62,147 nucleotides of DNA from Prevotella micans DSM 21469 = JCM 16134 (GTDB taxonomy: Bacteria; Bacteroidota; Bacteroidia; Bacteroidales; Bacteroidaceae): the NCBI RefSeq assembly GCF_000614105.1, contig NZ_BAKH01000006.1, positions 1 through 62,147 on the forward strand. The letters are read 5' to 3'. Below, one piece after another: positions 1 through 62,147 of the stretch. The notes below the pieces were generated by a model that had not been told where the DNA came from, searched no databases, and saw only the letters and a program-made list of their open reading frames with translations. The translations under genes were made by a program, and so were the position numbers. The first letter of the stretch is position 1. Each line of letters starts with the position of its first letter.

Positions 1-24
1 GCGAAGCATGTCGCATCCCCTATA

Positions 25-54
25 AACAAAGGGCTCCAAGGAGTTCCCTTTGTT
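25..54. terminator. Stem-loop at the left edge
   Basis: A 9-bp inverted repeat (AACAAAGGG / CCCTTTGTT) encloses a second 4-bp stem and is followed by a short T tract near 57-62. It looks like the terminator of a gene lying left of the window. No gene is visible in bases 1-131. Confidence 0.6.
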
Positions 55-131
55 CGCTTTTTCATGCCTGTTCGCCAAGGGGCGAAAGGCGGAAATTACT
101 ACGAATTATTCACCCTTAAAATGATTGAAAT

Positions 132-350
132 ATGAAGAGAGAACCATTCAGGAAGCAGGCGTATGTAAGCCCTGCTATTGAGGTCGTTCCTACATCGTTT
201 GACCAACAGCTATTATCCACCTCGTTCCCCAACAGCGGCGGGCACGACGACGGCAACGACGACGGGCAAGACCTCAACGCCAAGCAAGGCTTCTTCGACG
301 AAGAAGATGAGGACGCAACCCCCGAACCCAAGTTCGGCAGTATTTGGTAA
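132..350 (+). CDS. Short acidic-tailed protein preceding a fimbrillin-like gene
   Basis: This 72-residue protein has a basic start (MKREPFRKQAY), a central GGHDDGNDDG stretch and an acidic end (FFDEEDEDA). Small proteins of this build, with a K-x-Y-x-x-P start, a GGH motif and an acidic tail, commonly sit just upstream of surface lipoprotein or fimbrillin-like genes in Bacteroidales; their function is not known to me. No signal peptide is visible. The next gene starts 30 bases after the stop, so the two are probably co-transcribed. The family link is a pattern judgement from memory. Confidence 0.65.
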   Translation: MKREPFRKQAYVSPAIEVVPTSFDQQLLSTSFPNSGGHDDGNDDGQDLNAKQGFFDEEDEDATPEPKFGSIW

Positions 351-379
351 CAAACACGAAAAGAAGAAAGGACAAACAA

Positions 380-2016
380 ATGAAAAGATTAAACAGTTCA
401 ACATTACTCATCGCTACACTGCTACTGATGACAGGCTGCGCCGAAGAAGCTGCAACGCAGCAAGATAACGGCAAGAGTAACCAGCAAGAACCCGGCACGA
501 AAGGCCTCACCGCTTTTGTGGTAGAGGAAAACGACACAAAGACCCGCACCACCGCCGAATACTTCGACAACGGCGGCCTCAACCGCGGCCTGCACTACTA
601 TTGGACTGCCGGCGACCGCCTTTGGGTAAACAACGGAGGCACATTGATACAAGATGCCAGCAACACCATCAGCGATGTACTTACAAATAACACCACCACG
701 CCCGGCGGAGTTAAGCGGGCATCCAAGGCCAGCTTCTCTTTTGAAGGCAACTTCACTGCCCCCTCCTACCCCGTGCGCTACACAGGCACCGGCAGCACCG
801 CAGGCGATAAAGTAACCATCAAGCTTCACAACGGCAGGACGTGCCCAACGATGCCAGCCGTATCGGTGAATATGGCGACTGCGGAATAGCTACAGCCAAT
901 AAAGTAGGAATAAAATACCACTTCACCCTCAAACACAAAGCCGCCTACGCCACCTTCCTGCCCTACAATGCACCGGGAGCGATTGGAAAAGCCCGTATGA
1001 CCTCTATCGTAGTAACGGCCGACCAGCCCTTGGCAGGCACCTACAACTTCACCGATAACGGCCTCGACCTCACCTCGCCGACAACCCCCTCCAACACTAT
1101 CAGTCTTCGTCTGGATGTGAACCCGAACGGCGGCTTCTCCCTGCCCCAAACAGCCACGCCCGCCGTCAACGCCGCCACCATGGTGATAGCCCCGGGCACC
1201 TACACCAACTTCAAGGTGCAATACATCTTTGGTAGTATTAGTAATTTTATCGAGAAAACTTACCCCAGCGTAACCTTCATCGCCGGCAGGAACAAAAAGA
1301 TAAGCCAAGATATGCAAATCATGGATTACAGTACCAAGTTCTACATGTGGGATGCCAAATATCACTATTGGTACAATCACATACTGCCCGACGGAACTCC
1401 CGATAACATCAATAATTTTCCTCAAGACAATTCCGACCCGCGCTGGTATCATGAAGGAACAGCGCCTTTGGCAGCCACACAGTCGTGCAAAGACTGCCCC
1501 AACGTGAACGAGCTTTGGTGGTATACCAAGAAAGGCGACCCGCATCTGGAAAACAGATGGCAGCTCGCCTATTACAATGGCAGGTTGCAACAGATTTATT
1601 ACGGCCTGTGGTTAAGAAAGAAAAGTACCATCGTAGCTTATCTCAAGGCGAACGAAGGCTACCCCGCCTCGCTCACATGGAACGACATGAAAGAAGCCTA
1701 TTGGGACACGCCCACCGCACCACACGTGGATGGCCGCACCACATCCGTATATTTAGAAAGAAAGCATATACCCTCAGGTACTCCCGCTAACCCGGCCGAC
1801 TATTTTTTCATACCAATAATAAGCTACTATAAACAGGGGGGGAATTTAGATTATGAAGGCTCGTTAATTCCTTGGGCTTACTACTGGTCGTCGAGTGCGA
1901 CGCCGGGCGACAACACAGCTGCGTATGCCTTCTATATTGATGGCTACAATAGGATAGTGGGCGTGCAACGAACCTTGAACCGCAATCGAGGCATGCCGGC
2001 AATACCCTTCGAGTAA
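380..2016 (+). CDS. Fimbrillin-like surface lipoprotein (one frameshift)
   Basis: ATG 380 gives a lipoprotein signal, MKRLNSSTLLIATLLLMTGC, with a lipobox ending LMTGC, so the product should be lipidated and exported. The first half (about residues 30-250) has the AFVVEEN and TRTT look of Bacteroidales fimbrillin-like proteins. The C-terminus (YWSSS, AYAFYID, RNRGMPAIPFE) resembles the end of the FISUMP / DUF1566-type domain. The frame breaks near base 835: the first reading frame stops at 889 while the second continues to 2016. One extra C (ACGGC to ACGGCC) restores HNGQDVPNDAS and a 545-residue protein. The most likely role is a surface or fimbria-associated protein. Sequencing error is likelier than decay, because both halves remain coding. 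Confidence 0.7.
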
Positions 2017-2019
2017 GCC

Positions 2020-2072
2020 GTGCATTCGCGGTGGGGCGGCATCGGTAAAAACATGCGCCGCCCGCAATGCAC
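2020..2072 (+). terminator. Terminator-like hairpin after the lipoprotein gene
   Basis: An outer stem GTGCATT (2020-2026) / AATGCAC (2066-2072) encloses an inner stem GGGCGGC (2034-2040) / GCCGCCC (2057-2063). It begins four bases after the stop codon. There is no clear T tract, so it may act as an mRNA 3' end structure. A second hairpin lies at 2124-2152 (ACAGGC-CTCCGC / GCGGAG-CCTGT). Confidence 0.55.
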
Positions 2073-2194
2073 TCCGCATTCGCCCCGCAGCAGAATAAAG
2101 AACATCAGAAATCAACATCCCAAACAGGCGCTCCGCCTCGCGCGGAGCCTGTGTAAATCAATTCATAACAATAACAATTTAAACTTTAAACGCA

Positions 2195-2584
2195 ATGATT
2201 AAATTTATTATCAAGGGGAAAAAGAACCCACAGAAGAAGACAGAGACGAAGTATTATGCACAGATTGCGCCTACGACACCGTTGATGTTGCCGCAGATTG
2301 TGAAGCTGATTGAGAAACGCTCCACCGTTTCGAGCTCCGACATCAAGGCCGTGCTCGACGCGCTACAATTTGAAATCATTCATGCCCTACAGACAGGCAA
2401 CAGCGTTCGGCTGGGCGACCTCGGTTCGTTCCACCTCACCATCAGCTCGAAAGGCACCGCCACTGAAGAAGAGGCCAAGAAGGCCGGCGCCAACCTAATC
2501 AAGAAGGTGAGCGTTCAGTTCGTGAAAAGTGCCGAAATGGGGCGCGCTTTCAGCCTCGACGAATTGAATTTCGTACAAGGATAA
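2195..2584 (+). CDS. HU-like DNA-binding protein of the Bacteroidales type
   Basis: This 129-residue basic protein has the Bacteroidales HU-family layout. A lysine-rich start is followed by YAQIAPTTPLMLPQIVKLIEKRSTVSSSDIKAVLDALQFEI-type helices (about 25-65). Then comes a GNSVRLGDLGSFHLTI strand region (about 68-85) that corresponds to the IHF/HU beta arm entry. It is longer than E. coli HU (about 90), as expected for the HU-HIG class. It probably binds DNA in the nucleoid. It stands alone between two hairpin-rich intergenic regions. Whether it acts on the tandem arrays in this window is only a thought. Confidence 0.85.
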   Translation: MIKFIIKGKKNPQKKTETKYYAQIAPTTPLMLPQIVKLIEKRSTVSSSDIKAVLDALQFEIIHALQTGNSVRLGDLGSFHLTISSKGTATEEEAKKAGANLIKKVSVQFVKSAEMGRAFSLDELNFVQG

Positions 2585-3101
2585 ACGAAATTTATGCGGG
2601 GAAGAACCGAGTTCCAAACCGTAACTAACCAATGAAAATGAAAGAATATCGAAGTTGATGTAAACTAACCGATAATGAACATGCGATAATAAACGAAGTA
2701 TTTTTTCTGTCAATCCCTTGAACTCCGTCCGGTTTCTAGCTATAGAGATTGGGCGGTTTTTACGTTTCGTAACAATTTTGTTAAACCCAGTCGGAAGCAG
2801 ATGCGCATCTCGTCAAAACTTTCTGCGCACCAAGTTCAAACTTTCTGCGCATCTAATTTAAACTAGATGCGCAGAAAGTTTAGGCGTCTCTATCATCCAT
2901 GATTATCAATAAGTTACGAGTCTGATTTTTCTGCCGTTTTGGAGCTTATTTTAACAATTCGGATAGGATACAGCGCAGGTGGTAGAAGGAATGGCGAAGT
3001 CGACAGGTGGGCGTACCTTATGGGTGGCAATTAGGAAACATATCGATATGCCGGAAAACCGTAGCTTTGCAATCTTTCAATACACATTATATGTTATGCA
3101 C
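2585..3101. other. Intergenic region without a supported gene
   Basis: I see no convincing coding sequence in these 517 bases. The interesting content is a hairpin and its partial copies at 2805-2881, described separately. An in-frame upstream extension of the glycerate kinase reading frame back to 2979 is not family-like and is excluded. Confidence 0.6.
2838..2881. repeat. Perfect 18-bp inverted repeat with nearby half-copies
   Basis: AAACTTTCTGCGCATCTA (2838-2855) is exactly complementary to 2864-2881, leaving an 8-base loop. A further direct copy of the left-arm core (AAACTTTCTGCGCA) lies just upstream near 2816-2829. An AGATGCGCATCT palindrome built from the same word lies near 2799-2810. 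The hairpin lacks a T tract, so it is not a plain terminator. Confidence 0.75.
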
Positions 3102-4175
3102 ATGAAGATTATTCTGGCAATGGACAGTTTTAAGGGCTGTATCACATCGGGCGAAGCTGAAAAGGCGGCCGCCGACGCGCTGAAAGTCCGCTATCCGGAG
3201 GCCGAAATACTCTCGATTCCGCTTAGCGACGGAGGCGACGGTTGGCTCGAAGCATATTCAGATATAACGCCCTGCACGATGCTGAATGTAGATTGTCACG
3301 ACGCGCTTATGCGGCCTGTCACGGCGCAATTGGCCGTGGACGTAAGCGGAACAGTCATCATCGAGTCGGCCCGTGCATGCGGTCTAACGCTCATTGAGGA
3401 AAATAGCCGGCGAGTGCTGCGAGCTACCTCCTACGGCGTGGGCGAATTGCTGGCAGCGGCTTTAAGAAGCGGAGCAAAAGAGATTGTCGTGGGGCTGGGC
3501 GGTTCGGCCAGCAGCGACTGCGGACTAGGGATGCTCCTTGCGCTCAAGGAATCGTTCGGCGAAGAAGTGTTCAATCGAATAAGAACGGAGGTGCGAATAA
3601 CGCTGGCTTCCGATGTGGAGAATCCGCTCTACGGGCCGAGAGGAGCCGCTGTTGTGTTCGGAAAACAAAAAGGAGCCGGCCCGGAAGAAATAAAGATGCT
3701 CGACAGGCGCGCCGAAACATTCGCCCGAGCATCGTTAAAACGTTTCGGTTTCGACTACTCGCAAAACAAAGGCGCCGGAGCGGCGGGCGGATTGGGATAT
3801 GCTTTCATGCAATATCTCGGCGCGCGAATGGAATGGGGAAGCGATATTCTTTTAAACAAAGCGTCGTTCGACGAGAAACTGCGCGGCGCGTCGTTTGTTC
3901 TTACCGGCGAGGGTTCGGCCGACTCACAAACGCTAATGGGCAAGCTGCCTGTTCGGATTCTCCATATGGCCCGTGAGCGTGGAGTGCCGGTGCATTTGAT
4001 TGCCGGCCGACTGCAAGAGGCAAATAAATTACTGGATGCCGGATTCGCATCGGTTTCATCCATCAATCCGCCCGATATGCCACTCGCCGAAGCCCTGAAA
4101 CCCGAACGAGCAAAGAAGAATATAGCCGTCGCCATGCATAGCCTTCCATTCAACCAACAGGACGTTTCGGCATAA
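3102..4175 (+). CDS. glxK: Glycerate kinase, GlxK/GarK family
   Basis: It phosphorylates D-glycerate with ATP, giving a phosphoglycerate that enters glycolysis. The N-terminus MKIILAMDSFKGCITSGEA and the motifs SDGGDGW and VGLGGSASSDCG are diagnostic of the family. TGEGSADSQTLMGKLP near the C-terminus is also characteristic. From ATG 3102 the protein has 357 residues, close to the usual 370-380. ATG 3096 would add only two residues, and an earlier in-frame start at 2979 adds unrelated sequence. Phosphoglycerate kinase lies two genes downstream, so the local theme is three-carbon metabolism. Confidence 0.9.
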   Translation: MKIILAMDSFKGCITSGEAEKAAADALKVRYPEAEILSIPLSDGGDGWLEAYSDITPCTMLNVDCHDALMRPVTAQLAVDVSGTVIIESARACGLTLIEENSRRVLRATSYGVGELLAAALRSGAKEIVVGLGGSASSDCGLGMLLALKESFGEEVFNRIRTEVRITLASDVENPLYGPRGAAVVFGKQKGAGPEEIKMLDRRAETFARASLKRFGFDYSQNKGAGAAGGLGYAFMQYLGARMEWGSDILLNKASFDEKLRGASFVLTGEGSADSQTLMGKLPVRILHMARERGVPVHLIAGRLQEANKLLDAGFASVSSINPPDMPLAEALKPERAKKNIAVAMHSLPFNQQDVSA

Positions 4176-4180
4176 AGACT

Positions 4181-4188
4181 TACCTTTG
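4181..4188 (+). promoter_or_regulatory. Bacteroidota -7 element TACCTTTG before thrE
   Basis: TACCTTTG matches the TAnnTTTG consensus of Bacteroidota housekeeping promoters. It begins six bases after the glycerate kinase stop and lies 43 bases before the next ATG. A -33 TTTG at the right spacing is not evident. Confidence 0.6.
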
Positions 4189-4230
4189 TGTCGAGAAATT
4201 CGTTTTTTTTAAGGATAACGCTCTTAACAC

Positions 4231-5649
4231 ATGAATTCAAAAGATAATATCGTAACTAGCAAGATTCTGCGGCAGAAGCTCGACTTGTTGCTAAGAACCG
4301 GGCAGTTACTCATCGAAAGTTCGGCCGACACTAGCAGAGTGCGCCGCAACCTTGAACGTACAGCCGCCTATTTGGGTTTGCCGGCTGAGAATCTGCACAT
4401 CGAAATAGACTACTACATGCTGCACGTGAACCTGAGCGACGAGTGTCACAGCTTCTCGAAAATGCAACGATGCTCCAACCACGGCATCAACATGGAAATC
4501 ATCGAACAAATTTCTAAGCTCACATGGCGTGCCATCAGCGAGGATTATAGTCTTGAGCGATTCGGCGCCGAACTGGAGCGCATAGGTCGCGGCAAACGTC
4601 ATTATTCGGAGTGGATGGTGGCAATATGCGCCGGTTTTGCGTGCGGTGGTTTCTGCATTCAATTCGGGTGCGACTGGACGTCTTTCTTCTATGCCTCGAT
4701 AGCCGCCGCACTGGGCAACCGACTGCGGATGTACCTGAATCATCTAGGTTCGAACGTGTATGCCAACTTCGCCATAGCTGCTTTTCTCTCAACTATTTTA
4801 GCGTTGTTCTCGTCGTTCACAGCCACGCCCGAAATGAAGGCAGTTATTCCGCTGTGGCTTCAGCCTTTTATCGTTTCGTCAACGCCGTGGCATCCGCTCA
4901 TGGCCTGCGCGCTGTTCATCGTGCCGGGTGTGCCACTCATCAACGCGGTGAACGATTTGCTTGACAATAATATCGAAACCGGATTGGTTCGCGCCACGAA
5001 CACGATGCTCATCGTCACCGCTATGGCTTTCGGAATAGTGCTGGCCATTAAATGCGGCGGCATCGACAACTTTGTCAAAGATTTGAGCATGACGCCCCAC
5101 CACTCCTTCATAGAATATGCTCTTGCAGCCGGAATATCGGCCATGGGTTTCGCCACCATCTATAACATTCCGCTCAAGTTGATGCCATGGATAGCTGCGG
5201 GCGGAATCATTGCCATTTGCTCACGTAACTTTGTGAGCCTGGGTCCGGGGAGCGGTAATTTCGGTTTGGATATGGGCCCGATAATCGGGTCGCTCTGCGG
5301 TTCGGCTCTGATTTCGATAATCAACATCAAGGCCGTTCACATTTTCCACACGCCACATCAGTGCATAACCATCCCGGCCGTGATTCCGATGGTTCCGGGT
5401 GTGTTGATGTATCGTGCTCTCTACGGATTCATTGAGATGCAGGGCGTAGTGGGCGAATTAACCGTGGCGGTTCACAACGCCATAAACGGTTCGCTCATTC
5501 TGATTTGTATAGCCGTGGGTGTTGCAATTCCAAACATCTTCGCCCGGAAATGGATAGCTCCCCATCGCCGCAGAAAGCTAGCCGAAATGATAGAACAACG
5601 CAGACAGCGCGGAAAGTTCGTAGACCTGCACTCGTTTGCGGTGGATTGA
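4231..5649 (+). CDS. ThrE-type threonine/serine exporter (fused YjjP-YjjB)
   Basis: This 472-residue membrane protein joins an N-terminal DUF1212/YjjP domain (about 10-250, with [21 protein letters not shown]) to a C-terminal YjjB/DUF3815 domain (about 270-450). Several hydrophobic helices are visible, for example near [14 protein letters not shown] and in the [15 protein letters not shown] and [13 protein letters not shown] stretches. The N-terminal 110 residues are soluble, as in ThrE. Characterised members export threonine and serine; succinate export is known for the split YjjPB pair. The substrate here is therefore unsettled. A promoter element lies just upstream at 4181. Confidence 0.82.
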
Positions 5650-5686
5650 CAGAATAAATATTTCATCATTAAATACATACAGTTTT

Positions 5687-6933
5687 ATGAAAATCGAGAA
5701 TTTCAATTTTGCAGGACACAAAGCAATTGTCCGCGTAGATTTTAATGTTCCTCTGGATGCAAACGGCAATGTTACCGACGACACCCGAATTCGCGGTGCA
5801 CTGCCCACGCTGAAGAAAATACTATCTGATGGCGGTGCTCTTATCATGATGAGTCATATGGGCAAACCAAAGGGAAAAGTGAAGCCCGAGCTATCGCTTT
5901 CGCAAATAGTGAAGAACGTGAGTGCAGCCCTGGGTGTGGAGGTTAAATTTGCCAAAGACGCCGGCAACGCCGAAGCCGAAGCATCATCGCTCAAAGGAGG
6001 CGAGGCCCTGTTGCTGGAAAATCTTCGCTACTATGCTGAGGAAGAAGGCAAACCCGTTGGCGTTGAAAAAGGCACGCCCGAATACGACGCCGCAAAAGCC
6101 GAGATGAAGAATCGTCAGAAAGATTTTGCCAAGAAACTTGCATCCTATGCCGATGTCTACGTAAACGATGCCTTCGGAACAGCCCATCGTAAACACGCAT
6201 CTACAGCCGTGATTGCCGACTATTTCGATGCCGACCACAAAATGCTGGGTCTACTAATGGAGAAAGAAGTCAAGGCCATCGACAACGTTCTCAAAAACGC
6301 CGAACACCCCTTTACTGCAATTATCGGCGGTTCGAAGGTTAGCTCCAAACTGGCGGTGATTAAGAATCTGCTCGACAAGGTTGACAACCTAATCATTGGC
6401 GGCGGAATGGGCTACACGTTCATTAAGGCACAGGGCGGAAAAATTGGTAATTCGCTCCACGAGGACGACCTTATGCCCGAAGCCTCAATGTTATTAAGGC
6501 CGCAAAGGAAAAGGGCGTTAACCTCTCGCTTTCGGTGGCCACGGTGGCTGGCGACAAGTTCTCTAACGACGCTAATCGCCAAACGGTCGACATCTACAAC
6601 ATTCCCGACGGCTGGGAGGGTATGGACGCCTCGGAACAGTCGGTTGAGAACTGGAAGAAGATTATCATGTCGTCGAAAACCATCCTATGGAACGGTCCGG
6701 TTGGCGTATTTGAATTCGAGAATTTCTCGCGCGGCACGGGCGACATCGCCAAAGCCGTAGCCGAAGCCACACAGAAGAACGGCGCTTATTCGCTCGTTGG
6801 TGGTGGCGATTCGGTTGCAGCTGTGAACAAATTCGGTTTGGCCGACAAGGTTTCCTACGTATCAACCGGCGGCGGTGCGATGCTCGAAGCCATCGAAGGC
6901 AAAATCTTGCCGGGCGTGGCTGCTATAGAATAA
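5687..6933 (+). CDS. pgk: Phosphoglycerate kinase (one frameshift)
   Basis: The enzyme converts 1,3-bisphosphoglycerate plus ADP to 3-phosphoglycerate plus ATP in glycolysis. Hallmarks are [10 protein letters not shown] and [10 protein letters not shown] at the N-terminus, [24 protein letters not shown] and [10 protein letters not shown]. The C-terminal domain carries [10 protein letters not shown] and a GGGDSVAAV nucleotide loop. The frame breaks at 6483: the sequence has GCCTC where GCCCTC restores [20 protein letters not shown]. With one base added the protein has 415 residues, the normal length. The gene should be essential in a glycolytic anaerobe, so I read the break as an error in the sequence. 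ATG 5687 is chosen because [19 protein letters not shown] is the family start. Confidence 0.93.
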
Positions 6934-6981
6934 AGACAGGTGAATTATTCCCCCGGGCTTAGGCTCGCTACAAATCAATCT

Positions 6982-7009
6982 GAGGATGTGCCATTAAGGG
7001 TACATCCTC
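6982..7009 (+). terminator. Rho-independent terminator of pgk
   Basis: GAGGATGT (6982-6989) pairs with ACATCCTC (7002-7009) and is followed by TTTCGTTT. It lies about 50 bases after the pgk stop. Confidence 0.75.
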
Positions 7010-7078
7010 TTTCGTTTCGCTAAACATGAACGTATGCACATGTGGTGGAGAGAATAATCTGATTCTAAAATTAAAAAC

Positions 7079-7086
7079 TACCTTTG
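7079..7086 (+). promoter_or_regulatory. -7 element TACCTTTG of the superoxide reductase gene
   Basis: An exact TAnnTTTG match follows the AT-rich stretch ATTCTAAAATTAAAAAC. The transcript would carry a leader of about 85 bases before ATG 7177. Confidence 0.65.
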
Positions 7087-7176
7087 CACGCAAACCTTTC
7101 CGGCAACACTAACGGCTGTGCCACAGAGCCTGAAAGGTTAGCACAATAAACATTATCGAAATAATAACTCAGTATT

Positions 7177-7545
7177 ATGACAAAGAGAAACGAAGTTTAC
7201 AAGAACGTTGCCAACGGCAACATCGTAGAGATTCTGAATCCAGGAGAAGTAATTTGCGAAAGCTTCCAGCTGCTCAACGAAAATTCAACCGACGCAGCAA
7301 CCGAGAAGCATGTTCCCGTGATTGAAAAGATTGAGGGAGGTTATCGCGTAACCGTGGGTTCAGTTGAACACCCCATGACCGAGGCGCATTTCATTCAATG
7401 GATTGAGCTCATCACTGAAAACAACGAAGTGCTGCGCAAATATCTTGAGCCAACCGATAAACCCGTAGCAGAGTTCCTAACGAACGCAAAGCAAGTCTAC
7501 GCTCGCGAATATTGCAACCTGCACGGTTTGTGGAGAAGTAAATAA
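7177..7545 (+). CDS. Superoxide reductase with a degenerate N-terminal domain
   Basis: It reduces superoxide to hydrogen peroxide without producing oxygen, which suits an anaerobe. The 122 residues align along the whole desulfoferrodoxin plan. The catalytic iron ligands are all present: His45 (EKHVP), His65 (EHPM), His71 (HFIQW), Cys113 and His116 (CNLHGLW). The N-terminal part (1-36) matches the desulforedoxin-like domain (VANGNIVEILNPGEVIC). Only one cysteine remains there, so the second iron centre must be lost. That makes it like the class III enzymes. The gene has its own promoter and terminator. Confidence 0.9.
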   Translation: MTKRNEVYKNVANGNIVEILNPGEVICESFQLLNENSTDAATEKHVPVIEKIEGGYRVTVGSVEHPMTEAHFIQWIELITENNEVLRKYLEPTDKPVAEFLTNAKQVYAREYCNLHGLWRSK

Positions 7546-7569
7546 TAATTTCTTTAGTTCTTTCATTGG

Positions 7570-7605
7570 GGGGGCATTCCTAATAGGGGATGCTCCCTAT
7601 TTCTT
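7570..7605 (+). terminator. Terminator of the superoxide reductase gene
   Basis: A G-rich arm (7570-7581, GGGGGCATTCCT type) pairs imperfectly with AGGGGATGCTCCC (7585-7597). TATTTCTTTTC follows. Confidence 0.65.
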
Positions 7606-7766
7606 TTCTGTCGTGGCTGTGCGTATTTGGACTTATTGTTGTTCTTTTTATTTCGTGGAATGCAACAACACATCCCCCTTTCGCTTTGTTTTCGGGGCGA
7701 AGTCTTGCCCCCGCCGCCCCCGAACACAATGTTTGGAGAATGAAATCTTGCACAATTTCTCATGTA

Positions 7767-7810
7767 GATGCCAACTCGGGCGGAATGCACGAGTTAGCAT
7801 CCGCCCCGGG
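7767..7810. repeat. Small inverted-repeat element sharing the end motif of the 48.2-kb element
   Basis: GATGCCAACTCG (7767-7778) is complementary to 7790-7801 with one mismatch. A second, offset pairing joins GGGCGGAATGC to GCATCCGCCC. The outer sequence ATGCCAACTCGGGCG nearly equals the left end of the inverted repeat at 48236 (ATGCCAACTCGAGCG). Bases 7606-7766 show no gene. Confidence 0.55.
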
Positions 7811-7836
7811 AACCGCGCCCGAAACTTGGAGAGCAT

Positions 7837-8085
7837 AAAACGGCCATCGAAAAACCGTCCTTGGAACTCAGGGAAGCAAAAACGGTCATCGGGAAATCAC
7901 GCCTGAAACTCAGGGAAACAAAAACGGTGACCGAAAAACCGTCCTTGAAACTCAGGGAAACAAAAACGGTCGCAGGGAAACTGTCCTGGAATTCCAGGGA
8001 AGCAAAAACGGTGACCGTATTGCTTAAAAAAATCTCAGGCGACAAAAAACGTACATCGGGTTTGCACAAAAATTTTTCAGGCACG
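7837..8085. repeat. Tandem array A, period 42 bp, about six units
   Basis: Units begin with AAAAACGG at 7837, 7878, 7920, 7962, 8004 and 8044. The inner steps are exactly 42, and the outer ones 40-41. A typical unit has a CGGTGACCG dyad, then ACCGTCC, a CTCAGGGAA segment and an A tract. The last unit is diverged. It lies between two convergent genes, the superoxide reductase and the C1 peptidase. Confidence 0.9.
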
Positions 8086-8246
8086 GTTTACCGGTCACCG
8101 ATTTAATGAAAAATCATTCGAGTTAGCGATGTTCGCATAGGCACTACCGACTCGCTCTCTGCTCTTCCTCGAGAGGTATATATATCGTGAACAGCCGCAA
8201 AACAATCGTGAAATAAACAGGCTGAATAATCTCTTTTTATACGAAT

Positions 8247-8285
8247 TATCCCGGGCGAGATGTCTTCGCGACTCTGCCCGGGATA
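8247..8285. terminator. Terminator hairpin between convergent genes
   Basis: TATCCCGGGC (8247-8256) is perfectly complementary to 8276-8285. AAAATTTTT follows on the plus strand and a weaker AT tract on the minus strand. It sits 33 bases beyond the stop of the minus-strand peptidase. Confidence 0.75.
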
Positions 8286-8318
8286 AAATTTTTATTGGGA
8301 AATTAAAAGAGAGGGTAT

Positions 8319-9524
8319 TTAAAGCCCAATCTTCTTGCGTATGTTCTGTGGGATGGCGTTCTTGTTCACCATATAGTCCATGGTATTGGCGGCGATGAAG
8401 TTCTTGGTCATATACCATATTCCTTTATAAGCGCCGGTTTCGCCCCATGAGTTTTTCACCATGTAGTATTCTTTACCGTTCTGGTCTTTAGCGATTCCGA
8501 AAATCAACATTCCATGGTCGTCGGTTAGCTCCCAGTTGTCGAAACGCTCTTGACGTTGCGCCTGAGTTGGAGTTATTTCGGGAACGTTCACTCCGAGCGA
8601 GTCGATGATGCTGCGTTTCTTACTGGCCGACAATCCTAGCCAACGAGCCATATCACTGCCCTTGAGACTCTGCATTTTCTTGCTGTCAATCATGTAAGCC
8701 AGTCCGTCACGGGTGAATCCCGGCTCGCTCACATCACCTCCCCATGCCACGGTGTAGCCGTTCATTATAGCATTGTCAATGATTTGCATCATTTCGTCCA
8801 TCGGTAGATTGTAAGATTGTGGGAAGCGCCAGTTATCTTGCACCTCTACTGCGAATTGAGTGTAGAACGGGTGGTGCGTGTAGGATGTTACGGTTACGTA
8901 GTCGCTCCAGTTAAGACCGAGGCTTGCGGCAAACGATTTCGGAGTGTAGTTTTTGCCTTCGTAGGTGAAGTTCTCCGGGCATTTGCCGAGGTAGGCGTCG
9001 AGAATGGCTTGTAAACCGGGCTTCCATTGCTTAGATAATTTATCGGATTTGCTTTTTGCAACGGCCTCAACGTAAGGACTAAGAACCGAGAAGAATTCGT
9101 TGAAGTTGAACAGCGAATCGCCCGTGAGAGACCCTGGGAAAGGCATTGCTTCCTGAGGACAAATTCCGTAGTTCTCCAAGCAATAAAGTGGGTCGTAAGC
9201 CGAACCACCTTGTGCAAACTGGCAGTCGCCGTGGAAACGCACAACCTGAATAGCACGGTCCATGTAGGTTTTGTTTGCTACGAAGCTCTCACACAGGTCG
9301 TAGGTCTTACCGGTAGCACGCAGTATTTCGGATTCGAAATAGCTGAGTGTTGCGTAATCCCAACAGGTGCCCGAACGGTTTTGGTTCTTGATGCTTGTGA
9401 TTGGGTTTTGTTTTACTACTGTGAAAACTGGTTTGTTGGAATTTGCATTCCCCTTCTTCTTCGGTGCTGCGTTGGCTCCGATTGCTACGAGAGCTAGCAG
9501 CGCTAATGTTAGAATTTTTTTCAT
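8319..9524 (-). CDS. Secreted C1-family cysteine peptidase (aminopeptidase C / bleomycin hydrolase type)
   Basis: The 401-residue protein starts with a clear signal peptide (MKKILTLALLALVAIGANA, cleavage near 19-20). The papain-like triad is visible: Cys54 in NQNRSGTCWDYA, His337 in DDHGMLIFG and Asn358 in VKNSWGETG. The order and spacing fit the C1B branch used by Bacteroidales, and the C-terminal K-K-I-G-L tail is normal. It probably trims peptides in the periplasm or outside the cell. It follows the Xaa-Pro aminopeptidase by 71 bases on the same strand, so the two may form a peptide-degrading unit. The substrate cannot be read from sequence. Confidence 0.85.
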   Translation of the reverse strand: MKKILTLALLALVAIGANAAPKKKGNANSNKPVFTVVKQNPITSIKNQNRSGTCWDYATLSYFESEILRATGKTYDLCESFVANKTYMDRAIQVVRFHGDCQFAQGGSAYDPLYCLENYGICPQEAMPFPGSLTGDSLFNFNEFFSVLSPYVEAVAKSKSDKLSKQWKPGLQAILDAYLGKCPENFTYEGKNYTPKSFAASLGLNWSDYVTVTSYTHHPFYTQFAVEVQDNWRFPQSYNLPMDEMMQIIDNAIMNGYTVAWGGDVSEPGFTRDGLAYMIDSKKMQSLKGSDMARWLGLSASKKRSIIDSLGVNVPEITPTQAQRQERFDNWELTDDHGMLIFGIAKDQNGKEYYMVKNSWGETGAYKGIWYMTKNFIAANTMDYMVNKNAIPQNIRKKIGL

Positions 9525-9595
9525 AGAAATTTTGTGTTCGGACTTTATTGTCCGTCTCTTAGTTTGATGTTTGTTTATTAAAAATGTTTTGTGTT

Positions 9596-10999
9596 CTATC
9601 TATTATTTGCAATGTATTCTTCGACGTCTTTTGCGTGATATGGAATCCTGTCTTCGCCGATGAACCGACAGTCGTCTTTGGTTATGAGCAGATCGTCTTC
9701 GATGCGGATTCCGCCGAAATCTTTATACTCGTCGAGTTTGTCGAAGTTGAGGAATTCGGCGCAATGTTTCTTTGCCCGCCATTCGTCGATTAGGTCTGGA
9801 ATAAAATATATTCCCGGCTCGTCGGTCACAACGAAGCCTTCCTGAAGACGACGTCCCATACGCAGGCAGTTGGTTCCGAACTGTTCGAGATTTGGACGTG
9901 TTTCGTCGTCGAATCCCACATAGATTTGTCCGAGCGCTTCCATGTCATGCACATCTATTCCCATCATGTGACCCAATCCGTGTGGTAGGAACATCGCGTG
10001 TGCTCCAGCTGCAAGAGCGTCGTCGGTGTTGCCTTTGGCTAGACCGAGCTCTTTCATCCTGTCGAATATAATCCGACAGGCGGCAAAATGCACGTCCATG
10101 TATTTCACTCCGGGTTTCGACATCTCGAAGGCCTTGTCGTGAGCTTCAACCACGGCGTTGTAAACATCCAACTGACGTTGTGTGAATTTCCCGTTAACAG
10201 GGAATGTGCGAGTGTTGTCGGAGCAGTAATGATTCATATTTTCAGCTCCGCAGTCGCATAGCACGAGGCGACCGTCTTTGAGCTCGGCCATCGACGGAAT
10301 GCCATGCATTATTTCACCATGTTGTGAAAATATGGGCGGAAATGAAACCATCGAACCAAAGGAGTTGGCGATACCGATAAGCTGGCCGCCGACATATTTC
10401 TCTGTTACGCCGGGCCTACTTATCTTCATTGCCGTTGTATGCATCTCGTAGCCGATTGTTGCAACCTGCTCAAGCTCGGCAATTTCTTCCTCGGTTTTTA
10501 CAGAGCGCATTTTCACCACTGCATGAATGAGGTCTAGGCTTGCGGCTTCTTTTTGTTTATCGGGATGGATATTGAGAAGATCGAATATTTGGATTTTTAT
10601 ATCTGAGCGATAGGGCGGCAGGAAATGAATCTTGCGATTCTTGGTTAGCGCTTTCTCGCATATTGTCTTTAGAGCCGACATCGGAGCCGAATTGTTCACT
10701 CCCACTTGGCTGGCCATATCGTGAACCGTATCGACACTTCCAAACCAAACGATGTCTTCGATATCGATGTCGTTGCCAATCAGTGTTTCGGTGTTTTCAT
10801 CAATATCAATCACACCAACAAGGCCGTCGCGTTGTTGTCCGAAATAGTAGAGGAATGATGAATCTTGCCTGAATGGATAGTAGCCATTTGCTGGGCAGTT
10901 TGCCGGCGATTCGTTGTTGCCGAACAAAATAATAACGCCGCTTTTCACGAGCTTTTTCAGTTCGGCGCGACGATTGATATAGGTTTCTTTACTAAACAT
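9596..10999 (-). CDS. pepP: Xaa-Pro aminopeptidase, M24B family
   Basis: It removes the N-terminal residue from peptides with proline in second position, using two metal ions. Residues 1-150 form the AMP_N domain (RRAELKKLVKSGVIILFGN). The rest is the pita-bread catalytic fold. The five metal ligands are visible: Asp249 (CDCGAE), Asp261 (SDNTRTF), His344 (HGLGHMMG), Glu394 (DEPGIY) and Glu434 (GIRIEDD). The length of 467 is standard. It has its own promoter (11022-11029, minus) facing away from the patatin gene. Confidence 0.92.
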   Translation of the reverse strand: MFSKETYINRRAELKKLVKSGVIILFGNNESPANCPANGYYPFRQDSSFLYYFGQQRDGLVGVIDIDENTETLIGNDIDIEDIVWFGSVDTVHDMASQVGVNNSAPMSALKTICEKALTKNRKIHFLPPYRSDIKIQIFDLLNIHPDKQKEAASLDLIHAVVKMRSVKTEEEIAELEQVATIGYEMHTTAMKISRPGVTEKYVGGQLIGIANSFGSMVSFPPIFSQHGEIMHGIPSMAELKDGRLVLCDCGAENMNHYCSDNTRTFPVNGKFTQRQLDVYNAVVEAHDKAFEMSKPGVKYMDVHFAACRIIFDRMKELGLAKGNTDDALAAGAHAMFLPHGLGHMMGIDVHDMEALGQIYVGFDDETRPNLEQFGTNCLRMGRRLQEGFVVTDEPGIYFIPDLIDEWRAKKHCAEFLNFDKLDEYKDFGGIRIEDDLLITKDDCRFIGEDRIPYHAKDVEEYIANNR

Positions 11000-11021
11000 T
11001 TTGTTTTGATTTTGTTTCGCG

Positions 11022-11029
11022 CAAAGTTA
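11022..11029 (-). promoter_or_regulatory. -7 element TAACTTTG of pepP
   Basis: On the minus strand this reads TAACTTTG, a TAnnTTTG match, 23 bases before the pepP ATG. It is divergent from the plus-strand element at 11052. Confidence 0.65.
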
Positions 11030-11051
11030 CCCATCTTTCCACTAAAGGGGA

Positions 11052-11059
11052 TACCTTTG
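11052..11059 (+). promoter_or_regulatory. -7 element TACCTTTG of the patatin gene
   Basis: An exact match to TAnnTTTG, placing the transcript start near 11066. This decides the patatin start: GTG 11059 would overlap the promoter, so ATG 11080 is preferred. Confidence 0.65.
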
Positions 11060-11079
11060 TGCTGAAATTACTTGTTTTT

Positions 11080-11955
11080 ATGCAAATCAACAGCAATATA
11101 GGATTAGTACTTGAAGGGGGCGGGATGCGTGGAGTTTTCACATCTGGAGTTCTTGATGCATTCATGAAACATGACGTGTTTTTTCGTTATATAGTAGGAG
11201 TCTCGGCCGGCGCATGTAACGGACTTTCATATATGAGTCGACAGCCGCGGAGAGCCAAGATTTCAAACATCGACATGTTGGCCAAGTACGATTATATTGG
11301 TTTGCGGCACCTCGTCACCCAGGGATGCATATTAGATCCGGAGCTGCTCTACAATAAGTTTCCATACGAGATAGTCCCTTTCGACTACGATACCTATTTT
11401 GCAAATATTCGGCGGGGAGATGTCTTCGAAATTGTAACCACTAACTGCCTAACCGGTCGCAGTGAATATTTGCAGGAACGCGACGGCAATTCACATAGAC
11501 TAAATGAATTGGCGCGAGCTACGAGCAGTTTGCCTTATGTGTGCAAGATTGTCGACATCGACGGACAACCGATGCTCGACGGAGGTATAGCCGATTCCAT
11601 TCCCATCGAGCGCGCCATTGCAACTGGCCACAGTAAGAACGTTGTTATATGTACCCGTAATAAAGGCTGGCGCGACAAGGGGAAAGACCATAAGCAGCCG
11701 CGCTTTGTCTACCGTAATTATCCCCGCTTGCGAGTTCTTCTTAGCCGACGTTTGAAGTTCTACAACGAGCAGTTGGATATGGTCGACCGCCTTGAAGCCG
11801 AAAATTCGATACTCGTTATTCGTCCTGAGAAAGAGATTGTTGTCGGTCGAATGGAAAAAGACATCCGCAAGCTTGAGAACCTTTATGAAGAAGGTGTCGC
11901 ACTGGGCAACCGATTCATAAAAGAGCATCTATCGAAGCTAACAGCGCCATATTAA
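11080..11955 (+). CDS. Patatin-like phospholipase
   Basis: This 291-residue predicted lipid acyl hydrolase has a Ser-Asp dyad. The oxyanion loop GGGMRG is at 13-18, the nucleophile Ser42 in GVSAG (40-44), and the partner Asp167 in LDGG. The family includes bacterial YjjU/RssA-type proteins; it probably acts on phospholipids or lysophospholipids. No signal peptide is visible, so it is likely cytoplasmic. ATG 11080 follows the promoter element directly. It is a single-gene unit just before the biosynthetic cluster, with 274 bases between. Confidence 0.88.
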   Translation: MQINSNIGLVLEGGGMRGVFTSGVLDAFMKHDVFFRYIVGVSAGACNGLSYMSRQPRRAKISNIDMLAKYDYIGLRHLVTQGCILDPELLYNKFPYEIVPFDYDTYFANIRRGDVFEIVTTNCLTGRSEYLQERDGNSHRLNELARATSSLPYVCKIVDIDGQPMLDGGIADSIPIERAIATGHSKNVVICTRNKGWRDKGKDHKQPRFVYRNYPRLRVLLSRRLKFYNEQLDMVDRLEAENSILVIRPEKEIVVGRMEKDIRKLENLYEEGVALGNRFIKEHLSKLTAPY

Positions 11956-12119
11956 CTACTTCCAATCATATTATTATTAGGCAAGAACGTTTCGTCAAAC
12001 AGCAACGAGACGAATCCGAGAAGAAATAAATCGTTTATATAATACCTGCATGCTCCGAGATTCGTTTGAGTATATTCCGGAAAAGAAAATCGCCTTTCAG
12101 TCGTCTAGAATTTAATAAT

Positions 12120-12127
12120 TACTTTTG
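12120..12127 (+). promoter_or_regulatory. -7 element TACTTTTG, likely promoter of the polyene cluster
   Basis: TACTTTTG fits TAnnTTTG and lies about 100 bases before the ammonia-lyase ATG. A TTTC at 12094-12097 sits at about -33 spacing as a weak upstream element. No comparable match was noticed later in the cluster, so this may drive a long operon. Confidence 0.55.
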
Positions 12128-12229
12128 CAAACATCTTATACGAGGCACTTCTGTTACACCTCCCCAACACATTTTATTGAGAATAAAAATATTTCGTTGG
12201 AACTGCCTGTTTAAGACTATCAAGAAAGT

Positions 12230-13744
12230 ATGGAAGAGATTGTTTTCACCGTCGACTCAATTCGTAAGATTCTTTTTCAGAATGAAAAAGTGGAGCTCGA
12301 CAACTACACTTACAAGAATATTCAACACTGCTACGATTTTCTGAAATCATTTGCTACGAATCGAATAATATACGGCATCAACACCGGATTCGGGCCGATG
12401 GCACAATGGCGGGTCGAAGACAAGCATCTCGAAGAACTTCAATACAACATCATTCGCAGTCATGCAACCGGCGCCGGTCGGCCGCTCGACGATATCTACG
12501 TAAAGGCGGCCATGGTTGCTCGCGTCGGAACGTTTGCACAGGCACGCTCAGGCATACATCCCAGCGTAGTTAAGATGCTCGTGCAGATGATTAATGCCAA
12601 CATTCTGCCCTTTATTCCGCAGCACGGGAGCGTGGGAGCCAGTGGCGATTTGGTGCAATTGGCGCACATCGCACTCACGATGATTGGCGAAGGCAAGGTG
12701 CATTATCGCGGCGAGTGGCGACCGTCGGCCGAGATACTCAAAGAGAACGGCATCGAGCCGATGAAGATTCATATTCGTGAGGGACTTTCGGCCGTAAACG
12801 GAACCAGCGTGATGACGGGTATCAGTGTGGTTAACCAGATTTATGCCGAACGACTACTCAATTGGAGCGTGCTTGCGGCCGTGTGGATGAACGAGATTGC
12901 AGCGTCGTTCGACGATTGGATGAGCGAACCGCTTAACGCTTGTCGTCGGCACACAAGTCAGCAACTCATTGCCCAACGCATGCGCGAGCTGTCTGCGGGC
13001 AGTCGTCGATTGCAGAAGCGCGAACACGTGCTATATAAAAAGGAGAAATGCCAGCAGGACGTTTTCGAGCAAAAAGTGCAGGCTTATTATTCGCTGCGAT
13101 GCACGCCGCAGATTCTCGGGCCGATTCACGACACGCTCGTTGCTGCCCACACGCTCATCGACGAGGAGCTCAACTCGGCGTGCGACAATCCCATCATAGA
13201 CCCCGAAACGGAAAACGTCTATCATGGCGGAAACTTCCACGGCGACTACATATCGCTCGAGGAAGATAAGGTCAAGATAGCCATCGTAAGGCTCGCTATG
13301 CTTGCCGAACGCCAACTCAACTATCTATTCCACGACCGCATCAACGGCATTCTTCCGCCTTTCCTCAACATGGGCACACTCGGACTGAACTACGGAATGC
13401 AAGCCTGCCAGTTCACCGCCACGTCAACCACCGCCGAGTGCCAAACTCTGGCCATGCCCAACTATGTGCACTCCATTCCCAACAACAACGACAATCAGGA
13501 CATCGTGAGCATGGGCACCAACACCGCCCTACTCTGTGCCCGAGTCATTGAGAACGCCTACGAGGTGATGGGCATACTGATGATGGCTCTCGCGCAGGCC
13601 ACCGATTGCCTCGGCATTGCCGATGAGCTCGCGCCGGCTACGCGGAACATCTACAACGAACTGAGAACGATTTGCAGAACCATCGTCGAAGACAAACCTT
13701 TCTACGACGACCTCGCAAACACGATTGAATATTTGAAGAAATGA
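12230..13744 (+). CDS. Aromatic amino acid ammonia-lyase (HAL/TAL family), first cluster gene
   Basis: It deaminates an aromatic amino acid to an aryl acrylate; in aryl polyene and flexirubin pathways this is the starter acid. The self-forming MIO cofactor triad Ala137-Ser138-Gly139 lies in GSVGASGDL, and the catalytic Tyr48 in IIYGINTGFG. The residues aligned with the selectivity loop are Ser77-His78 (IIRSHATG). That pair is typical of histidine lyases, while one well-known TAL has His-Leu, so tyrosine is likely from context but not certain. Length 504 is normal. The stop overlaps the next ATG (ATGA). Confidence 0.88.
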   Translation: MEEIVFTVDSIRKILFQNEKVELDNYTYKNIQHCYDFLKSFATNRIIYGINTGFGPMAQWRVEDKHLEELQYNIIRSHATGAGRPLDDIYVKAAMVARVGTFAQARSGIHPSVVKMLVQMINANILPFIPQHGSVGASGDLVQLAHIALTMIGEGKVHYRGEWRPSAEILKENGIEPMKIHIREGLSAVNGTSVMTGISVVNQIYAERLLNWSVLAAVWMNEIAASFDDWMSEPLNACRRHTSQQLIAQRMRELSAGSRRLQKREHVLYKKEKCQQDVFEQKVQAYYSLRCTPQILGPIHDTLVAAHTLIDEELNSACDNPIIDPETENVYHGGNFHGDYISLEEDKVKIAIVRLAMLAERQLNYLFHDRINGILPPFLNMGTLGLNYGMQACQFTATSTTAECQTLAMPNYVHSIPNNNDNQDIVSMGTNTALLCARVIENAYEVMGILMMALAQATDCLGIADELAPATRNIYNELRTICRTIVEDKPFYDDLANTIEYLKK

Positions 13745-14469
13745 AATACGCTTTAGTGACAGGCGGAAGCCGAGGAATCGGTCGCGCCATAGCCATCCGA
13801 CTTGCACAAACGGGATTACCCGTTGTGATTAACTATGTTTCAAACGAAGCTGCGGCTGCCGAAACGAAAAACGAAATCGAACAGGCTGGCGGACAAGCCG
13901 AACTACTGCGATTCGATGTATCGAAGCCCGAAGAAATAGAGCGCGCCCTCGGCGAATGGGAAGACAGCCATCCCGACGACTACATCGGCGTGCTGGTGAA
14001 CAACGCCGGCATCCGTCGCGACAATCTCATGATATTCATGCAGAACAGCGAGTGGCACTCTGTTGTAGACACCACGCTCAACGGATTCTTCTACACCACG
14101 CGTCGCCTGCTCAAACGAATGATGACACGGCGCGACGGGCGAATCATCAACATCTCGTCGCTCTCCGGATTGAAAGGACTGCCCGGGCAGGCAAACTATT
14201 CCACCGCCAAGGCCGCCCTCATCGGCGCAACAAAAGCGTTGGCACAGGAGGTTGCACCACGTCGAATAACCGTGAACGCCGTAGCCCCCGGGTTTATTGA
14301 AAGCGATATGACAAAGGATTTGAACCAAGACGAACTCAAGAAACTCGTTCCGGCCGGCCGATTTGGAAAGGCCGACGAAGTAGCCGCCCTCGTGGCCTTC
14401 CTTGCAGGCGACGATGCAGCTTATATCACCGCACAAACCATCGGAATCAACGGAGGACTTTATTCATGA
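13741..14469 (+). CDS. fabG: 3-oxoacyl-ACP reductase, FabG type
   Basis: This NADPH-dependent SDR reduces beta-ketoacyl-ACP to the hydroxy form during chain extension. The cofactor motif TGGSRGIG is at 7-14 and NNAG at 87-90. The catalytic set is Ser140, Tyr153 and Lys157 (NYSTAK). PGFIESDMT follows as in FabG. The length, 242 residues, is standard. ATGA overlaps on both sides tie it to the lyase and the ketosynthase. The cluster context points to the polyene pathway rather than to general fatty acid synthesis. Confidence 0.9.
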   Translation: MKYALVTGGSRGIGRAIAIRLAQTGLPVVINYVSNEAAAAETKNEIEQAGGQAELLRFDVSKPEEIERALGEWEDSHPDDYIGVLVNNAGIRRDNLMIFMQNSEWHSVVDTTLNGFFYTTRRLLKRMMTRRDGRIINISSLSGLKGLPGQANYSTAKAALIGATKALAQEVAPRRITVNAVAPGFIESDMTKDLNQDELKKLVPAGRFGKADEVAALVAFLAGDDAAYITAQTIGINGGLYS

Positions 14470-15680
14470 AAAGAGTCGTAGTGACAGGCATCGGCCTCTG
14501 GGGATGCCTCGGAAAGAACACCCAAGAAGTAACGGAAAGCCTGCGAACGGGGCGAAGCGGCATCGGCCTCGACAGCGCGCGACTGGAGTATGGTTATCAG
14601 TCGGGGCTCACCGGTATTGTTGAACGCCCGAAGCTCAAAGGACTGCTCGACCGCCGCATGCGCACCGGCCTGCCCGAAGAAGGCGAATACGCATTCATGG
14701 CCTCCAAGGAAGCCTTCGCAATGGCCGGCATCGACGAAGATTATATGTTCGGCAACGAAATAGGCTGCATCTTTGGCAACGACTCCTCGTCGACACCCGT
14801 CATCGAAGCCGCCCGCATCATGGAAGCCAAACACGACTCGGCGCTCCTCGGCAGCGGATACATCTTCCAATCGATGAACTCCACCGTAACGATGAACATG
14901 AGCACCATCTTCCACCTGCGCGGCGTAAACTTCACCGTGAGCGCAGCCTGTGCGAGCGGAAGTCATTCCATCGGGCTCGGCTACATGATGATTAAACAAG
15001 GTCTTCAGGATATGGTTCTCTGCGGCGGCGCCCAGGAGGTCAACGTATATTCCATGGCCACCTTCGACGCCCTCGGCGCATTCTCAAAGCGGATGGACGA
15101 GCCAGAGCGAGCCTCCCGACCGTTCGACCGCGACCGCGACGGACTCATCCCCAGCGGCGGAGCGGCTGCCCTTGTGCTCGAAGACCGAGACCACGCCATC
15201 GCCCGCGGCGCCACGATACTCTGCGAAGTAACGGGCTATGGATTCTCGAGCAACGGCGGCGGAATATCCCAACCCAGCGACGACGGCAGCGTGCTGGCCA
15301 TGCAACGTGCCATGAACGACTCAGGCATAGCGGCCGGCCAAATAGACTACATCAACGCCCACGCCACCTCCACTCCGCAGGGCGACATGTTCGAAGCCAA
15401 AGCCCTCGCCCGCCTCTTCGGCAACGAGCGCGCACTCATCAGCTCCACCAAGGGAATGACCGGCCACGAATGTTGGATGGCCGGCGCAAGCGAAATCGTC
15501 TACAGCATTCTCATGATGCAACACAACTTCGTTGCACCGAACGTGAACTTCGACAATCCCGACGAATATTCCGCCCCACTCAACATCGCCGCCCAAACCG
15601 TGGAAACCGAGCTGCACACCGTGCTCTCAAACTCATTCGGATTCGGAGGCACCAACAGCGCACTGATTATTGAGAAATAA
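14466..15680 (+). CDS. Beta-ketoacyl-ACP synthase (FabB/FabF-like), stand-alone
   Basis: It condenses malonyl-ACP with the growing acyl-ACP. The complete Cys-His-His triad is present: Cys162 (SAACASGS), His299 (NAHATSTP) and His334 (KGMTGHECW). The C-terminal SNSFGFGGTN is typical. The length of 404 is that of a single ketosynthase with no extra domain. This differs from the two larger ketosynthases downstream. It starts inside the fabG stop (ATGA). Confidence 0.9.
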   Translation: MKRVVVTGIGLWGCLGKNTQEVTESLRTGRSGIGLDSARLEYGYQSGLTGIVERPKLKGLLDRRMRTGLPEEGEYAFMASKEAFAMAGIDEDYMFGNEIGCIFGNDSSSTPVIEAARIMEAKHDSALLGSGYIFQSMNSTVTMNMSTIFHLRGVNFTVSAACASGSHSIGLGYMMIKQGLQDMVLCGGAQEVNVYSMATFDALGAFSKRMDEPERASRPFDRDRDGLIPSGGAAALVLEDRDHAIARGATILCEVTGYGFSSNGGGISQPSDDGSVLAMQRAMNDSGIAAGQIDYINAHATSTPQGDMFEAKALARLFGNERALISSTKGMTGHECWMAGASEIVYSILMMQHNFVAPNVNFDNPDEYSAPLNIAAQTVETELHTVLSNSFGFGGTNSALIIEK

Positions 15681-15698
15681 CAACTTAATTATTTTTTT

Positions 15699-16268
15699 AT
15701 GAAAAGGATATTAATAGCAATTGTCGCGATTTTCAGCAGTTTAAACATGCTGGCCGGCAGTGATGTAGAATTCGTAAAAGGCAATGCCTGTATCATTGCA
15801 GAGTCTAAAAACTGTTCTGTCGAGGTGACTTTCGAAAACCTCTACATTGAAGGCAAACCCTACATGCAGTATCTCAAAGAACGCGGCGAACAGAATGTAG
15901 CCGACTGGGATACCGACATCAGAGCAGCCGTAGAACAGTTTGTCAAAGAATTTAATAAGGACAATAAAAAGGGACTGAAAGTAAACACAGGACAAGCAAA
16001 CCAGTCGGACTACAGAATGGTTATCAACTTGAAGAAGCTCGACCTCGGGAGTGCGGCCGCGTCGGTAATTATTGGTTTCGGAGCCGGCGGAGCACGTATG
16101 TATTGCGACATAACCGTGTACGATGGCAAGAATCCCATCCTTGTATTAAAGGGCGACGGCGTGAATGGCGGAAGCGGTTATACCGAATCGAAACGCTTGC
16201 GCGACGCCTTCGAAGAGATGGCCGAAGACACTGTAAAAACAATGAAAAAAGCCTGCAAAAGCCATTAA
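15699..16268 (+). CDS. Exported protein of unknown function inside the polyene cluster
   Basis: This 189-residue protein has a signal peptide (MKRILIAIVAIFSSLNMLAG). The body is mixed alpha/beta and has a glycine-rich segment VIIGFGAGGARMYCDITVYDG (about 128-148). A second GDGVNGGSGYTESKRL segment precedes a C-terminal amphipathic helix. The pattern resembles DUF4410-like envelope proteins; I cannot confirm that. It starts 19 bases after the ketosynthase stop and is followed by tandem array B, so it belongs to the same transcript. A periplasmic role in handling the product is a guess. Confidence 0.7.
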   Translation: MKRILIAIVAIFSSLNMLAGSDVEFVKGNACIIAESKNCSVEVTFENLYIEGKPYMQYLKERGEQNVADWDTDIRAAVEQFVKEFNKDNKKGLKVNTGQANQSDYRMVINLKKLDLGSAAASVIIGFGAGGARMYCDITVYDGKNPILVLKGDGVNGGSGYTESKRLRDAFEEMAEDTVKTMKKACKSH

Positions 16269-16750
16269 TAAATGGTTTGGGCTTCGCGGAACTTCCGCAA
16301 ACAGGAAACCAAATAGTTTTAGCTTCGCGGGAGTTCCGCAAATGAGAAACTAAATGGTTTGAGCTCCGCGGGAGTTCCGCAGATGAAAAACCAAATGGTT
16401 TGGGCCTTGCAACAATGTTGCAAACAAGAAACCAAACAGTTTGAGCCTTGCAACAACGTTGCAAACAAGAAACCAAATGGTTTGAGCCTTGCAACAATGT
16501 TGCAAACGAGAAACCGAATAGTTTGAGCCTTGCAACAACGTTGCAAACAAGAAACCAAACGGTTCGGCCCTTGCAACAACGTTGCAAACGAGAAACCGAA
16601 TGGTTTGAGCCTTGCAATAACGTTGCAAACAGGAAACCGAATAGTTTGAGCCTTGCAACAACGTTGCAAACAAGAAACCAAATGGTTTGGCTCTTGCAAC
16701 AATGTTGCAAACAAGAAACCAAATAGTTTGAGCCTTGCAACACCCCTGCA
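16269..16750. repeat. Tandem array B, period 41 bp, about eleven units
   Basis: It starts right after the stop codon at 16268. TTGCAAC landmarks fall at 16407, 16448, 16489 and 16530, in exact 41-base steps. Each unit has two dyads: AAACC-AAAT-GGTTT, and a second core. In the later units that core is TTGCAACAACGTTGCAA. In the first three units it is built from GCGGAACTTCCGC-type sequence instead. Symmetry is kept while the sequence changes. Confidence 0.93.
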
Positions 16751-16785
16751 AGCATAAAACAGAACTTAAAATACAAAACACAACG

Positions 16786-17886
16786 ATGAACTTATTCCCC
16801 TCCCTCACCGAACGCTACACCCGCGAGCAACTTTCGGCACGCGAGGCACAGCGGCTGGCCGAATTCATAGCGTGGGCGCCCGTGGTGTTTCAGGTTTCGC
16901 GACTGATGGTGAAGTTCGGCATACTCGACCTGCTGCGCGACAATGCCGACGGACTAACCGTCGACCAAATCGCCCAACACACAAAACTATCCGTCTATGC
17001 CGTGAAGATACTCACCGACGCATCGCTCAGCGCAGGCACCATTCTCGTAGATGCCGAAACCGACCGATTCACACTCTCGAAAACCGGATGGTTCCTGCTC
17101 ACCGACCCCGCCACACGAGTAAACATCGACTTCAACCACGACGTAAACTATCGCGGACTCTTCCATCTCGAAGAATCGCTCGTAAACAAACGACCGGAAG
17201 GACTGAAAACACTCGGCACGTGGCCAACCATATACGAAGGACTCGCCCAACTGCCCGAACAAGTGCAGAAAAGCTGGTTCGGATTCGACCACTTCTATAG
17301 CGACCACTCATTCGACGAGGCTTTGCCCGTTGTCTTCGCCAGCAAACCCAAGCGTTTGATGGACGTGGGCGGAAACACCGGACGATTCGCACTGCGATGC
17401 GTGGAGTACGACCCGCAGGTGGAAGTGACGATTGTAGACCTGCCCGGACAAATCGACATGATGCGTCGCAACGTAGCCAACAAACCCGGAGCCGACCGCA
17501 TATCGAGCTTCGCAACCAATCTGCTCGAACCGTCGAACAGCCTGCCCTCAGGCGAGTGGGACGCGATATGGATGAGCCAATTTCTCGACTGCTTCGCCGA
17601 GAAAGAAATCGAAAGCATTCTCCGGCGCGCCGCCCAAGTCATGTCGGCCCATACCCACCTCTACATCATGGAAACCTTTTGGGACAGGCAACGCTTCGAG
17701 CCCGCCACGCTCTGCCTCACGATGACGAGCGTTTATTTCACAACCATGGCCAACGGCAACTCGAAAATGTATCACAGCGACGACCTCATTCGCCTCATTA
17801 GTCGCGCCGGTCTGGAGGTGGAATCCATACACGACGGACTCGGACAGGGGCACACCATCTTAGATGTTACATTAAAACACATATAA
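16786..17886 (+). CDS. SAM-dependent O-methyltransferase
   Basis: Of its 366 residues, the N-terminal 110 or so form a winged-helix dimerisation domain of the kind found in Methyltransf_2 enzymes (GLTVDQIAQHTKLSVYAVKILTDASL). The catalytic domain carries SAM motif I DVGGNTGRF (Gly195-Gly199) and a VDLPGQ acidic motif. Relatives methylate phenolic hydroxyls, so it may methylate the aryl head group. ATG 16786 is chosen because upstream in-frame codons lie in the tandem array. The ACP gene follows after five bases. Confidence 0.85.
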   Translation: MNLFPSLTERYTREQLSAREAQRLAEFIAWAPVVFQVSRLMVKFGILDLLRDNADGLTVDQIAQHTKLSVYAVKILTDASLSAGTILVDAETDRFTLSKTGWFLLTDPATRVNIDFNHDVNYRGLFHLEESLVNKRPEGLKTLGTWPTIYEGLAQLPEQVQKSWFGFDHFYSDHSFDEALPVVFASKPKRLMDVGGNTGRFALRCVEYDPQVEVTIVDLPGQIDMMRRNVANKPGADRISSFATNLLEPSNSLPSGEWDAIWMSQFLDCFAEKEIESILRRAAQVMSAHTHLYIMETFWDRQRFEPATLCLTMTSVYFTTMANGNSKMYHSDDLIRLISRAGLEVESIHDGLGQGHTILDVTLKHI

Positions 17887-17891
17887 AACTC

Positions 17892-18137
17892 ATGACACGA
17901 ACAGAAATTGAAGAAAAGGTGAGGCACTTCCTCATCGAAGATTTGGAAATCGACGAAGAAAAGCTCAAACCCGAGGGTAAACTCAAAGACGACCTCGGCA
18001 TCGATAGTCTCGACTTCGTAGACATTGTGGTGATTGTTGAAAACAACTTCGGCTTTAAAATCAAACCCGAAGAAATGGCCGACGTCGTCACCCTTAAAGA
18101 CTTCTGCGACTACATCGAACGCAAGGTAAACGCATAG
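17892..18137 (+). CDS. Acyl carrier protein 1
   Basis: An 81-residue acidic protein with the phosphopantetheine attachment motif GIDSLD and Ser39 as the modified residue. Helix pattern and size are those of type II ACPs. It would carry the starter or the growing polyene as a thioester. It lies between the methyltransferase and the acyltransferase, with gaps of five bases on each side. Confidence 0.92.
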   Translation: MTRTEIEEKVRHFLIEDLEIDEEKLKPEGKLKDDLGIDSLDFVDIVVIVENNFGFKIKPEEMADVVTLKDFCDYIERKVNA

Positions 18138-18142
18138 GCTCC

Positions 18143-19048
18143 ATGCAACGCGAATGGCAAGGCTCAACCGACGGAAACAAGTGGATGCAACAGCAACTCA
18201 TCAACTGTTTCCGCTTTCTCAACCTCCGCATCTACTACGCAGGGGTGGCGGTAGTCGTGCCATTCTATATGCTTTTCGGTCGAGGATTCAAAACTTCCTA
18301 TTCATTCTTCCGTCGCCGGATAGGGCGCGGCAGGTTGCGTTCCGTCTTTCTGGCATATGCCAACTTCTTCCGGTTCGGTCAGGTCATCATCGACCGCTTT
18401 GCCGCTTATGCGGGAAAGAAGTTTAGCATCGCCATCGATAACTACGAAGCCTTCGCCGAGCTGGCCTCTGCACCAGGCTCGTTTATGATGCTCAGCGCGC
18501 ATGTTGGCAACTACGAGATGGGCGGTTACAACTTAGTTTCCGAGCAAAAAACCATCAACGCCATCATCTTTGCCGGCGAAACCGAAACGGTGATGGAGAA
18601 TCGAACGATTCAGTTCGGACGAACAAACATCCGCATGATTCCCATCCGCCCGGACATGAGCCACCTCTTCGCCATCAACCGAGCACTGCGCGACGGCGAG
18701 ATTGTAAGCCTGCCGGCCGACCGTTGCGATGGTTCGGAGCGTACCGTGGCGTGTACGTTCTTCGGACAGACGGCTCACTTTCCGATGGGACCTTTTGCAA
18801 CCATCCAGCAACGCCGAACGCCCGCACTGGCCATCTTCGTAATGAAAGAATCGGTGAAGGGTTATCGCATTTTCGTTCGTCGGTTGGCATTGCCCGATGA
18901 GTCGCTACCGAAGAAAGAGTTCATTCACCAGCTGTCCCAGCAATACGCCGCGCTGGTCGAGGAAACCGTCAGGAAATACCCCACGCAATGGTTCAACTTC
19001 TTCGACTTTTGGGCAGAAACAAACAACGAAACAGATGGAAAGAAATAG
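18143..19048 (+). CDS. LpxL/HtrB-type membrane acyltransferase
   Basis: This 301-residue protein has one N-terminal hydrophobic helix (YYAGVAVVVPFYMLFG, about 31-46) and the catalytic H-x4-E motif at His120-Glu125 (HVGNYE). This is the lipid A late acyltransferase fold. In polyene clusters such enzymes are thought to move the finished acyl chain from ACP to a membrane acceptor, at the inner membrane. It overlaps the start of the next gene by 14 bases. Confidence 0.85.
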   Translation: MQREWQGSTDGNKWMQQQLINCFRFLNLRIYYAGVAVVVPFYMLFGRGFKTSYSFFRRRIGRGRLRSVFLAYANFFRFGQVIIDRFAAYAGKKFSIAIDNYEAFAELASAPGSFMMLSAHVGNYEMGGYNLVSEQKTINAIIFAGETETVMENRTIQFGRTNIRMIPIRPDMSHLFAINRALRDGEIVSLPADRCDGSERTVACTFFGQTAHFPMGPFATIQQRRTPALAIFVMKESVKGYRIFVRRLALPDESLPKKEFIHQLSQQYAALVEETVRKYPTQWFNFFDFWAETNNETDGKK

Positions 19049-19508
19049 CATCCCGCCCTTCGAAAACATCGACGTACTCACGCTCTTGCCCCAGCAACCG
19101 CCATTCGTGATGGTCGACCGACTGCTTGCTTGCGACGACACCCGAACCGTGTGCAGCTTCACCCCGCAACGAGATAACCTCTTCTGCGAGCAAGGCGTAC
19201 TGAAAGCCGCCGGCGTGATTGAGAACATCGCCCAATCGTGCGCCGCCCGTTTAGGCTTTGTCAACAAGTACATTCTTCGTCAGGCCGTTCAGGTGGGCTA
19301 CATCGGAGCCGTGCGCAACCTCACGATATATCGCGAGCCACGAGTCGGCGAAACACTCCGAACCACCGTCGTCATCGAAGAAAGCGTGATGGGAATGACC
19401 CTCGCATCGGCCCGAGTTGAAGCGGCCGACGAACTGATAGCCGAGACGCAGATAAAAATTGCGCTGGCCGAACAAACCGTCCCAACCCCACAAACACCAA
19501 ACGAATGA
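19035..19508 (+). CDS. Hotdog-fold dehydratase-like protein (ApeP-like)
   Basis: The 157 residues follow the FabZ/ApeP hotdog outline. LLPQQPPFVMVDRLL near 20-34 aligns with the FabZ LLPHxYPFLLVDR segment, and AAGVIENIAQSCAARLGF matches the active-site helix with its glutamate. The G-H-F-P loop that gives FabZ its catalytic histidine is missing (LFCEQGVLKAAGV instead), and LLPH reads LLPQ. It may therefore work only together with the second hotdog protein at 25346. Such ApeI/ApeP pairs are known from aryl polyene synthesis. Start ATG 19035 overlaps the acyltransferase end. Confidence 0.75.
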   Translation: MERNSIPPFENIDVLTLLPQQPPFVMVDRLLACDDTRTVCSFTPQRDNLFCEQGVLKAAGVIENIAQSCAARLGFVNKYILRQAVQVGYIGAVRNLTIYREPRVGETLRTTVVIEESVMGMTLASARVEAADELIAETQIKIALAEQTVPTPQTPNE

Positions 19509-19945
19509 CAACCCTGCAAGCCTCGAAACAGATAGACGTACGATTCAGCGAAGTCGATTCGATGAACGTTGTGTGGCACGGCTCCTATGCCCTCTACTTC
19601 GAAGATGCCCGCGAGGCGTTCGGCGCCAAATACGGACTGGAATACATGACCATTGCCGCCGCCGGCTGCTTCGCCCCGCTCGTCGACCTCTCCTTCCGCT
19701 ATCTGCGCCCCATCGTATACGGCATGCCCTGCCGCGTCGACATCTTCTATCGCCCCACCGAAGCCGCCAAGATAGTGTTCGACTACGAGATTCGCGACAC
19801 CCAAACCAACGCACTCATCGCCACCGGCCACAGCGTGCAAGCCTTCATGGACAGAGAATACCGCCTCCTATGGTACCGTCCCGACTTCTACACCGCATGG
19901 CAAAAGCGATGGAAAGTATTTCAGTTGGAAGAAGCTAATGAGTAA
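19505..19945 (+). CDS. 4HBT-type acyl thioesterase
   Basis: This 146-residue single hotdog protein has VRFSEVDSMNVVWHGSYALYFEDARE near 12-37. This aligns with the catalytic D-x-x-G/N-x-V-x-H/Y-x-Y segment of YbgC/FadM thioesterases. It would hydrolyse an acyl-thioester, perhaps releasing the polyene or clearing misloaded ACP. It starts inside the stop of the dehydratase-like gene (ATGA). Its last codons (GAAGCTAATGAGTAA) already form the first unit of tandem array C. Confidence 0.83.
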   Translation: MTTLQASKQIDVRFSEVDSMNVVWHGSYALYFEDAREAFGAKYGLEYMTIAAAGCFAPLVDLSFRYLRPIVYGMPCRVDIFYRPTEAAKIVFDYEIRDTQTNALIATGHSVQAFMDREYRLLWYRPDFYTAWQKRWKVFQLEEANE

Positions 19946-20112
19946 TCTAAAAACACATAATGAGCTATCCGAAGAAAGCTAATGAGCAGTCTCGGGAAAG
20001 CTTAAGAGCTTTTCGGAAAAAGCTTAAGAGCTTTTCAGGGAAAGCTTAAGAGCTTTTTGAGAGAAGCTAATAAGCAATCCGAAAAAAGCTAATAAGCTTC
20101 CGGTAAAAACCG
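19930..20112. repeat. Tandem array C, period 22 bp, about eight units
   Basis: The units resemble GCTTAAGAGCTTTTCGGAAAAA or its variant with GCTAATGAGC. Step length is 22 over the clear part (about 19957-20100). The dyad AAGCT-TAAG-AGCTT is followed by an A or T tract. The first unit holds the thioesterase stop codon, and the array ends just before ATG 20119 of the next ketosynthase. Confidence 0.85.
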
Positions 20113-20118
20113 ATAACA

Positions 20119-21834
20119 ATGGAATGTATAGCCGATAACATTTGTTCGCCACTGGGCTGGACAACCAACGAAAACTTCGCCCGCGTGATGCACGGCGAAA
20201 GCAAGCTCACACGCCATGACGGCAAATGGAACCTCCCACGACCGTTCGTGGCCTCGCTCTTTCCCGACGGCGCCATCGCCGAACGCTTCTCCGCCATCAG
20301 CACCGACGCCGGAAGATACACTCGGTTCGAGCAGCTGGCCATCCTCTCCATCAGCTACGCACTCGCCCAAACACACATCGATGCAGCCGACAAACGAGTG
20401 CTCTTTGTACTCTCAACCACAAAAGGAAACGTGGAACTGCTCGACGACGAGAACCAACCCAACATACCGCGCGAGCGCATCCGGCTCGGTAAGTCGGCCG
20501 CCGTCATCGCCCGGTTCTTCGGCAATCCCAACCAGCCCGTCGTGGTGTCAAACGCCTGCATCTCCGGCGTATGCGCCCAAGCCACAGCCCATCGCCTGAT
20601 GCAATCAGGCCGCTACACCCACGCCGTAGTCTGCGGATGCGATGTCCAATCGAAGTTCATCGTATCAGGTTTCCAATCATTCAAAGCCCTCTCGAGCGAG
20701 CCATGCCGACCATTCGACGCCCACCGCACAGGCCTGAATCTGGGCGAGGCAGCCGCCACCATGATACTCCGTGCCGACGAATCGACCGCCGACGGATGGA
20801 CATCCGGCCACATCGCCATACGCAACGACGCAAACCACATCTCCGGTCCGTCGCGAACAGGCGAGGGCAGCTTCCGAGCCCTACGACGCGTGCTACCAGA
20901 CGACACAGCCCGTCTGGCCTTTGTGAATCTCCACGGCACCGCCACACCCTACAACGACGAAATGGAATCGTTTGCCATCGCCCGAGCCGGACTGCTCCAT
21001 ACACCCGTCAACGCACTCAAAGGCTACTACGGACATACGATGGGAGCGGCCGGTGTGCTCGAAACAATCCTCTCGATGCGAGCCGTCGAGGCCGGCACCA
21101 TCATTCCCACACGCGGATTCGGCACCCTCGGAGTGAGCAACAAGCTAAACATCATCAGCCGCCCCACGAGCACCCACGAACGCGAATTCATAAAACTCCT
21201 CTCGGGATTCGGAGGCTGCAATGCCGCCGTTCGCTGGGTAAAAGACTCCGACGAGGCATCATCCACCCCCATCATCCCAAAGGCCGACATCATCAGCCGA
21301 GTACACCTCTGCTCTGAAAGCGTAGAACTCAACGGCCGCCCCGTAATCACCTCCGCCAAAGGCAGCGCACTACTCGCAGAACTTTACAAACAGGTGGCTG
21401 TCAACTATCCCAAGTTTTACAAAATGGATGCTCTTAGCCGCCTCGGCTTCATCGCCTCCGAACTGCTCCTGTCAGATATCGACCGCGCGACGCTCGACGA
21501 TTGCGCCGTGATGCTCGTCGGACGCACCGGCTGCCTGCTAACCGACCAGAAATATCAAGCCACCATTCAGCACACGGAGCAATTCTATCCCAGTCCGGCC
21601 ACATTCGTCTACACTCTTTCAAACATCATCACTGGCGAAATAGCCATACGCAACAAGATGCACGGCGAAACCTCATTCTTCATCCTCGAAAACAAAGAAC
21701 CAGCGCTCGTGGATGAGCTCATCCGTTCGGCCTTCGCCGATAGCGAAACTCACATGGTGTTGGGCGGATGGATAGAATATGAATCGGCCGACCGCTTCGA
21801 GGCTACCCTCGGCCTGTACAAACGTCACATTTAA
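20119..21834 (+). CDS. Ketosynthase fused to a second, partial ketosynthase domain
   Basis: The 571 residues are long for a ketosynthase. Residues 1-375 form a complete enzyme with Cys147 (NACISG), His272 (NLHGTATP) and His306 (KGYYGHTMGAAG). Residues about 390-571 resemble the PF13723-type ketosynthase N-terminal region: FYKMDALSRLG, then YPSPATFVYTLSNIITGEIAIR. It has no active cysteine of its own. In proteobacterial aryl polyene clusters that fragment is usually a separate gene. The fusion may shape chain length or dimer pairing; this is inference. The second ACP follows after 14 bases. Confidence 0.82.
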   Translation: MECIADNICSPLGWTTNENFARVMHGESKLTRHDGKWNLPRPFVASLFPDGAIAERFSAISTDAGRYTRFEQLAILSISYALAQTHIDAADKRVLFVLSTTKGNVELLDDENQPNIPRERIRLGKSAAVIARFFGNPNQPVVVSNACISGVCAQATAHRLMQSGRYTHAVVCGCDVQSKFIVSGFQSFKALSSEPCRPFDAHRTGLNLGEAAATMILRADESTADGWTSGHIAIRNDANHISGPSRTGEGSFRALRRVLPDDTARLAFVNLHGTATPYNDEMESFAIARAGLLHTPVNALKGYYGHTMGAAGVLETILSMRAVEAGTIIPTRGFGTLGVSNKLNIISRPTSTHEREFIKLLSGFGGCNAAVRWVKDSDEASSTPIIPKADIISRVHLCSESVELNGRPVITSAKGSALLAELYKQVAVNYPKFYKMDALSRLGFIASELLLSDIDRATLDDCAVMLVGRTGCLLTDQKYQATIQHTEQFYPSPATFVYTLSNIITGEIAIRNKMHGETSFFILENKEPALVDELIRSAFADSETHMVLGGWIEYESADRFEATLGLYKRHI

Positions 21835-21848
21835 TCAAAACAAACAAT

Positions 21849-22106
21849 ATGAATACATTAAAAGAAACACTTAAGGCACAAATCATCGAAGCACTGTCGC
21901 TCGAAGAGATGGCGCCGGCCGACATCGACAACTCGGCTCCGCTTTTCGGCGAAGGACTTGGGCTCGACTCCATCGACGCACTCGAATTGATTGTGCTCAT
22001 GGAAAAGGAATACGGCATTCGTCTCAACAATCCCACCGAAGGCAAAGCCATCTTCGCCTCGATCGACTCCATGGCCGACTACATCGAAAAGAACCGAAAA
22101 AAATGA
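21849..22106 (+). CDS. Acyl carrier protein 2
   Basis: An 85-residue acidic ACP with the motif GLDSID and Ser41 as the expected phosphopantetheine site. It differs clearly from ACP 1, so the two may hold different intermediates, for example starter and extension chain. Its stop overlaps the ATG of the next ketosynthase (ATGA). Confidence 0.92.
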   Translation: MNTLKETLKAQIIEALSLEEMAPADIDNSAPLFGEGLGLDSIDALELIVLMEKEYGIRLNNPTEGKAIFASIDSMADYIEKNRKK

Positions 22107-23836
22107 TAGTCATCACCGGCATCGGCATCGTTTCCTCCATCGGCACCGGTTGTCATGAGGTTCGCCAAGCTCTGCTCGAAGAACGCGAGGGCATCGCCCC
22201 TGTGCGCCATCTCCGCACCATTCACAAAGACTATCCCGCAGGCGAAGTCGACATGAGCAACGAGCAGATGAAAGCCATGCTGGGAATCGAAAATAAAGAG
22301 ACATCACGCACCGTTCTGCTCGGTATACTCGCTCTCGGCGAGGCCATAAACCATGCCGGTCTCACCAAACACGACATCCAAACAGCCGCTTTGATTTCGG
22401 GTACGACGGTGGCCGACATGGACATCGTCGAACTGCAACACAAGGTGGGCGATACTGAGACGGGCGACTGCGGAGAAACCACCCAGCGTATGGCCGATTA
22501 TTTCGGTTCGTGGGGCGCTACCACCACATGCTCAACCGCCTGCTCGTCGGCCGCCAACAGTATTCTTGTAGGTGCGAACCTCATCAGCAGCGGCCGATTC
22601 GAGCGGGTGGTTGCGGGCGGAAGCGAATGCCTATCGCGATTCCATTTCAACGGATTCCGCACGCTCATGATTCTCGACAAAGAACCGTGCCGCCCGTTCG
22701 ATGCTTCGCGCGCCGGACTCAACTTAGGCGAAGGCGCCGCTTTCCTCGTGATGGAAACCCTGGAGAGCGCTCGCCAGCGCGGTGTAAAGCCCTTGGCAGT
22801 ACTCTCGGGCTGGGGCAATGCCTGCGACGCGTTCCATCAAACGGCCTCGTCGGCCAATGGTGATGGCGCCTGTTTGTCGATGACGAAAGCTCTGTCGGTA
22901 GCCGGATTGAAGCCCGATGCCATAGACTACGTGAACGCCCATGGCACCGGTACGCCCAATAACGATGCAAGTGAAAGTGAGGCACTACGTCGTGTATTCG
23001 GCAAGTGCATGCCACCTGTGTCGTCTACCAAGGCAATGACCGGTCACACTACGAGTGCATCGGGCAGTATCGAGGCCGTAATATGCCTGCTCGCAATTGA
23101 AGGACGGTTCATTCCGCCAACGCTGCATTGGTCGGTACCGATGGAAGATGGTTTGGAGCCGGTGAGCAAGCTTCAAACCAACCGCCGGCTCAAACACGTG
23201 CTATGTAATTCATTCGGTTTCGGAGGCAACGACACGTCGCTCGTTTTCTCCGAGTTCGACAATTCCGGTAGACAAGGCGAACCATCGGCTGCCAGACAGG
23301 TTTATCTCAAAACGGCAGTAAGATACGCCGACATACAGGCCGACGAAATGCCAAAGATTCCACCCATGATCGCCCGACGGCTCAGTGCGATTCTCAAGCG
23401 CGCCCTACTCACCTCGCTCGTTTTACTTCAGCGTACAGGGGTGAGCTCGCCCGACGCTATCATAACTGCCACAGCCAAGGGATGCGTGGCCGACACGCTC
23501 TCCTTCCTTGACGATATCTCGCTCAACGGCGAACAGCTGCTCAAACCCACCCACTTCATGCAATCTACACACAACACCATAGGCAGTTTGATAGCCATTC
23601 ATACACACTCGCACGGCTACAATAACACCTTTTCGCATGGTGCCGAGTCGCTTGCAAGCGCCCTCGTCGATGCCCGTATGCAAATCGAAATAGGGCATGC
23701 CAAGAACGCCCTAGTTGGCTTGCACGACGAACAAAACGAAATCTGCACGGTGATGTTTCTCAGCGACGAAGGCACGGTCAGCGAGTTGCTCAACGACAAG
23801 AAAATAAAAACATTATGTGGGGATTACTGCCATTAG
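22103..23836 (+). CDS. Second ketosynthase with a C-terminal ketosynthase-like extension
   Basis: 577 residues. The ketosynthase part (1-395) has Cys147 (STACSSAA), His280 (NAHGTGTP) and His315 (KAMTGHTTSASG), and ends in NSFGFGGNDTS. The extension (about 405-577) again looks like a partial N-terminal ketosynthase region: AIITATAKGCVADTLSF, then HFMQSTHNTIGSLIAI. It lacks a catalytic cysteine at the usual place. Together with the gene at 20119 this gives two fused, apparently active ketosynthases. No classic chain-length factor is seen. Confidence 0.82.
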   Translation: MIVITGIGIVSSIGTGCHEVRQALLEEREGIAPVRHLRTIHKDYPAGEVDMSNEQMKAMLGIENKETSRTVLLGILALGEAINHAGLTKHDIQTAALISGTTVADMDIVELQHKVGDTETGDCGETTQRMADYFGSWGATTTCSTACSSAANSILVGANLISSGRFERVVAGGSECLSRFHFNGFRTLMILDKEPCRPFDASRAGLNLGEGAAFLVMETLESARQRGVKPLAVLSGWGNACDAFHQTASSANGDGACLSMTKALSVAGLKPDAIDYVNAHGTGTPNNDASESEALRRVFGKCMPPVSSTKAMTGHTTSASGSIEAVICLLAIEGRFIPPTLHWSVPMEDGLEPVSKLQTNRRLKHVLCNSFGFGGNDTSLVFSEFDNSGRQGEPSAARQVYLKTAVRYADIQADEMPKIPPMIARRLSAILKRALLTSLVLLQRTGVSSPDAIITATAKGCVADTLSFLDDISLNGEQLLKPTHFMQSTHNTIGSLIAIHTHSHGYNNTFSHGAESLASALVDARMQIEIGHAKNALVGLHDEQNEICTVMFLSDEGTVSELLNDKKIKTLCGDYCH

Positions 23837-24174
23837 CCCTGTTGCAATCGGCCCTGCTCACCCTAGGGCAAGTAACACTGAAAATTTCCCTCCAACAGAT
23901 GGGCACATTCAGTTGGACGTGGCGTTTCTTTGCCGGTGCGTTCACCAATCTGTGGTTTGCCGTGTGCGGGATATGCTTCGGTGCTTCGTCGCTGTTGTGG
24001 ATGTACATCGTTCGCCACTATCCTCTGAATATGGCCTATCCGATGATAAGTTTGAGCTATGTCATGGGCATGTTAGCTGCCGTGCTCATCTTCCACGAAC
24101 ATGTTCCGATAGTTCGCTGGATAGGACTGGCGTTGATTATGACCGGAGTTGTGTTAATCGTTCAGAAGGGATAA
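23815..24174 (+). CDS. Small four-helix membrane protein of the EmrE / ArnE class
   Basis: The 119 residues hold four hydrophobic segments (about 3-25, 35-55, 60-85 and 95-117). MAYPMISLSYVMGMLAAVLIFHEHVP matches the third helix and loop of DMT/SMR-type transporters. ArnE-like members flip undecaprenyl-linked sugars; EmrE-like members export drugs. In this cluster it may move a lipid-linked intermediate across the inner membrane. It overlaps the previous gene by 22 bases. The 154 bases after it hold only AT-rich sequence and a short ORF I do not accept. Confidence 0.75.
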   Translation: MWGLLPLALLQSALLTLGQVTLKISLQQMGTFSWTWRFFAGAFTNLWFAVCGICFGASSLLWMYIVRHYPLNMAYPMISLSYVMGMLAAVLIFHEHVPIVRWIGLALIMTGVVLIVQKG

Positions 24175-24328
24175 AGGGATGATTATGATTGCATACTCGG
24201 TTAACAGGGCCATCAACTCTTCGGGACTCAACTGCACGAGACAATTGGATGCCCAACTTCCTTCGGCATTCTAAATACATTATATATTATATTCACACAC
24301 CTCACGAACACATAAAACATTTGGAAAT

Positions 24329-24960
24329 ATGAAAAAACTACTCTCCCTGCTCATCGTAATCCTCCTGACTGCGGAGGCAACGGCCCAAACATCCGTGAAA
24401 GAAGAGCAAGCACGACAAATGATGGAACAAATAGGCCATGCAGCACAGGCCATGAAACAATGCAATGCACGTTCAAGCAAACCAAAACACTACGAATGAT
24501 GAAAAGCAAAATGGTGTCAAAAGGGCGAATGTGCTACACGCAACCATCACAACTGAGGTGGGAATACACCAGTCCATACCAATATATATTTATCGTCAAC
24601 GGTAGCAAGGTCTACATGAAAAGCGGCAGACAAACCAACGTGGTAGACGCTAACAAAAACAAAGTTTTCAGGCAGATAACACAAATCATGATGAGCAGCG
24701 TAACCGGAAAGAGCCTAACCGACCGCCAGAACTTTAAAACCGAAATGCTCGTGAGCGGCACCAACTGGATTGCCAAACTCATTCCCCTGAAAAAAGAACT
24801 GAAACAAATCTTCACGCAGCTCGTCATAACCTTCGACACGAAACGAATGATAGCCACACGCGTGGAAATGTTCGAACGCGGAGGTGACACAACAACCATC
24901 GAACTGCTAAACCCGACAAAGAACGTCACAGTTAGCCAGAATGAATATAAGATTAATTAA
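24329..24960 (+). CDS. LolA-like outer-membrane lipoprotein carrier (one frameshift)
   Basis: Signal peptide MKKLLSLLIVILLTAEATAQ, then the LolA pattern MQCTFKQTKTLRMMKSKMVSKGRMCYTQPSQLRWEY. LolA carries lipid-anchored cargo across the periplasm. Copies inside aryl polyene clusters are thought to carry the lipidated pigment. The frame breaks at 24455-24457, where AAA must be AAAA to give AMKTMQCTF; the repaired protein has 210 residues. The end overlaps the next gene by 20 bases, which supports one operon. Confidence 0.82.
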
Positions 24961-25362
24961 GTCGAGCCTGTTCGCCGTATGTCTACTCGCCATTTCACTT
25001 GGTGCATCGGCACAATCGGACACGCTCCGACTGTCAGTGCAGCTCACGTTCAGAAAAGCCGTGGTCACCGGTCTGTGCCTCATGGTAACGAGCGACAAAC
25101 ATGAAACCGTTGGTTCGGTGATAAACGAGTTCGGATTGAAAGCATTCGACTTCGTCTACAACAAACAGCGAAACAAACTGAAGCTCGAGAACGTTACGCC
25201 CGCACTCGACAAATGGTACATCCGACGTGTACTTCGGCACGACATGCGTACATTGTACCCATCCTCATAGAAGCGGGCGAATGCGAATACAACAACACGA
25301 AACGTGGCATAGAATATGTGTTCAAACCCTTGAAACAATATGACAATGAAACTAGAGAGTAA
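24941..25362 (+). CDS. Exported protein of unknown function (one frameshift)
   Basis: Begins with a signal peptide (MNIRLIKSSLFAVCLLAISLGASAQ). The mature part is about 115 residues. The first frame ends at 25270, but the other frame continues as HAYIVPILIEAGECEYNNTKRGIEYVFKPLKQY to 25362. One missing base near 25225-25250 would join them into 140 residues. I do not recognise the family; in position it matches the small envelope proteins (such as DUF3261 members) of other polyene clusters. It overlaps LolA upstream and the hotdog gene downstream. Confidence 0.65.
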
Positions 25363-25716
25363 TTTCTACAGCATCCTGGCCTACGACGAACGCCTGAAGG
25401 AGCCGTTGTTCGACTAAAACTCAACGGCGAGCATGAAATCTATCGTGCCCACTTCCCCGGGCAACCCGTAACGCCGGGAGTATGCATGGTTCAGATGCTC
25501 ACCGAACTTGTGGAGAAACGACTCGAACGGAAGCTATTGCTGCGAGGAGCTAAGAACATTAAATTTCTATCGCTACTCACACCCGAAAACGAACCCATGT
25601 TCTCGTTCGGCTATAAAACCAATCTAGGCGAAAACGGAGTACGGCAATATACCGTCAAGGCCGACATATCGGACGAGAATCAAACCTATGCCAAACTCTC
25701 CCTGATATATGAATGA
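25346..25716 (+). CDS. Hotdog-fold dehydratase with intact catalytic loop (ApeI-like; one frameshift)
   Basis: 123 residues after repair. The loop AHFPGQPVTPGVCMVQMLTEL carries the histidine used by FabA/FabZ dehydratases, which the protein at 19035 lacks. The residue after the loop is Gln rather than the usual Glu/Asp. From ATG 25346 the frame stops early at PLFD. Adding one base near 25399-25402 gives DERLKxAVVRLKLNGEHEIYRAHF. It probably forms the 3-hydroxyacyl-ACP dehydratase of the pathway, alone or paired with the ApeP-like protein. It overlaps both neighbours. Confidence 0.75.
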
Positions 25717-27165
25717 AAAGGTGTGCGTTGTTATCCCCACCTACAACAACTCACGAACGTTGATGGAGGTGATTCGAGGCGTGAGCAAGTTCATACCCCA
25801 CATCATTGTGGTGGACGATGGCTCAACCGATTCAACGCCCCGTCTGTTAACTGAATGCGAACTACCAATCACTGTGCTCACCATGGAACGCAACCGCGGT
25901 AAGGGTCGCGCACTTTGCAGCGGATTCAGGGAAGCCAGGAAACAGGGATTCAGCTATGCCATCACCATCGACAGCGATGGACAACATCTTCCAACCGACC
26001 TACCGGCCTTCCTCGCAGCCATCAATCGTTACCCCGGCTACATCATTGTTGGCAACCGCTTCGACCCTTCGTTGTTCACCCAAGACGCAGAGTGCAACAT
26101 GGACTCCGAAAGTAGGTTTGCAAACAAATTCAGCAACTTCTGGTTCGCCATTCAAACCGGCAAACGCCTACCCGACACTCAAACCGGCTTCCGCGCCTAT
26201 CCACTGCACCACCTTCGCGGATTGCGATTCGTTACCTCGCGCTATGAAGCCGAACTCCAACTCATGGTCTATGCTGCATGGCACGGAGTAGGTCTGCATA
26301 GCATTCCCATCCATGTTTACTATCCGCCCCGAGACGAACGCGTGAGCCACTTCCGCCCTGGCCGCGACTTTGCTCGTATATCCGTACTCAACGCCGTGCT
26401 TTGCGTATTAGCCGCAGTGTATGCTTGGCCGAAACGTCTACTAAGTTTCACACTCATACTTAGCGTTTTGTTGCTGTTGTTTGTTGTGATGATGTTCGTG
26501 CAAGTAGGACTGTTCGTTTACTTCAGCTCACACAAGGTTTCCGAGGATGAGCGACTGACTTATCACGGTATAATCCAACGAATGTCGTACTGGCTCATGC
26601 AGCTCGTTCCCGGCGTTAATACCCGGATAGACAACCCCGACGGTGAAGACTTCATCCGCCCCGCGGTGGTCATCAGCAACCACCAGAGTCACCTCGACCT
26701 GCTGTGCATAATGATGCTCACACCGCGTCTGGTAATAGTAACTAAAAGGTGGGTGTGGATGAATCCACTCTACGCACTCGCCATCCGCTATGCCGAGTTC
26801 CTCACCATTACCAACGACATCACGAAGAACGAAGCCCAGATAGAATCGCTCATCGGCCGAGGCTATTCCATCATGATATTCCCCGAAGGCACCCGCTCGG
26901 CCAGTCTCGACGTGTTACGTTTCCACCAAGCGCGTTCAGTTTAGCACGGAAGTTCAAGCTCGACATCGTACCCGTAGTTCTGCATGGCACGGGAGTTGTG
27001 CTCAACAAGCGCGCCCGAACTGTGACACCGGGCAACATAACCATCGAAATAAAACCCCGCATCTCGGTTGATGACGGTCGATGTGGTAACACGCCCATGG
27101 AAATGGCTAAGTTCTTCCGTCGGAAATATCGGGAGTGGACTCAAACGAACCATGACTCTTTATGA
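25709..27165 (+). CDS. Glycosyltransferase 2 fused to PlsC-type acyltransferase (one frameshift)
   Basis: 485 residues after repair. Residues 1-240 form a GT-A glycosyltransferase with VVDDGSTD and the metal-binding DSD at 88-90. A membrane helix follows at about 246-272. Residues 300-480 form a PlsC-like acyltransferase with N-H-x4-D at 325-330 (NHQSHLD) and FPEGTRS near 391-397. The break is near 26930, where CAAGCGCG should read CAAGGCGCG. Such fusions occur in flexirubin and aryl polyene clusters. It may build the lipid or sugar anchor to which the polyene is esterified. Confidence 0.82.
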
Positions 27166-28658
27166 AGCATTGTATAATTATTGGCAGCGGACTGGGTGGA
27201 CTCTCCTGCGGAGTAATTCTCGCTAAGAACGGCTATCGTGTTACTGTACTCGAACAAGGTGCGCAGATTGGTGGTTGCCTACAATGTTTTCATCGCGATG
27301 GAGCTAAGTTCGAAACTGGGATGCATTTCATCGGAAGTGCCGACAAAGGACAAACGCTCCATAGACTAATGCATTATCTTGAACTCGACGCTCTGCCCCT
27401 TAGCAGGCTCGACCTCCATGGATATGATGTTATTTCTCTGGCCGGTGAACAGTTTCGTTTTGCCAACGGTCGCGAGCCTTTTATCGAAGAGCTGGCACGC
27501 AGCTTCCCGGCCGAGAAAGATAATCTTGCCCGATATTTCGACCTCGTTGAAAGCATCGCCTCGGCCTCATCGCTTCACTCACTAAAACAAACCGACGGCA
27601 ACGACACCCTGAACACTGAATACCAAATACGCAGTATCGACGACGTTATCAGTTCGCTCACCGCTGATACCACGCTGCGAAACGTGCTCGTTGGCAACCT
27701 GCCACTCTATGCCGCCGAACGTGGGCGAACACCTTTCGCAACCCACGCCTTTATAACCGACTTCTATAACCAAAGTTCATTCCGCATCCCAGGCGGAAGC
27801 GATGCAATAGCCTTCTCACTGGCGAAAACCCTACGCAAATACGGTGGTGATGTGAAGACGCACAAGAAAGTGAGCCGCATCATCTGCAATAATTGTCGGA
27901 CAACGGGAGTCGTCACAGCCGATGAGGAATTTATTACGTCCGATATCATCATATCCTCCGTTCATCCCGCCCGACTCATGGAACTGCTGGGAGATACGCC
28001 CCTCATCCGCCCAGCCTACAAAGCACGCTTGCTAAATTTGCCGAACACAACCGGCGGATTCGCTGTTTATATGAAGTTTCGTCCCGAAAAAATGCAATAT
28101 ATCAATCATAACTTCTACGGCTATCGCACCTCTTCGCCATGGGATTGCGAACGATACACCGACGCCGACTGGCCACGTGGATTTCTATACATGCACATGT
28201 GTCCACGTCTTGTTACAGAAAAGCCACCGATTTACGCCGAGTGTGGCGAACTGTTGAGCTACATGCGCTTTGGAGATGTAGCTCAATGGGCCGGCACTTG
28301 TATCGGTCAGCGTGGCGAAGCCTATGAGACTTTTAAACGTGAGAAAGCAGAACACCTAATTGCAGAGGCCGACAAACAGTGCCCGGGACTGAAGGACGCA
28401 ATCGAAAACTATTGGACTTCCACGCCTCTAACCTATCTCGATTACACCGGAACCGAAGGCGGCTCGATGTATGGCGTGGGCAAAGACATCAATAAAGCAG
28501 CCGCATGTCACGTGCAGCACAAAACGAAGATTCCGAATCTACTGCTCACCGGGCAGAATATCAATTCACACGGTATGCTCGGAGTACTCGTCGGCACCAT
28601 CGTTACGTGCAGCGAACTACTCTCGGCCGAAACCATCTACAGGCAAATCAACGAATGA
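27162..28658 (+). CDS. FAD oxidoreductase, phytoene desaturase / retinol saturase type, copy 1
   Basis: 498 residues. The dinucleotide motif GSGLGGLSCG is at 8-17, VLEQGAQIGG follows, and near the C-terminus IPNLLLTGQNINSHGMLGV closes the FAD site as in CrtI/RetSat proteins. It could oxidise or reduce a conjugated chain. It overlaps the gene before it and the one after it. I see no carotenoid genes (crtB, crtE) nearby, so the polyene is the likelier substrate. Confidence 0.82.
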   Translation: MKHCIIIGSGLGGLSCGVILAKNGYRVTVLEQGAQIGGCLQCFHRDGAKFETGMHFIGSADKGQTLHRLMHYLELDALPLSRLDLHGYDVISLAGEQFRFANGREPFIEELARSFPAEKDNLARYFDLVESIASASSLHSLKQTDGNDTLNTEYQIRSIDDVISSLTADTTLRNVLVGNLPLYAAERGRTPFATHAFITDFYNQSSFRIPGGSDAIAFSLAKTLRKYGGDVKTHKKVSRIICNNCRTTGVVTADEEFITSDIIISSVHPARLMELLGDTPLIRPAYKARLLNLPNTTGGFAVYMKFRPEKMQYINHNFYGYRTSSPWDCERYTDADWPRGFLYMHMCPRLVTEKPPIYAECGELLSYMRFGDVAQWAGTCIGQRGEAYETFKREKAEHLIAEADKQCPGLKDAIENYWTSTPLTYLDYTGTEGGSMYGVGKDINKAAACHVQHKTKIPNLLLTGQNINSHGMLGVLVGTIVTCSELLSAETIYRQINE

Positions 28659-30150
28659 ATCAAGACGTAATCATCATAGGCGGCGGACTTGGCGGACTCT
28701 TCACCGGAGCTTTGCTGGCACACGAAGGACTTGTCGTCAAAGTGCTCGAAAAGAATGCAACGATTGGCGGTGGACTGCAAACTTTTCGTCGCGGCAACGT
28801 AGAGTTCGAAACTGGCATGCACATCCTCGGAGGATTCCGCGAGGGAGGAACGCTACGGAGGATATGTTCCCATCTGGGAATCATGGAGAACTTAGCCATA
28901 CGTCACCTCGATGCCGATTGCATGGATGAAATAACCTGTGCCAGTGACGGCAAAACATATCGCATAGCTTCAGGACGTAACGCCTTCGTCCAGAGTTTGG
29001 CTGAACACTTTCCGCATCAGCAGAGTAAGCTTCATGAATATGTTGACGCACTCTACAATATAGCCAACGAGGTGGATGCATTCTATCTTAGGCCTTCTAG
29101 CACCGGTCTGCCGCAACACAGCGAGCATTTCCTTTGGTCGGCCGACGAACTTATTTCCCACTACATCTCCGACCCCAGGTTGCGCAATCTGCTGCCTACA
29201 TGAACCCTATGTACGGCGGTGTAAAAGGTAAGACGCCAGCCTATATCCACGCTCTCATCAACGTGCTCTACATCGACGGGCCATCACGATTCGAGGGTGG
29301 AAGTTTGCAGCTGGCCGAGGCTCTCAAGGACGTAATCATTCGAGCCGGCGGCGAAGTAGTTGGTAATGCTCCTGTGGAGAGTATCGAGGTTGCCGAGCAC
29401 AAAGTGCAGAGAGTCGTAACCATTGATGGTACGGTCCATACAGCCCAGAAATACATTGCCGCCATACACCCCTCCGAACTCTTTAGAATCATTACTCCCG
29501 GCGCATTCCCCAAGGCCTATCAGAACCGCCTTAAAAACATTCCGAATACCTACTCGGCATTCACACTCTTCATCGAATTCCGCGACGAAACGTTCCCCTA
29601 CATAAACCACACGTGCTACTACGAACGCGATTACGACAATATCTGGAATCTCGCTCAGTATGACGAGGCCAGCTGGCCGGCCGGATTCATGTATATGACT
29701 CCCGCTACAGCCAAGCAAGGTTCCTTCGCTTCACACATGATTATAAACTGCATAATGCCTTATCAAGCCGTAGAGCAATGGGCCGATACAAGAACAGGGC
29801 GGCGCGGAGTAGAATATGAGACATGGAAAGCAGCCCGATGTGAGGACATTATTTGCCTTATGGAAAAATGTTACCCCAACTTCCGCCCAGCGCTGAAACG
29901 AGTACACGCCGCCAGTCCGCTAACCGTACGCGACTATTTCCATACCCCGAATGGCTCGCTCTACGGCTACGCCAAAGATTGCCACAACATCATTCTCACC
30001 CAAGTACCCGTGGTAACCAAGATTCCTAATCTCCTCCTAACAGGACAAAACGTAGGCTTACACGGTATTTGCGGAGTTCCGCTTTCGGCCATCACCACCG
30101 CCGAAGCCATCGTAGGTGCAAACAAAATTGTCAATCAGATGCAACCATGA
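28655..30150 (+). CDS. FAD oxidoreductase of the same type, copy 2 (one frameshift)
   Basis: It begins with MNQDVIIIGGGLGGLFTGALLA and ends with IPNLLLTGQNVGLHGICGVPLSAITTAEAIVG, clearly homologous to copy 1 but diverged. The frame breaks at 29193: CTGCTGCCTAC should read CTGCTGGCCTAC, giving RNLLAYMNPMYGGVKGKTP and 498 residues, the same length as copy 1. Two tandem copies suggest two different redox steps or a heterodimer. The stop overlaps the ATG of the hydrolase. Confidence 0.82.
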
Positions 30151-31034
30151 AGAAAGTTCTATGCTTGCTTTTTATAGCGACTTTGACCCTTTCAGCCCAA
30201 GCACAAATCAGGATATGGGACGGGACTGCCGAACGCGCTCCACGTGTTCTACTCACGCCTTATCTGCCTTCTGAAGGACGGAAAAATATGGCCGTAATTG
30301 TGTGCCCGGGCGGAAGCTATCACTGGCTCGACCGGAAAATCGAAGGACACGATGTGGCCCGATGGCTCCAATCTAACGGCATCGCAGCCTTTGTGCTGGA
30401 ATATCGTACGGTAGGCGTATGGCCTTTCATAACCCACTCGCGGCTACTCTTCCGAGGCGTTCGGCAACCCGACATGTTTCGCGACATCCAGCGTGCATTA
30501 CAAATTGTGCGCGAGCAGGCCGAACGATTTAACATCTCACCTTCAAAGGTTGGCGTGATGGGCTTTTCGGCTGGTGGACATTTGGCCGTTGCCGCTGCCG
30601 AGTTCCATGCAACAAACTTCCTCGCTCCGCTGGGCATACAGCCCCGAGTGTCGCTGCGGCCCGACTTTGTGGCAGCAATTTATCCAGTCGTGACACTCAC
30701 CGACAAGCGATATGTTCATAAGCGTTCGCGGAAAGGTTTACTGGGGGAATGGGGGAAGAACAACAAGGCGATGCGCGATTCCTTGTCGCTCGAACTCCAC
30801 GTACCGGCCGATTGTCCGCCAATGTTCATCTCCAACTGCCTTGACGACCGTGTTGTTCATCCCATGAACTCCGAGCTACTTGAACAAGCCCTCAGTGCCC
30901 GAGGCATAAACCACCTGTACATTCGTTTCACCACGGGCGGCCACGGTTTCGGCGTTATGGAAAACGCTCGCACAGAGGAATGCCGACTGTGGAAATACAA
31001 TTTCCTAAGCTGGGTAGAACAGTTCAACGATTAA
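30147..31034 (+). CDS. Exported alpha/beta hydrolase (esterase/acetyl hydrolase type)
   Basis: 295 residues with a signal peptide (MKKVLCLLFIATLTLSAQAQ). The nucleophile elbow GFSAGG holds the catalytic serine, ahead of which PGGSYHWL provides an HGG-like oxyanion region. Asp in DDRVVHP and His in GGHGFG complete the triad. Relatives are Aes-like esterases and the BD-FAE carbohydrate esterases. Its start codon lies inside the last codon of the FAD gene, so it is very likely co-transcribed. It may cleave an ester of the product in the periplasm. Confidence 0.83.
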   Translation: MKKVLCLLFIATLTLSAQAQIRIWDGTAERAPRVLLTPYLPSEGRKNMAVIVCPGGSYHWLDRKIEGHDVARWLQSNGIAAFVLEYRTVGVWPFITHSRLLFRGVRQPDMFRDIQRALQIVREQAERFNISPSKVGVMGFSAGGHLAVAAAEFHATNFLAPLGIQPRVSLRPDFVAAIYPVVTLTDKRYVHKRSRKGLLGEWGKNNKAMRDSLSLELHVPADCPPMFISNCLDDRVVHPMNSELLEQALSARGINHLYIRFTTGGHGFGVMENARTEECRLWKYNFLSWVEQFND

Positions 31035-31037
31035 CCA

Positions 31038-31747
31038 ATGAACATAACCCTCTCCAACCTGTCGATAGGTTATCGCGGTCATCAGCCAATCCTGTCGGGC
31101 ATCAACGCAACTATTAGTCAAGGCCAGTTCACATGCCTCGTCGGACAGAACGGCGCTGGTAAATCAACCCTACTGAAAACCATTGCCGGATTCGTGCCGC
31201 GACGGAGCGGAGAACTCTCAATAAACGGGCACGACATCGCCCAACTTTCGCAACATCAACGAGCCCGTCTCATCGGGATAGTGCTCACCGGACGAACCGA
31301 TATTGAACATCTAACCGTACACGAAACCGTTGGACTAGGTAGAACGCCTTACACCGGATTCTTCGGAAAACTCACCTCTCACGACACTCGAATCATAGCC
31401 CAACCTTGGCAATTACGGGCATCGAAAATCTGGCATCACGTCGTTTGAGCACCCTTTCCGACGGCGAACTGCAAAAAACAATGATTGCCCGAACACTCGC
31501 ACAGCAAACACCCATAATATTGCTTGACGAACCAACGGCTTTCCTCGACTATCACTCGCGAATAGAACTTTTCAGATTGCTCAACACATTAACCTCCCAA
31601 AACAATAAACTAATAATCCTCTCAACCCACGACCTCGAACTCGCTGCTCGTTTCGCCGATAAACTCTTCGAAATAAAAAATGGAAAACTGCATCCCATTT
31701 CATCCGTCGAGCTAAATCATAATATCAAATCGATGTTCGAATCCTAG
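31038..31747 (+). CDS. ABC transporter ATP-binding protein, FecE/BtuD type (one frameshift)
   Basis: 236 residues after repair. Walker A GQNGAGKST, signature LSDGE, Walker B IILLDEP and the H-loop STHD are present; the order of motifs and GELSINGHDIAQLS fit importers of iron chelates or cobalamin. The break is at 31403: CAACC should read CAAGCC, giving IIAQALAITGIENLASRRL. It starts three bases after the hydrolase. No permease or binding protein is next to it, so it is either an orphan or works with subunits encoded elsewhere. Confidence 0.85.
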
Positions 31748-31752
31748 TCTGC

Positions 31753-31945
31753 TTCTTCCCCCGCGAGGGAAACGCTACCTGAGAAAAAAACTATTCTTCC
31801 CCCACGAGGGAAATACCACCTGAGAAAAAAGATACTCTTCCCCCACGAGGGAAACACTACCTGAGAAAAAAACTATTCTTCCCTCATGAGGGAAATGCCA
31901 TATGAGGAAAAATATGCTCTTCCCCCGTGAGGGAAAGCTCCGACA
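31753..31945. repeat. Tandem array D, period 41 bp, five units
   Basis: CTTCCC landmarks fall at 31755, 31796, 31837, 31878 and 31919, all in steps of 41. The dyad is TTCCCTCATGAGGGAA in its best copy and TTCCCCCACGAGGGAA elsewhere. The rest of the unit is CTACCTGAGAAAAAAACTA-like with a 6-7 base A tract. The array starts a few bases after the ABC gene stop. Confidence 0.92.
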
Positions 31946-31999
31946 TCCTCGAAAACCCTAAAAACAAACGGGTGCTTTGTACGCCCGAGGGAATTTATT

Positions 32000-32007
32000 T
32001 ACATTTG
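32000..32007 (+). promoter_or_regulatory. -7 element TACATTTG before nusB
   Basis: An exact TAnnTTTG match 43 bases upstream of the nusB ATG, just after tandem array D. Confidence 0.65.
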
Positions 32008-32049
32008 CACATCAAAGATTTAGAAAGAAAAACAACATTAAGACACGCT

Positions 32050-33054
32050 ATGATAAATAGAGATTTAATTCGGATAAAGGTTCTACAGTTAACCTACGCA
32101 TACTATCAAAACGGCAACCGAAATATGGATAACGCAGAAAAAGAACTCCTCTATAGTCTGTCGAAAGCATATGCACTTTATAATTATCTTCTCGCGCTTA
32201 TTCCAGCAATAACACAAGAGGAGCAAAGACGTGTCGAAATTCTCACAGCAAAGGCCGAACGCGAAGCAACCGAAGCCCCATCATCGAAATTCGTGAACAA
32301 CAAATTTGCCGCACAACTCGAAGAAAACAAACAACTCAATACCTTCCTCGAAAATCAAAAACAACATTGGGCCGACGACATCGAAACCGTTCGAAAACTG
32401 TGCAACCAAATAGAACAAAGCACAATCTACAAGGATTACATGGAAAGCACAGAAGATTCCTACAACGCCGACCGCGAACTATGGCGCAAAATCTATCGCA
32501 CACTCATTCAGGAAAACGAAGACCTCGACTTGCTGCTCGAAGAAAAAAGTCTCTATTGGAACGACGACAAAGAAGTAGTAGATACATTCGTGCTCAAAAC
32601 CATAAAACGGTTCGACCCGGCAAACAAAGCCGATCAGGAACTGCTGCCCGAATACAGAGACGAGGAAGACCGCGACTTCGCAATAAAACTATTCCGCTCA
32701 AGCATCCTCAACTCCGAAACCTATCAACGCTACATGCGCGATACGAGTCGCAACTGGGATTTCTCCCGACTTGCTTATATGGACGTAATCATCATGCAGA
32801 TTGCAATCGCCGAAATGCTCAATTTCCCCAACATTCCAATCATGGTGACAATCAACGAATATGTCGACCTGGCAAAACTCTACAGTACACCTCGAAGCGG
32901 AAACTACATCAACGGAATGCTTGACTCTATTGCACGCTATCTCATCGAAACCAGCAAACTGTTTAAGCAACTTCCAGAACCCAACACACGCAAAAAGCAA
33001 GACAAAAAACACCCAGAACACCAAGAAGAAAAAAATAACAAAACAAACATATAA
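32050..33054 (+). CDS. nusB: Transcription antitermination factor NusB, long Bacteroidota form
   Basis: 334 residues, about twice the E. coli length, as is usual in Bacteroidota. The conserved NusB core is C-terminal (about 165-310: YMRDTSRNWDFSRLAYMDVIIMQIAIAEML, then IPIMVTINEYVDLAKLYSTPRSGNYINGML). The N-terminal half is a lineage-specific helical region. NusB binds boxA RNA with NusE to prevent premature termination in rRNA operons. ATG 32050 follows the promoter. The basic and glutamate-rich tail ends just before yajC. Confidence 0.9.
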   Translation: MINRDLIRIKVLQLTYAYYQNGNRNMDNAEKELLYSLSKAYALYNYLLALIPAITQEEQRRVEILTAKAEREATEAPSSKFVNNKFAAQLEENKQLNTFLENQKQHWADDIETVRKLCNQIEQSTIYKDYMESTEDSYNADRELWRKIYRTLIQENEDLDLLLEEKSLYWNDDKEVVDTFVLKTIKRFDPANKADQELLPEYRDEEDRDFAIKLFRSSILNSETYQRYMRDTSRNWDFSRLAYMDVIIMQIAIAEMLNFPNIPIMVTINEYVDLAKLYSTPRSGNYINGMLDSIARYLIETSKLFKQLPEPNTRKKQDKKHPEHQEEKNNKTNI

Positions 33055-33059
33055 AAGAA

Positions 33060-33392
33060 ATGAACACAGCAATTTTTCTGGCCGCACAGGCCGCAGGACA
33101 AGGAAGTCCGCTTCCGATGATATTCATGATGGTAGCCATATTCGTTGTTATGTGGCTCTTCATGATTCGTCCGCAACAAAAGAAACAAAAACAAATTCGC
33201 GCTTTCCAGAACTCACTCCAAGAAGGCTCGCCCGTTGTAACAGGAGGCGGAATATTCGGAACCGTGAAACGAATAGACCTCACAACAAACAAAGTAGAAG
33301 TTGAAATAGCACGCGGCGTTGTTATCACGGTAGACAAGAACACCGTTTTTGCCGATGCACAATCATCAGCACAACAACAGCAAGCCAAGTAA
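33060..33392 (+). CDS. yajC: Preprotein translocase accessory protein YajC
   Basis: 110 residues with one N-terminal membrane helix (about 18-37, MIFMMVAIFVVMWLFMI) directly followed by RPQQKKQKQ, the YajC signature. VVTGGGIFGTVKRI and VVITVDKNTVF complete the domain. It associates with SecDF at the inner membrane. It sits five bases after nusB, an order conserved in many Bacteroidales. Confidence 0.93.
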   Translation: MNTAIFLAAQAAGQGSPLPMIFMMVAIFVVMWLFMIRPQQKKQKQIRAFQNSLQEGSPVVTGGGIFGTVKRIDLTTNKVEVEIARGVVITVDKNTVFADAQSSAQQQQAK

Positions 33393-33405
33393 GAAAAGAA
33401 AATCG

Positions 33406-34419
33406 ATGATGGTTCGCAACGTGTTGCAAACACCCAAACAATTCAGAAACTTCTTGTCGAAAATTATCAACAAGGAGTTTCTGATTTTTTTGTTCTTCCT
33501 CGCTCTCAGTGGACTCTTCTGGCTTACGATGACCTTGGACGAAACATACGAGAAAGAATTCTCAATTGACATTCGCCTCATCGGAGTGCCGAAAAACGTA
33601 GTCATCACAAGCGAAATAGATTCCACAATACACTTCACCGTGCGCGACAAAGGCTACATGGTTATCCTCTATCAACTCGGACAACAACTCAACCATCCAA
33701 TATTCTTCGACTACAATACCTACAGCGACAATAAAGGCGCAGGAACAATTCCCATTGCCGATGTGCAACGCCAAATCAACCAACAACTATTCAAAAGCTC
33801 GAAGATTACAAGCGTAAAGTCAGACGACCTAGTGTTTACATTTAACTTCGGACAGTGCAAGAAAGTACCCGTACAGATGCTTGGCAACATAGACCCCGGC
33901 AACAGCTACTATCTGGCGCATACCGAGTTCACGCCCGATAGTGTCGTTGTCTACGCCACCAAAAAAGTTCTCGACAGCATCCATAAAGCACAAACAGAGA
34001 AACTCAATGTCGGTAACTTCACAGAACCCAAGGAAATAACCGTAAATCTGGCCAAGATAGCCAAGGCTAAATTCGTTCCGGCACAAGTGAAAATAAAACT
34101 CTTCCCCGACGTGCTCACCGAAGAAAAAGTAGAAGTGCCCATAGAACCAACAAACGTACCCGAAAATAAAGTGTTGCGAACATTCCCCGGGAAAATAACA
34201 GTGAGCTTCGTTGTAGGAGCACAGAGGTTGAGAACCCTCCCGAAAGACCTCACAACAAAAGAACTCCTACCAACCGGATTCAAAGTCGTTGTCGACTACA
34301 ACGAAGTCATGACCCGACATACCGAAAAATGCCGCTTATATCTACTCGCCACACCAAACGGAGTACGAAATGCCCGACTAGCAACAAACTACATAGACTA
34401 CATCATCGAACAAAGATGA
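33406..34419 (+). CDS. YbbR/CdaR-like membrane-anchored protein
   Basis: About 337 residues. A single N-terminal membrane helix (FLIFLFFLALSGLFWLTM) is followed by repeated YbbR-type beta segments, such as VPVQMLGNIDPGNSYYLAHTEFTPDSVVVYATKKVLDSI. YbbR domains regulate diadenylate cyclase in Firmicutes; in Bacteroidota the role is unproven. ATG 33406 or 33409 fits best because the upstream reading frame overlaps yajC. Its stop overlaps the coaE start. Confidence 0.82.
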   Translation: MMVRNVLQTPKQFRNFLSKIINKEFLIFLFFLALSGLFWLTMTLDETYEKEFSIDIRLIGVPKNVVITSEIDSTIHFTVRDKGYMVILYQLGQQLNHPIFFDYNTYSDNKGAGTIPIADVQRQINQQLFKSSKITSVKSDDLVFTFNFGQCKKVPVQMLGNIDPGNSYYLAHTEFTPDSVVVYATKKVLDSIHKAQTEKLNVGNFTEPKEITVNLAKIAKAKFVPAQVKIKLFPDVLTEEKVEVPIEPTNVPENKVLRTFPGKITVSFVVGAQRLRTLPKDLTTKELLPTGFKVVVDYNEVMTRHTEKCRLYLLATPNGVRNARLATNYIDYIIEQR

Positions 34420-34999
34420 AAATAGCCATAACAGGAGGAATCGGAAGCGGAAAAAGCTTCATTTGCCAACATCTCGCCAAGCGAGGAATAAAGGTCTACA
34501 ACTGCGACGAAGCTGCCAAACAACTTCTACGCACATCGCCCCAAATGCAACTACAGCTAAGCAAGCTCGTGGGGCCGGAACTTTACCGAAACAACCAATT
34601 GCAAAAGAAGATTCTTGCCAGCTTCATTCTCGAAAACAGCAGGTACGCCCGCGCCGTCGACGACATCATCCACCCCGCCGTAGCCCGCGATTTCGAAACA
34701 TCCGGGTTCGATTGGCTCGAAAGCGCAATCCTCTTCGACAGCAACTTCATCAGTCGCACCCCAATCCATTTTGTTGTCTGCGTCACCGCCCCCACCCCAC
34801 TGCGCATAGAGCGCATAGTTAAACGCGACAACATTACCCCCGAGCAAGCAAAGAAATGGTCGATAGACAAATGTCTCAAGCCGAAATCATAAGCCGAAGT
34901 AATTATGAAATCATAAACGACGGCCAGCACGATATCAACCGACAGCTCGACCAACTACTCCAAACACTCGAAGAAAATGAATTATTAAATAAAAAATAA
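34416..34999 (+). CDS. coaE: Dephospho-CoA kinase (one frameshift)
   Basis: It catalyses the last step of coenzyme A synthesis, phosphorylating the 3'-OH of dephospho-CoA. The P-loop GGIGSGKS is at residues 7-14; CDEAAKQLL and DDIIHPAV follow. The frame breaks between 34859 and 34860: one A restores KKWIDRQMSQAEIISRSNYEIIND, the family C-terminus, and 194 residues. Since CoaE is essential, a sequence error is the natural reading. Confidence 0.9.
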
Positions 35000-35006
35000 A
35001 CACAAC

Positions 35007-35441
35007 ATGTCAGAAACTATCCTTTCAATTGCCGGAAAGCCCGGGCTATTTAAACTCGTCAGCCGAGGAAAAGCAAACCTAATCGTTGAAGCGCTCGACG
35101 AAACACACCGTAGGCAACCGGCCTTCGCAACCGACCGTGTAACCAGTCTTGGCGACATCACCATGTTCACCACCGACGACGATATACGCCTCGGAGAAGT
35201 GCTCATCAAGCTACGCAACAAAGAATCATCCCAACCAGCATCGCTCAACTGGCGCAAAGCATCGGCCACCGAACTGCACAACTATTTTGCCGAAATAGTC
35301 CCGAACTACGACCGCGACCGCGTTCACAACAGCGACATCAAAAAGCTCATTCAATGGTACAACATCCTCATCTCGGCTGGTATAACCGATTTCGAAGAAA
35401 TTTTTATGCCTAAGCAAGATGAACTCAATTCGCAAGAATAA
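35007..35441 (+). CDS. DUF5606 protein
   Basis: A 144-residue soluble protein starting MSETILSIAGKPGLFKLVSRGKANLIVEALDE. This start matches the DUF5606 family as I remember it, conserved downstream of coaE in Bacteroidales. The function is unknown. It starts seven bases after coaE and ends before a strong terminator, so it closes the nusB operon. No membrane segment is present. Confidence 0.82.
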   Translation: MSETILSIAGKPGLFKLVSRGKANLIVEALDETHRRQPAFATDRVTSLGDITMFTTDDDIRLGEVLIKLRNKESSQPASLNWRKASATELHNYFAEIVPNYDRDRVHNSDIKKLIQWYNILISAGITDFEEIFMPKQDELNSQE

Positions 35442-35463
35442 ATCTCTTCCCTGGCATAATAAA

Positions 35464-35501
35464 AAGAGGGTGTGTCCGCAAAAAGCCAGACACATCCTCT
35501 T
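35464..35501 (+). terminator. Terminator of the nusB operon
   Basis: AAGAGGGTGTGTC (35464-35476) pairs with 35489-35501 apart from one G-T pair and is followed by TCTTTCTT. Confidence 0.85.
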
Positions 35502-35543
35502 CTTTCTTAATAGACTTTCGTCAATAAACAAAAATATGCTTAT

Positions 35544-36283
35544 ATGAACAACTTGAAACAACGCCGAACCATTCGAAAATATTCATCCGAAGATATCTCA
35601 GAAACATTTCTCACCCAACTTCTCACTGAAGCCGAACGTACACCCACAATGGGAAATTTACAACTCTATTCGGTTGTAATTAGCCGAAATTCGGAGATGA
35701 AACGTCGCCTTGCCCCGGCTCATTTCAACCAGCCCATGGTTGAATCGGCACCGGTTGTGCTCACTTTTTGCGCCGACTCCCGCCGTACAACACTTTGGGC
35801 CCATCAGCGCAAAGGAAATCCGGGCTACAACAATTTCCTATCATTTGTCAACGCTGCCGCCGACGCCCTACTCTATTGCCAAACATTCTGCAATCTGGCT
35901 GAAGAAAAGGGTCTAGGCACCTGCTTCCTCGGCACAACATTCTACAATCCGCTCTCGATTGTTGAAACCCTTGCTCTGCCCCGACTCGTTATGCCCGTAG
36001 GAACAATAACCCTCGCTGGCCTGCCGAATCTCCCGACCAGTCTGAACGTTTGCCGATTGAAAGTATCATCCACTCCGAAACCTATTGCGATTACACTCCC
36101 GAGCTCATCGACCGGTTCTATGCCGAAAAGGAATCCTTACCCGCCAACCGCCAGTTTGTCGAGATAAACAACAAAGAAACTCTAGCGCAAGTTTTCACCG
36201 ACATTCGCTACACCCGAGCCGACAACGAGCATATTTCTGCTACACTCATCTCTGCCCTCAAGCATCAAGGTTTTCTAGATTAA
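35544..36283 (+). CDS. Nitroreductase-family flavoprotein, NfsA-like (one frameshift)
   Basis: 246 residues after repair. The N-terminus RRTIRKYSSEDIS and RTPTMGNLQLYSVV are the FMN-binding start of NfsA/Frp-type nitroreductases. The break at 36015 (CTCGCTGG should be CTCGGCTGG) restores GTITLGWPAESPDQSERLP, the conserved C-terminal motif. It reduces nitroaromatics or flavins with NAD(P)H. The gene is convergent with the phosphopantetheinyl transferase. Confidence 0.86.
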
Positions 36284-36326
36284 TTCTCCCCCTACCCTAT
36301 ATTCCGGCCCAGACTCGGCTTTTATG

Positions 36327-36839
36327 TTACTCAAGCATGTAGAGGAGTGTGTATTCTCGGGTTGTTTTGATGGTGTAGGGGGTCACGGTTTTATGACGTG
36401 TGTCGATAGCAATGCGCTCGGAGGGGACAATTTTCATTTCTTGATAAGTTAATTTGGCTTTATGGTGTAGTTTAAATAGCGCTTCCTTGGCACACCATGC
36501 TGCAAGGAGGTCGTTGATTGTTTTGAAAGGTTCGTCTATGCGCAGAAATCGGTGGGCGATGCGACGGATGCGTTCAGAGCGATATTCAATGTCGATTCCC
36601 ACATGATGTGTCGGAGAGAGAATTATGGCTAGGTGCCCTTTAGTGTGCGAAATGCTTATGTTATTGCCGGGAATGATGGGTTCGCCGTCGGGGCCGTGGG
36701 TTAACTCAACGTCTTTGCCGAGCATTACATGGAGGAGTTGTTTCTCGGCTTGTTGTTCGGCTTGTCGGCCGTTCGAGATTTTAATTATTCCGAGTTTTGT
36801 TCCGTTATCAGTTATCTGTTTTATGATGATTCGGCTCAT
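36327..36839 (-). CDS. 4'-phosphopantetheinyl transferase, Sfp/AcpT class
   Basis: 170 residues. Motifs are ISISHTKG (61-68), VGIDIEY with Asp83 and Glu85 as magnesium ligands, and WCAKEALFK (115-123) with the catalytic Lys-Glu pair. It moves phosphopantetheine from CoA to the serine of ACPs, and could serve the two ACPs of the polyene cluster and the fatty acid ACP alike. It starts 32 bases inside the gldE end on the same strand. Confidence 0.92.
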   Translation of the reverse strand: MSRIIIKQITDNGTKLGIIKISNGRQAEQQAEKQLLHVMLGKDVELTHGPDGEPIIPGNNISISHTKGHLAIILSPTHHVGIDIEYRSERIRRIAHRFLRIDEPFKTINDLLAAWCAKEALFKLHHKAKLTYQEMKIVPSERIAIDTRHKTVTPYTIKTTREYTLLYMLE

Positions 36840-38139
36840 TTATGGTGACTTTTATTTTACTTATTCTTCTTTCTTCGATGGCGATGATTTCAAAGGTGTA
36901 GTTTCGGTAGTTTATTTTTTCGTGTATGCTTGGGAAGTCGCCTTTTATTTCAAGAATCAGTCCGGCGAGTGAATCAGCGTCACCTTCAATGTCGATAAAT
37001 TCATCGTCGGGCGTTCCGATGATTCTTGTGAAGTCACTCAGGAGTGTTTTGCCTTCGAAGAGGTAGGTGTTGTAGTTTAGTTTGGAGTAGTATTTTTCTT
37101 CCTCGTCGTATTCATCGTTTATTTCTCCAACGATTTCTTCAAGTATATCTTCCATAGTCACAATTCCACTTGTCCCTCCAAATTCGTCAACAACGACTGC
37201 AATGTGCACTCTGTTGTTTTGAAATTCGCGCAGGAGGTCGTCGATTTTTTTTGTTTCCGGTACGAAATATGGTGGACGTATGAGACTTTGCCACCTGAAA
37301 TTGGTTGTTTTCGAAAGGTAAGGCAACAGGTCTTTAATGTAGAGTATGCCACGGATGTTGTCTTGGTTGTCTTGATAAATTGGGATGCGCGAATAGTTGT
37401 TTTCAACAATGCATTGAAGCACATCTTCATATTTGCTTTTTATGTCGAGGTCCACTATATCCTGCCTGGAGGTCATGATTTCTCTTGCCGTTTCGTCGCT
37501 GAATCTGATTATTCCTCGGAGCATTTTCTGTTCATCCTTAATTTCGTTTTGATTGGTGAGTTCGAGGGCCTGTTCGAGATCGTCGACAGATAGTTGCCGA
37601 TTTTCTTTTTGAACCACTCGCTCGGCAAATGCCCCACTTTTGAGAAGAATATTTTCGAGATACCAAAAGAGACGTCTGAGGAATATTATGCTTTTTGCAG
37701 CGCCTCGGCAGAATTTGAGCGGGTTTTGTCGACTGTAAACTTTAGGCATAATTTCGCCGAAAAGCAGCAAAAGAAATGTTAACAGAACGGTTATACAGAG
37801 AAACTCTAGCCATTCGGCTTTGAATCGAACTAGGTTTGTGAGCACATAGTTCGAGAGCATTATTATCGTGACGTTGACAAGATTGTTTGTTATGAGAATT
37901 GTTGCAAGGGTGCGTTCGCTGTCTTCACGGAGAAGCTGTATGTTTTTGTCGGCTACCCTTTTGTTTGGGTCGAGTTGGTCGAGGTCGTTAGGCGATAGAC
38001 TAAAGAATGCTATCTCCGACCCGCTTGCGAATCCTGACAGGAATAACAATACGGCCGATAGCAATGCCGATATTATAACACCAATTGTTGGCTGTTGAAA
38101 TTCAATGTAGGATGAAAGGTCAAGTAGTAGTTCGTGCAT
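36808..38139 (-). CDS. gldE: GldE-type CNNM/CBS/CorC membrane protein
   Basis: 443 residues: an N-terminal CNNM membrane domain (about 15-185, with GSEIAFFSLSPNDLDQL), two CBS domains (about 205-335, MTSRQDIVDLD and EFGGTSGIVTMEDILEEIVGEI) and a C-terminal CorC_HlyC domain. This matches the GldE family, first tied to gliding in Flavobacterium but widely kept in non-gliding Bacteroidales. Its biochemical role may be ion transport or its regulation. It lies two bases after ssb. Confidence 0.88.
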   Translation of the reverse strand: MHELLLDLSSYIEFQQPTIGVIISALLSAVLLFLSGFASGSEIAFFSLSPNDLDQLDPNKRVADKNIQLLREDSERTLATILITNNLVNVTIIMLSNYVLTNLVRFKAEWLEFLCITVLLTFLLLLFGEIMPKVYSRQNPLKFCRGAAKSIIFLRRLFWYLENILLKSGAFAERVVQKENRQLSVDDLEQALELTNQNEIKDEQKMLRGIIRFSDETAREIMTSRQDIVDLDIKSKYEDVLQCIVENNYSRIPIYQDNQDNIRGILYIKDLLPYLSKTTNFRWQSLIRPPYFVPETKKIDDLLREFQNNRVHIAVVVDEFGGTSGIVTMEDILEEIVGEINDEYDEEEKYYSKLNYNTYLFEGKTLLSDFTRIIGTPDDEFIDIEGDADSLAGLILEIKGDFPSIHEKINYRNYTFEIIAIEERRISKIKVTINEPNHHKTDN

Positions 38140-38141
38140 TT

Positions 38142-38549
38142 TTAGAATGGCAATTTAGCGTCGGTTTCTTCTCCGGTTGTTTCTGTTTGTGCAGTATTTG
38201 CAGTGGTGTTTTCCGTACGTCTGGATTGGGCTAACCATTCTAAATTGTCGGCATATATCTCGGTCAATGCGTGTCGAATACCTTTCTTATCGTCGTAATT
38301 ACGATAACGCAAACGTCCCTCGATATATAACTTATCACCTTTATGAATGTATTTCTCAGTGTATTTAGCCAGTCCTTTAAACAGGACTATATTATGCCAA
38401 TCGGTATGGTCGGGTACTTGAGTGCCATTCGGTAGAACATAACCTCGTTCTGTTGTGGCTAAACTGAAGGAGGCAACGCATTGGTCGGATTCGAAATATC
38501 TAATCTCAGGCTCTTTGCCGACATTCCCAATCAGCATTACTTTGTTCAT
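38142..38549 (-). CDS. ssb: Single-stranded DNA-binding protein
   Basis: 135 residues. The OB fold starts MNKVMLIGNVGKEPEIRYFESDQCVASFSLAT and includes the DWHNIVLFKGLA and YIEGRLRYRNY strands. The tail is short and acidic with a KLPF end, near the usual DDxPF. It binds single-stranded DNA during replication and repair. The ssb-gldE pairing is conserved in Bacteroidota. Confidence 0.93.
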   Translation of the reverse strand: MNKVMLIGNVGKEPEIRYFESDQCVASFSLATTERGYVLPNGTQVPDHTDWHNIVLFKGLAKYTEKYIHKGDKLYIEGRLRYRNYDDKKGIRHALTEIYADNLEWLAQSRRTENTTANTAQTETTGEETDAKLPF

Positions 38550-38584
38550 TGCTCAAACATCAAAAAAAGACTCACTGAATGTGA

Positions 38585-39124
38585 TTATCTCCACATCCCA
38601 AGATATCTAAAATTGAAGTTTTTTCCCTTTGCTGATGGGAATTGGCTACGGCTATCAACTCTTTCTCGCAGATAATCTACAATTCGACTATAGCAATCGG
38701 CGCCGGATAAAGCCTTGCAGTTTGCAACAAAAAGAGTATCTCGATATTCGTGCTTGCCGGTTGATGGAATCAGAACAACTCGTTTGAAATTCAATGTTCC
38801 TTCATACCATCCTTCTCTTTCTTGGTTTAGATGCATAATAGAGGGGTTTTCTTTGCGTTGAACGAAATCATTTCCACTACGCAATGCTTTTTTCTGTTTG
38901 AAATCAAGCATCGTTGCAGCCTCGGTTTTAATTATAATGAAATAAATACGTGGACGCACTTTATATCGCTTCGGATAGAAGACATCACTTTCTACATATT
39001 CCCTAATGTCTGCCTCCAAATCTTGTGTCATCTGGATATCGGGAATAGAAACTAAAAAGTCAATGGCTTCGTCGACGCTATGAGCTAATATCTCGTGGTC
39101 GAAGAATCTTAAATATAAATTCAT
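38585..39124 (-). CDS. Conserved-looking protein of unknown function upstream of ssb
   Basis: 179 residues, soluble and mixed charge, no signal peptide. It starts MNLYLRFFDHEILAHSVDEAIDFLVSI and ends in an aromatic-rich segment (NFNFRYLGMW). I do not recognise the family. It lies 35 bases before ssb in the same direction; many relatives have mutY in this place, which is absent here. A DNA-related role is only a guess from position. Confidence 0.6.
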   Translation of the reverse strand: MNLYLRFFDHEILAHSVDEAIDFLVSIPDIQMTQDLEADIREYVESDVFYPKRYKVRPRIYFIIIKTEAATMLDFKQKKALRSGNDFVQRKENPSIMHLNQEREGWYEGTLNFKRVVLIPSTGKHEYRDTLFVANCKALSGADCYSRIVDYLRERVDSRSQFPSAKGKNFNFRYLGMWR

Positions 39125-39155
39125 TTGGATGCGTTAATATGTTTCTCTAAAAAAG

Positions 39156-39228
39156 AGCGGCAAACGGGGCTCGAACCCGCGACCTCGACCTTGGCAAGGT
39201 CGCGCTCTACCAACTGAGCTATTGCCGC
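39156..39228 (-). tRNA. tRNA-Gly (GCC), copy 1
   Basis: 73 bases with a 7-bp acceptor stem GCGGCAA / TTGCCGC, a T-arm GGTTCGAGCC type and anticodon loop TTGCCAA (anticodon GCC). CCA is not encoded. It is the last gene of a five-tRNA cluster transcribed leftwards. Confidence 0.95.
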
Positions 39229-39253
39229 ATAAGAAAAACTCTATAATTAATTG

Positions 39254-39337
39254 TGAAGAGGAGGAGACTCGAACTCCCACGAAACAATTTTCACTACCCC
39301 CTCAAAGTAGCGCGTCTACCAATTCCGCCACCTCTCC
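39254..39337 (-). tRNA. tRNA-Leu (GAG)
   Basis: 84 bases, with acceptor stem GGAGAGG / CCTCTTC (one G-U pair), a long variable arm as in leucine tRNAs, and anticodon loop TTGAGGG (anticodon GAG). Confidence 0.92.
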
Positions 39338-39368
39338 AACAAAAAATTATTGTCTCTGAATAAGCTTG

Positions 39369-39450
39369 TGCCCAGAACAGGACTCGAACCTGCACGTCGT
39401 GAAACACACGCACCTGAAACGTGCGCGTCTACCAATTCCGCCACCTGGGC
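39369..39450 (-). tRNA. tRNA-Leu (CAG)
   Basis: 82 bases, with acceptor stem GCCCAGG / TCTGGGC, a long variable arm and anticodon loop TTCAGGT (anticodon CAG). Confidence 0.92.
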
Positions 39451-39512
39451 AAATCTAGATTTATCGGAAAGATTTCCTAGAGCTTACTTATTACAGAATG
39501 TCAAACAAAAAG

Positions 39513-39585
39513 AGCGGCAAACGGGGCTCGAACCCGCGACCTCGACCTTGGCAAGGTCGCGCTCTACCAACTGAGCTATTGCCGC
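39513..39585 (-). tRNA. tRNA-Gly (GCC), copy 2
   Basis: Identical in sequence to the copy at 39156-39228 as far as I can compare by eye (73 bases, anticodon GCC). A local duplication within the cluster. Confidence 0.95.
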
Positions 39586-39611
39586 ATTGAAAACTCCACT
39601 AAGTCTTATCG

Positions 39612-39685
39612 TCGGGGCGACAGGATTCGAACCTGCGACCGCCTGGTCCCAAACCAGGAGCGCTACCGGGCTGCGCTACACCCCG
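39612..39685 (-). tRNA. tRNA-Pro (TGG)
   Basis: 74 bases, acceptor stem CGGGGTG / CGCCCCG, anticodon loop TTTGGGA (anticodon TGG). First gene of the cluster, 43 bases after the promoter element. Confidence 0.95.
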
Positions 39686-39727
39686 CTAATTTCTCAACAG
39701 ATTAACTCTATTTCAAAATTGCGAATG

Positions 39728-39735
39728 CAAAGATA
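39728..39735 (-). promoter_or_regulatory. -7 element TATCTTTG of the tRNA cluster
   Basis: On the minus strand TATCTTTG matches TAnnTTTG, upstream of tRNA-Pro. Bases 39740-39940 hold nothing else I can identify. Confidence 0.7.
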
Positions 39736-39942
39736 ATTTATTTTTTTCTTCTGCCAAAGGTTACTATTACTTTTTGCCGGCTATGGGAACATACAAAAAG
39801 GTGGCTAGACGAAGGTGTTAAAAATATCATTAAGAAGTAAGAAGAATCTTCTGCAAAATCTTACAGAATATCTTTTCTAATATCAGGTTTCCTGTCTCTA
39901 AAAATTCTGGACTCTATGCCATGAAACAATAAAAATCTAAGA

Positions 39943-40165
39943 TTCGCGCTGGAGCGACGAAGTGATTTTTTAATTTTTACTGTTTCGCGCCGGAGCGAAG
40001 CTGTGTTTTTTTGATTTTCTGGCTTTCGCGCTGGAGCGACAGGCTACTTTTTCAATTTTTGCTATTTCGCGCCGGAGCGAAGCCATGTTTTTTTGATTTT
40101 CCGGCTTTCGCGCTGGAGCGACAGGCTATTTTTTCGATTTTCACTGTTTCGCGCCGGAGCGAAAC
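39943..40165. repeat. Tandem array E, period 41 bp, six units
   Basis: TTCGCG landmarks fall at 39943, 39984, 40025, 40066, 40107 and 40148, every step exactly 41. The dyad is TTCGC-GCCGGA-GCGAA (or GCTGGA), followed by GCTGTG or CAGGCT and a T tract of 5-8 bases. Two unit types alternate (CTGG/ACAGG and CCGG/AGC). It lies downstream of pflA. Confidence 0.95.
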
Positions 40166-40296
40166 TCTTGTTCTTGAAATATTCACGGCTTAGATGCCAA
40201 GATATATGGTAGTACGACGTCACAAACGATGATATAAGTTCTGCGACGCCGTTGATATAATCCTATTAATTGATGGGAGAGGATTTATTTCTCCTT

Positions 40297-41049
40297 TTAG
40301 TTTTCAAGGTCCTGGCAATTCAAGATGCGCTGGGCATTTTGGATTCGTTCTTTCGTGGGTGGTGAGACGCCGTCAAGTGTGTAAGGGATTCCGAGTTTTT
40401 TCCATTTGAATACGCCTAGTGAATGATATGGTAGTACTTCGATGCGTTTCACGTTGCGAAGGGTTGTTAGAAATTCGTGCAGGCGGAGGAGGGCGTCGTC
40501 GTTGTCGGTTAGACCGGGAACGAGAACGTGACGAATCCACACGGGTTTATTGATGTCGGAAAGATAGCGTGCACAATCTAATATATTTTCATTTCCCCAG
40601 CCGGTGAGTTGTTTGTGTTCGTGTGAGTCGATGTGTTTTATATCGAAAAGTATTAAGTCGGTGTAGCGCATGAGTTCTTCGAATTTCGAGAAGAATGGTT
40701 CGCGACGGGTGAATGGTTGGGCAGCTGTGTCAAGACAGGTGTTTACGCCGAGTGCTTTGGCTTTGCGGAAGAGTTCGATGACAAAATCGATTTGTATGAG
40801 AGCTTCGCCTCCGCTAACGGTTATGCCGCCGTCTTTTCCCCAATAGCTTCGATAGTTCAGGGCTTTGGCGAGCACTTCATCAGGTGTGCAGAGGTCATCG
40901 GATTGTGTATCCCATGTGTCGGGGTTGTGACAGTAGCGGCATCGCATGGTACATCCTTTAAGGAAGATGATGAAGCGTATGCCGGGGCCGTCGACAGAAC
41001 CGAACGATTCGAAGGAATGTATTCGGCCGAGTATTTCTTTTTTTTCCAT
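40297..41049 (-). CDS. pflA: Pyruvate formate-lyase activating enzyme
   Basis: 250 residues, radical SAM. Cys33, Cys37 and Cys40 (CTMRCRYC) bind the 4Fe-4S cluster; GGITVSGGEALIQ is the SAM-binding GGE motif. The N-terminus GRIHSFESFGSVDGPGIRFI is specific to PflA. It installs the glycyl radical on PflB anaerobically. It follows pflB with a hairpin between them. Confidence 0.95.
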   Translation of the reverse strand: MEKKEILGRIHSFESFGSVDGPGIRFIIFLKGCTMRCRYCHNPDTWDTQSDDLCTPDEVLAKALNYRSYWGKDGGITVSGGEALIQIDFVIELFRKAKALGVNTCLDTAAQPFTRREPFFSKFEELMRYTDLILFDIKHIDSHEHKQLTGWGNENILDCARYLSDINKPVWIRHVLVPGLTDNDDALLRLHEFLTTLRNVKRIEVLPYHSLGVFKWKKLGIPYTLDGVSPPTKERIQNAQRILNCQDLEN

Positions 41050-41071
41050 TAATGTTTTTGTGGGTATGAAA

Positions 41072-41103
41072 ATAGGGACGCCGTGTTGTGGGGGCGTCCC
41101 TAT
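41072..41103 (-). terminator. Hairpin between pflB and pflA
   Basis: ATAGGGACGCC (41072-41082) is exactly complementary to 41093-41103. It lies 31 bases after the pflB stop and has no strong T tract. It may partly terminate transcription so that pflA is made in smaller amounts, or protect the pflB message. Confidence 0.65.
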
Positions 41104-41133
41104 GGTATGATTATTATCTCGATTTAAGATGGA

Positions 41134-43379
41134 TTACATCTTTTCGTGCGACTGACGGGCGATAACGTCGAGCTGCTGTTCGCGAGTAAGGTCGATGAAC
41201 TTCACTGCGTATCCACTTACGCGGATGGTAAAGTTTGCATATTCCTCTTTCTCGGGATGCTCCATAGCGTCAACGAGCTTGTCTACACCGAACACATTCA
41301 CGTTTAGGTGGTGTGCTCCGCGGTCGAAATATCCGTCCATCACGCCCACGAGTGTTTTCGTACGTTCTTCGTCGTTATGACCGAGGGTGTCGGGACTGAT
41401 GGTTTGGGTGTTCGAAATTCCGTCGAGTGCATATTCGTAAGGCAACTTGGCAACCGAGTTGAGCGATGCCAGCAAGCCATTTTTCTCGGCACCGTACGAT
41501 GGGTTGGCACCAGGAGAGAGTGGAGTAGCGGCTGGGCGACCGTCGGCAGATTGCCGGTGTATTTTCCGTAAACCACGTTCGAGGTGATTGTGAGAATACT
41601 TGTTGTAGGCTCGGAGTTGCGATATGTGTTGTGCTTGCGAATCATTGTCATGAACGTTTTGAGCAGCCAAACTGCGATGTCGTCGGCACGGTCGTCGTCG
41701 TTACCGTAGCGTGGGAAATCGCCCTCGGTTTTGAACTCGAGCGGGAATCCGGTTTCGTCGCGAACGATGTTAACCTTTGCGTATTTGATTGCGCTGATAG
41801 AGTCGACAACGTGACTGAATCCGGCGATACCGGTTGCGAACGTGCGACGCAGGTCGGTGTCGATAAGCGCAAGTTCGGCAGCCTCGTAGAAATACTTATC
41901 GTGCATGTAGTGAATCAGGTTCAGCGTGTTCACATAGATGTCGGCCAGCCATTCCATCATGTTCATAAAGCGCGGTATGAACTCGTCGTAGGTTACAACG
42001 TCGCCTTCGATTGGACGAAGAGCTGGGCCGCATTGTTCGCGAGTTTTGCCGTCTACACCACCGCTGATGGCGTAGAGAACGCACTTTGCAAGGTTGGCAC
42101 GGGCACCGAAGAATTGCATTTCCTTACCGGTTTGAGTGGCCGAAACACAGCAGCAAATCGAATAGTCGTCACCCCAGATTGGACGCATAACGTCGTCGTT
42201 TTCGTACTGGATGGAGCTTGTGATAATCGAAATCTTAGCAGCGTAGTGCTTGAATGCTTCGGGCAGACGTGAACTATAGAGAACCGTGAGGTTAGGTTCG
42301 GGCGATGGGCCCATGTTTTCGAGCGTGTGCAGGAATCGAAAATCGTTCTTTGTAACCATTGAGCGACCGTCCATTCCCATTCCGCCTACTTCAAGTGTAG
42401 CCCAAACGGGGTCGCCCGAGAACAGCTGGTTGTACGAAGGTATGCGAGCGAACTTAACCATGCGGAACTTCATTACGATGTGGTCGATTAGCTCTTGAGC
42501 TTCTTCTTCGGTAAGTGTGCCTTCGGCGAAATCGCGCTGAATATATATGTCGAGGAATGTAGATACGCGCCCAACCGACATCGCTGCTCCGTTTTGTGTT
42601 TTGATGGCTGCCAGATAGCCGAAGTAAAGCCACTGAACAGCCTCGCGGGCATTGTTGGCTGGTTGTGAGATGTCGTAGCCATAGATTTTGGCCATTTCTT
42701 TCATTTCCTCAAGAGCGCGAATCTGCATCGAGATTTCCTCGCGTAGGCGAATTACATATTCTGTCATTTCACCGCAACCGCAGTTGAGCAGGTCTTTTTT
42801 CTTTTCTTCGATGAGGAAGTCAACGCCATAAAGCGCAACACGACGATAGTCGCCCACGATTCTTCCGCGTCCGTAAGTATCGGGCAGTCCGGTGAGAATG
42901 TGGTTGTGACGAACAATCTTCATCTCCTCGGTGTAGGCATCGAACACTCCATCGTTATGTGTTTTGCAATATTTCGTGAATATTTCGTGGAGTTTTTCTG
43001 ACGGTTTGTATCCGTAGGTTGTGCATGCCTGTTCGGCCATTTTGATGCCTCCATAGGGCATGAATGCACGTTTGAGAGGTTTGTCGGTTTGCAGGCCTAC
43101 AACTTTTTCGAGTTCTTTTGTTCCCTCGCCGATGTAAGCTGGGCCATAGGCTGTCATACTGGAAACAATTTCGGTTTCCATGTCAAGCACTCCGCCTTTT
43201 GCTCTTTCTTGCTTCTGTAGTTCTTTGAGCATTCCCCAAAGTTTCTCGGTCGAAGCGGTTGGACCGGCCAGGAACTTCTCATCTCCATCGTAGACGGTGT
43301 AGTTGTTCTGAATAAAATCACGCATGTTTACTTCATCAAGCCATTTTGTGCCTGTGAAGCCTCTCCATTCTTTTCTCAT
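41134..43379 (-). CDS. pflB: Pyruvate formate-lyase (one frameshift)
   Basis: It converts pyruvate plus CoA to acetyl-CoA plus formate in anaerobic fermentation. The active-site cysteines are in [10 protein letters not shown] (410-411), and the glycyl radical site is in RVSGYAVKF near the C-terminus. The frame breaks near 41551: one extra A in the coding strand (AATCTGCC to AATACTGCC) gives [23 protein letters not shown]. The repaired length is 748, normal for the family. Such a central gene is unlikely to be inactive. Confidence 0.93.
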
Positions 43380-43476
43380 GATTTGTTGTTTTTAAAATTG
43401 ATAAGTTGATAAATAAAATTACGTCTCTTTTGTTTCTCGTTTTTGTATGAGTCGCAGCGGATGATTTTCCACGCGG

Positions 43477-43484
43477 CAAAAGTA
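43477..43484 (-). promoter_or_regulatory. -7 element TACTTTTG of pflB
   Basis: Minus-strand TACTTTTG matches TAnnTTTG; the leader to the pflB ATG is about 100 bases. Confidence 0.6.
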
Positions 43485-43684
43485 ATCAGTTCAACCTGGG
43501 CCCTCAATACTTAGTTGTAAGTATAAAGCACTTGCACTGTTTTTAGTGATTGTGCTATTCGTGATATTATCGGCCTTTGTAATCCCTAACATTAAGGAGA
43601 TTCAGGTTTAAGCTATATTGAAATTGCCTTGGCAAAAATACATCTTTTTTAATTCCTCTCGGCAATTACTATTGAAATCGGGGA

Positions 43685-43775
43685 TTTCGGAGATTGCATC
43701 CGGTGGTAACGGTCGGAAAGAGAGTCTCTGTCCCGGGAGTTGCACTCGGTGCAAGACTTGAAACAGGTCTATAAC
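43685..43775. repeat. Two diverged units related to tandem array G
   Basis: Sequence of the form GAGTCTCTGTCCCGGGAGTT, then TTGCACTCGGTGCAAG and ACTTGAAA, parallels the array G unit (AGTCTCTGCCGGGAGC, CTTACACCGCGTGCAAG, TCGAAAA). The preceding TTGCATCCGGTGGTAACGG looks like a second, weaker unit. The rest of the intergenic region 43380-43878 shows no gene. Confidence 0.6.
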
Positions 43776-43878
43776 TAATTGTATGGCTCTTTCTCAGTGT
43801 ATAATAATGTTTGCTGAAAGCAGAGGAGAAGTTAGGGAACCTATACGATTCGTTATAGACCTAAATGGTTATCAGATG

Positions 43879-45039
43879 CTAGCACACTTTGTGGGATCCT
43901 GCGCTGATTACGACGGGATAGACTTCGGGAGCGTGGCCGTATCGGGATTTGAATTTGGCTATGGCTGTAGAGATAAAGTCATCGTAAACGTCATTGCTAA
44001 CTAGGTTGATAGTACATCCACCAAAACCGCCGCCCATAATGCGGGAGCCGGTTACGCCTGCTTCGCGGGCGAGCTGGTTGAGATAGTCGAGTTCTTCGCA
44101 GCTCACTTCGTACTCTTTGCTCAAGCCTTCGTGAGTTTCGTACATCATTCGTCCCACGGTTTCGTAGTCTCCGTGGTTTAGGGCGTCGCAAACGGCGAGT
44201 ACTCTTTCTTTTTCACCGAGGACGAAATGTGCGCGGCGATAGTCTTCCGTACTCACTTCGTTTTCAACAGCGAGCAGTTCGTCAGGTTCAGCATCGCGAA
44301 GGGTTTCAAAGTGTTTTCCGGGGAAGTGTTCGGCGAGTGCCGACACAACGTTTTCACAACTCCGGCGGCGGTCGTTGTAGGGACTGCCTACGAGTTCGTG
44401 TTTCACTTTGGAGTTAATGAGCACGAGGGTGTGGTCTTTCGGTTCGAATGGGAAATATTCAAACTCGCGACTGCGGCAGTCGAGTCTCATAAGTTTTCCT
44501 TCCTGTCCAAAAACGCTCGCGAATTGGTCCATTATGCCGCAGTTCACTCCAATGTATTTGTGTTCGGTTGCTTGACCGGCCAGCACGATATCCCATTTTG
44601 ATATTTCGTTGTTGGCGAAGAGGTCGTTAAGTGCACATCCAAAGCAGCTTTCCATGGCGGCCGATGAGCTCATGCCTGCACCTAGGGGCACATCGCCGGC
44701 GAAGGCTATGTTGAATCCGCCAACTTGAACACCAAGTTGCTTGAATTCTTGTACCATACCATAAATGAAGCGTGCCCAGGTGGTGCGGGGACCGTCGGGG
44801 TCGTTAACCTTGAACTCGACGCGGTCTTTCATATCGATGGAATAGCACATGATTGTGTCGGTTCCGTTTGGGCGAACTTCGGCCATTATTCCTTTGTCGA
44901 TTGCTCCGGGGAAGACGAATCCGCCATTGTAGTCGGTATGTTCGCCGATAAGGTTTATTCTTCCGGGCGAGAAATAAATGTTGCCCGTCTGACCATCGAA
45001 GTGCTTAATGAATCGGCTTCTTACAAATTCAATATCCAT
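43879..45039 (-). CDS. galK: Galactokinase
   Basis: 386 residues, GHMP kinase fold. GRINLIGEHTDYNGGFVFP is the galactose-binding signature, PLGAGMSSSAAME the ATP loop and GSRIMGGGFGGCTINLV the third GHMP motif. It phosphorylates galactose at C1 in the Leloir pathway. Last gene of a galM, permease, galK series; 23 bases after the permease. Confidence 0.95.
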   Translation of the reverse strand: MDIEFVRSRFIKHFDGQTGNIYFSPGRINLIGEHTDYNGGFVFPGAIDKGIMAEVRPNGTDTIMCYSIDMKDRVEFKVNDPDGPRTTWARFIYGMVQEFKQLGVQVGGFNIAFAGDVPLGAGMSSSAAMESCFGCALNDLFANNEISKWDIVLAGQATEHKYIGVNCGIMDQFASVFGQEGKLMRLDCRSREFEYFPFEPKDHTLVLINSKVKHELVGSPYNDRRRSCENVVSALAEHFPGKHFETLRDAEPDELLAVENEVSTEDYRRAHFVLGEKERVLAVCDALNHGDYETVGRMMYETHEGLSKEYEVSCEELDYLNQLAREAGVTGSRIMGGGFGGCTINLVSNDVYDDFISTAIAKFKSRYGHAPEVYPVVISAGSHKVC

Positions 45040-45062
45040 AAGTTTGTTCCTTTCTATTTTAT

Positions 45063-46375
45063 TTAATTAACTGGTATATTCTTGTTCACGTTACGGCTGC
45101 CTATGAGTGCGTAGAAACACATATAAACTACACCGGCAAGAGGTACGATGTAAGATAACATGTAACCGGCATTGTCGGCAACGAAGTTCTGGAGAAGTGG
45201 AAGCAAACCGCCTCCTACTACCATCATCATGAATATTCCGGAGGCCGATGCGGTGTATTTTCCAAGTCCTTCGGTTGCAAGATTGAATATACACGACCAC
45301 ATCACACTCGTGCAGAGTCCGCAGAGCACGAAAAGGAGAGCACATATCGGAACCGTCACCATTTCGAATGCTTTACCAGTAAAGACAGGCATTGACACGG
45401 CTATGCTTTTACCAAGAATCATAGCAGTGGCGAGCAAGGCAATTGCTATAATGGTTGTACAGAGCATCATGGTTCGACTGGAGATTTTGTCGGCTATAAA
45501 TCCGGCTATGAATCGCCCCACGAGCATCAGAAGCCAATAGGTTGCGGCTACCGAACCGGCTATAGCTGTGGCTGTCATTATGGGCAAGCCTCCGCCATCG
45601 GCTTTGGTGTCGGATAAATAGTAGATGAGCGTTCCGGGAATTCCCACTTCAACGCCTACATATACAAATATTGCAATCACGCCGAGCACGAAGTGTCTGA
45701 AAGCCCAAGGCGAATGTTCGAAAACGGTTGAGGAGTCGGTTTTACCAATTGCGGGGTCTTCGATTGGTATGAAACTTAGGATTATGAATGCCATTGCAAA
45801 CACTCCCATTGCAATGTAGAGCACAGGATTCACATCGAGCATCGAGGTTTCCTTGGTCACCTGTCCTATGAGTGCGCCTACAAAGAGCGGAGTTAGAGTT
45901 CCTGCTAATGAGTTGAGCGTTCCACCAATCATGTTGAGTTGGTTTCCACGGTTTCCACCTCCGCCAATGAGATTGAGCATCGGATTAGTAACCGTATTAA
46001 GCATGCATACACAGAAACCTGAGATGAATGCGCCAAGCAGATAGATTACAAAGCCTACAGTTTTTGCTTCGACAAAAAACCAGAGCAGAACTGGGTGAGA
46101 ACGCCGAAGAAGCCCACAGCTATTCCAATTAGAGCTGTTCGTTTGTAACCCACTCTAGAGAGCATCTTTCCTGCCGGAATGCCCATGAAAGCATAGGCCA
46201 GGAAGTTCATTGCGTTGCCAAGCATACCCACAGTATTGGCACTGGCGCCTCCGAAAGCGTTTTTCCAAATCACGCCGATAGGAGCGGCAAGATTGGTAAC
46301 AAAAGAAATCATTGCATAAAGAAACATCATCGTGATGATGGCGATGATGCTTCCGTTTTGTTTGGTGTTGCTCAT
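45063..46375 (-). CDS. Glucose/galactose MFS transporter, FucP/GluP family (one frameshift)
   Basis: 437 residues after repair, with about twelve membrane helices. LNTVTNPMLNLIGGGGNRGNQLNMIGGTLNSLAGTLTPLFVG is the family signature of FucP-like sugar:proton symporters. The frame breaks in a run of six T on the coding strand (46074-46079); a seventh gives SGFFVEAKTVGFVIYLLGAFISGF. It lies between galM and galK, so galactose or glucose is the likely substrate. Confidence 0.9.
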
Positions 46376-46418
46376 TTTGAATTATTTTATTTTGATGTTT
46401 ATTCTTGAACATCTAATG

Positions 46419-46457
46419 AAAAGGCACGGTGTTGCGTTGTTCAACTCCGTGCCTTTT
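46419..46457 (-). terminator. Terminator hairpin after galM
   Basis: AAAAGGCACGG (46419-46429) is perfectly complementary to 46447-46457 and the minus-strand copy ends in TTTT. It starts six bases after the galM stop and 44 bases before the permease ATG, so it may reduce read-through into the permease and galK. Confidence 0.75.
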
Positions 46458-46462
46458 GTTAT

Positions 46463-47551
46463 TTATTCGATGCCAAATCGATAGATAGTTTTCTGTGTAT
46501 ATTCTGTTTTCGGTTCCAGAACAACCGATGGGAAATAGGGGTGGTTCGGACTGTCTGGGAAATGTTGGCATTCAAAGCAGACGGCACTGCGACGGGGGAA
46601 TGTTGCGCCGTGCTGACCGGTGTAACCATCGGCCCAGTTGTCGGTGTAGAATTGCATTCCCGGCTCGGTTGTGTAGACTTCCATTGTTCGTCCGCTATCG
46701 GGGTCTTTCAGTCGAGCAGCGAAAGCGAATTCGCCTTCTTCACGTTTGTTGAGCACGAAGCAATGGTCGTATCCTGCGCCGTGTTTTGTTTGTTCATTGT
46801 CGGAGTCGATATCCTGCCCGATTGCTTTGGGTGTTCTGAAATCCATGGGTGTATTTTCCACTTTGAGGATTTCGCCTGTCGGTATACCGGTTTCGTCGAT
46901 TGGGATATAGAAATCGGCGTTTATCTGGCATATCTGGTTCTCGACTGTCGGTGTGGGATTAGCTATTCCGGCTAGCGAGAAGAATCCATGATGGGTGAGA
47001 TTCAGGATTGTTTTCTTATTTGTTTTGGCTGAATATTTAATCACAAATTCATTTTCGTCGGTGAGCGTATAGGCCACCCACACTTCGAGCTCGCCGGTGA
47101 ATCCTTCTTCGCCGTAGGGCGATGTGTATTTCAGCACCACGGCTTGCTGGTTCACCTGTGTGGCATCCCACACCTTTGCATTGAATCCTTTTGTTCCTCC
47201 GTGGAGCGCGTTGGGCCCGTTGTTTATTGCAATGTTATATTCCTTTCCGTTGAGTTGGAACCGTCCTTTTGCAATTCGATTACCGTATCGCCCGATGAGG
47301 GTCGACAGATAGGGTTCGGGCGATTTCATCAGGTTATCGATATTGTCGTGTCCCTGAATGATGTTTGCCATTTGTCCGTTTCTGTCGGGCATCATGATTG
47401 CCACGATTGCTCCACCATAGTTTGTGAGTGCAATTTCGGCTCCTTGTTTGTTTTTGAGGATGAACAAATCGGTTGTTCTACCATGAATGGTGGTCTGAAA
47501 ATCTTTTCTTTTCAAACCACATAAATACTGCTTATCTTCGGTGTTCATCAT
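46463..47551 (-). CDS. galM: Aldose 1-epimerase (mutarotase)
   Basis: 362 residues from ATG 47551. It interconverts alpha and beta galactose. NGPNALHGGTKGFNAKVWD, NLTHHGFFSLAG with the catalytic histidine, and TTEPGMQFYTDNW with the catalytic glutamate region are all present. The reading frame is open upstream to 47740 but that part is low-complexity and unlike the family, so MMNTEDKQYLCGL is taken as the start. No signal peptide. Confidence 0.92.
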   Translation of the reverse strand: MMNTEDKQYLCGLKRKDFQTTIHGRTTDLFILKNKQGAEIALTNYGGAIVAIMMPDRNGQMANIIQGHDNIDNLMKSPEPYLSTLIGRYGNRIAKGRFQLNGKEYNIAINNGPNALHGGTKGFNAKVWDATQVNQQAVVLKYTSPYGEEGFTGELEVWVAYTLTDENEFVIKYSAKTNKKTILNLTHHGFFSLAGIANPTPTVENQICQINADFYIPIDETGIPTGEILKVENTPMDFRTPKAIGQDIDSDNEQTKHGAGYDHCFVLNKREEGEFAFAARLKDPDSGRTMEVYTTEPGMQFYTDNWADGYTGQHGATFPRRSAVCFECQHFPDSPNHPYFPSVVLEPKTEYTQKTIYRFGIE

Positions 47552-47914
47552 ATCGCTAATGTGTTTAGTTACTGATTTTTTTGATGCTTTGCAAAGGAAA
47601 GAAAAATATATGATATTCTTGAACGATTGCCCAAGTAGAGTTCTCCATCTGCCTCCGGTTATATTTCCACCGGAAAAAACTGTCCGTCCGAGTTGTTTCC
47701 TGTAGTTTTCGTGTCTCTTTTGTCTGCGCATCGACGCCACAAGATGCCACTAAGACACAGAACGATAGCTTTGCATCGAACAAATAAAAACAACAGAATT
47801 ATATGGAAATAGCCACCATACAAAGCTGCACTTATCAGCATCCTGTAAGGCACGCAAAAGGATGCTATTAAACACCTGATATACAATTAATTACAAAAAG
47901 ACTATATCAATGCC

Positions 47915-48195
47915 GAAAAAAGTACTATCGTTTTACCCAAAAAGTACTATCGTTTTCATCAAAAAGTACTATCGTTTTTGGCAAAAGGTACTATCGTTTT
48001 TGATGAAGGGTACTATCGCTTTAGATAAAAGGTAATATCACTTTAGATGAAAGGTGCTATCATTTTTGATGAAGAGTACTATCGCTTTATATGAAAGGTA
48101 CTATCATTTTTGATGAAGAGTACTATCGTTTTTGATGAAGAGTGCTATTGTTTTCCGCAAAAGCTAATATCGGATAAAAATAAAAGTAGCATCTT
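47915..48195. repeat. Tandem array F, period 22 bp, about twelve units
   Basis: GTACTATC landmarks fall at 47922, 47944, 47966, 47988, 48010, 48032, 48054 and 48076, each step 22. The unit is about GTACTATCGTTTTTGATGAA, with a T tract and a weak ATC / GAT dyad. Bases 47552-47914 show no gene. Confidence 0.93.
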
Positions 48196-48237
48196 GAGAT
48201 AAAATGCGTTCGGTCGGGACGCGGATTATTATTTTAT

Positions 48238-48429
48238 GCCAACTCGAGCGATAGCTCGCATGTAGGGACAGACCCCGTGTCTGTCCGACCCCCATCGCCC
48301 TCTCGGTTTACCGGCGGCATGACATATTTTCGGCATATAGGGGGCGGATATTTGTGCAGTCCTTGTCGGACGGGGGCGGCGGACAGACACGGGGTCTGTC
48401 CCTACATACGAGCTATCGCCCGAGTTGGC
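48238..48429. mobile_element. 192-bp inverted-repeat element (MITE-like)
   Basis: Arms of about 49 bases at 48238-48286 and 48381-48429 are inverted copies with few mismatches (outer end GCCAACTCG / CGAGTTGGC). Each arm also holds its own dyad GACAGAC-CCCGT-GTCTGTC. No reading frame lies between them. Size and structure fit a miniature inverted-repeat element; target-site duplications are not obvious. The motif TGTAGGGACAGACCCCGTG is one I associate with dispersed repeats in several genomes. Confidence 0.7.
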
Positions 48430-48466
48430 GCGGGGCGCGGGGCGAGGCGCTACGAACAAAACGCAA

Positions 48467-48504
48467 GTAGGAGGTAAATACTTCTATTAGCATTTACCTC
48501 CTAC
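48467..48504 (-). terminator. Terminator of the infC-rpmI-rplT operon
   Basis: GTAGGAGGTAAAT (48467-48479) is exactly complementary to 48492-48504. It lies 45 bases beyond the rplT stop. Confidence 0.8.
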
Positions 48505-48548
48505 CAAAAATTTATTCGCCCTATCTGTGGGACGGGGATGGAATAAGT

Positions 48549-48893
48549 TTATTTCACCTTATCGACAATTGCTTTGAATGCTTCCGGATTATTCATTGCG
48601 AGGTCGGCAAGCACCTTACGATTAATCTCTATACCGGCCTTATGAAGAGCGCCCATAAGCTGGCTGTAGCTCATTTCGTAGAGACGAGCGGCAGCATTTA
48701 TACGCTGAATCCACAATGCGCGGAATGTGCGTTTCTTGTTTCGGCGGTCGCGATAAGCATAGGTGAGACCTTTCTCGTAGGTATTCTTTGCTACTGTCCA
48801 GACATTCTTGCGGGCACCATAGTAACCCTTTGTCTTCTTGAGAATTCTTGTTCTCTTTGCTTTTGAAGCAACATGATTTACTGATCTTGGCAT
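48549..48893 (-). CDS. rplT: Ribosomal protein L20
   Basis: 114 residues. [30 protein letters not shown]-type start and [23 protein letters not shown] are diagnostic. L20 binds 23S rRNA early in 50S assembly and commonly represses its own operon. Standard length; last gene of infC-rpmI-rplT. Confidence 0.97.
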
Positions 48894-48934
48894 AGTTTTC
48901 TGTTCCTTTTAATGTTGTTCGACTAAAATTAGAT

Positions 48935-49132
48935 TTAACGAAGATTCAGTAATTCGCGAACTTGCTTCACATTACTGCGATCAACAATCGTTTGATGAAC
49001 GAGGTTTCTCTTCTGTTTCTTTGTCTTCTTAGTCAGAATGTGACTGTGGTAAGCGCGATGGCGTTTAATCTTACCCGAACCGGTGAGCTTGAATCTTTTC
49101 TTTGCTCCGGAATTTGTCTTCAACTTTGGCAT
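48935..49132 (-). CDS. rpmI: Ribosomal protein L35
   Basis: 65 residues, very basic. [31 protein letters not shown] is the family start. Lies 41 bases before rplT and 95 after infC. Confidence 0.97.
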
Positions 49133-49227
49133 TTTTCTTAAAAATTTAATTTGTTATTTATGTTCACCTGTGGCAACGTATATACCAGGACGTTACGCAC
49201 AGTACCTCGCATTGAATAAACGAGGAT

Positions 49228-49923
49228 TTATTCTTCTTCTTTGTCTATTTGAAGTTTGCTTAGCACATCGGCGCCGTTCTTCATATTAGCAAACAGTCCA
49301 TTGTCTACGCTTTTTTCTACTTGTTCGGCTCTGGCGGCAATTTCGCGAGCTTCGTTTTGGGCTTCTTCTCGGTCGCGCCGTTGTTGACTCTTTTTGGTTA
49401 CGCCGGCTTTCTTCGGCGTGAGATAGAGGAACATCTTTTTGCCTTCAAGCCTTGGCAGTTGTTCAACTTTCGCCAGTTCTTCCAAATCGTTGGCGAAACG
49501 AAGCAAAAGCACTTCGCCTTGTTCCTTGAATAGGATTGAACGTCCGCGAAAAAAAACATAAGCTCGCACTTTGTTTCCCTGACTAAGAAATTCCTGTGCA
49601 TGCTTCAGTTTGAATTGATAATCGTGTTCGTCGGTCTGGGGGCCGAATCGGATTTCTTTTACTTCCTGCTTAACCTGCTTTTGTTTCATCTCTTTTTGAT
49701 GTTTCTTTTGCTGGTAGAGGAATTTTGAGTAGTCGATGAGACGACAAACCGGTGGCTGTGCATTTGGAGATATTTCAACGAGGTCGACACCTTCTTTGTG
49801 TGCCATATCCATCGCTTTGCGCGTTGGCATAACCTCGGCCCCTTCTTCGGTCACCACTCGAACTTCCTTGACGTGAATTTGTTCATTCACGCGGTATTTC
49901 AACTTCATTTTGTCATTCTTCAT
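49228..49923 (-). CDS. infC: Translation initiation factor IF-3
   Basis: 231 residues, longer than E. coli (180) through a C-terminal extension rich in Glu and Ala (about 175-231), common in Bacteroidota. The N-domain holds [15 protein letters not shown] and the C-domain [27 protein letters not shown]-3 keeps 30S subunits free and checks the start codon. The usual thrS neighbour is absent; the operon begins here with its own promoter. Confidence 0.95.
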
Positions 49924-49963
49924 TCAACTTGTTTTGATAGTCCTTTTTTATATTAAACGGCTG

Positions 49964-49971
49964 CAAAGATA
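49964..49971 (-). promoter_or_regulatory. -7 element TATCTTTG of infC
   Basis: Minus-strand TATCTTTG, about 40 bases before the infC ATG. Confidence 0.65.
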
Positions 49972-50171
49972 CTATTTACAAGTATATAGGCCAAACTTTT
50001 ATTTCTGGGATTCTTAGTGGTTACAGGTGGCTGGAAAGAAGAAAATCAAGGCCAACATGCGTTCGGCAAAATTTTCACACACACTTTAGTCTTTAATCAA
50101 CATTGATACAAAAAAATACGGTATTCAACATTGCCAGACTACACCGAAATAGCATGTGGCCTTGATGTTTG

Positions 50172-50179
50172 CAAAGATA
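50172..50179 (-). promoter_or_regulatory. Second -7 element TATCTTTG, 208 bases further upstream
   Basis: Another exact minus-strand match in the region 49972-50236, which holds no gene I can support. It would give infC a long leader or drive a short RNA of about 200 bases. Confidence 0.45.
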
Positions 50180-50236
50180 ATGTTTTTCTTTTTCCCATCA
50201 AATGGGTGACTGGTTTATGGCTGAGGGCCAAACGAG

Positions 50237-51745
50237 CTAACTTCCAATTGCATTTAGAATTGTTTTCGTTAGTTCTTCCTGGCTTATTCCCGAGTTCTGG
50301 GATGCCATTTTGATGGTTGCGCGTTGGAGCATTATCTTCCCTAGGGGCGAGTTGAGCATTTTGAGTTTGGGGTATTTTTCAACAAGTGCTTTCTTGGCTT
50401 CGGGATGTTTGCTGAAGATATCTTTCAGGCGTGTTTCGGGAGTGATGGTTAGAGGGGTGTCAGATTCATCTGATTCTGATTTGACTTCGGTGTTCTCTTG
50501 CTCGTTCTTTCCTGCCCAGGTGAGGAGGGTTTGCGAACCTTCGAACGAACGGATGTGGTTACATTCTTGCATCATTTCCAGTATGCCGCGGAATCGCCCA
50601 TTTTTATCGCGAACGGCTATATATATAATGTATATGAACAGTCCTGGTTTGTTAATCCAGAATTCGGCCTTATCTTGCTCGCCATTACGGAATTTTTCGA
50701 CGATTTCCTGAACTATGTGTACGCTTTTGCGTGGATGACAGTTGGTGACCTCTCGCCCGATGACATTCTTCGACCTTGGGAATATCCGATGGTTTGTGTC
50801 GGAATAGAATTTTACGAGTTCGTTTTCGTCGACGTATGATATGTCGACTGGCAAATGTTGGAATATAAGGTTAATCTGTTCGAGTGTGAGTTTGCCAGTT
50901 GTCACGTCGAGTTCTTGTTGTGGTCCGGCACCGTAGCCATATTTTGAGAGTAATTCTCGAAGTTCGTCGGCAAATCCATCCGGTGCTGCGTTTGTTTTCG
51001 GTTCGTTTGTTTTATGTTCAACGTCGAAGAAGGCGAAACCTATTTCCTGGTCGCCCGATTTCATATCTTCAAACTCGGCGGGCGAAATTAACGCTAGTGA
51101 TGTTGGATAGAGAATTTGTTCTTCTTTTTGTATCAGGTCGCGTGCATATTCTACCAGTTCTTTTTGCAGTTTTATGAACGATTCTTCATCGTTCTTCTCG
51201 AGTAGCACGATGGATTCCTTGATTTGGTCGCGAATCATGTCGTCGAAATTCCACATTGTTGTTGTTGGTCGGTTGAATCCTTTCTTTTCCAGAAGCGGGT
51301 AAAGCTGATTCTGCTTGCGTGCATAGTGGATGGGGTATTGCCTGATGCGGTCGTAAAGTTCGAGCCATTGATTCTTGATTACTGGATATTGCACTAAATC
51401 TTCAACCGACTTGAGAAGTTGTTTCATCTCGTCGTTTTCTTTATAGTAGTGCATTATCGGATGGTCGTCCGGCAGGTCGGGCCGAGATGTATCCATGAAT
51501 CCGTCGAGCAATTCGAGCAGTTTCGTAATATTTTCACGCATGCATTCGTCTTCCGATTCTTCTTTCAGATTTTGTTCGGCGTAGGCTATATGATATGGTT
51601 TCACAACGCCTACCTTTTCGGCAATTTCTTTTCTGGCATCATCGAGTGATAGCTGTCCGTTTCCATACTTTTCTTCTACTTCGAGTAGTGCTTTCATCTT
51701 CTCCATTTCTATTTTGGGAAGATATTCTTTCATTTTATTTTCCAT
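50237..51745 (-). CDS. DUF438 / hemerythrin-like / PAS multidomain protein
   Basis: 502 residues. The N-terminal DUF438 part (about 1-75) is followed by a hemerythrin-type four-helix region (about 80-225, DDHPIMHYYKENDEM, HYARKQNQLYPLLEKKG, KEEQILYP). Then comes a PAS domain (about 295-405, NRIFPRS-type start, VIGREVTNCHPRKSVHIVQEI). A C-terminal DUF1858-like helical part (about 430-500) starts TPETRLKDIFSKHPEAKKALVEKYP. Such proteins are thought to sense oxygen, nitric oxide or redox state. Several hemerythrin ligands look replaced by other residues, so iron binding is uncertain. Confidence 0.85.
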   Translation of the reverse strand: MENKMKEYLPKIEMEKMKALLEVEEKYGNGQLSLDDARKEIAEKVGVVKPYHIAYAEQNLKEESEDECMRENITKLLELLDGFMDTSRPDLPDDHPIMHYYKENDEMKQLLKSVEDLVQYPVIKNQWLELYDRIRQYPIHYARKQNQLYPLLEKKGFNRPTTTMWNFDDMIRDQIKESIVLLEKNDEESFIKLQKELVEYARDLIQKEEQILYPTSLALISPAEFEDMKSGDQEIGFAFFDVEHKTNEPKTNAAPDGFADELRELLSKYGYGAGPQQELDVTTGKLTLEQINLIFQHLPVDISYVDENELVKFYSDTNHRIFPRSKNVIGREVTNCHPRKSVHIVQEIVEKFRNGEQDKAEFWINKPGLFIYIIYIAVRDKNGRFRGILEMMQECNHIRSFEGSQTLLTWAGKNEQENTEVKSESDESDTPLTITPETRLKDIFSKHPEAKKALVEKYPKLKMLNSPLGKIMLQRATIKMASQNSGISQEELTKTILNAIGS

Positions 51746-51770
51746 ATATCATTGTTTATTGATTTGGAAG

Positions 51771-51778
51771 CAAAGTTA
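51771..51778 (-). promoter_or_regulatory. -7 element TAACTTTG of the DUF438 gene
   Basis: Minus-strand TAACTTTG, 25 bases before the ATG at 51745. Confidence 0.65.
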
Positions 51779-51889
51779 ATTTCGCCTCTGGGGGTGTCCG
51801 GATAACAATTGTGTCCGTGCGTAGTTAAAGAAAGTTATATACTCATTCGTTGCCTATTTTGTCTATTCTCATCAGATGTTTCAAGGCCG

Positions 51890-52200
51890 AAATCGAGCAT
51901 TTGGGTATTTGCATCGGTGTAAGAACTGGAAATAATTTATTTCCGGGCGTTACATCTGATGTAACGACTGGAATAGTCTCTGCCGGGAGCTTACACTGCG
52001 TGCAAGTCGAAAAAATAGTCTCTGCCGGGAGCTTACACCGCGTGCAAGTCGAAAAAATAATCTCTGCCGGGAGCTTACACCGCGTGCAAGTCGAAAAAAT
52101 AGTCTCTGCCGGGAGTTACACTGCGTGCAAGTCGAAAAAATAATCTCTGCCGGCATTTTTCACCGCGTGCAGTCCACGAAATAATTTATTCCGAGCGTTG
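51890..52200. repeat. Tandem array G, period 42 bp, about seven units
   Basis: TCTCTGCC landmarks fall at 51977, 52019, 52061, 52103 and 52144 (the last step is 41 because one C is missing in GGGAGTTACA). The dyad is CTTACACCGCGTGCAAG in the central units, GTTACATCTGATGTAAC in an earlier unit and TTTGCATCGGTGTAAG before that. An A tract (GAAAAAATA) follows each dyad. The array ends about 40 bases beyond the cls stop. Confidence 0.92.
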
Positions 52201-52242
52201 TACTTCTTTCTTTTTCTCTACCAGAAATTAGTTCCGGGGAGA

Positions 52243-53505
52243 TTAAAGGAAAGGCCAAAGAAGATGGGCAAACCAACCGCGGAACTTTTGCCAGGGTGTA
52301 CGCCATGTGTTCCAGCTTTGTGGTGTAAGGAGGAAGCAGTCTTTTTTTTGGTTCTCGAAAAGGGTGTCGAGTTCTTTTGTGATTTCTCTGTCTATGATGA
52401 CGGCATTATTCTCCCTATCCCATCGCAGACTTCGGGCATTGAGATTGGCTGAGCCTACGGTGCAGAACCTACCGTCGACGAGAATTATTTTTGTGTGGTG
52501 AAAACCGGGTTTATACATCCACACGCGGCATCCGGCTTTCATGAATTTGTGAGCGTTGTAGAATCCGCAGTCGGGCGTGAGAGGAATGTCGCTCTTTACG
52601 CTTAGCATTATTTCTACTTTGACGCCTCGTTTTACGGCTCTTCGTAGGGCTCGCTTGAGTTTCGGCAGGAGGGTGAAATAGGGATTGATGATTTTAATAC
52701 TGTCGTGGGCGTCGTTGATAGCGTTGAGGTAGAAATATCTAATTATGTCGTTCGAAGTTGCAGGCTCACGATTTATGATTCCTACCATTTCGTGGCCAGC
52801 CGACTGGCAGGTGTCGGGTTTAAGTCCGGTTATATAATCGGCGTTCGATATGCCACGATAATATTTCGCCCCGTGTATATTCTGTCCAGAAACCATATAC
52901 CACATCCGTAGGAATATGGTTTGTAGCGTATTCACTTCATCGCCTTCAATTCGGCAGTGCATGTCGTGCCATGAACCAACGATGGGGGTTCCTTTTATGT
53001 AATAGTCGGCCACGTTCATTCCGCCAGTGTAAGCTATTTTTCCATCAATGATTACAATTTTTCTGTGGTCGCGGTTAAATATGTCGTGAATCCACGGAAA
53101 GCAAATGGGTTTGAATTCGTGGATTTCGATTCCTTTTGCTCTGATTGCCTGTATGTGTTTCCGACGCATGGGCTGATTGTTACTGGCATTGCCGAATCCG
53201 TCGAATATGGCTCTCACTTCTATGCCTTGTTCTGCTTTCCGGGCGAGATGCTCGATGAGTTCGTTATTTATAGAGTCGTTTCGGAAGTTGAAATATTCCA
53301 GATGTATGCTCGAGCGGGCCTGGTCGATGGCTTTGAATAGGTCGTCGAATTTCTCTTGTCCACTCATGAGTAGCGTCACGGAGTTGTTTTTCGTAAAGCG
53401 TACACCTTTCGAGCGGAGCTGATTCACGATTAAAGAATCGGCCTCGGATGCACCAATGGCCCGACTGATTAAAATGAGGAAAAAAAAGAGTAGGTGTTTT
53501 TTCAT
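52243..53505 (-). CDS. Phospholipase D-family cardiolipin synthase
   Basis: 420 residues with an N-terminal hydrophobic segment (MKKHLLFFFLILISRAIGAS) that acts as signal or anchor. Two HKD motifs are visible: RDHRKIVIIDGKIAYTGGMN near 145-165 and HHTKIILVDGRFCTVGSAN near 340-360. The enzyme would make cardiolipin from two phosphatidylglycerols at the membrane. It follows kdsD without a gap. Unlike most Cls proteins it lacks two N-terminal membrane helices, so a secreted PLD role is an alternative. Confidence 0.85.
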   Translation of the reverse strand: MKKHLLFFFLILISRAIGASEADSLIVNQLRSKGVRFTKNNSVTLLMSGQEKFDDLFKAIDQARSSIHLEYFNFRNDSINNELIEHLARKAEQGIEVRAIFDGFGNASNNQPMRRKHIQAIRAKGIEIHEFKPICFPWIHDIFNRDHRKIVIIDGKIAYTGGMNVADYYIKGTPIVGSWHDMHCRIEGDEVNTLQTIFLRMWYMVSGQNIHGAKYYRGISNADYITGLKPDTCQSAGHEMVGIINREPATSNDIIRYFYLNAINDAHDSIKIINPYFTLLPKLKRALRRAVKRGVKVEIMLSVKSDIPLTPDCGFYNAHKFMKAGCRVWMYKPGFHHTKIILVDGRFCTVGSANLNARSLRWDRENNAVIIDREITKELDTLFENQKKDCFLLTPQSWNTWRTPWQKFRGWFAHLLWPFL

Positions 53506-54471
53506 TTAAAGCATGCAACTGTAGTGGTCAACAATTCCGAGAAGACGCTTTTGTTGGTCGCAAACCAGAACAGTGTGTATTTTATGCTGTTGCATGATGC
53601 ATTGAATCTCGGTTATCTTGGTGTCAGGCAAAACCGTCTTGGGCTCTTTCGTCATTATGTCGCTCACAATATGGTCGAAAAATCTAGCCTGCCATTTCTC
53701 CATTGCGCGACGTATGTCACCGTCGGTTATTAAACCCACTATCTTCCCATCTTCGAGCGACACTCCAAGCCCCAATTTTCCTTTGCTCACACTGATGATG
53801 GCTTTGCCGAGATGAGTGTTTTGCGAGATTATCGGCAGGTCGTCTGTTCGCATAACATCGCTTGCTGTTGTAAGGAGCCGTTTCCCGAGTTCGCCTCCAG
53901 GATGAAAATGTGCAAAATCCTGCGGCTTGAAATTTCGCACTCGCATCAGAGCAATTGCCAACGCATCGCCCATGACAAGCGCGGCAGTCGTGGAACTTGT
54001 GGGTGCGAGGTTAAGCGGACAAGCTTCTTTTTCAACCCGCACTTTTATGTGGATAGTTGAATACTTCGCCAGCAACGAAGCCGGATTGGCACTTATGCCG
54101 ATGATGGGGATGTTCATGTGCAACACGATGGGAATGAACCGCAACAGCTCGTCAGTTTGTCCGGAATTCGAAAGTGCCAGCACCACATCCTCCTTACCGA
54201 TAACACCAAGGTCACCGTGATAAGCGTCGAGCGGATTAACAAAAAAAGCCGGCGTACCGGTCGACGAGAGAGTTGCGGCAATCTTGGCCCCGATATGTCC
54301 GCTTTTGCCCACTCCGGTAACTATCACTTTCCCGTTACAGCGAAACATAAGCTCCACTGCACGGTCGAAATTATCATCAAGCTGGTCTATAAGTTTAAGG
54401 GTCGATTCGGTTTCTTCCTTAATGGCTTGAATGGCATATTGCCGCACCTCTGATAATCTTTCTGCGTTCAT
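53506..54471 (-). CDS. kdsD: D-arabinose-5-phosphate isomerase, KdsD/KpsF type
   Basis: 321 residues. SIS domain (about 35-170, GKVIVTGVGKSGHIGAKIAATLSSTGTPAFFV) followed by two CBS domains (about 205-320). It converts ribulose 5-phosphate to arabinose 5-phosphate, the precursor of Kdo in LPS. It sits directly between kdsA and cls, three bases from the former, so the unit serves outer-membrane synthesis. Confidence 0.93.
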   Translation of the reverse strand: MNAERLSEVRQYAIQAIKEETESTLKLIDQLDDNFDRAVELMFRCNGKVIVTGVGKSGHIGAKIAATLSSTGTPAFFVNPLDAYHGDLGVIGKEDVVLALSNSGQTDELLRFIPIVLHMNIPIIGISANPASLLAKYSTIHIKVRVEKEACPLNLAPTSSTTAALVMGDALAIALMRVRNFKPQDFAHFHPGGELGKRLLTTASDVMRTDDLPIISQNTHLGKAIISVSKGKLGLGVSLEDGKIVGLITDGDIRRAMEKWQARFFDHIVSDIMTKEPKTVLPDTKITEIQCIMQQHKIHTVLVCDQQKRLLGIVDHYSCML

Positions 54472-54473
54472 TC

Positions 54474-55232
54474 CTATAAAAGTTTTTCGATTAACGAACC
54501 CAGTTTACGAAGCTCGAGCATATTGGCGGCATCGCTCAATCCTTTATCGGGGTCGGGATGCACTTCAAAGAAAAATCCGGTTGCTCCGAATGCTTTCGCA
54601 GCTAGAGCCATAGCGGGTACGAACTTCCGGTCGCCCACCGTTTTACCGTCTCCTGCGCTGGGGCGTTGAACGCTGTGCGTACAATCCATAATAACGGTTG
54701 GCACAATTTCCTGCATGTCGGGAATATTCCTGAAGTCGACAACCAGGTTGTTATATCCGAAACAATTCCCTCGTTCGGTGAGCCACACCCCGCGTGCGCC
54801 ACTTTCGAGGCATTTCTGAACAGGGAAGCGCATGTCGCGCCCACTCATGAATTGCGCTTTCTTGATGTTCACTATTCGTCCGGTTTTTGCAGCTGCCACA
54901 AGTAAATCAGTCTGTCTGCAAAGGAAAGCCGGAATCTGCAGAACATCTACAATCTCGCCTACCGGGCCAGCCTGCCAACTTTCGTGAATATCAGTTAGCA
55001 ATCGTAAGTCGTATCGCAGTTTGATATCGTGCAGCATCACCAATCCCTGCTCCATTCCAGGTCCGCGAAAGGAGTTTAAGCTAGTACGATTTGCTTTGTC
55101 AAAGCTCGCTTTAAAAATGATGTCGATATTATGTTTTCTGTTTAGCCGTACAAGTTCTTCAGCCACGTTGTAGAGCAGCTCTCTGCTTTCTATTACGCAA
55201 GGCCCGGCTATGAAGACGGGATTATTTTTCAT
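54474..55232 (-). CDS. kdsA: 3-deoxy-8-phosphooctulonate synthase
   Basis: 252 residues from ATG 55232 (MKNNPVFIAGPCVIES); a TTG start at 55247 is possible but not needed. It condenses phosphoenolpyruvate with arabinose 5-phosphate to Kdo-8-phosphate. FKASFDKANRTS, RGPGMEQGL and MDCTHSVQRPSAGDGKTVGDR are characteristic. First gene of kdsA-kdsD-cls. Confidence 0.95.
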   Translation of the reverse strand: MKNNPVFIAGPCVIESRELLYNVAEELVRLNRKHNIDIIFKASFDKANRTSLNSFRGPGMEQGLVMLHDIKLRYDLRLLTDIHESWQAGPVGEIVDVLQIPAFLCRQTDLLVAAAKTGRIVNIKKAQFMSGRDMRFPVQKCLESGARGVWLTERGNCFGYNNLVVDFRNIPDMQEIVPTVIMDCTHSVQRPSAGDGKTVGDRKFVPAMALAAKAFGATGFFFEVHPDPDKGLSDAANMLELRKLGSLIEKLL

Positions 55233-55300
55233 ATTTCGATGGAACAAACGGACACCCCTTGTTACTTTTAATTTCTATGATTTAATCAAAAATTTGGTCG

Positions 55301-55308
55301 CAAAAATA
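55301..55308 (-). promoter_or_regulatory. -7 element TATTTTTG of kdsA
   Basis: Minus-strand TATTTTTG, about 70 bases before the kdsA start and divergent from the plus-strand element at 55404. Confidence 0.55.
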
Positions 55309-55403
55309 TATAGTATAAGGTGAATCCGAGAAAGATTAACCTTAGTTTACATAATAATATCGCTTTCTAGTTAAACTGTTTGGCTGTCTTTTTTCTTTAG
55401 TAC

Positions 55404-55411
55404 TACATTTG
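55404..55411 (+). promoter_or_regulatory. Promoter TTTG / TACATTTG of the outer-membrane protein gene
   Basis: TACATTTG at 55404-55411 is preceded by TTTG at 55379-55382. The 21-base spacer fits the -33/-7 arrangement of Bacteroidota promoters. This is the best-formed promoter in the window and leaves a leader of about 80 bases. Confidence 0.75.
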
Positions 55412-55495
55412 CCACCGAAAAATCAGGGAGAGCAGTTTCTCCCTAAACAAAATGAGAGAGTGTTTTTAATTCAGTAATTAATTAATTTATCAGAG

Positions 55496-56056
55496 ATGAA
55501 AAAGATTCTAATGACACTTGCTGTTGCATTCATTGCAATCGCAGCTAACGCACAAGTTTACGTAGGTGGAAACATCGGTATCGGTTCTTCCAAAATGGGA
55601 AACGCTGACAACGTAACAACCTACAAGTTTCTACCCGAAGTGGGCTACAACATTAACGAAGATTGGGCCGTGGGCACAACCATCGGATGGGGTAAAGGCG
55701 AAGGTCATGCTCCAACCGAGATTATGTCGGAAACCAACAACTACATGACGGTTGCTCCGTATGTTCGCTACACATTCGTGCACAACAAATACGTAAATGT
55801 GTTTGTTGACGGTGGTTTCGGATACTATCACATAAACCACGCCAAGAACGGCGCTGTTTCCTACAACAATTGGGAAGCTGGCATTCGTCCGGGCGTTGCA
55901 GTGAACCTCAGTCCGAAGCTCAGCTTCGATGCTCATGTAGGTTTTGCCGGTTGGAGTTCAACCAAAGCCGATGTTAGCGGTGCTAAGGCATCCAATGCAT
56001 GGGGTGTAAATCTCGATGGAAACAACGTGACATTCGGCGTTTACTATAATTTCTAA
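55496..56056 (+). CDS. Small outer-membrane beta-barrel protein (OmpX-like)
   Basis: 186 residues with a signal peptide (MKKILMTLAVAFIAIAANAQ). Alternating strands rich in Gly and aromatics continue to a C-terminal Phe (NVTFGVYYNF), the outer-membrane insertion signal. It fits the OMP_b-brl family with about eight strands. Strong promoter and terminator suggest high expression. The exact function is unknown; it could be a structural or adhesion porin-like protein. Confidence 0.87.
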   Translation: MKKILMTLAVAFIAIAANAQVYVGGNIGIGSSKMGNADNVTTYKFLPEVGYNINEDWAVGTTIGWGKGEGHAPTEIMSETNNYMTVAPYVRYTFVHNKYVNVFVDGGFGYYHINHAKNGAVSYNNWEAGIRPGVAVNLSPKLSFDAHVGFAGWSSTKADVSGAKASNAWGVNLDGNNVTFGVYYNF

Positions 56057-56116
56057 ATCAGGAATTTCTTTACTTCTTAAAAGAAGGTTCATAGAGAATT
56101 TGTTTTATTAGTGATT

Positions 56117-56147
56117 GAAGGTGTTCGAAAGGACACCTTCTTTTTTT
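56117..56147 (+). terminator. Terminator of the OmpX-like gene
   Basis: GAAGGTGT (56117-56124) pairs with ACACCTTC (56133-56140), followed by seven T. Textbook rho-independent structure. Confidence 0.92.
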
Positions 56148-56211
56148 GTACATACTCGTCCCAGTTCTCTACGCGAGTTCAGTTAAGAAAAACTCCCACT
56201 CAGGTAGGTAG

Positions 56212-56447
56212 AGACTCTTTATAACATTGGCTATTCTTGGGATATGTTTTGCAACCCATGCGCAAACATATTCCGGACGGGTAACCGACAGCAAAGGAGA
56301 GCCCCACTCGAATTTGTATCGGTGGTTCTGCGGTCGGCAAGTGCACACCGCCCGACTGCAAACTGTCGCCCTGACCACTCCCAAACTTATTTCGTCAACC
56401 CCCTTCGACACCGCGAACTAATGCTGAAAGCAAGTTTCAGTCTGTGA
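56212..56447 (+). pseudogene. Remnant of a TonB-dependent receptor with the middle missing
   Basis: The left part reads as a signal peptide and start of a carboxypeptidase-like regulatory domain without its Met (LAILGICFATHAQ, TYSGRVTDSKGEP). It continues in another frame (PLEFVSVVLRSAS), a switch caused by one extra base near 56304. The right part ends in NPLRHRELMLKASFSL and a stop, which looks like the last barrel strand of the same kind of protein. About 90% of a normal receptor is absent, so this is a deletion remnant. Confidence 0.6.
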
Positions 56448-56514
56448 TTCCCCCGGGGTGAACGGCGCACTTTATTATTTTTCTCTTACCAAACTAGTTG
56501 GGCGCCCCCCGAAC

Positions 56515-56811
56515 GAAAAAAAACGTTCGTCGCCAAAGGGCGAAGCCACAAACAAGAGAAAAAATGCTCGTCGCCAAAGAGCGAAGCCACAAACAAGAAA
56601 AAAAACGCTCGTCGCCGAAGAGCGAAACCTCAAACAAGAAAAAAAATGCTCGTCGCCAAAGGGCGAAGACATGAACCAGGAAAAAAACGCTCGTCGCCAA
56701 AGGGCGAAGACATGAACCAGGAAAAAAATGCTCGTCGCCAAAGAGCGAAGCCACAAACAAGAAAAAAAATGCTCGTCGCCAAAGGGCGAAGACATGAACC
56801 AGGAAAAAGTT
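56515..56811. repeat. Tandem array H, period 41 bp, seven units
   Basis: TCGTCGCC landmarks fall at 56527, 56568, 56609, 56650, 56691, 56732 and 56773, every step exactly 41. The dyad is TCGCC-AAAG-GGCGA, followed by AGACATGAACCAGG or AGCCACAAACAAG and an A tract of 6-8 bases. It ends five bases before the stop codon of the minus-strand permease. Confidence 0.95.
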
Positions 56812-56815
56812 AGGA

Positions 56816-58078
56816 TTATTGCTTATTGTCGCGAGCCACTTTGATTCTCGCACGGATGTTCTCAAGACGCTCAACGGCATGACGCCGGGCGTTGACAACC
56901 TGATAACGATAAACAATACAAGTCAACATAAAGTAGAATATCGTTTGGGCCCACAGCGCACGATATTCGGGCAGGATGTCGGCAAGAGTGCCGCCCATTG
57001 ACGACAAACGAAGAAAGCCACGAATACCGAACGTAGACGGAATCAACCAACTAATGCCTTGCCAAACACCGGGAATGTTGCTCTGCGGCCAACTTATACC
57101 GGTGAGAAACAAGAAAGGAATCGAGGTAAATACAACAAGCAACATAACATTCTCGCGATAATGAACAACACACGAGATGGTCATACCAAAGAATATCACC
57201 GATAAAAGATAAGGAATCAACAAAGCTATGAGGTCGAGCGGCGTGGCCATCATCGTGAAGCCGAAAAAATGTGGAACGGCCAGCGTGAGATAGGCCGACA
57301 TGATGCAATAGAGCATAAAATAGCAGAGCGATTTGCCAAGCACTATTCTGAAAATGCCGTTGTAATGCCTGCTGATAGGGACAAGGTCTTTGTAGCGGTT
57401 GTTTTCGCGCGCAGTACCGGCCGATAAGCCTATACCGAGCAGGAGAGTTTGTTGGAGAATAAGAATGAGCACACCCGGAAGAACTGCATTGCCATATCCG
57501 CCGGTGGCGTTGAAAATGGGGCGCTCCTCGTAAGCTAAAGGCTGGGTGTTGATTTGCTCTTCGCGCACGGTTATACCACCCGATTTATGTCGCTGAATGT
57601 CGGCCCCCATCTTGAACGACACGGCCAGCGAAGTTTGATAAATGGCCTTGTATGTAAGCATCAAGCTCATGTCGCAATAGATACTCACACTAGTCTGCTC
57701 GCCACGATGGAGCTGTTGTTGGAAGTTTTCGGGGAATACAATCACACCATGAACCTTTTGTCGACCCACGAGTTCGCGTGCCTCGTGGAGGTTGTTGCAA
57801 TGATAGGCCACCTTGACGTCGGGCGACGCATCAACATCTCTTATAAACTCGCGCGATGCCTGCGAATGCGACATGTCGACAATCGCCACGGGCACGTCGC
57901 GCACCACTTCGTTGTTGTAAATCCACGAATATAACAGCGGATAAGCTAGCGGAACGAGGATGAAGAAGATGAGCACACCCTCGTCTTTAATGGTATTTTT
58001 GGTTTCGAGCCACCATATGTAGCACATGTCGTGCAGACCTTCGGATATGTACGAGAGTATGGATTTCAAATTCTTCAT
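56816..58078 (-). CDS. ABC-2 type permease, second copy in export operon
   Basis: 420 residues: a first membrane helix near 35-55, a large periplasmic part (about 56-200) and five further helices in the C-terminal half (VLILILQQTLLLGIGLSAG to the FYFMLTCIVYRYQ helix). This is the YhhJ/YbhR pattern of multidrug or lipid exporters. It starts three bases after the other permease. The two probably form a heterodimer with HlyD and TolC for export across both membranes. Confidence 0.88.
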   Translation of the reverse strand: MKNLKSILSYISEGLHDMCYIWWLETKNTIKDEGVLIFFILVPLAYPLLYSWIYNNEVVRDVPVAIVDMSHSQASREFIRDVDASPDVKVAYHCNNLHEARELVGRQKVHGVIVFPENFQQQLHRGEQTSVSIYCDMSLMLTYKAIYQTSLAVSFKMGADIQRHKSGGITVREEQINTQPLAYEERPIFNATGGYGNAVLPGVLILILQQTLLLGIGLSAGTARENNRYKDLVPISRHYNGIFRIVLGKSLCYFMLYCIMSAYLTLAVPHFFGFTMMATPLDLIALLIPYLLSVIFFGMTISCVVHYRENVMLLVVFTSIPFLFLTGISWPQSNIPGVWQGISWLIPSTFGIRGFLRLSSMGGTLADILPEYRALWAQTIFYFMLTCIVYRYQVVNARRHAVERLENIRARIKVARDNKQ

Positions 58079-58081
58079 AAG

Positions 58082-59269
58082 TCAGGGAATGTAAACATAT
58101 TCCAGCATGGCACGTTTGAGATTTCTCACCGTGAGCATGGGCGAAATAACAAAAGCCACGAGCGCAACAACGTTCCACCAGGCATCGACGAGCGGATAGT
58201 CGTTGAAAATGCAGATGCGATAAATCATGTAATAGTGACGCAAGGGAATGAGCTGCGCCACAGCTTCAATCATCGAGTCCATCGCGAAGAGCGGATAGGT
58301 TGCCCCGCAAGCCGAAAATCCAACAACAGCCCATAGCGAACAAATACTCATCGACATACGTAACGACGGAAGCAAGCCGAAAATGAATACTCCAAAACCT
58401 TGCGACGAAAGAACCGTGAGCAATGCCATTAGAATAAGACGCGTTGTTCCGCCGGGATGCGGAAAACCCAGATGACCGTAGATATACCATTCGAATCCCA
58501 AAAATATGCTCAGAAATATCATGAATTGCGGGAATAACTTTCCAGCTAACGCCACCATAATATTATTTCCCGAGAGACGCATCCACTCGTGAGCCCGTCC
58601 GAATTTTAATTCGGTACCGATGGAATAAGCCGTTATAAGGAGCATGAAAAGCACCAGAACACCGGGAATCATAATCGTGCTGAGATAAATATTGTAGTTC
58701 ATCCATGGATTGCCAATCATGTGCAGATCTAGGACTATAGGCTGTAAAAAAGCTTTAATCTCGTGCTCGCTCTTACCGAGCATTTGAAGCTTAGCTACTC
58801 CGACAGTAGCCGAACCTAGAGTTGAAATAGTTTTGAGGTCTTTGAAAAGCATCGAACCGGCCATGAGTGTCACATTGCTGTAGTAGAACGAAATCTTCGG
58901 CTGCCGCTGCGCCAAGAGCTTGGCAGTAGTGCCTTTCGGAATATAGATAAAGGCGTGAATCTGACCGCGCTGAATGGCTTGCCGAGCGTCATTCACGCTA
59001 GTGAATCGGGCCACAATGTCGGTTTCCTGAAAAGCATCAAGCTGATGAACAAGTTTTCGGCTAACCAACGTGTTATCATTATCTACAACTCCACATGGCA
59101 GTTTTTGTGGCAGTCCTTCGCCCATCAGCGATGTGAAGAAGATGATTATTATTATCGGAAAAACAATCATGCAAAAAAGATAGATGGGCATGTGGGCTAT
59201 ATGTCCTATTTCGCGAGCAGCTATATCCAGAATGCGCCGCGGCCATGCTTGCAACTTCTTCCTCACCAT
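58082..59269 (-). CDS. ABC-2 type permease, first copy in export operon
   Basis: 395 residues with the same six-helix plan. The N-terminal helix is MPIYLFCMIVFPIIIIIFFTSLM and the C-terminal helices include MIPGVLVLFMLLITAYSIGTELKFGRAHEW. It is homologous to but clearly different from its neighbour. It follows HlyD after 11 bases. No nucleotide-binding subunit is in the operon. Confidence 0.88.
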   Translation of the reverse strand: MVRKKLQAWPRRILDIAAREIGHIAHMPIYLFCMIVFPIIIIIFFTSLMGEGLPQKLPCGVVDNDNTLVSRKLVHQLDAFQETDIVARFTSVNDARQAIQRGQIHAFIYIPKGTTAKLLAQRQPKISFYYSNVTLMAGSMLFKDLKTISTLGSATVGVAKLQMLGKSEHEIKAFLQPIVLDLHMIGNPWMNYNIYLSTIMIPGVLVLFMLLITAYSIGTELKFGRAHEWMRLSGNNIMVALAGKLFPQFMIFLSIFLGFEWYIYGHLGFPHPGGTTRLILMALLTVLSSQGFGVFIFGLLPSLRMSMSICSLWAVVGFSACGATYPLFAMDSMIEAVAQLIPLRHYYMIYRICIFNDYPLVDAWWNVVALVAFVISPMLTVRNLKRAMLEYVYIP

Positions 59270-59280
59270 CGATTATCGGT

Positions 59281-60266
59281 TTATTTCTTGATGATTAGCG
59301 ACATACCCGGGCGCAAACCGTCGAGTTTAGTCACAGGACGGGCTTTGAGTTCAAAAGTCTTCAAGTCGTACTGTCCATTGGCTTTAGTGGCTTTCCATAC
59401 GGCATAGGCACCTTCGTCCTTGAGCGACGTCACCTTCATTTCAATAGTTTTATTGAAGGCCGGTACAAACGCCTTGAATACAGCCCCCACCTTGAGTCCC
59501 TCAAGCTGGTCTTCACGGATGTTGAACGTACCCCAAACCTCATCGTTCATGGCGATGCTCATTATCGGACTGCCTAATCCTACCAGCTCGCCAACCTTTG
59601 GATAGATAGTCGAAACTTCGCCATCAGCCGTTGCCACCTGGACGGTTTCTTTCAGGAATGAGCGCACCACCTCCACGGCCGATCGAGCTGCTTTAGCTTG
59701 GTTTTTGGCGGCACGTTTAGCTTCATCACGCGCCCCGCTCTTGGCTAATTCCCATTGCGATTTGGCCACTTTCACAGCCGATTGCGTTGTTTCATAGGCA
59801 GCAAAAGCCTCATCACGCTTTTGTTCTGAAATCACTCCCTCTTCAAAGAGTCTATTCAATCGACCGTAGGTTTCTGGGCAATATCGTTGGCCGATATGGC
59901 CTGCTGATAGATTTGATATGCACTTTCAATAGCTTCTTTCCTAGTAGGCGCTGCCGTTAAATCGCTTATCGCGTTGGTTGCACCGGCTGTAGCCACAGCT
60001 ACTTTCTCTTGCGCATCTGCCTCGGGGATAGACAGCTTTGCAAGCGTATCGCCCTTATGCACATAATCACCCTCTTTCACAAGGATATCAGTTATGCGAC
60101 CAGGGTATTTACAAGCAACCCGATATTCGTCGACCTCAACTTCGCCCTGGATAATCTCTTCTTTCCTGTCGAGCGTGAAGAACCCGATAACGGCCACGAG
60201 CACGATTACTGTAACAAAGCCCAGAATAGCCAAAAGAATATTTTTATGTTGTGATTTTGCTGACAT
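59281..60266 (-). CDS. HlyD-family membrane fusion protein (one frameshift)
   Basis: 328 residues after repair. One N-terminal membrane helix (ILLAILGFVTVIVLVAVIGFF) precedes a biotinyl-lipoyl segment (YRVACKYPGRITDILVKEGDYVHKGDTLAKL). A coiled coil spans about 85-190, and the beta-barrel ends in LRPGMSLII. The frame breaks at 59871-59873, where AAA on the coding strand should be AAAA (AQKTYGRLNRL). It bridges the inner-membrane permeases to TolC. Confidence 0.88.
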
Positions 60267-60296
60267 AATTATTTTCGTTTTTTCTGTTATTATTCT

Positions 60297-61787
60297 TTAT
60301 TCTCCCACACGGCCAAAAGCTTTCCGAAGTCCCACCTGGGCTGTACGAACAGCTATTTCAGCATCTATTATCGCTGTTTTGGCGGCCTGCCAGGCTGTTT
60401 GCGCAGCCATAACTTCAGTAACAGTCATTACGCCCTCTTTAAAACCTACGTTGGCGCAGCGCAGATTCTCTTCGGCCGCCACCATGTTCTTGTTGGCTGT
60501 TGATAGCTGCTTGTTGGCGTCGTTTAGGCGGAACCTGTTCTGCTCTATTTCCAAACCAATTTTTCCGCGAACGTCGGCCAGCTCCATCTCGGCAATGGAT
60601 GTTGCGGCCTTTGCGGCGCGAATCTTATACTTATTCTCGCCCCACGTCCATATCGGCACCTGAACAACGATGCCCACATTCCATACGCCAGCGAATTTCT
60701 GTTCAAAACCGTTAAACATATTCGGATTCGACACTACATATCCACCCGTAAGAGCAATATGTGGCATATAGAGCGAACGAATCAGTCTAGTGTTGAGCCG
60801 ACTGATCTCAATAGTGTTTCGAATCATCCTTATTTCAGGGCGTGAGCTGAGGGCACAGTCGGGCTGCATTGACGATGCATCATAAACTATGGCGAATTCA
60901 TCCACCTCTTCATCAGCCAGTCTAACATTCCCGTCGGGCACTATTCCGCACAGTTCGCACAGCGCCATCTTGGCCAACGATACACCGTTTTGAAGTCTAC
61001 TAATCTGCAAATCGGCCGTGTTCACCGCTACATCCACCTTCAGTCCGTCGGCGCGTGTTGCCACTCCCTCGCGAATCATTTTATGCACGTCGTCGTCGAG
61101 CTTCTGCATTAGGTCACGAAACTTGTTTGCCAGTACTTCTTTTTTCTTTAGCGACACGATGAGCCAATACGCATTGTCAACGGCAAAGAGCACGTTTTGT
61201 CGCTTCAGTTCGATATCGTTTTGCGCAATTTCCTCGCCGATGGCCGCAATATCGTTGGCCGTTTTAATGGCTCCGCCCATGTAAATAGGCTGCGTAACAA
61301 GCACGCTTCCCACGTAAACATTCTTAGTATTGGTGCGAAAAGCATCGCGCACCGTCTCACCGAAATTGTTCAACGCCTGGGTTATAGGGCCCGATATTCC
61401 GCCAATGGCCTGACCTATTTGTTGGGCCGTTGCCGCGCTTATCACGCCTTGCTGAACAAGGTTCGTAAGATTCTGCCCCACCTGATTGTTTATCTGCGAG
61501 AAGCTGTTTGTTCCGAGGTTCGAGAGTGATTTTTTTTGCTCGTTATTAAGCAACGAAATCTCTTTCGTGAAATGCTGATAGCCTGCCAGTGCATCTACCC
61601 TCGGCAGATATTTAGTTTTAGCGACCTGGTGTACGTTTGCAGCTACATCGGCTGTCATCAGCGATACTTTCAGCTGTTTATTATTTTCAAGTGCAAGCCT
61701 CCTACATTGTTCAAGCGACAATATTTGCTGTGCTTGCCCCCCTAGTACTAATGAGGTGAACAAAAAGATTATAGAAAGTTTTTTCAT
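60297..61787 (-). CDS. TolC-family outer membrane efflux protein
   Basis: 496 residues with a signal peptide (MKKLSIIFLFTSLVLGGQAQ). Two TolC repeats are visible, each with long coiled-coil helices and barrel strands (YVGSVLVTQPIYMGGAI and WNVGIVVQVPIWTWGENKYKI). An unusual Gln- and Asn-rich insertion lies at about 95-145. First gene of the export operon, it would form the outer-membrane channel. Confidence 0.92.
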   Translation of the reverse strand: MKKLSIIFLFTSLVLGGQAQQILSLEQCRRLALENNKQLKVSLMTADVAANVHQVAKTKYLPRVDALAGYQHFTKEISLLNNEQKKSLSNLGTNSFSQINNQVGQNLTNLVQQGVISAATAQQIGQAIGGISGPITQALNNFGETVRDAFRTNTKNVYVGSVLVTQPIYMGGAIKTANDIAAIGEEIAQNDIELKRQNVLFAVDNAYWLIVSLKKKEVLANKFRDLMQKLDDDVHKMIREGVATRADGLKVDVAVNTADLQISRLQNGVSLAKMALCELCGIVPDGNVRLADEEVDEFAIVYDASSMQPDCALSSRPEIRMIRNTIEISRLNTRLIRSLYMPHIALTGGYVVSNPNMFNGFEQKFAGVWNVGIVVQVPIWTWGENKYKIRAAKAATSIAEMELADVRGKIGLEIEQNRFRLNDANKQLSTANKNMVAAEENLRCANVGFKEGVMTVTEVMAAQTAWQAAKTAIIDAEIAVRTAQVGLRKAFGRVGE

Positions 61788-61819
61788 TAACTACGAGAAT
61801 ATTTTTAATCTATGAGACG

Positions 61820-61827
61820 CAAAGTTA
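61820..61827 (-). promoter_or_regulatory. -7 element TAACTTTG of the export operon
   Basis: Minus-strand TAACTTTG, 32 bases before the tolC-like ATG. Bases 61830-62015 show no other feature. Confidence 0.65.
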
Positions 61828-62015
61828 CTCATTTTCGATATTACTGTCAGATCACAATACATAGCTCTCTGTCTTTAATACGTATACACAAAATCTCACA
61901 CCAGATTTAATATATGTTTTCTCGCAGAAAAGATTCTGCCATTAGATATTTCATTAGCTCAATAATAGGGCAAAATCATCTTGGTTCGTAAGTGAACTTA
62001 AAGGAATTGATTTGA

Positions 62016-62103
62016 TGTATAATGAATCATACAAATGTGTATAATGAGTTATACAAATGTGTATAATGAGTTATACAAATGTGTATAATGAGTTATACAA
62101 GTG
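62016..62103. repeat. Tandem array I, period 22 bp, four units
   Basis: TGTATAATGA starts at 62016, 62038, 62060 and 62082. The dyad GTATAA-TGAG-TTATAC is followed by AAATGT. The first unit differs slightly (TGAATCATAC). Confidence 0.92.
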
Positions 62104-62147
62104 TGAATTGCTTCAAAATGTGTATCTATGCAGTAGTATAAACAACG

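Follow-up and report, generated by a model that had tools for sequence, protein, structure and literature searches.

A 41-bp tandem array in Prevotella micans, most likely a joint of two repeat types, and two-fold symmetry across intergenic arrays

An intergenic tandem array of Prevotella micans DSM 21469 = JCM 16134 (array B) has two different dyad-symmetric cores, designated types G and Q, and raises the question of whether both halves of the core changed together because symmetry matters, or whether two repeat types were brought together. The array lies in a window, the whole stretch of DNA that was analyzed, which comprises 62,147 nucleotides of contig NZ_BAKH01000006.1 (Table 1). We confirm the preliminary description of three units of one core type followed by nine of another in a 41-bp array, and also that both types occupy the same position in the unit, with the 12 cores spaced exactly 41 bp apart across the G/Q junction. 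Ten such arrays are present in the window, array B included, with base periods of 22 or 41 to 42.

Table 1. Features of array B, its neighboring genes, and the other arrays of the window
Feature	Coordinates	Strand	Remarks
Upstream gene (DUF4410)	15699..16268	+	array B begins at its stop codon
Array B, 12 tandem 41-bp units	16269..16756	+	intergenic, about 490 bases
Type G block, 3 units	16269..16387	+	GCGGAACTTCCGC-type cores
First G-type core	16286..16298		GCGGAACTTCCGC
Type Q block, 9 units	16388..16756	+	TTGCAAC-NNN-GTTGCAA cores; last unit degenerate
Flanking dyad, unit 4 of array B	16388..16401		AAACC-AAAT-GGTTT
First Q-type core	16407..16423		TTGCAACAATGTTGCAA
Downstream O-methyltransferase gene	16786..17886	+	ATG about 30 bp past the last array B unit
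Intergenic array, period 22	2802..2864		no dyad signal
Intergenic array, period 42	7832..8017
Intergenic array, period 22	19958..20099		dyad GAAAGCT-aatg-AGCTTTC
Intergenic array, period 41	31753..31936
Intergenic array, period 41	39943..40163
Intergenic array, period 22	47917..48171		no dyad signal
Intergenic array, period 42	51972..52171		no dyad signal
Intergenic array, period 41	56515..56791		dyad TCGCC-aaag-GGCGA
Array, period 22	62016..62105		dyad TGTATAA-tgag-TTATACA

Within the type G block, unit 1 has the core GCGGAACTTCCGC and units 2 and 3 have GCGGGAGTTCCGC, with the consensus GCGG[AG]A[CG]TTCCGC. The type Q units (4 to 12) share GCAAC-NNN-GTTGC within TTGCAA...TTGCAA, with unit 9 being a GCAAT variant. 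The flank AAACC-AAAT-GGTTT, described as common to all units, holds as a consensus, but single units vary (AAAC[CT]-[AG]AA[CT]-[GA]GTT[TC]) and unit 1 lacks the left arm. The centers of the flank dyad and the core are 20.5 bp apart, and calculation gives this offset in the related arrays C107 and C86 as well. That both halves of the core changed together is true of three inner pairs (G-C to A-T twice, and A-T to C-G), which differ between the types together with the central bases, but the outer two pairs (G-C and C-G) are common to both. The pattern is not due to chance, as there are 26 occurrences of GCGGAA.TTCCGC and 29 of GCAAC...GTTGC in the 459 kb sampled from the genome, all of them no more than 60 bp from an array. 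A CRISPR array was considered and rejected, because the units abut without unique spacers.

The minisatellite of which array B is a copy is dispersed, and among the species searched it is confined to P. micans. A DNA search of its own genome (2.42 Mb in 107 contigs) with array B gives 16 partly overlapping matches, and five arrays contain both core types in register, always G then Q and with the 41-bp spacing kept across the junction. Their numbers of G and Q units are 3 and 9 in array B, 5 and 10 in C40, 9 and 9 in C85, 1 and 10 in C107, and 4 and 7 in C101. Three arrays have G units only (C98, C86, and C105), and C81 is a Q-only fragment at a contig end; C101 likewise stops at a contig edge, and the two may belong to a single array. 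A search of the genome for the flank dyad at 41-bp spacing finds at least 73 places per strand, and the matches listed include a further G array (C75) and an array in C95 (21571-21625) with the flank AAACAAAATTGTTT and yet another core, TTTTGCGTCACAGAGTGCCAGCGGACGAAAA. In L010 and L015, a comparable flank (AAAC...GT[TA]T) adjoins other cores. No array B match was found by DNA search in any of 29 relatives, and an exact-pattern scan of genome_contigs, in which near-identical records may be absent, gave one Lapidilactobacillus contig, which we take to be a chance match. The genes adjoining the B-family arrays are unrelated, and no shared regulon is seen.

To trace the origin of the two cores, 86 units, of which 82 are distinct, were aligned from nine arrays of this genome. 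Of the 92 units listed, 91 are complete, and the alignment covers all of these except five terminal ones. In the drawn structure, 88.7% of the cells are paired, and the covariation score exceeds all 500 shuffles as well as the slid controls, but the covariation of the 13-bp core amounts to one block switch of the three pairs that differ between types G and Q. Core pairs 24-32 and 25-31 show no intermediate in the 82 distinct units (44 versus 38 sequences). For the five core pairs there are 11 single and no paired changes within type G, and 8 single and no paired changes within type Q. These 19 single changes and the lack of paired ones argue for one inherited core switch and no repeated compensation, and speak against stepwise paired change as the source of the array B cores. 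Single changes also predominate in the flank dyad (75 single, 3 paired) and in the outer two pairs adjoining the core (58 single, 6 paired). Units are more alike within than between arrays, with identities of 0.881 versus 0.723 for type G and 0.860 versus 0.841 for type Q (0 of 500 permutations each), indicating that the arrays homogenize.

The flanks of the C101 G block have an identity of 0.774 with inverted C105, 0.701 with inverted C86, and 0.777 with C75 in the same orientation, compared to 0.46 to 0.60 with same-orientation units of six arrays and 0.52 to 0.61 with the G units of B, C40, C85, and C98 in either orientation (array B unit 1 was also omitted from this comparison). The C101 G block belongs to another, inverted subfamily, and two arrays of different origin have been joined there. 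Within B, C40, and C85, the identity of G versus Q flanks is 0.70 to 0.77, in contrast to 0.80 to 0.83 for Q units of different arrays, and this flank difference points to ready-made unit types in these arrays. The derivation of the two core types from separate arrays, with which the preliminary description contrasted paired change, is therefore clear in C101 and consistent with B, C40, and C85. Array B is most likely a joint of two ready-made repeat types, so that cores move as blocks when arrays are joined, and we note that what looks like covariation inside a single array can arise where two blocks meet.

Is symmetry nevertheless a property of these arrays in general? We counted intergenic arrays of at least 60 bp with a period of at least 14 (own gene calls) in a 459-kb sample of this genome, made up of the window and 20 stretches taken from contigs with array B matches, and in 1.2 Mb from 24 other species of the genus. 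There are 48 arrays in the former and 44 in the latter. Intergenic arrays occupy 2.4% of the 459-kb sample (2.3% of the 20 stretches and 3.4% of the window alone), a figure that describes array-bearing contigs and not the genome at random. Periods of 22 to 23 or 41 to 42 account for 42 of the 48 arrays of this genome's sample, and the ranges 20 to 23, 39 to 45, 61 to 69, and 81 to 88, which were chosen with the data in view, take in 46 of these 48 and 35 of the 44 from the other species. A Rayleigh test on the periods is significant at any step from 10.5 to 25, and clustering is evident although a 21-bp step is not fixed. Samples from 14 of the 24 other species contain at least one such array, and there are few in 480 kb from four other families of the order (TRF periods of 23, 21, 21, and 42).

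Dyads were scored in 77 of 83 family representatives (one per family, with periods below 14 left out) against a dinucleotide-shuffle control. The best dyads of the 58 intergenic families with 22/41-type periods have a mean z of 1.47 and a Stouffer Z of 11.2, and nine intergenic families of other periods have a Stouffer Z of 4.2, indicating that dyads are not bound to the 21-bp spacing. For coding families, the values are -0.4 (six families of other periods) and 1.35 (four of 22/41-type periods). When alignment columns are permuted in 35 arrays, there are 6.7 paired positions versus 2.3 in the control, and the dyad arms are less variable than the rest of the unit in 31 of the 35. Once the B family is removed and each remaining family is represented by a single array, the arms are quieter than in the permuted control in 23 of 26 (P = 8e-5), with 6.0 pairs versus 2.4; this test left out arrays with fewer than 4 units, and 6 of 32 families have no stem. 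As would be expected of protein-bound dyads, the symmetric sites are conserved above the spacers. Two dyads per unit are present in 13 of 28 families with 39- to 44-bp units, compared to 9% of shuffles, and in 8 of these 13 the dyad offset is within 2 bp of half the period, compared to 32% in shuffles. The proposal that two-fold symmetry counts for more than exact sequence thus holds across the arrays, but not as an inference from array B itself. Such arrays make up 2 to 3% of the sampled DNA of this genome, in many unrelated sequences with a common short dyad that is quieter than its surroundings, and offer a testable case for selection on symmetry apart from sequence in bacterial noncoding DNA.

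The positions of the arrays are hardly conserved. Among 97 conserved neighboring gene pairs between species, seven comparisons involve an array in one or both species (two arrays enter twice), and the only one of the seven with an array in both has different sequences. At the array B site itself, the DUF4410 gene is upstream of the methyltransferase in 3 of the 19 methyltransferase loci in the genus; the other 16 have other sequence upstream and reveal little about this site. The gap between the two genes is 2 bp in L021 and about 60 bp in L020, and in L018, whose methyltransferase is the closest, they are separated by a further small gene; no tandem array was found in these three gaps. An array-free site for the target-site duplication check is seen in distant species only. 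Among the 16 other loci, L034 carries a 22-bp array upstream at a distance of about 1 kb.

The explanation that we favor, with a probability of about 0.45, is that array B belongs to a dispersed minisatellite with a block joint and with two-fold sites in duplex DNA, about two turns apart, for a putative dimeric binder. The G-then-Q order in five arrays, the block-wise difference, and the different copy numbers argue for the joint. The two unit types would have come together in register, the common AAACC...GGTTT flank being the probable place of recombination, and the G and Q blocks would then have expanded and contracted separately. The half-unit of about 21 bp, in this species and in the others of the genus with this class of array, often carries a two-fold symmetric site. 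Most likely, each dyad would be a site for a dimeric DNA-binding factor, and the two-turn spacing would align neighboring sites along the same helical face. Given the many unrelated dyads that serve, this would require more than one factor, or else a single one that responds less to sequence than to symmetry and spacing. Several observations do not favor this explanation. The dyads of the families have no common sequence, and this fits poorly with a single protein that recognizes sequence; the neighboring genes are unrelated, positions are hardly conserved, and several arrays have no dyad; only 13 of the 58 families are significant singly (P < 0.05), and dyads are also present at other periods. 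Furthermore, the B family read on the B strand has 54 A.C versus 23 G.T mismatches (the units are related and the P value is unreliable), an asymmetry that the duplex-site model does not predict.

The main rival of duplex sites is a purely mutational origin, which we regard as possible though rather doubtful. Hairpin-prone DNA without function would be duplicated by replication slippage, with template switching rewriting both arms at once. This accounts for the arbitrary sequences, restricted presence, poor positional conservation, and strand symmetry of the arrays, as well as for the both-arm change without intermediates at two core pairs. Three-nucleotide loops at the dyad center are also in excess (17 versus 6.6 expected), and such short gaps suit hairpins; however, when smaller centers are allowed, 11 of 27 dyads extend to a gap of 1 to 2, as full palindromes would. 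Template switching further predicts scattered paired changes, but the co-directional arrays have 173 single and 5 paired changes. Quieter arms look like constraint, and the narrow period classes are left unexplained by mutation.

A broader form of the protein model, which is quite unlikely, supposes a genus-wide satellite DNA, in which a putative protein would read symmetry and two-turn spacing and arrays of any sequence would serve, spread, and be replaced blockwise, perhaps organizing or insulating the chromosome between genes.

Also unlikely are RNA hairpins, with the arrays being transcribed and serving in the mRNA to terminate, stabilize, or space it. Short gaps between co-directional genes do contain arrays B, C, and D, and clusters of hairpins are proposed as intrinsic terminators in PMC8355165; the arrays resemble these in their serial short stem-loops after genes. 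Array B folds strongly (z = -7.4 on the plus strand), but the minus strand, antisense to its genes, folds better still (z = -11.3). More generally, if pairing were needed in the sense transcript, then G.U should be tolerated and A.C not, but the arm mismatches of co-directional arrays, in the sense reading, are 53 G.T, 60 A.C, and 63 others. Mean local fold z values are -2.38 for sense and -2.52 for antisense, and the sense fold is better in 18 of 42. Base pairing in sense RNA is thus not borne out. From this lack of strand asymmetry we infer that it is in duplex DNA, and not in the sense transcript, that symmetry is maintained, although a role needing both strands, such as a two-way terminator, would mask a strand signal. 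Unlike the hairpin-cluster terminators, array B has no terminator-like site; between 15690 and 17000 the only GC-rich stem with a T run is at 16122-16139, outside the array. A sigma-70-like promoter search of the same interval gives one site, also outside the array, with 1.1 expected, and Rfam identifies only five tRNAs in the whole window, with no match in array B, which looks to be inside one operon. By our own gene calls, 10 of the 24 convergent gaps contain arrays, as do 24 of the 96 between co-directional genes and 3 of the 21 divergent ones, and the difference between convergent and divergent gaps is not decisive (P = 0.055).

A mobile element of the MITE type with a tandem-repeat interior is very unlikely, although copies of one array family are dispersed at unrelated loci and Porphyromonas gingivalis has 41-, 23-, and 22-nt tandem repeats (MITEPgRS/MITE464 and BrickBuilt), some inside MITEs with terminal repeats (PMC4596501). 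As characterized there, the P. gingivalis repeats, the nearest known counterpart of the present arrays, are intergenic minisatellites with species-restricted sequences, many loci, and predicted stem-loops, all features of the present arrays, which also fall into the same period classes; array B, with its period of 41, is an intergenic 41- or 23-nt tandem repeat like MITEPgRS and BrickBuilt. Both of these have IS5-like terminal inverted repeats according to the same paper, and BrickBuilt has a leader and tail in addition. In contrast, the flanks of seven B-family arrays contain no terminal inverted repeats beyond chance, with the longest exact inverted repeats between flanks being 5 to 7 nt (shuffled mean, 6.2 to 6.8), and ends are shared only by C40 and C107 (both flanks) and through a 12-nt match of the C85 and C86 ends. 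The 0.44% of its genome given for BrickBuilt (PMC4596501) and the 2.4% here are not like for like, the latter covering all families in array-bearing contigs. The present arrays also differ from BrickBuilt and MITEPgRS in the conservation of dyad arms across unrelated arrays. Among the papers listed in our literature searches, none was seen to describe such arrays in this group.

Minus-strand open frames of 131 to 235 amino acids crossing array B (16069-16776, 16319-16714, and 16350-16808) can scarcely represent a coding repeat, given that a 41-bp period shifts the frame at every unit, that the minus strand of the consensus unit is stop-free in any frame, and that our own gene calls did not pick them.

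Two other known systems are comparable in part. REP/BIME elements, associated with RAYT transposases, are intergenic tandem palindromes often located after genes. The present arrays are likewise intergenic tandem palindromes, but they have no one shared sequence, and the genome (91.94% complete) has no match to the RAYT domain (Y1_Tnp, PF01797), which is matched in 5 of 14 control genomes. Iteron and operator arrays have repeated sites about two helical turns apart that are bound by multimeric DNA-binding proteins. The spacing is similar here, in contrast to the many unrelated sequences in one genome and the unrelated neighboring genes.

The B-family arrays at L002 1377-2396 and L004 1156-2007 have common flanking DNA on both sides, a duplication that exceeds the array, and in the C107 copy a DUF6261 gene is downstream. 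A dispersed repeat with GTAGGGAC...CCCC and GGTGATTTGCTGTCC motifs is seen by eye near arrays at L004 1370-1450, L065 7374-7480, and L071 10952-11115, and may be a separate mobile repeat. In the window, positions 11059-21834 contain a cluster of genes for an aromatic amino acid lyase, ketosynthases, an ACP, a methyltransferase, an acyltransferase, and a thioesterase, with two arrays inside; it resembles an aryl polyene or flexirubin-type pigment cluster. The thioesterase-ketosynthase gap has the 22-bp array at 19958-20099, and in another species (L090, 10637) this gap has an unrelated 28-bp tandem repeat; the dyad has P = 0.020 in the window array and P = 0.41 in L090.
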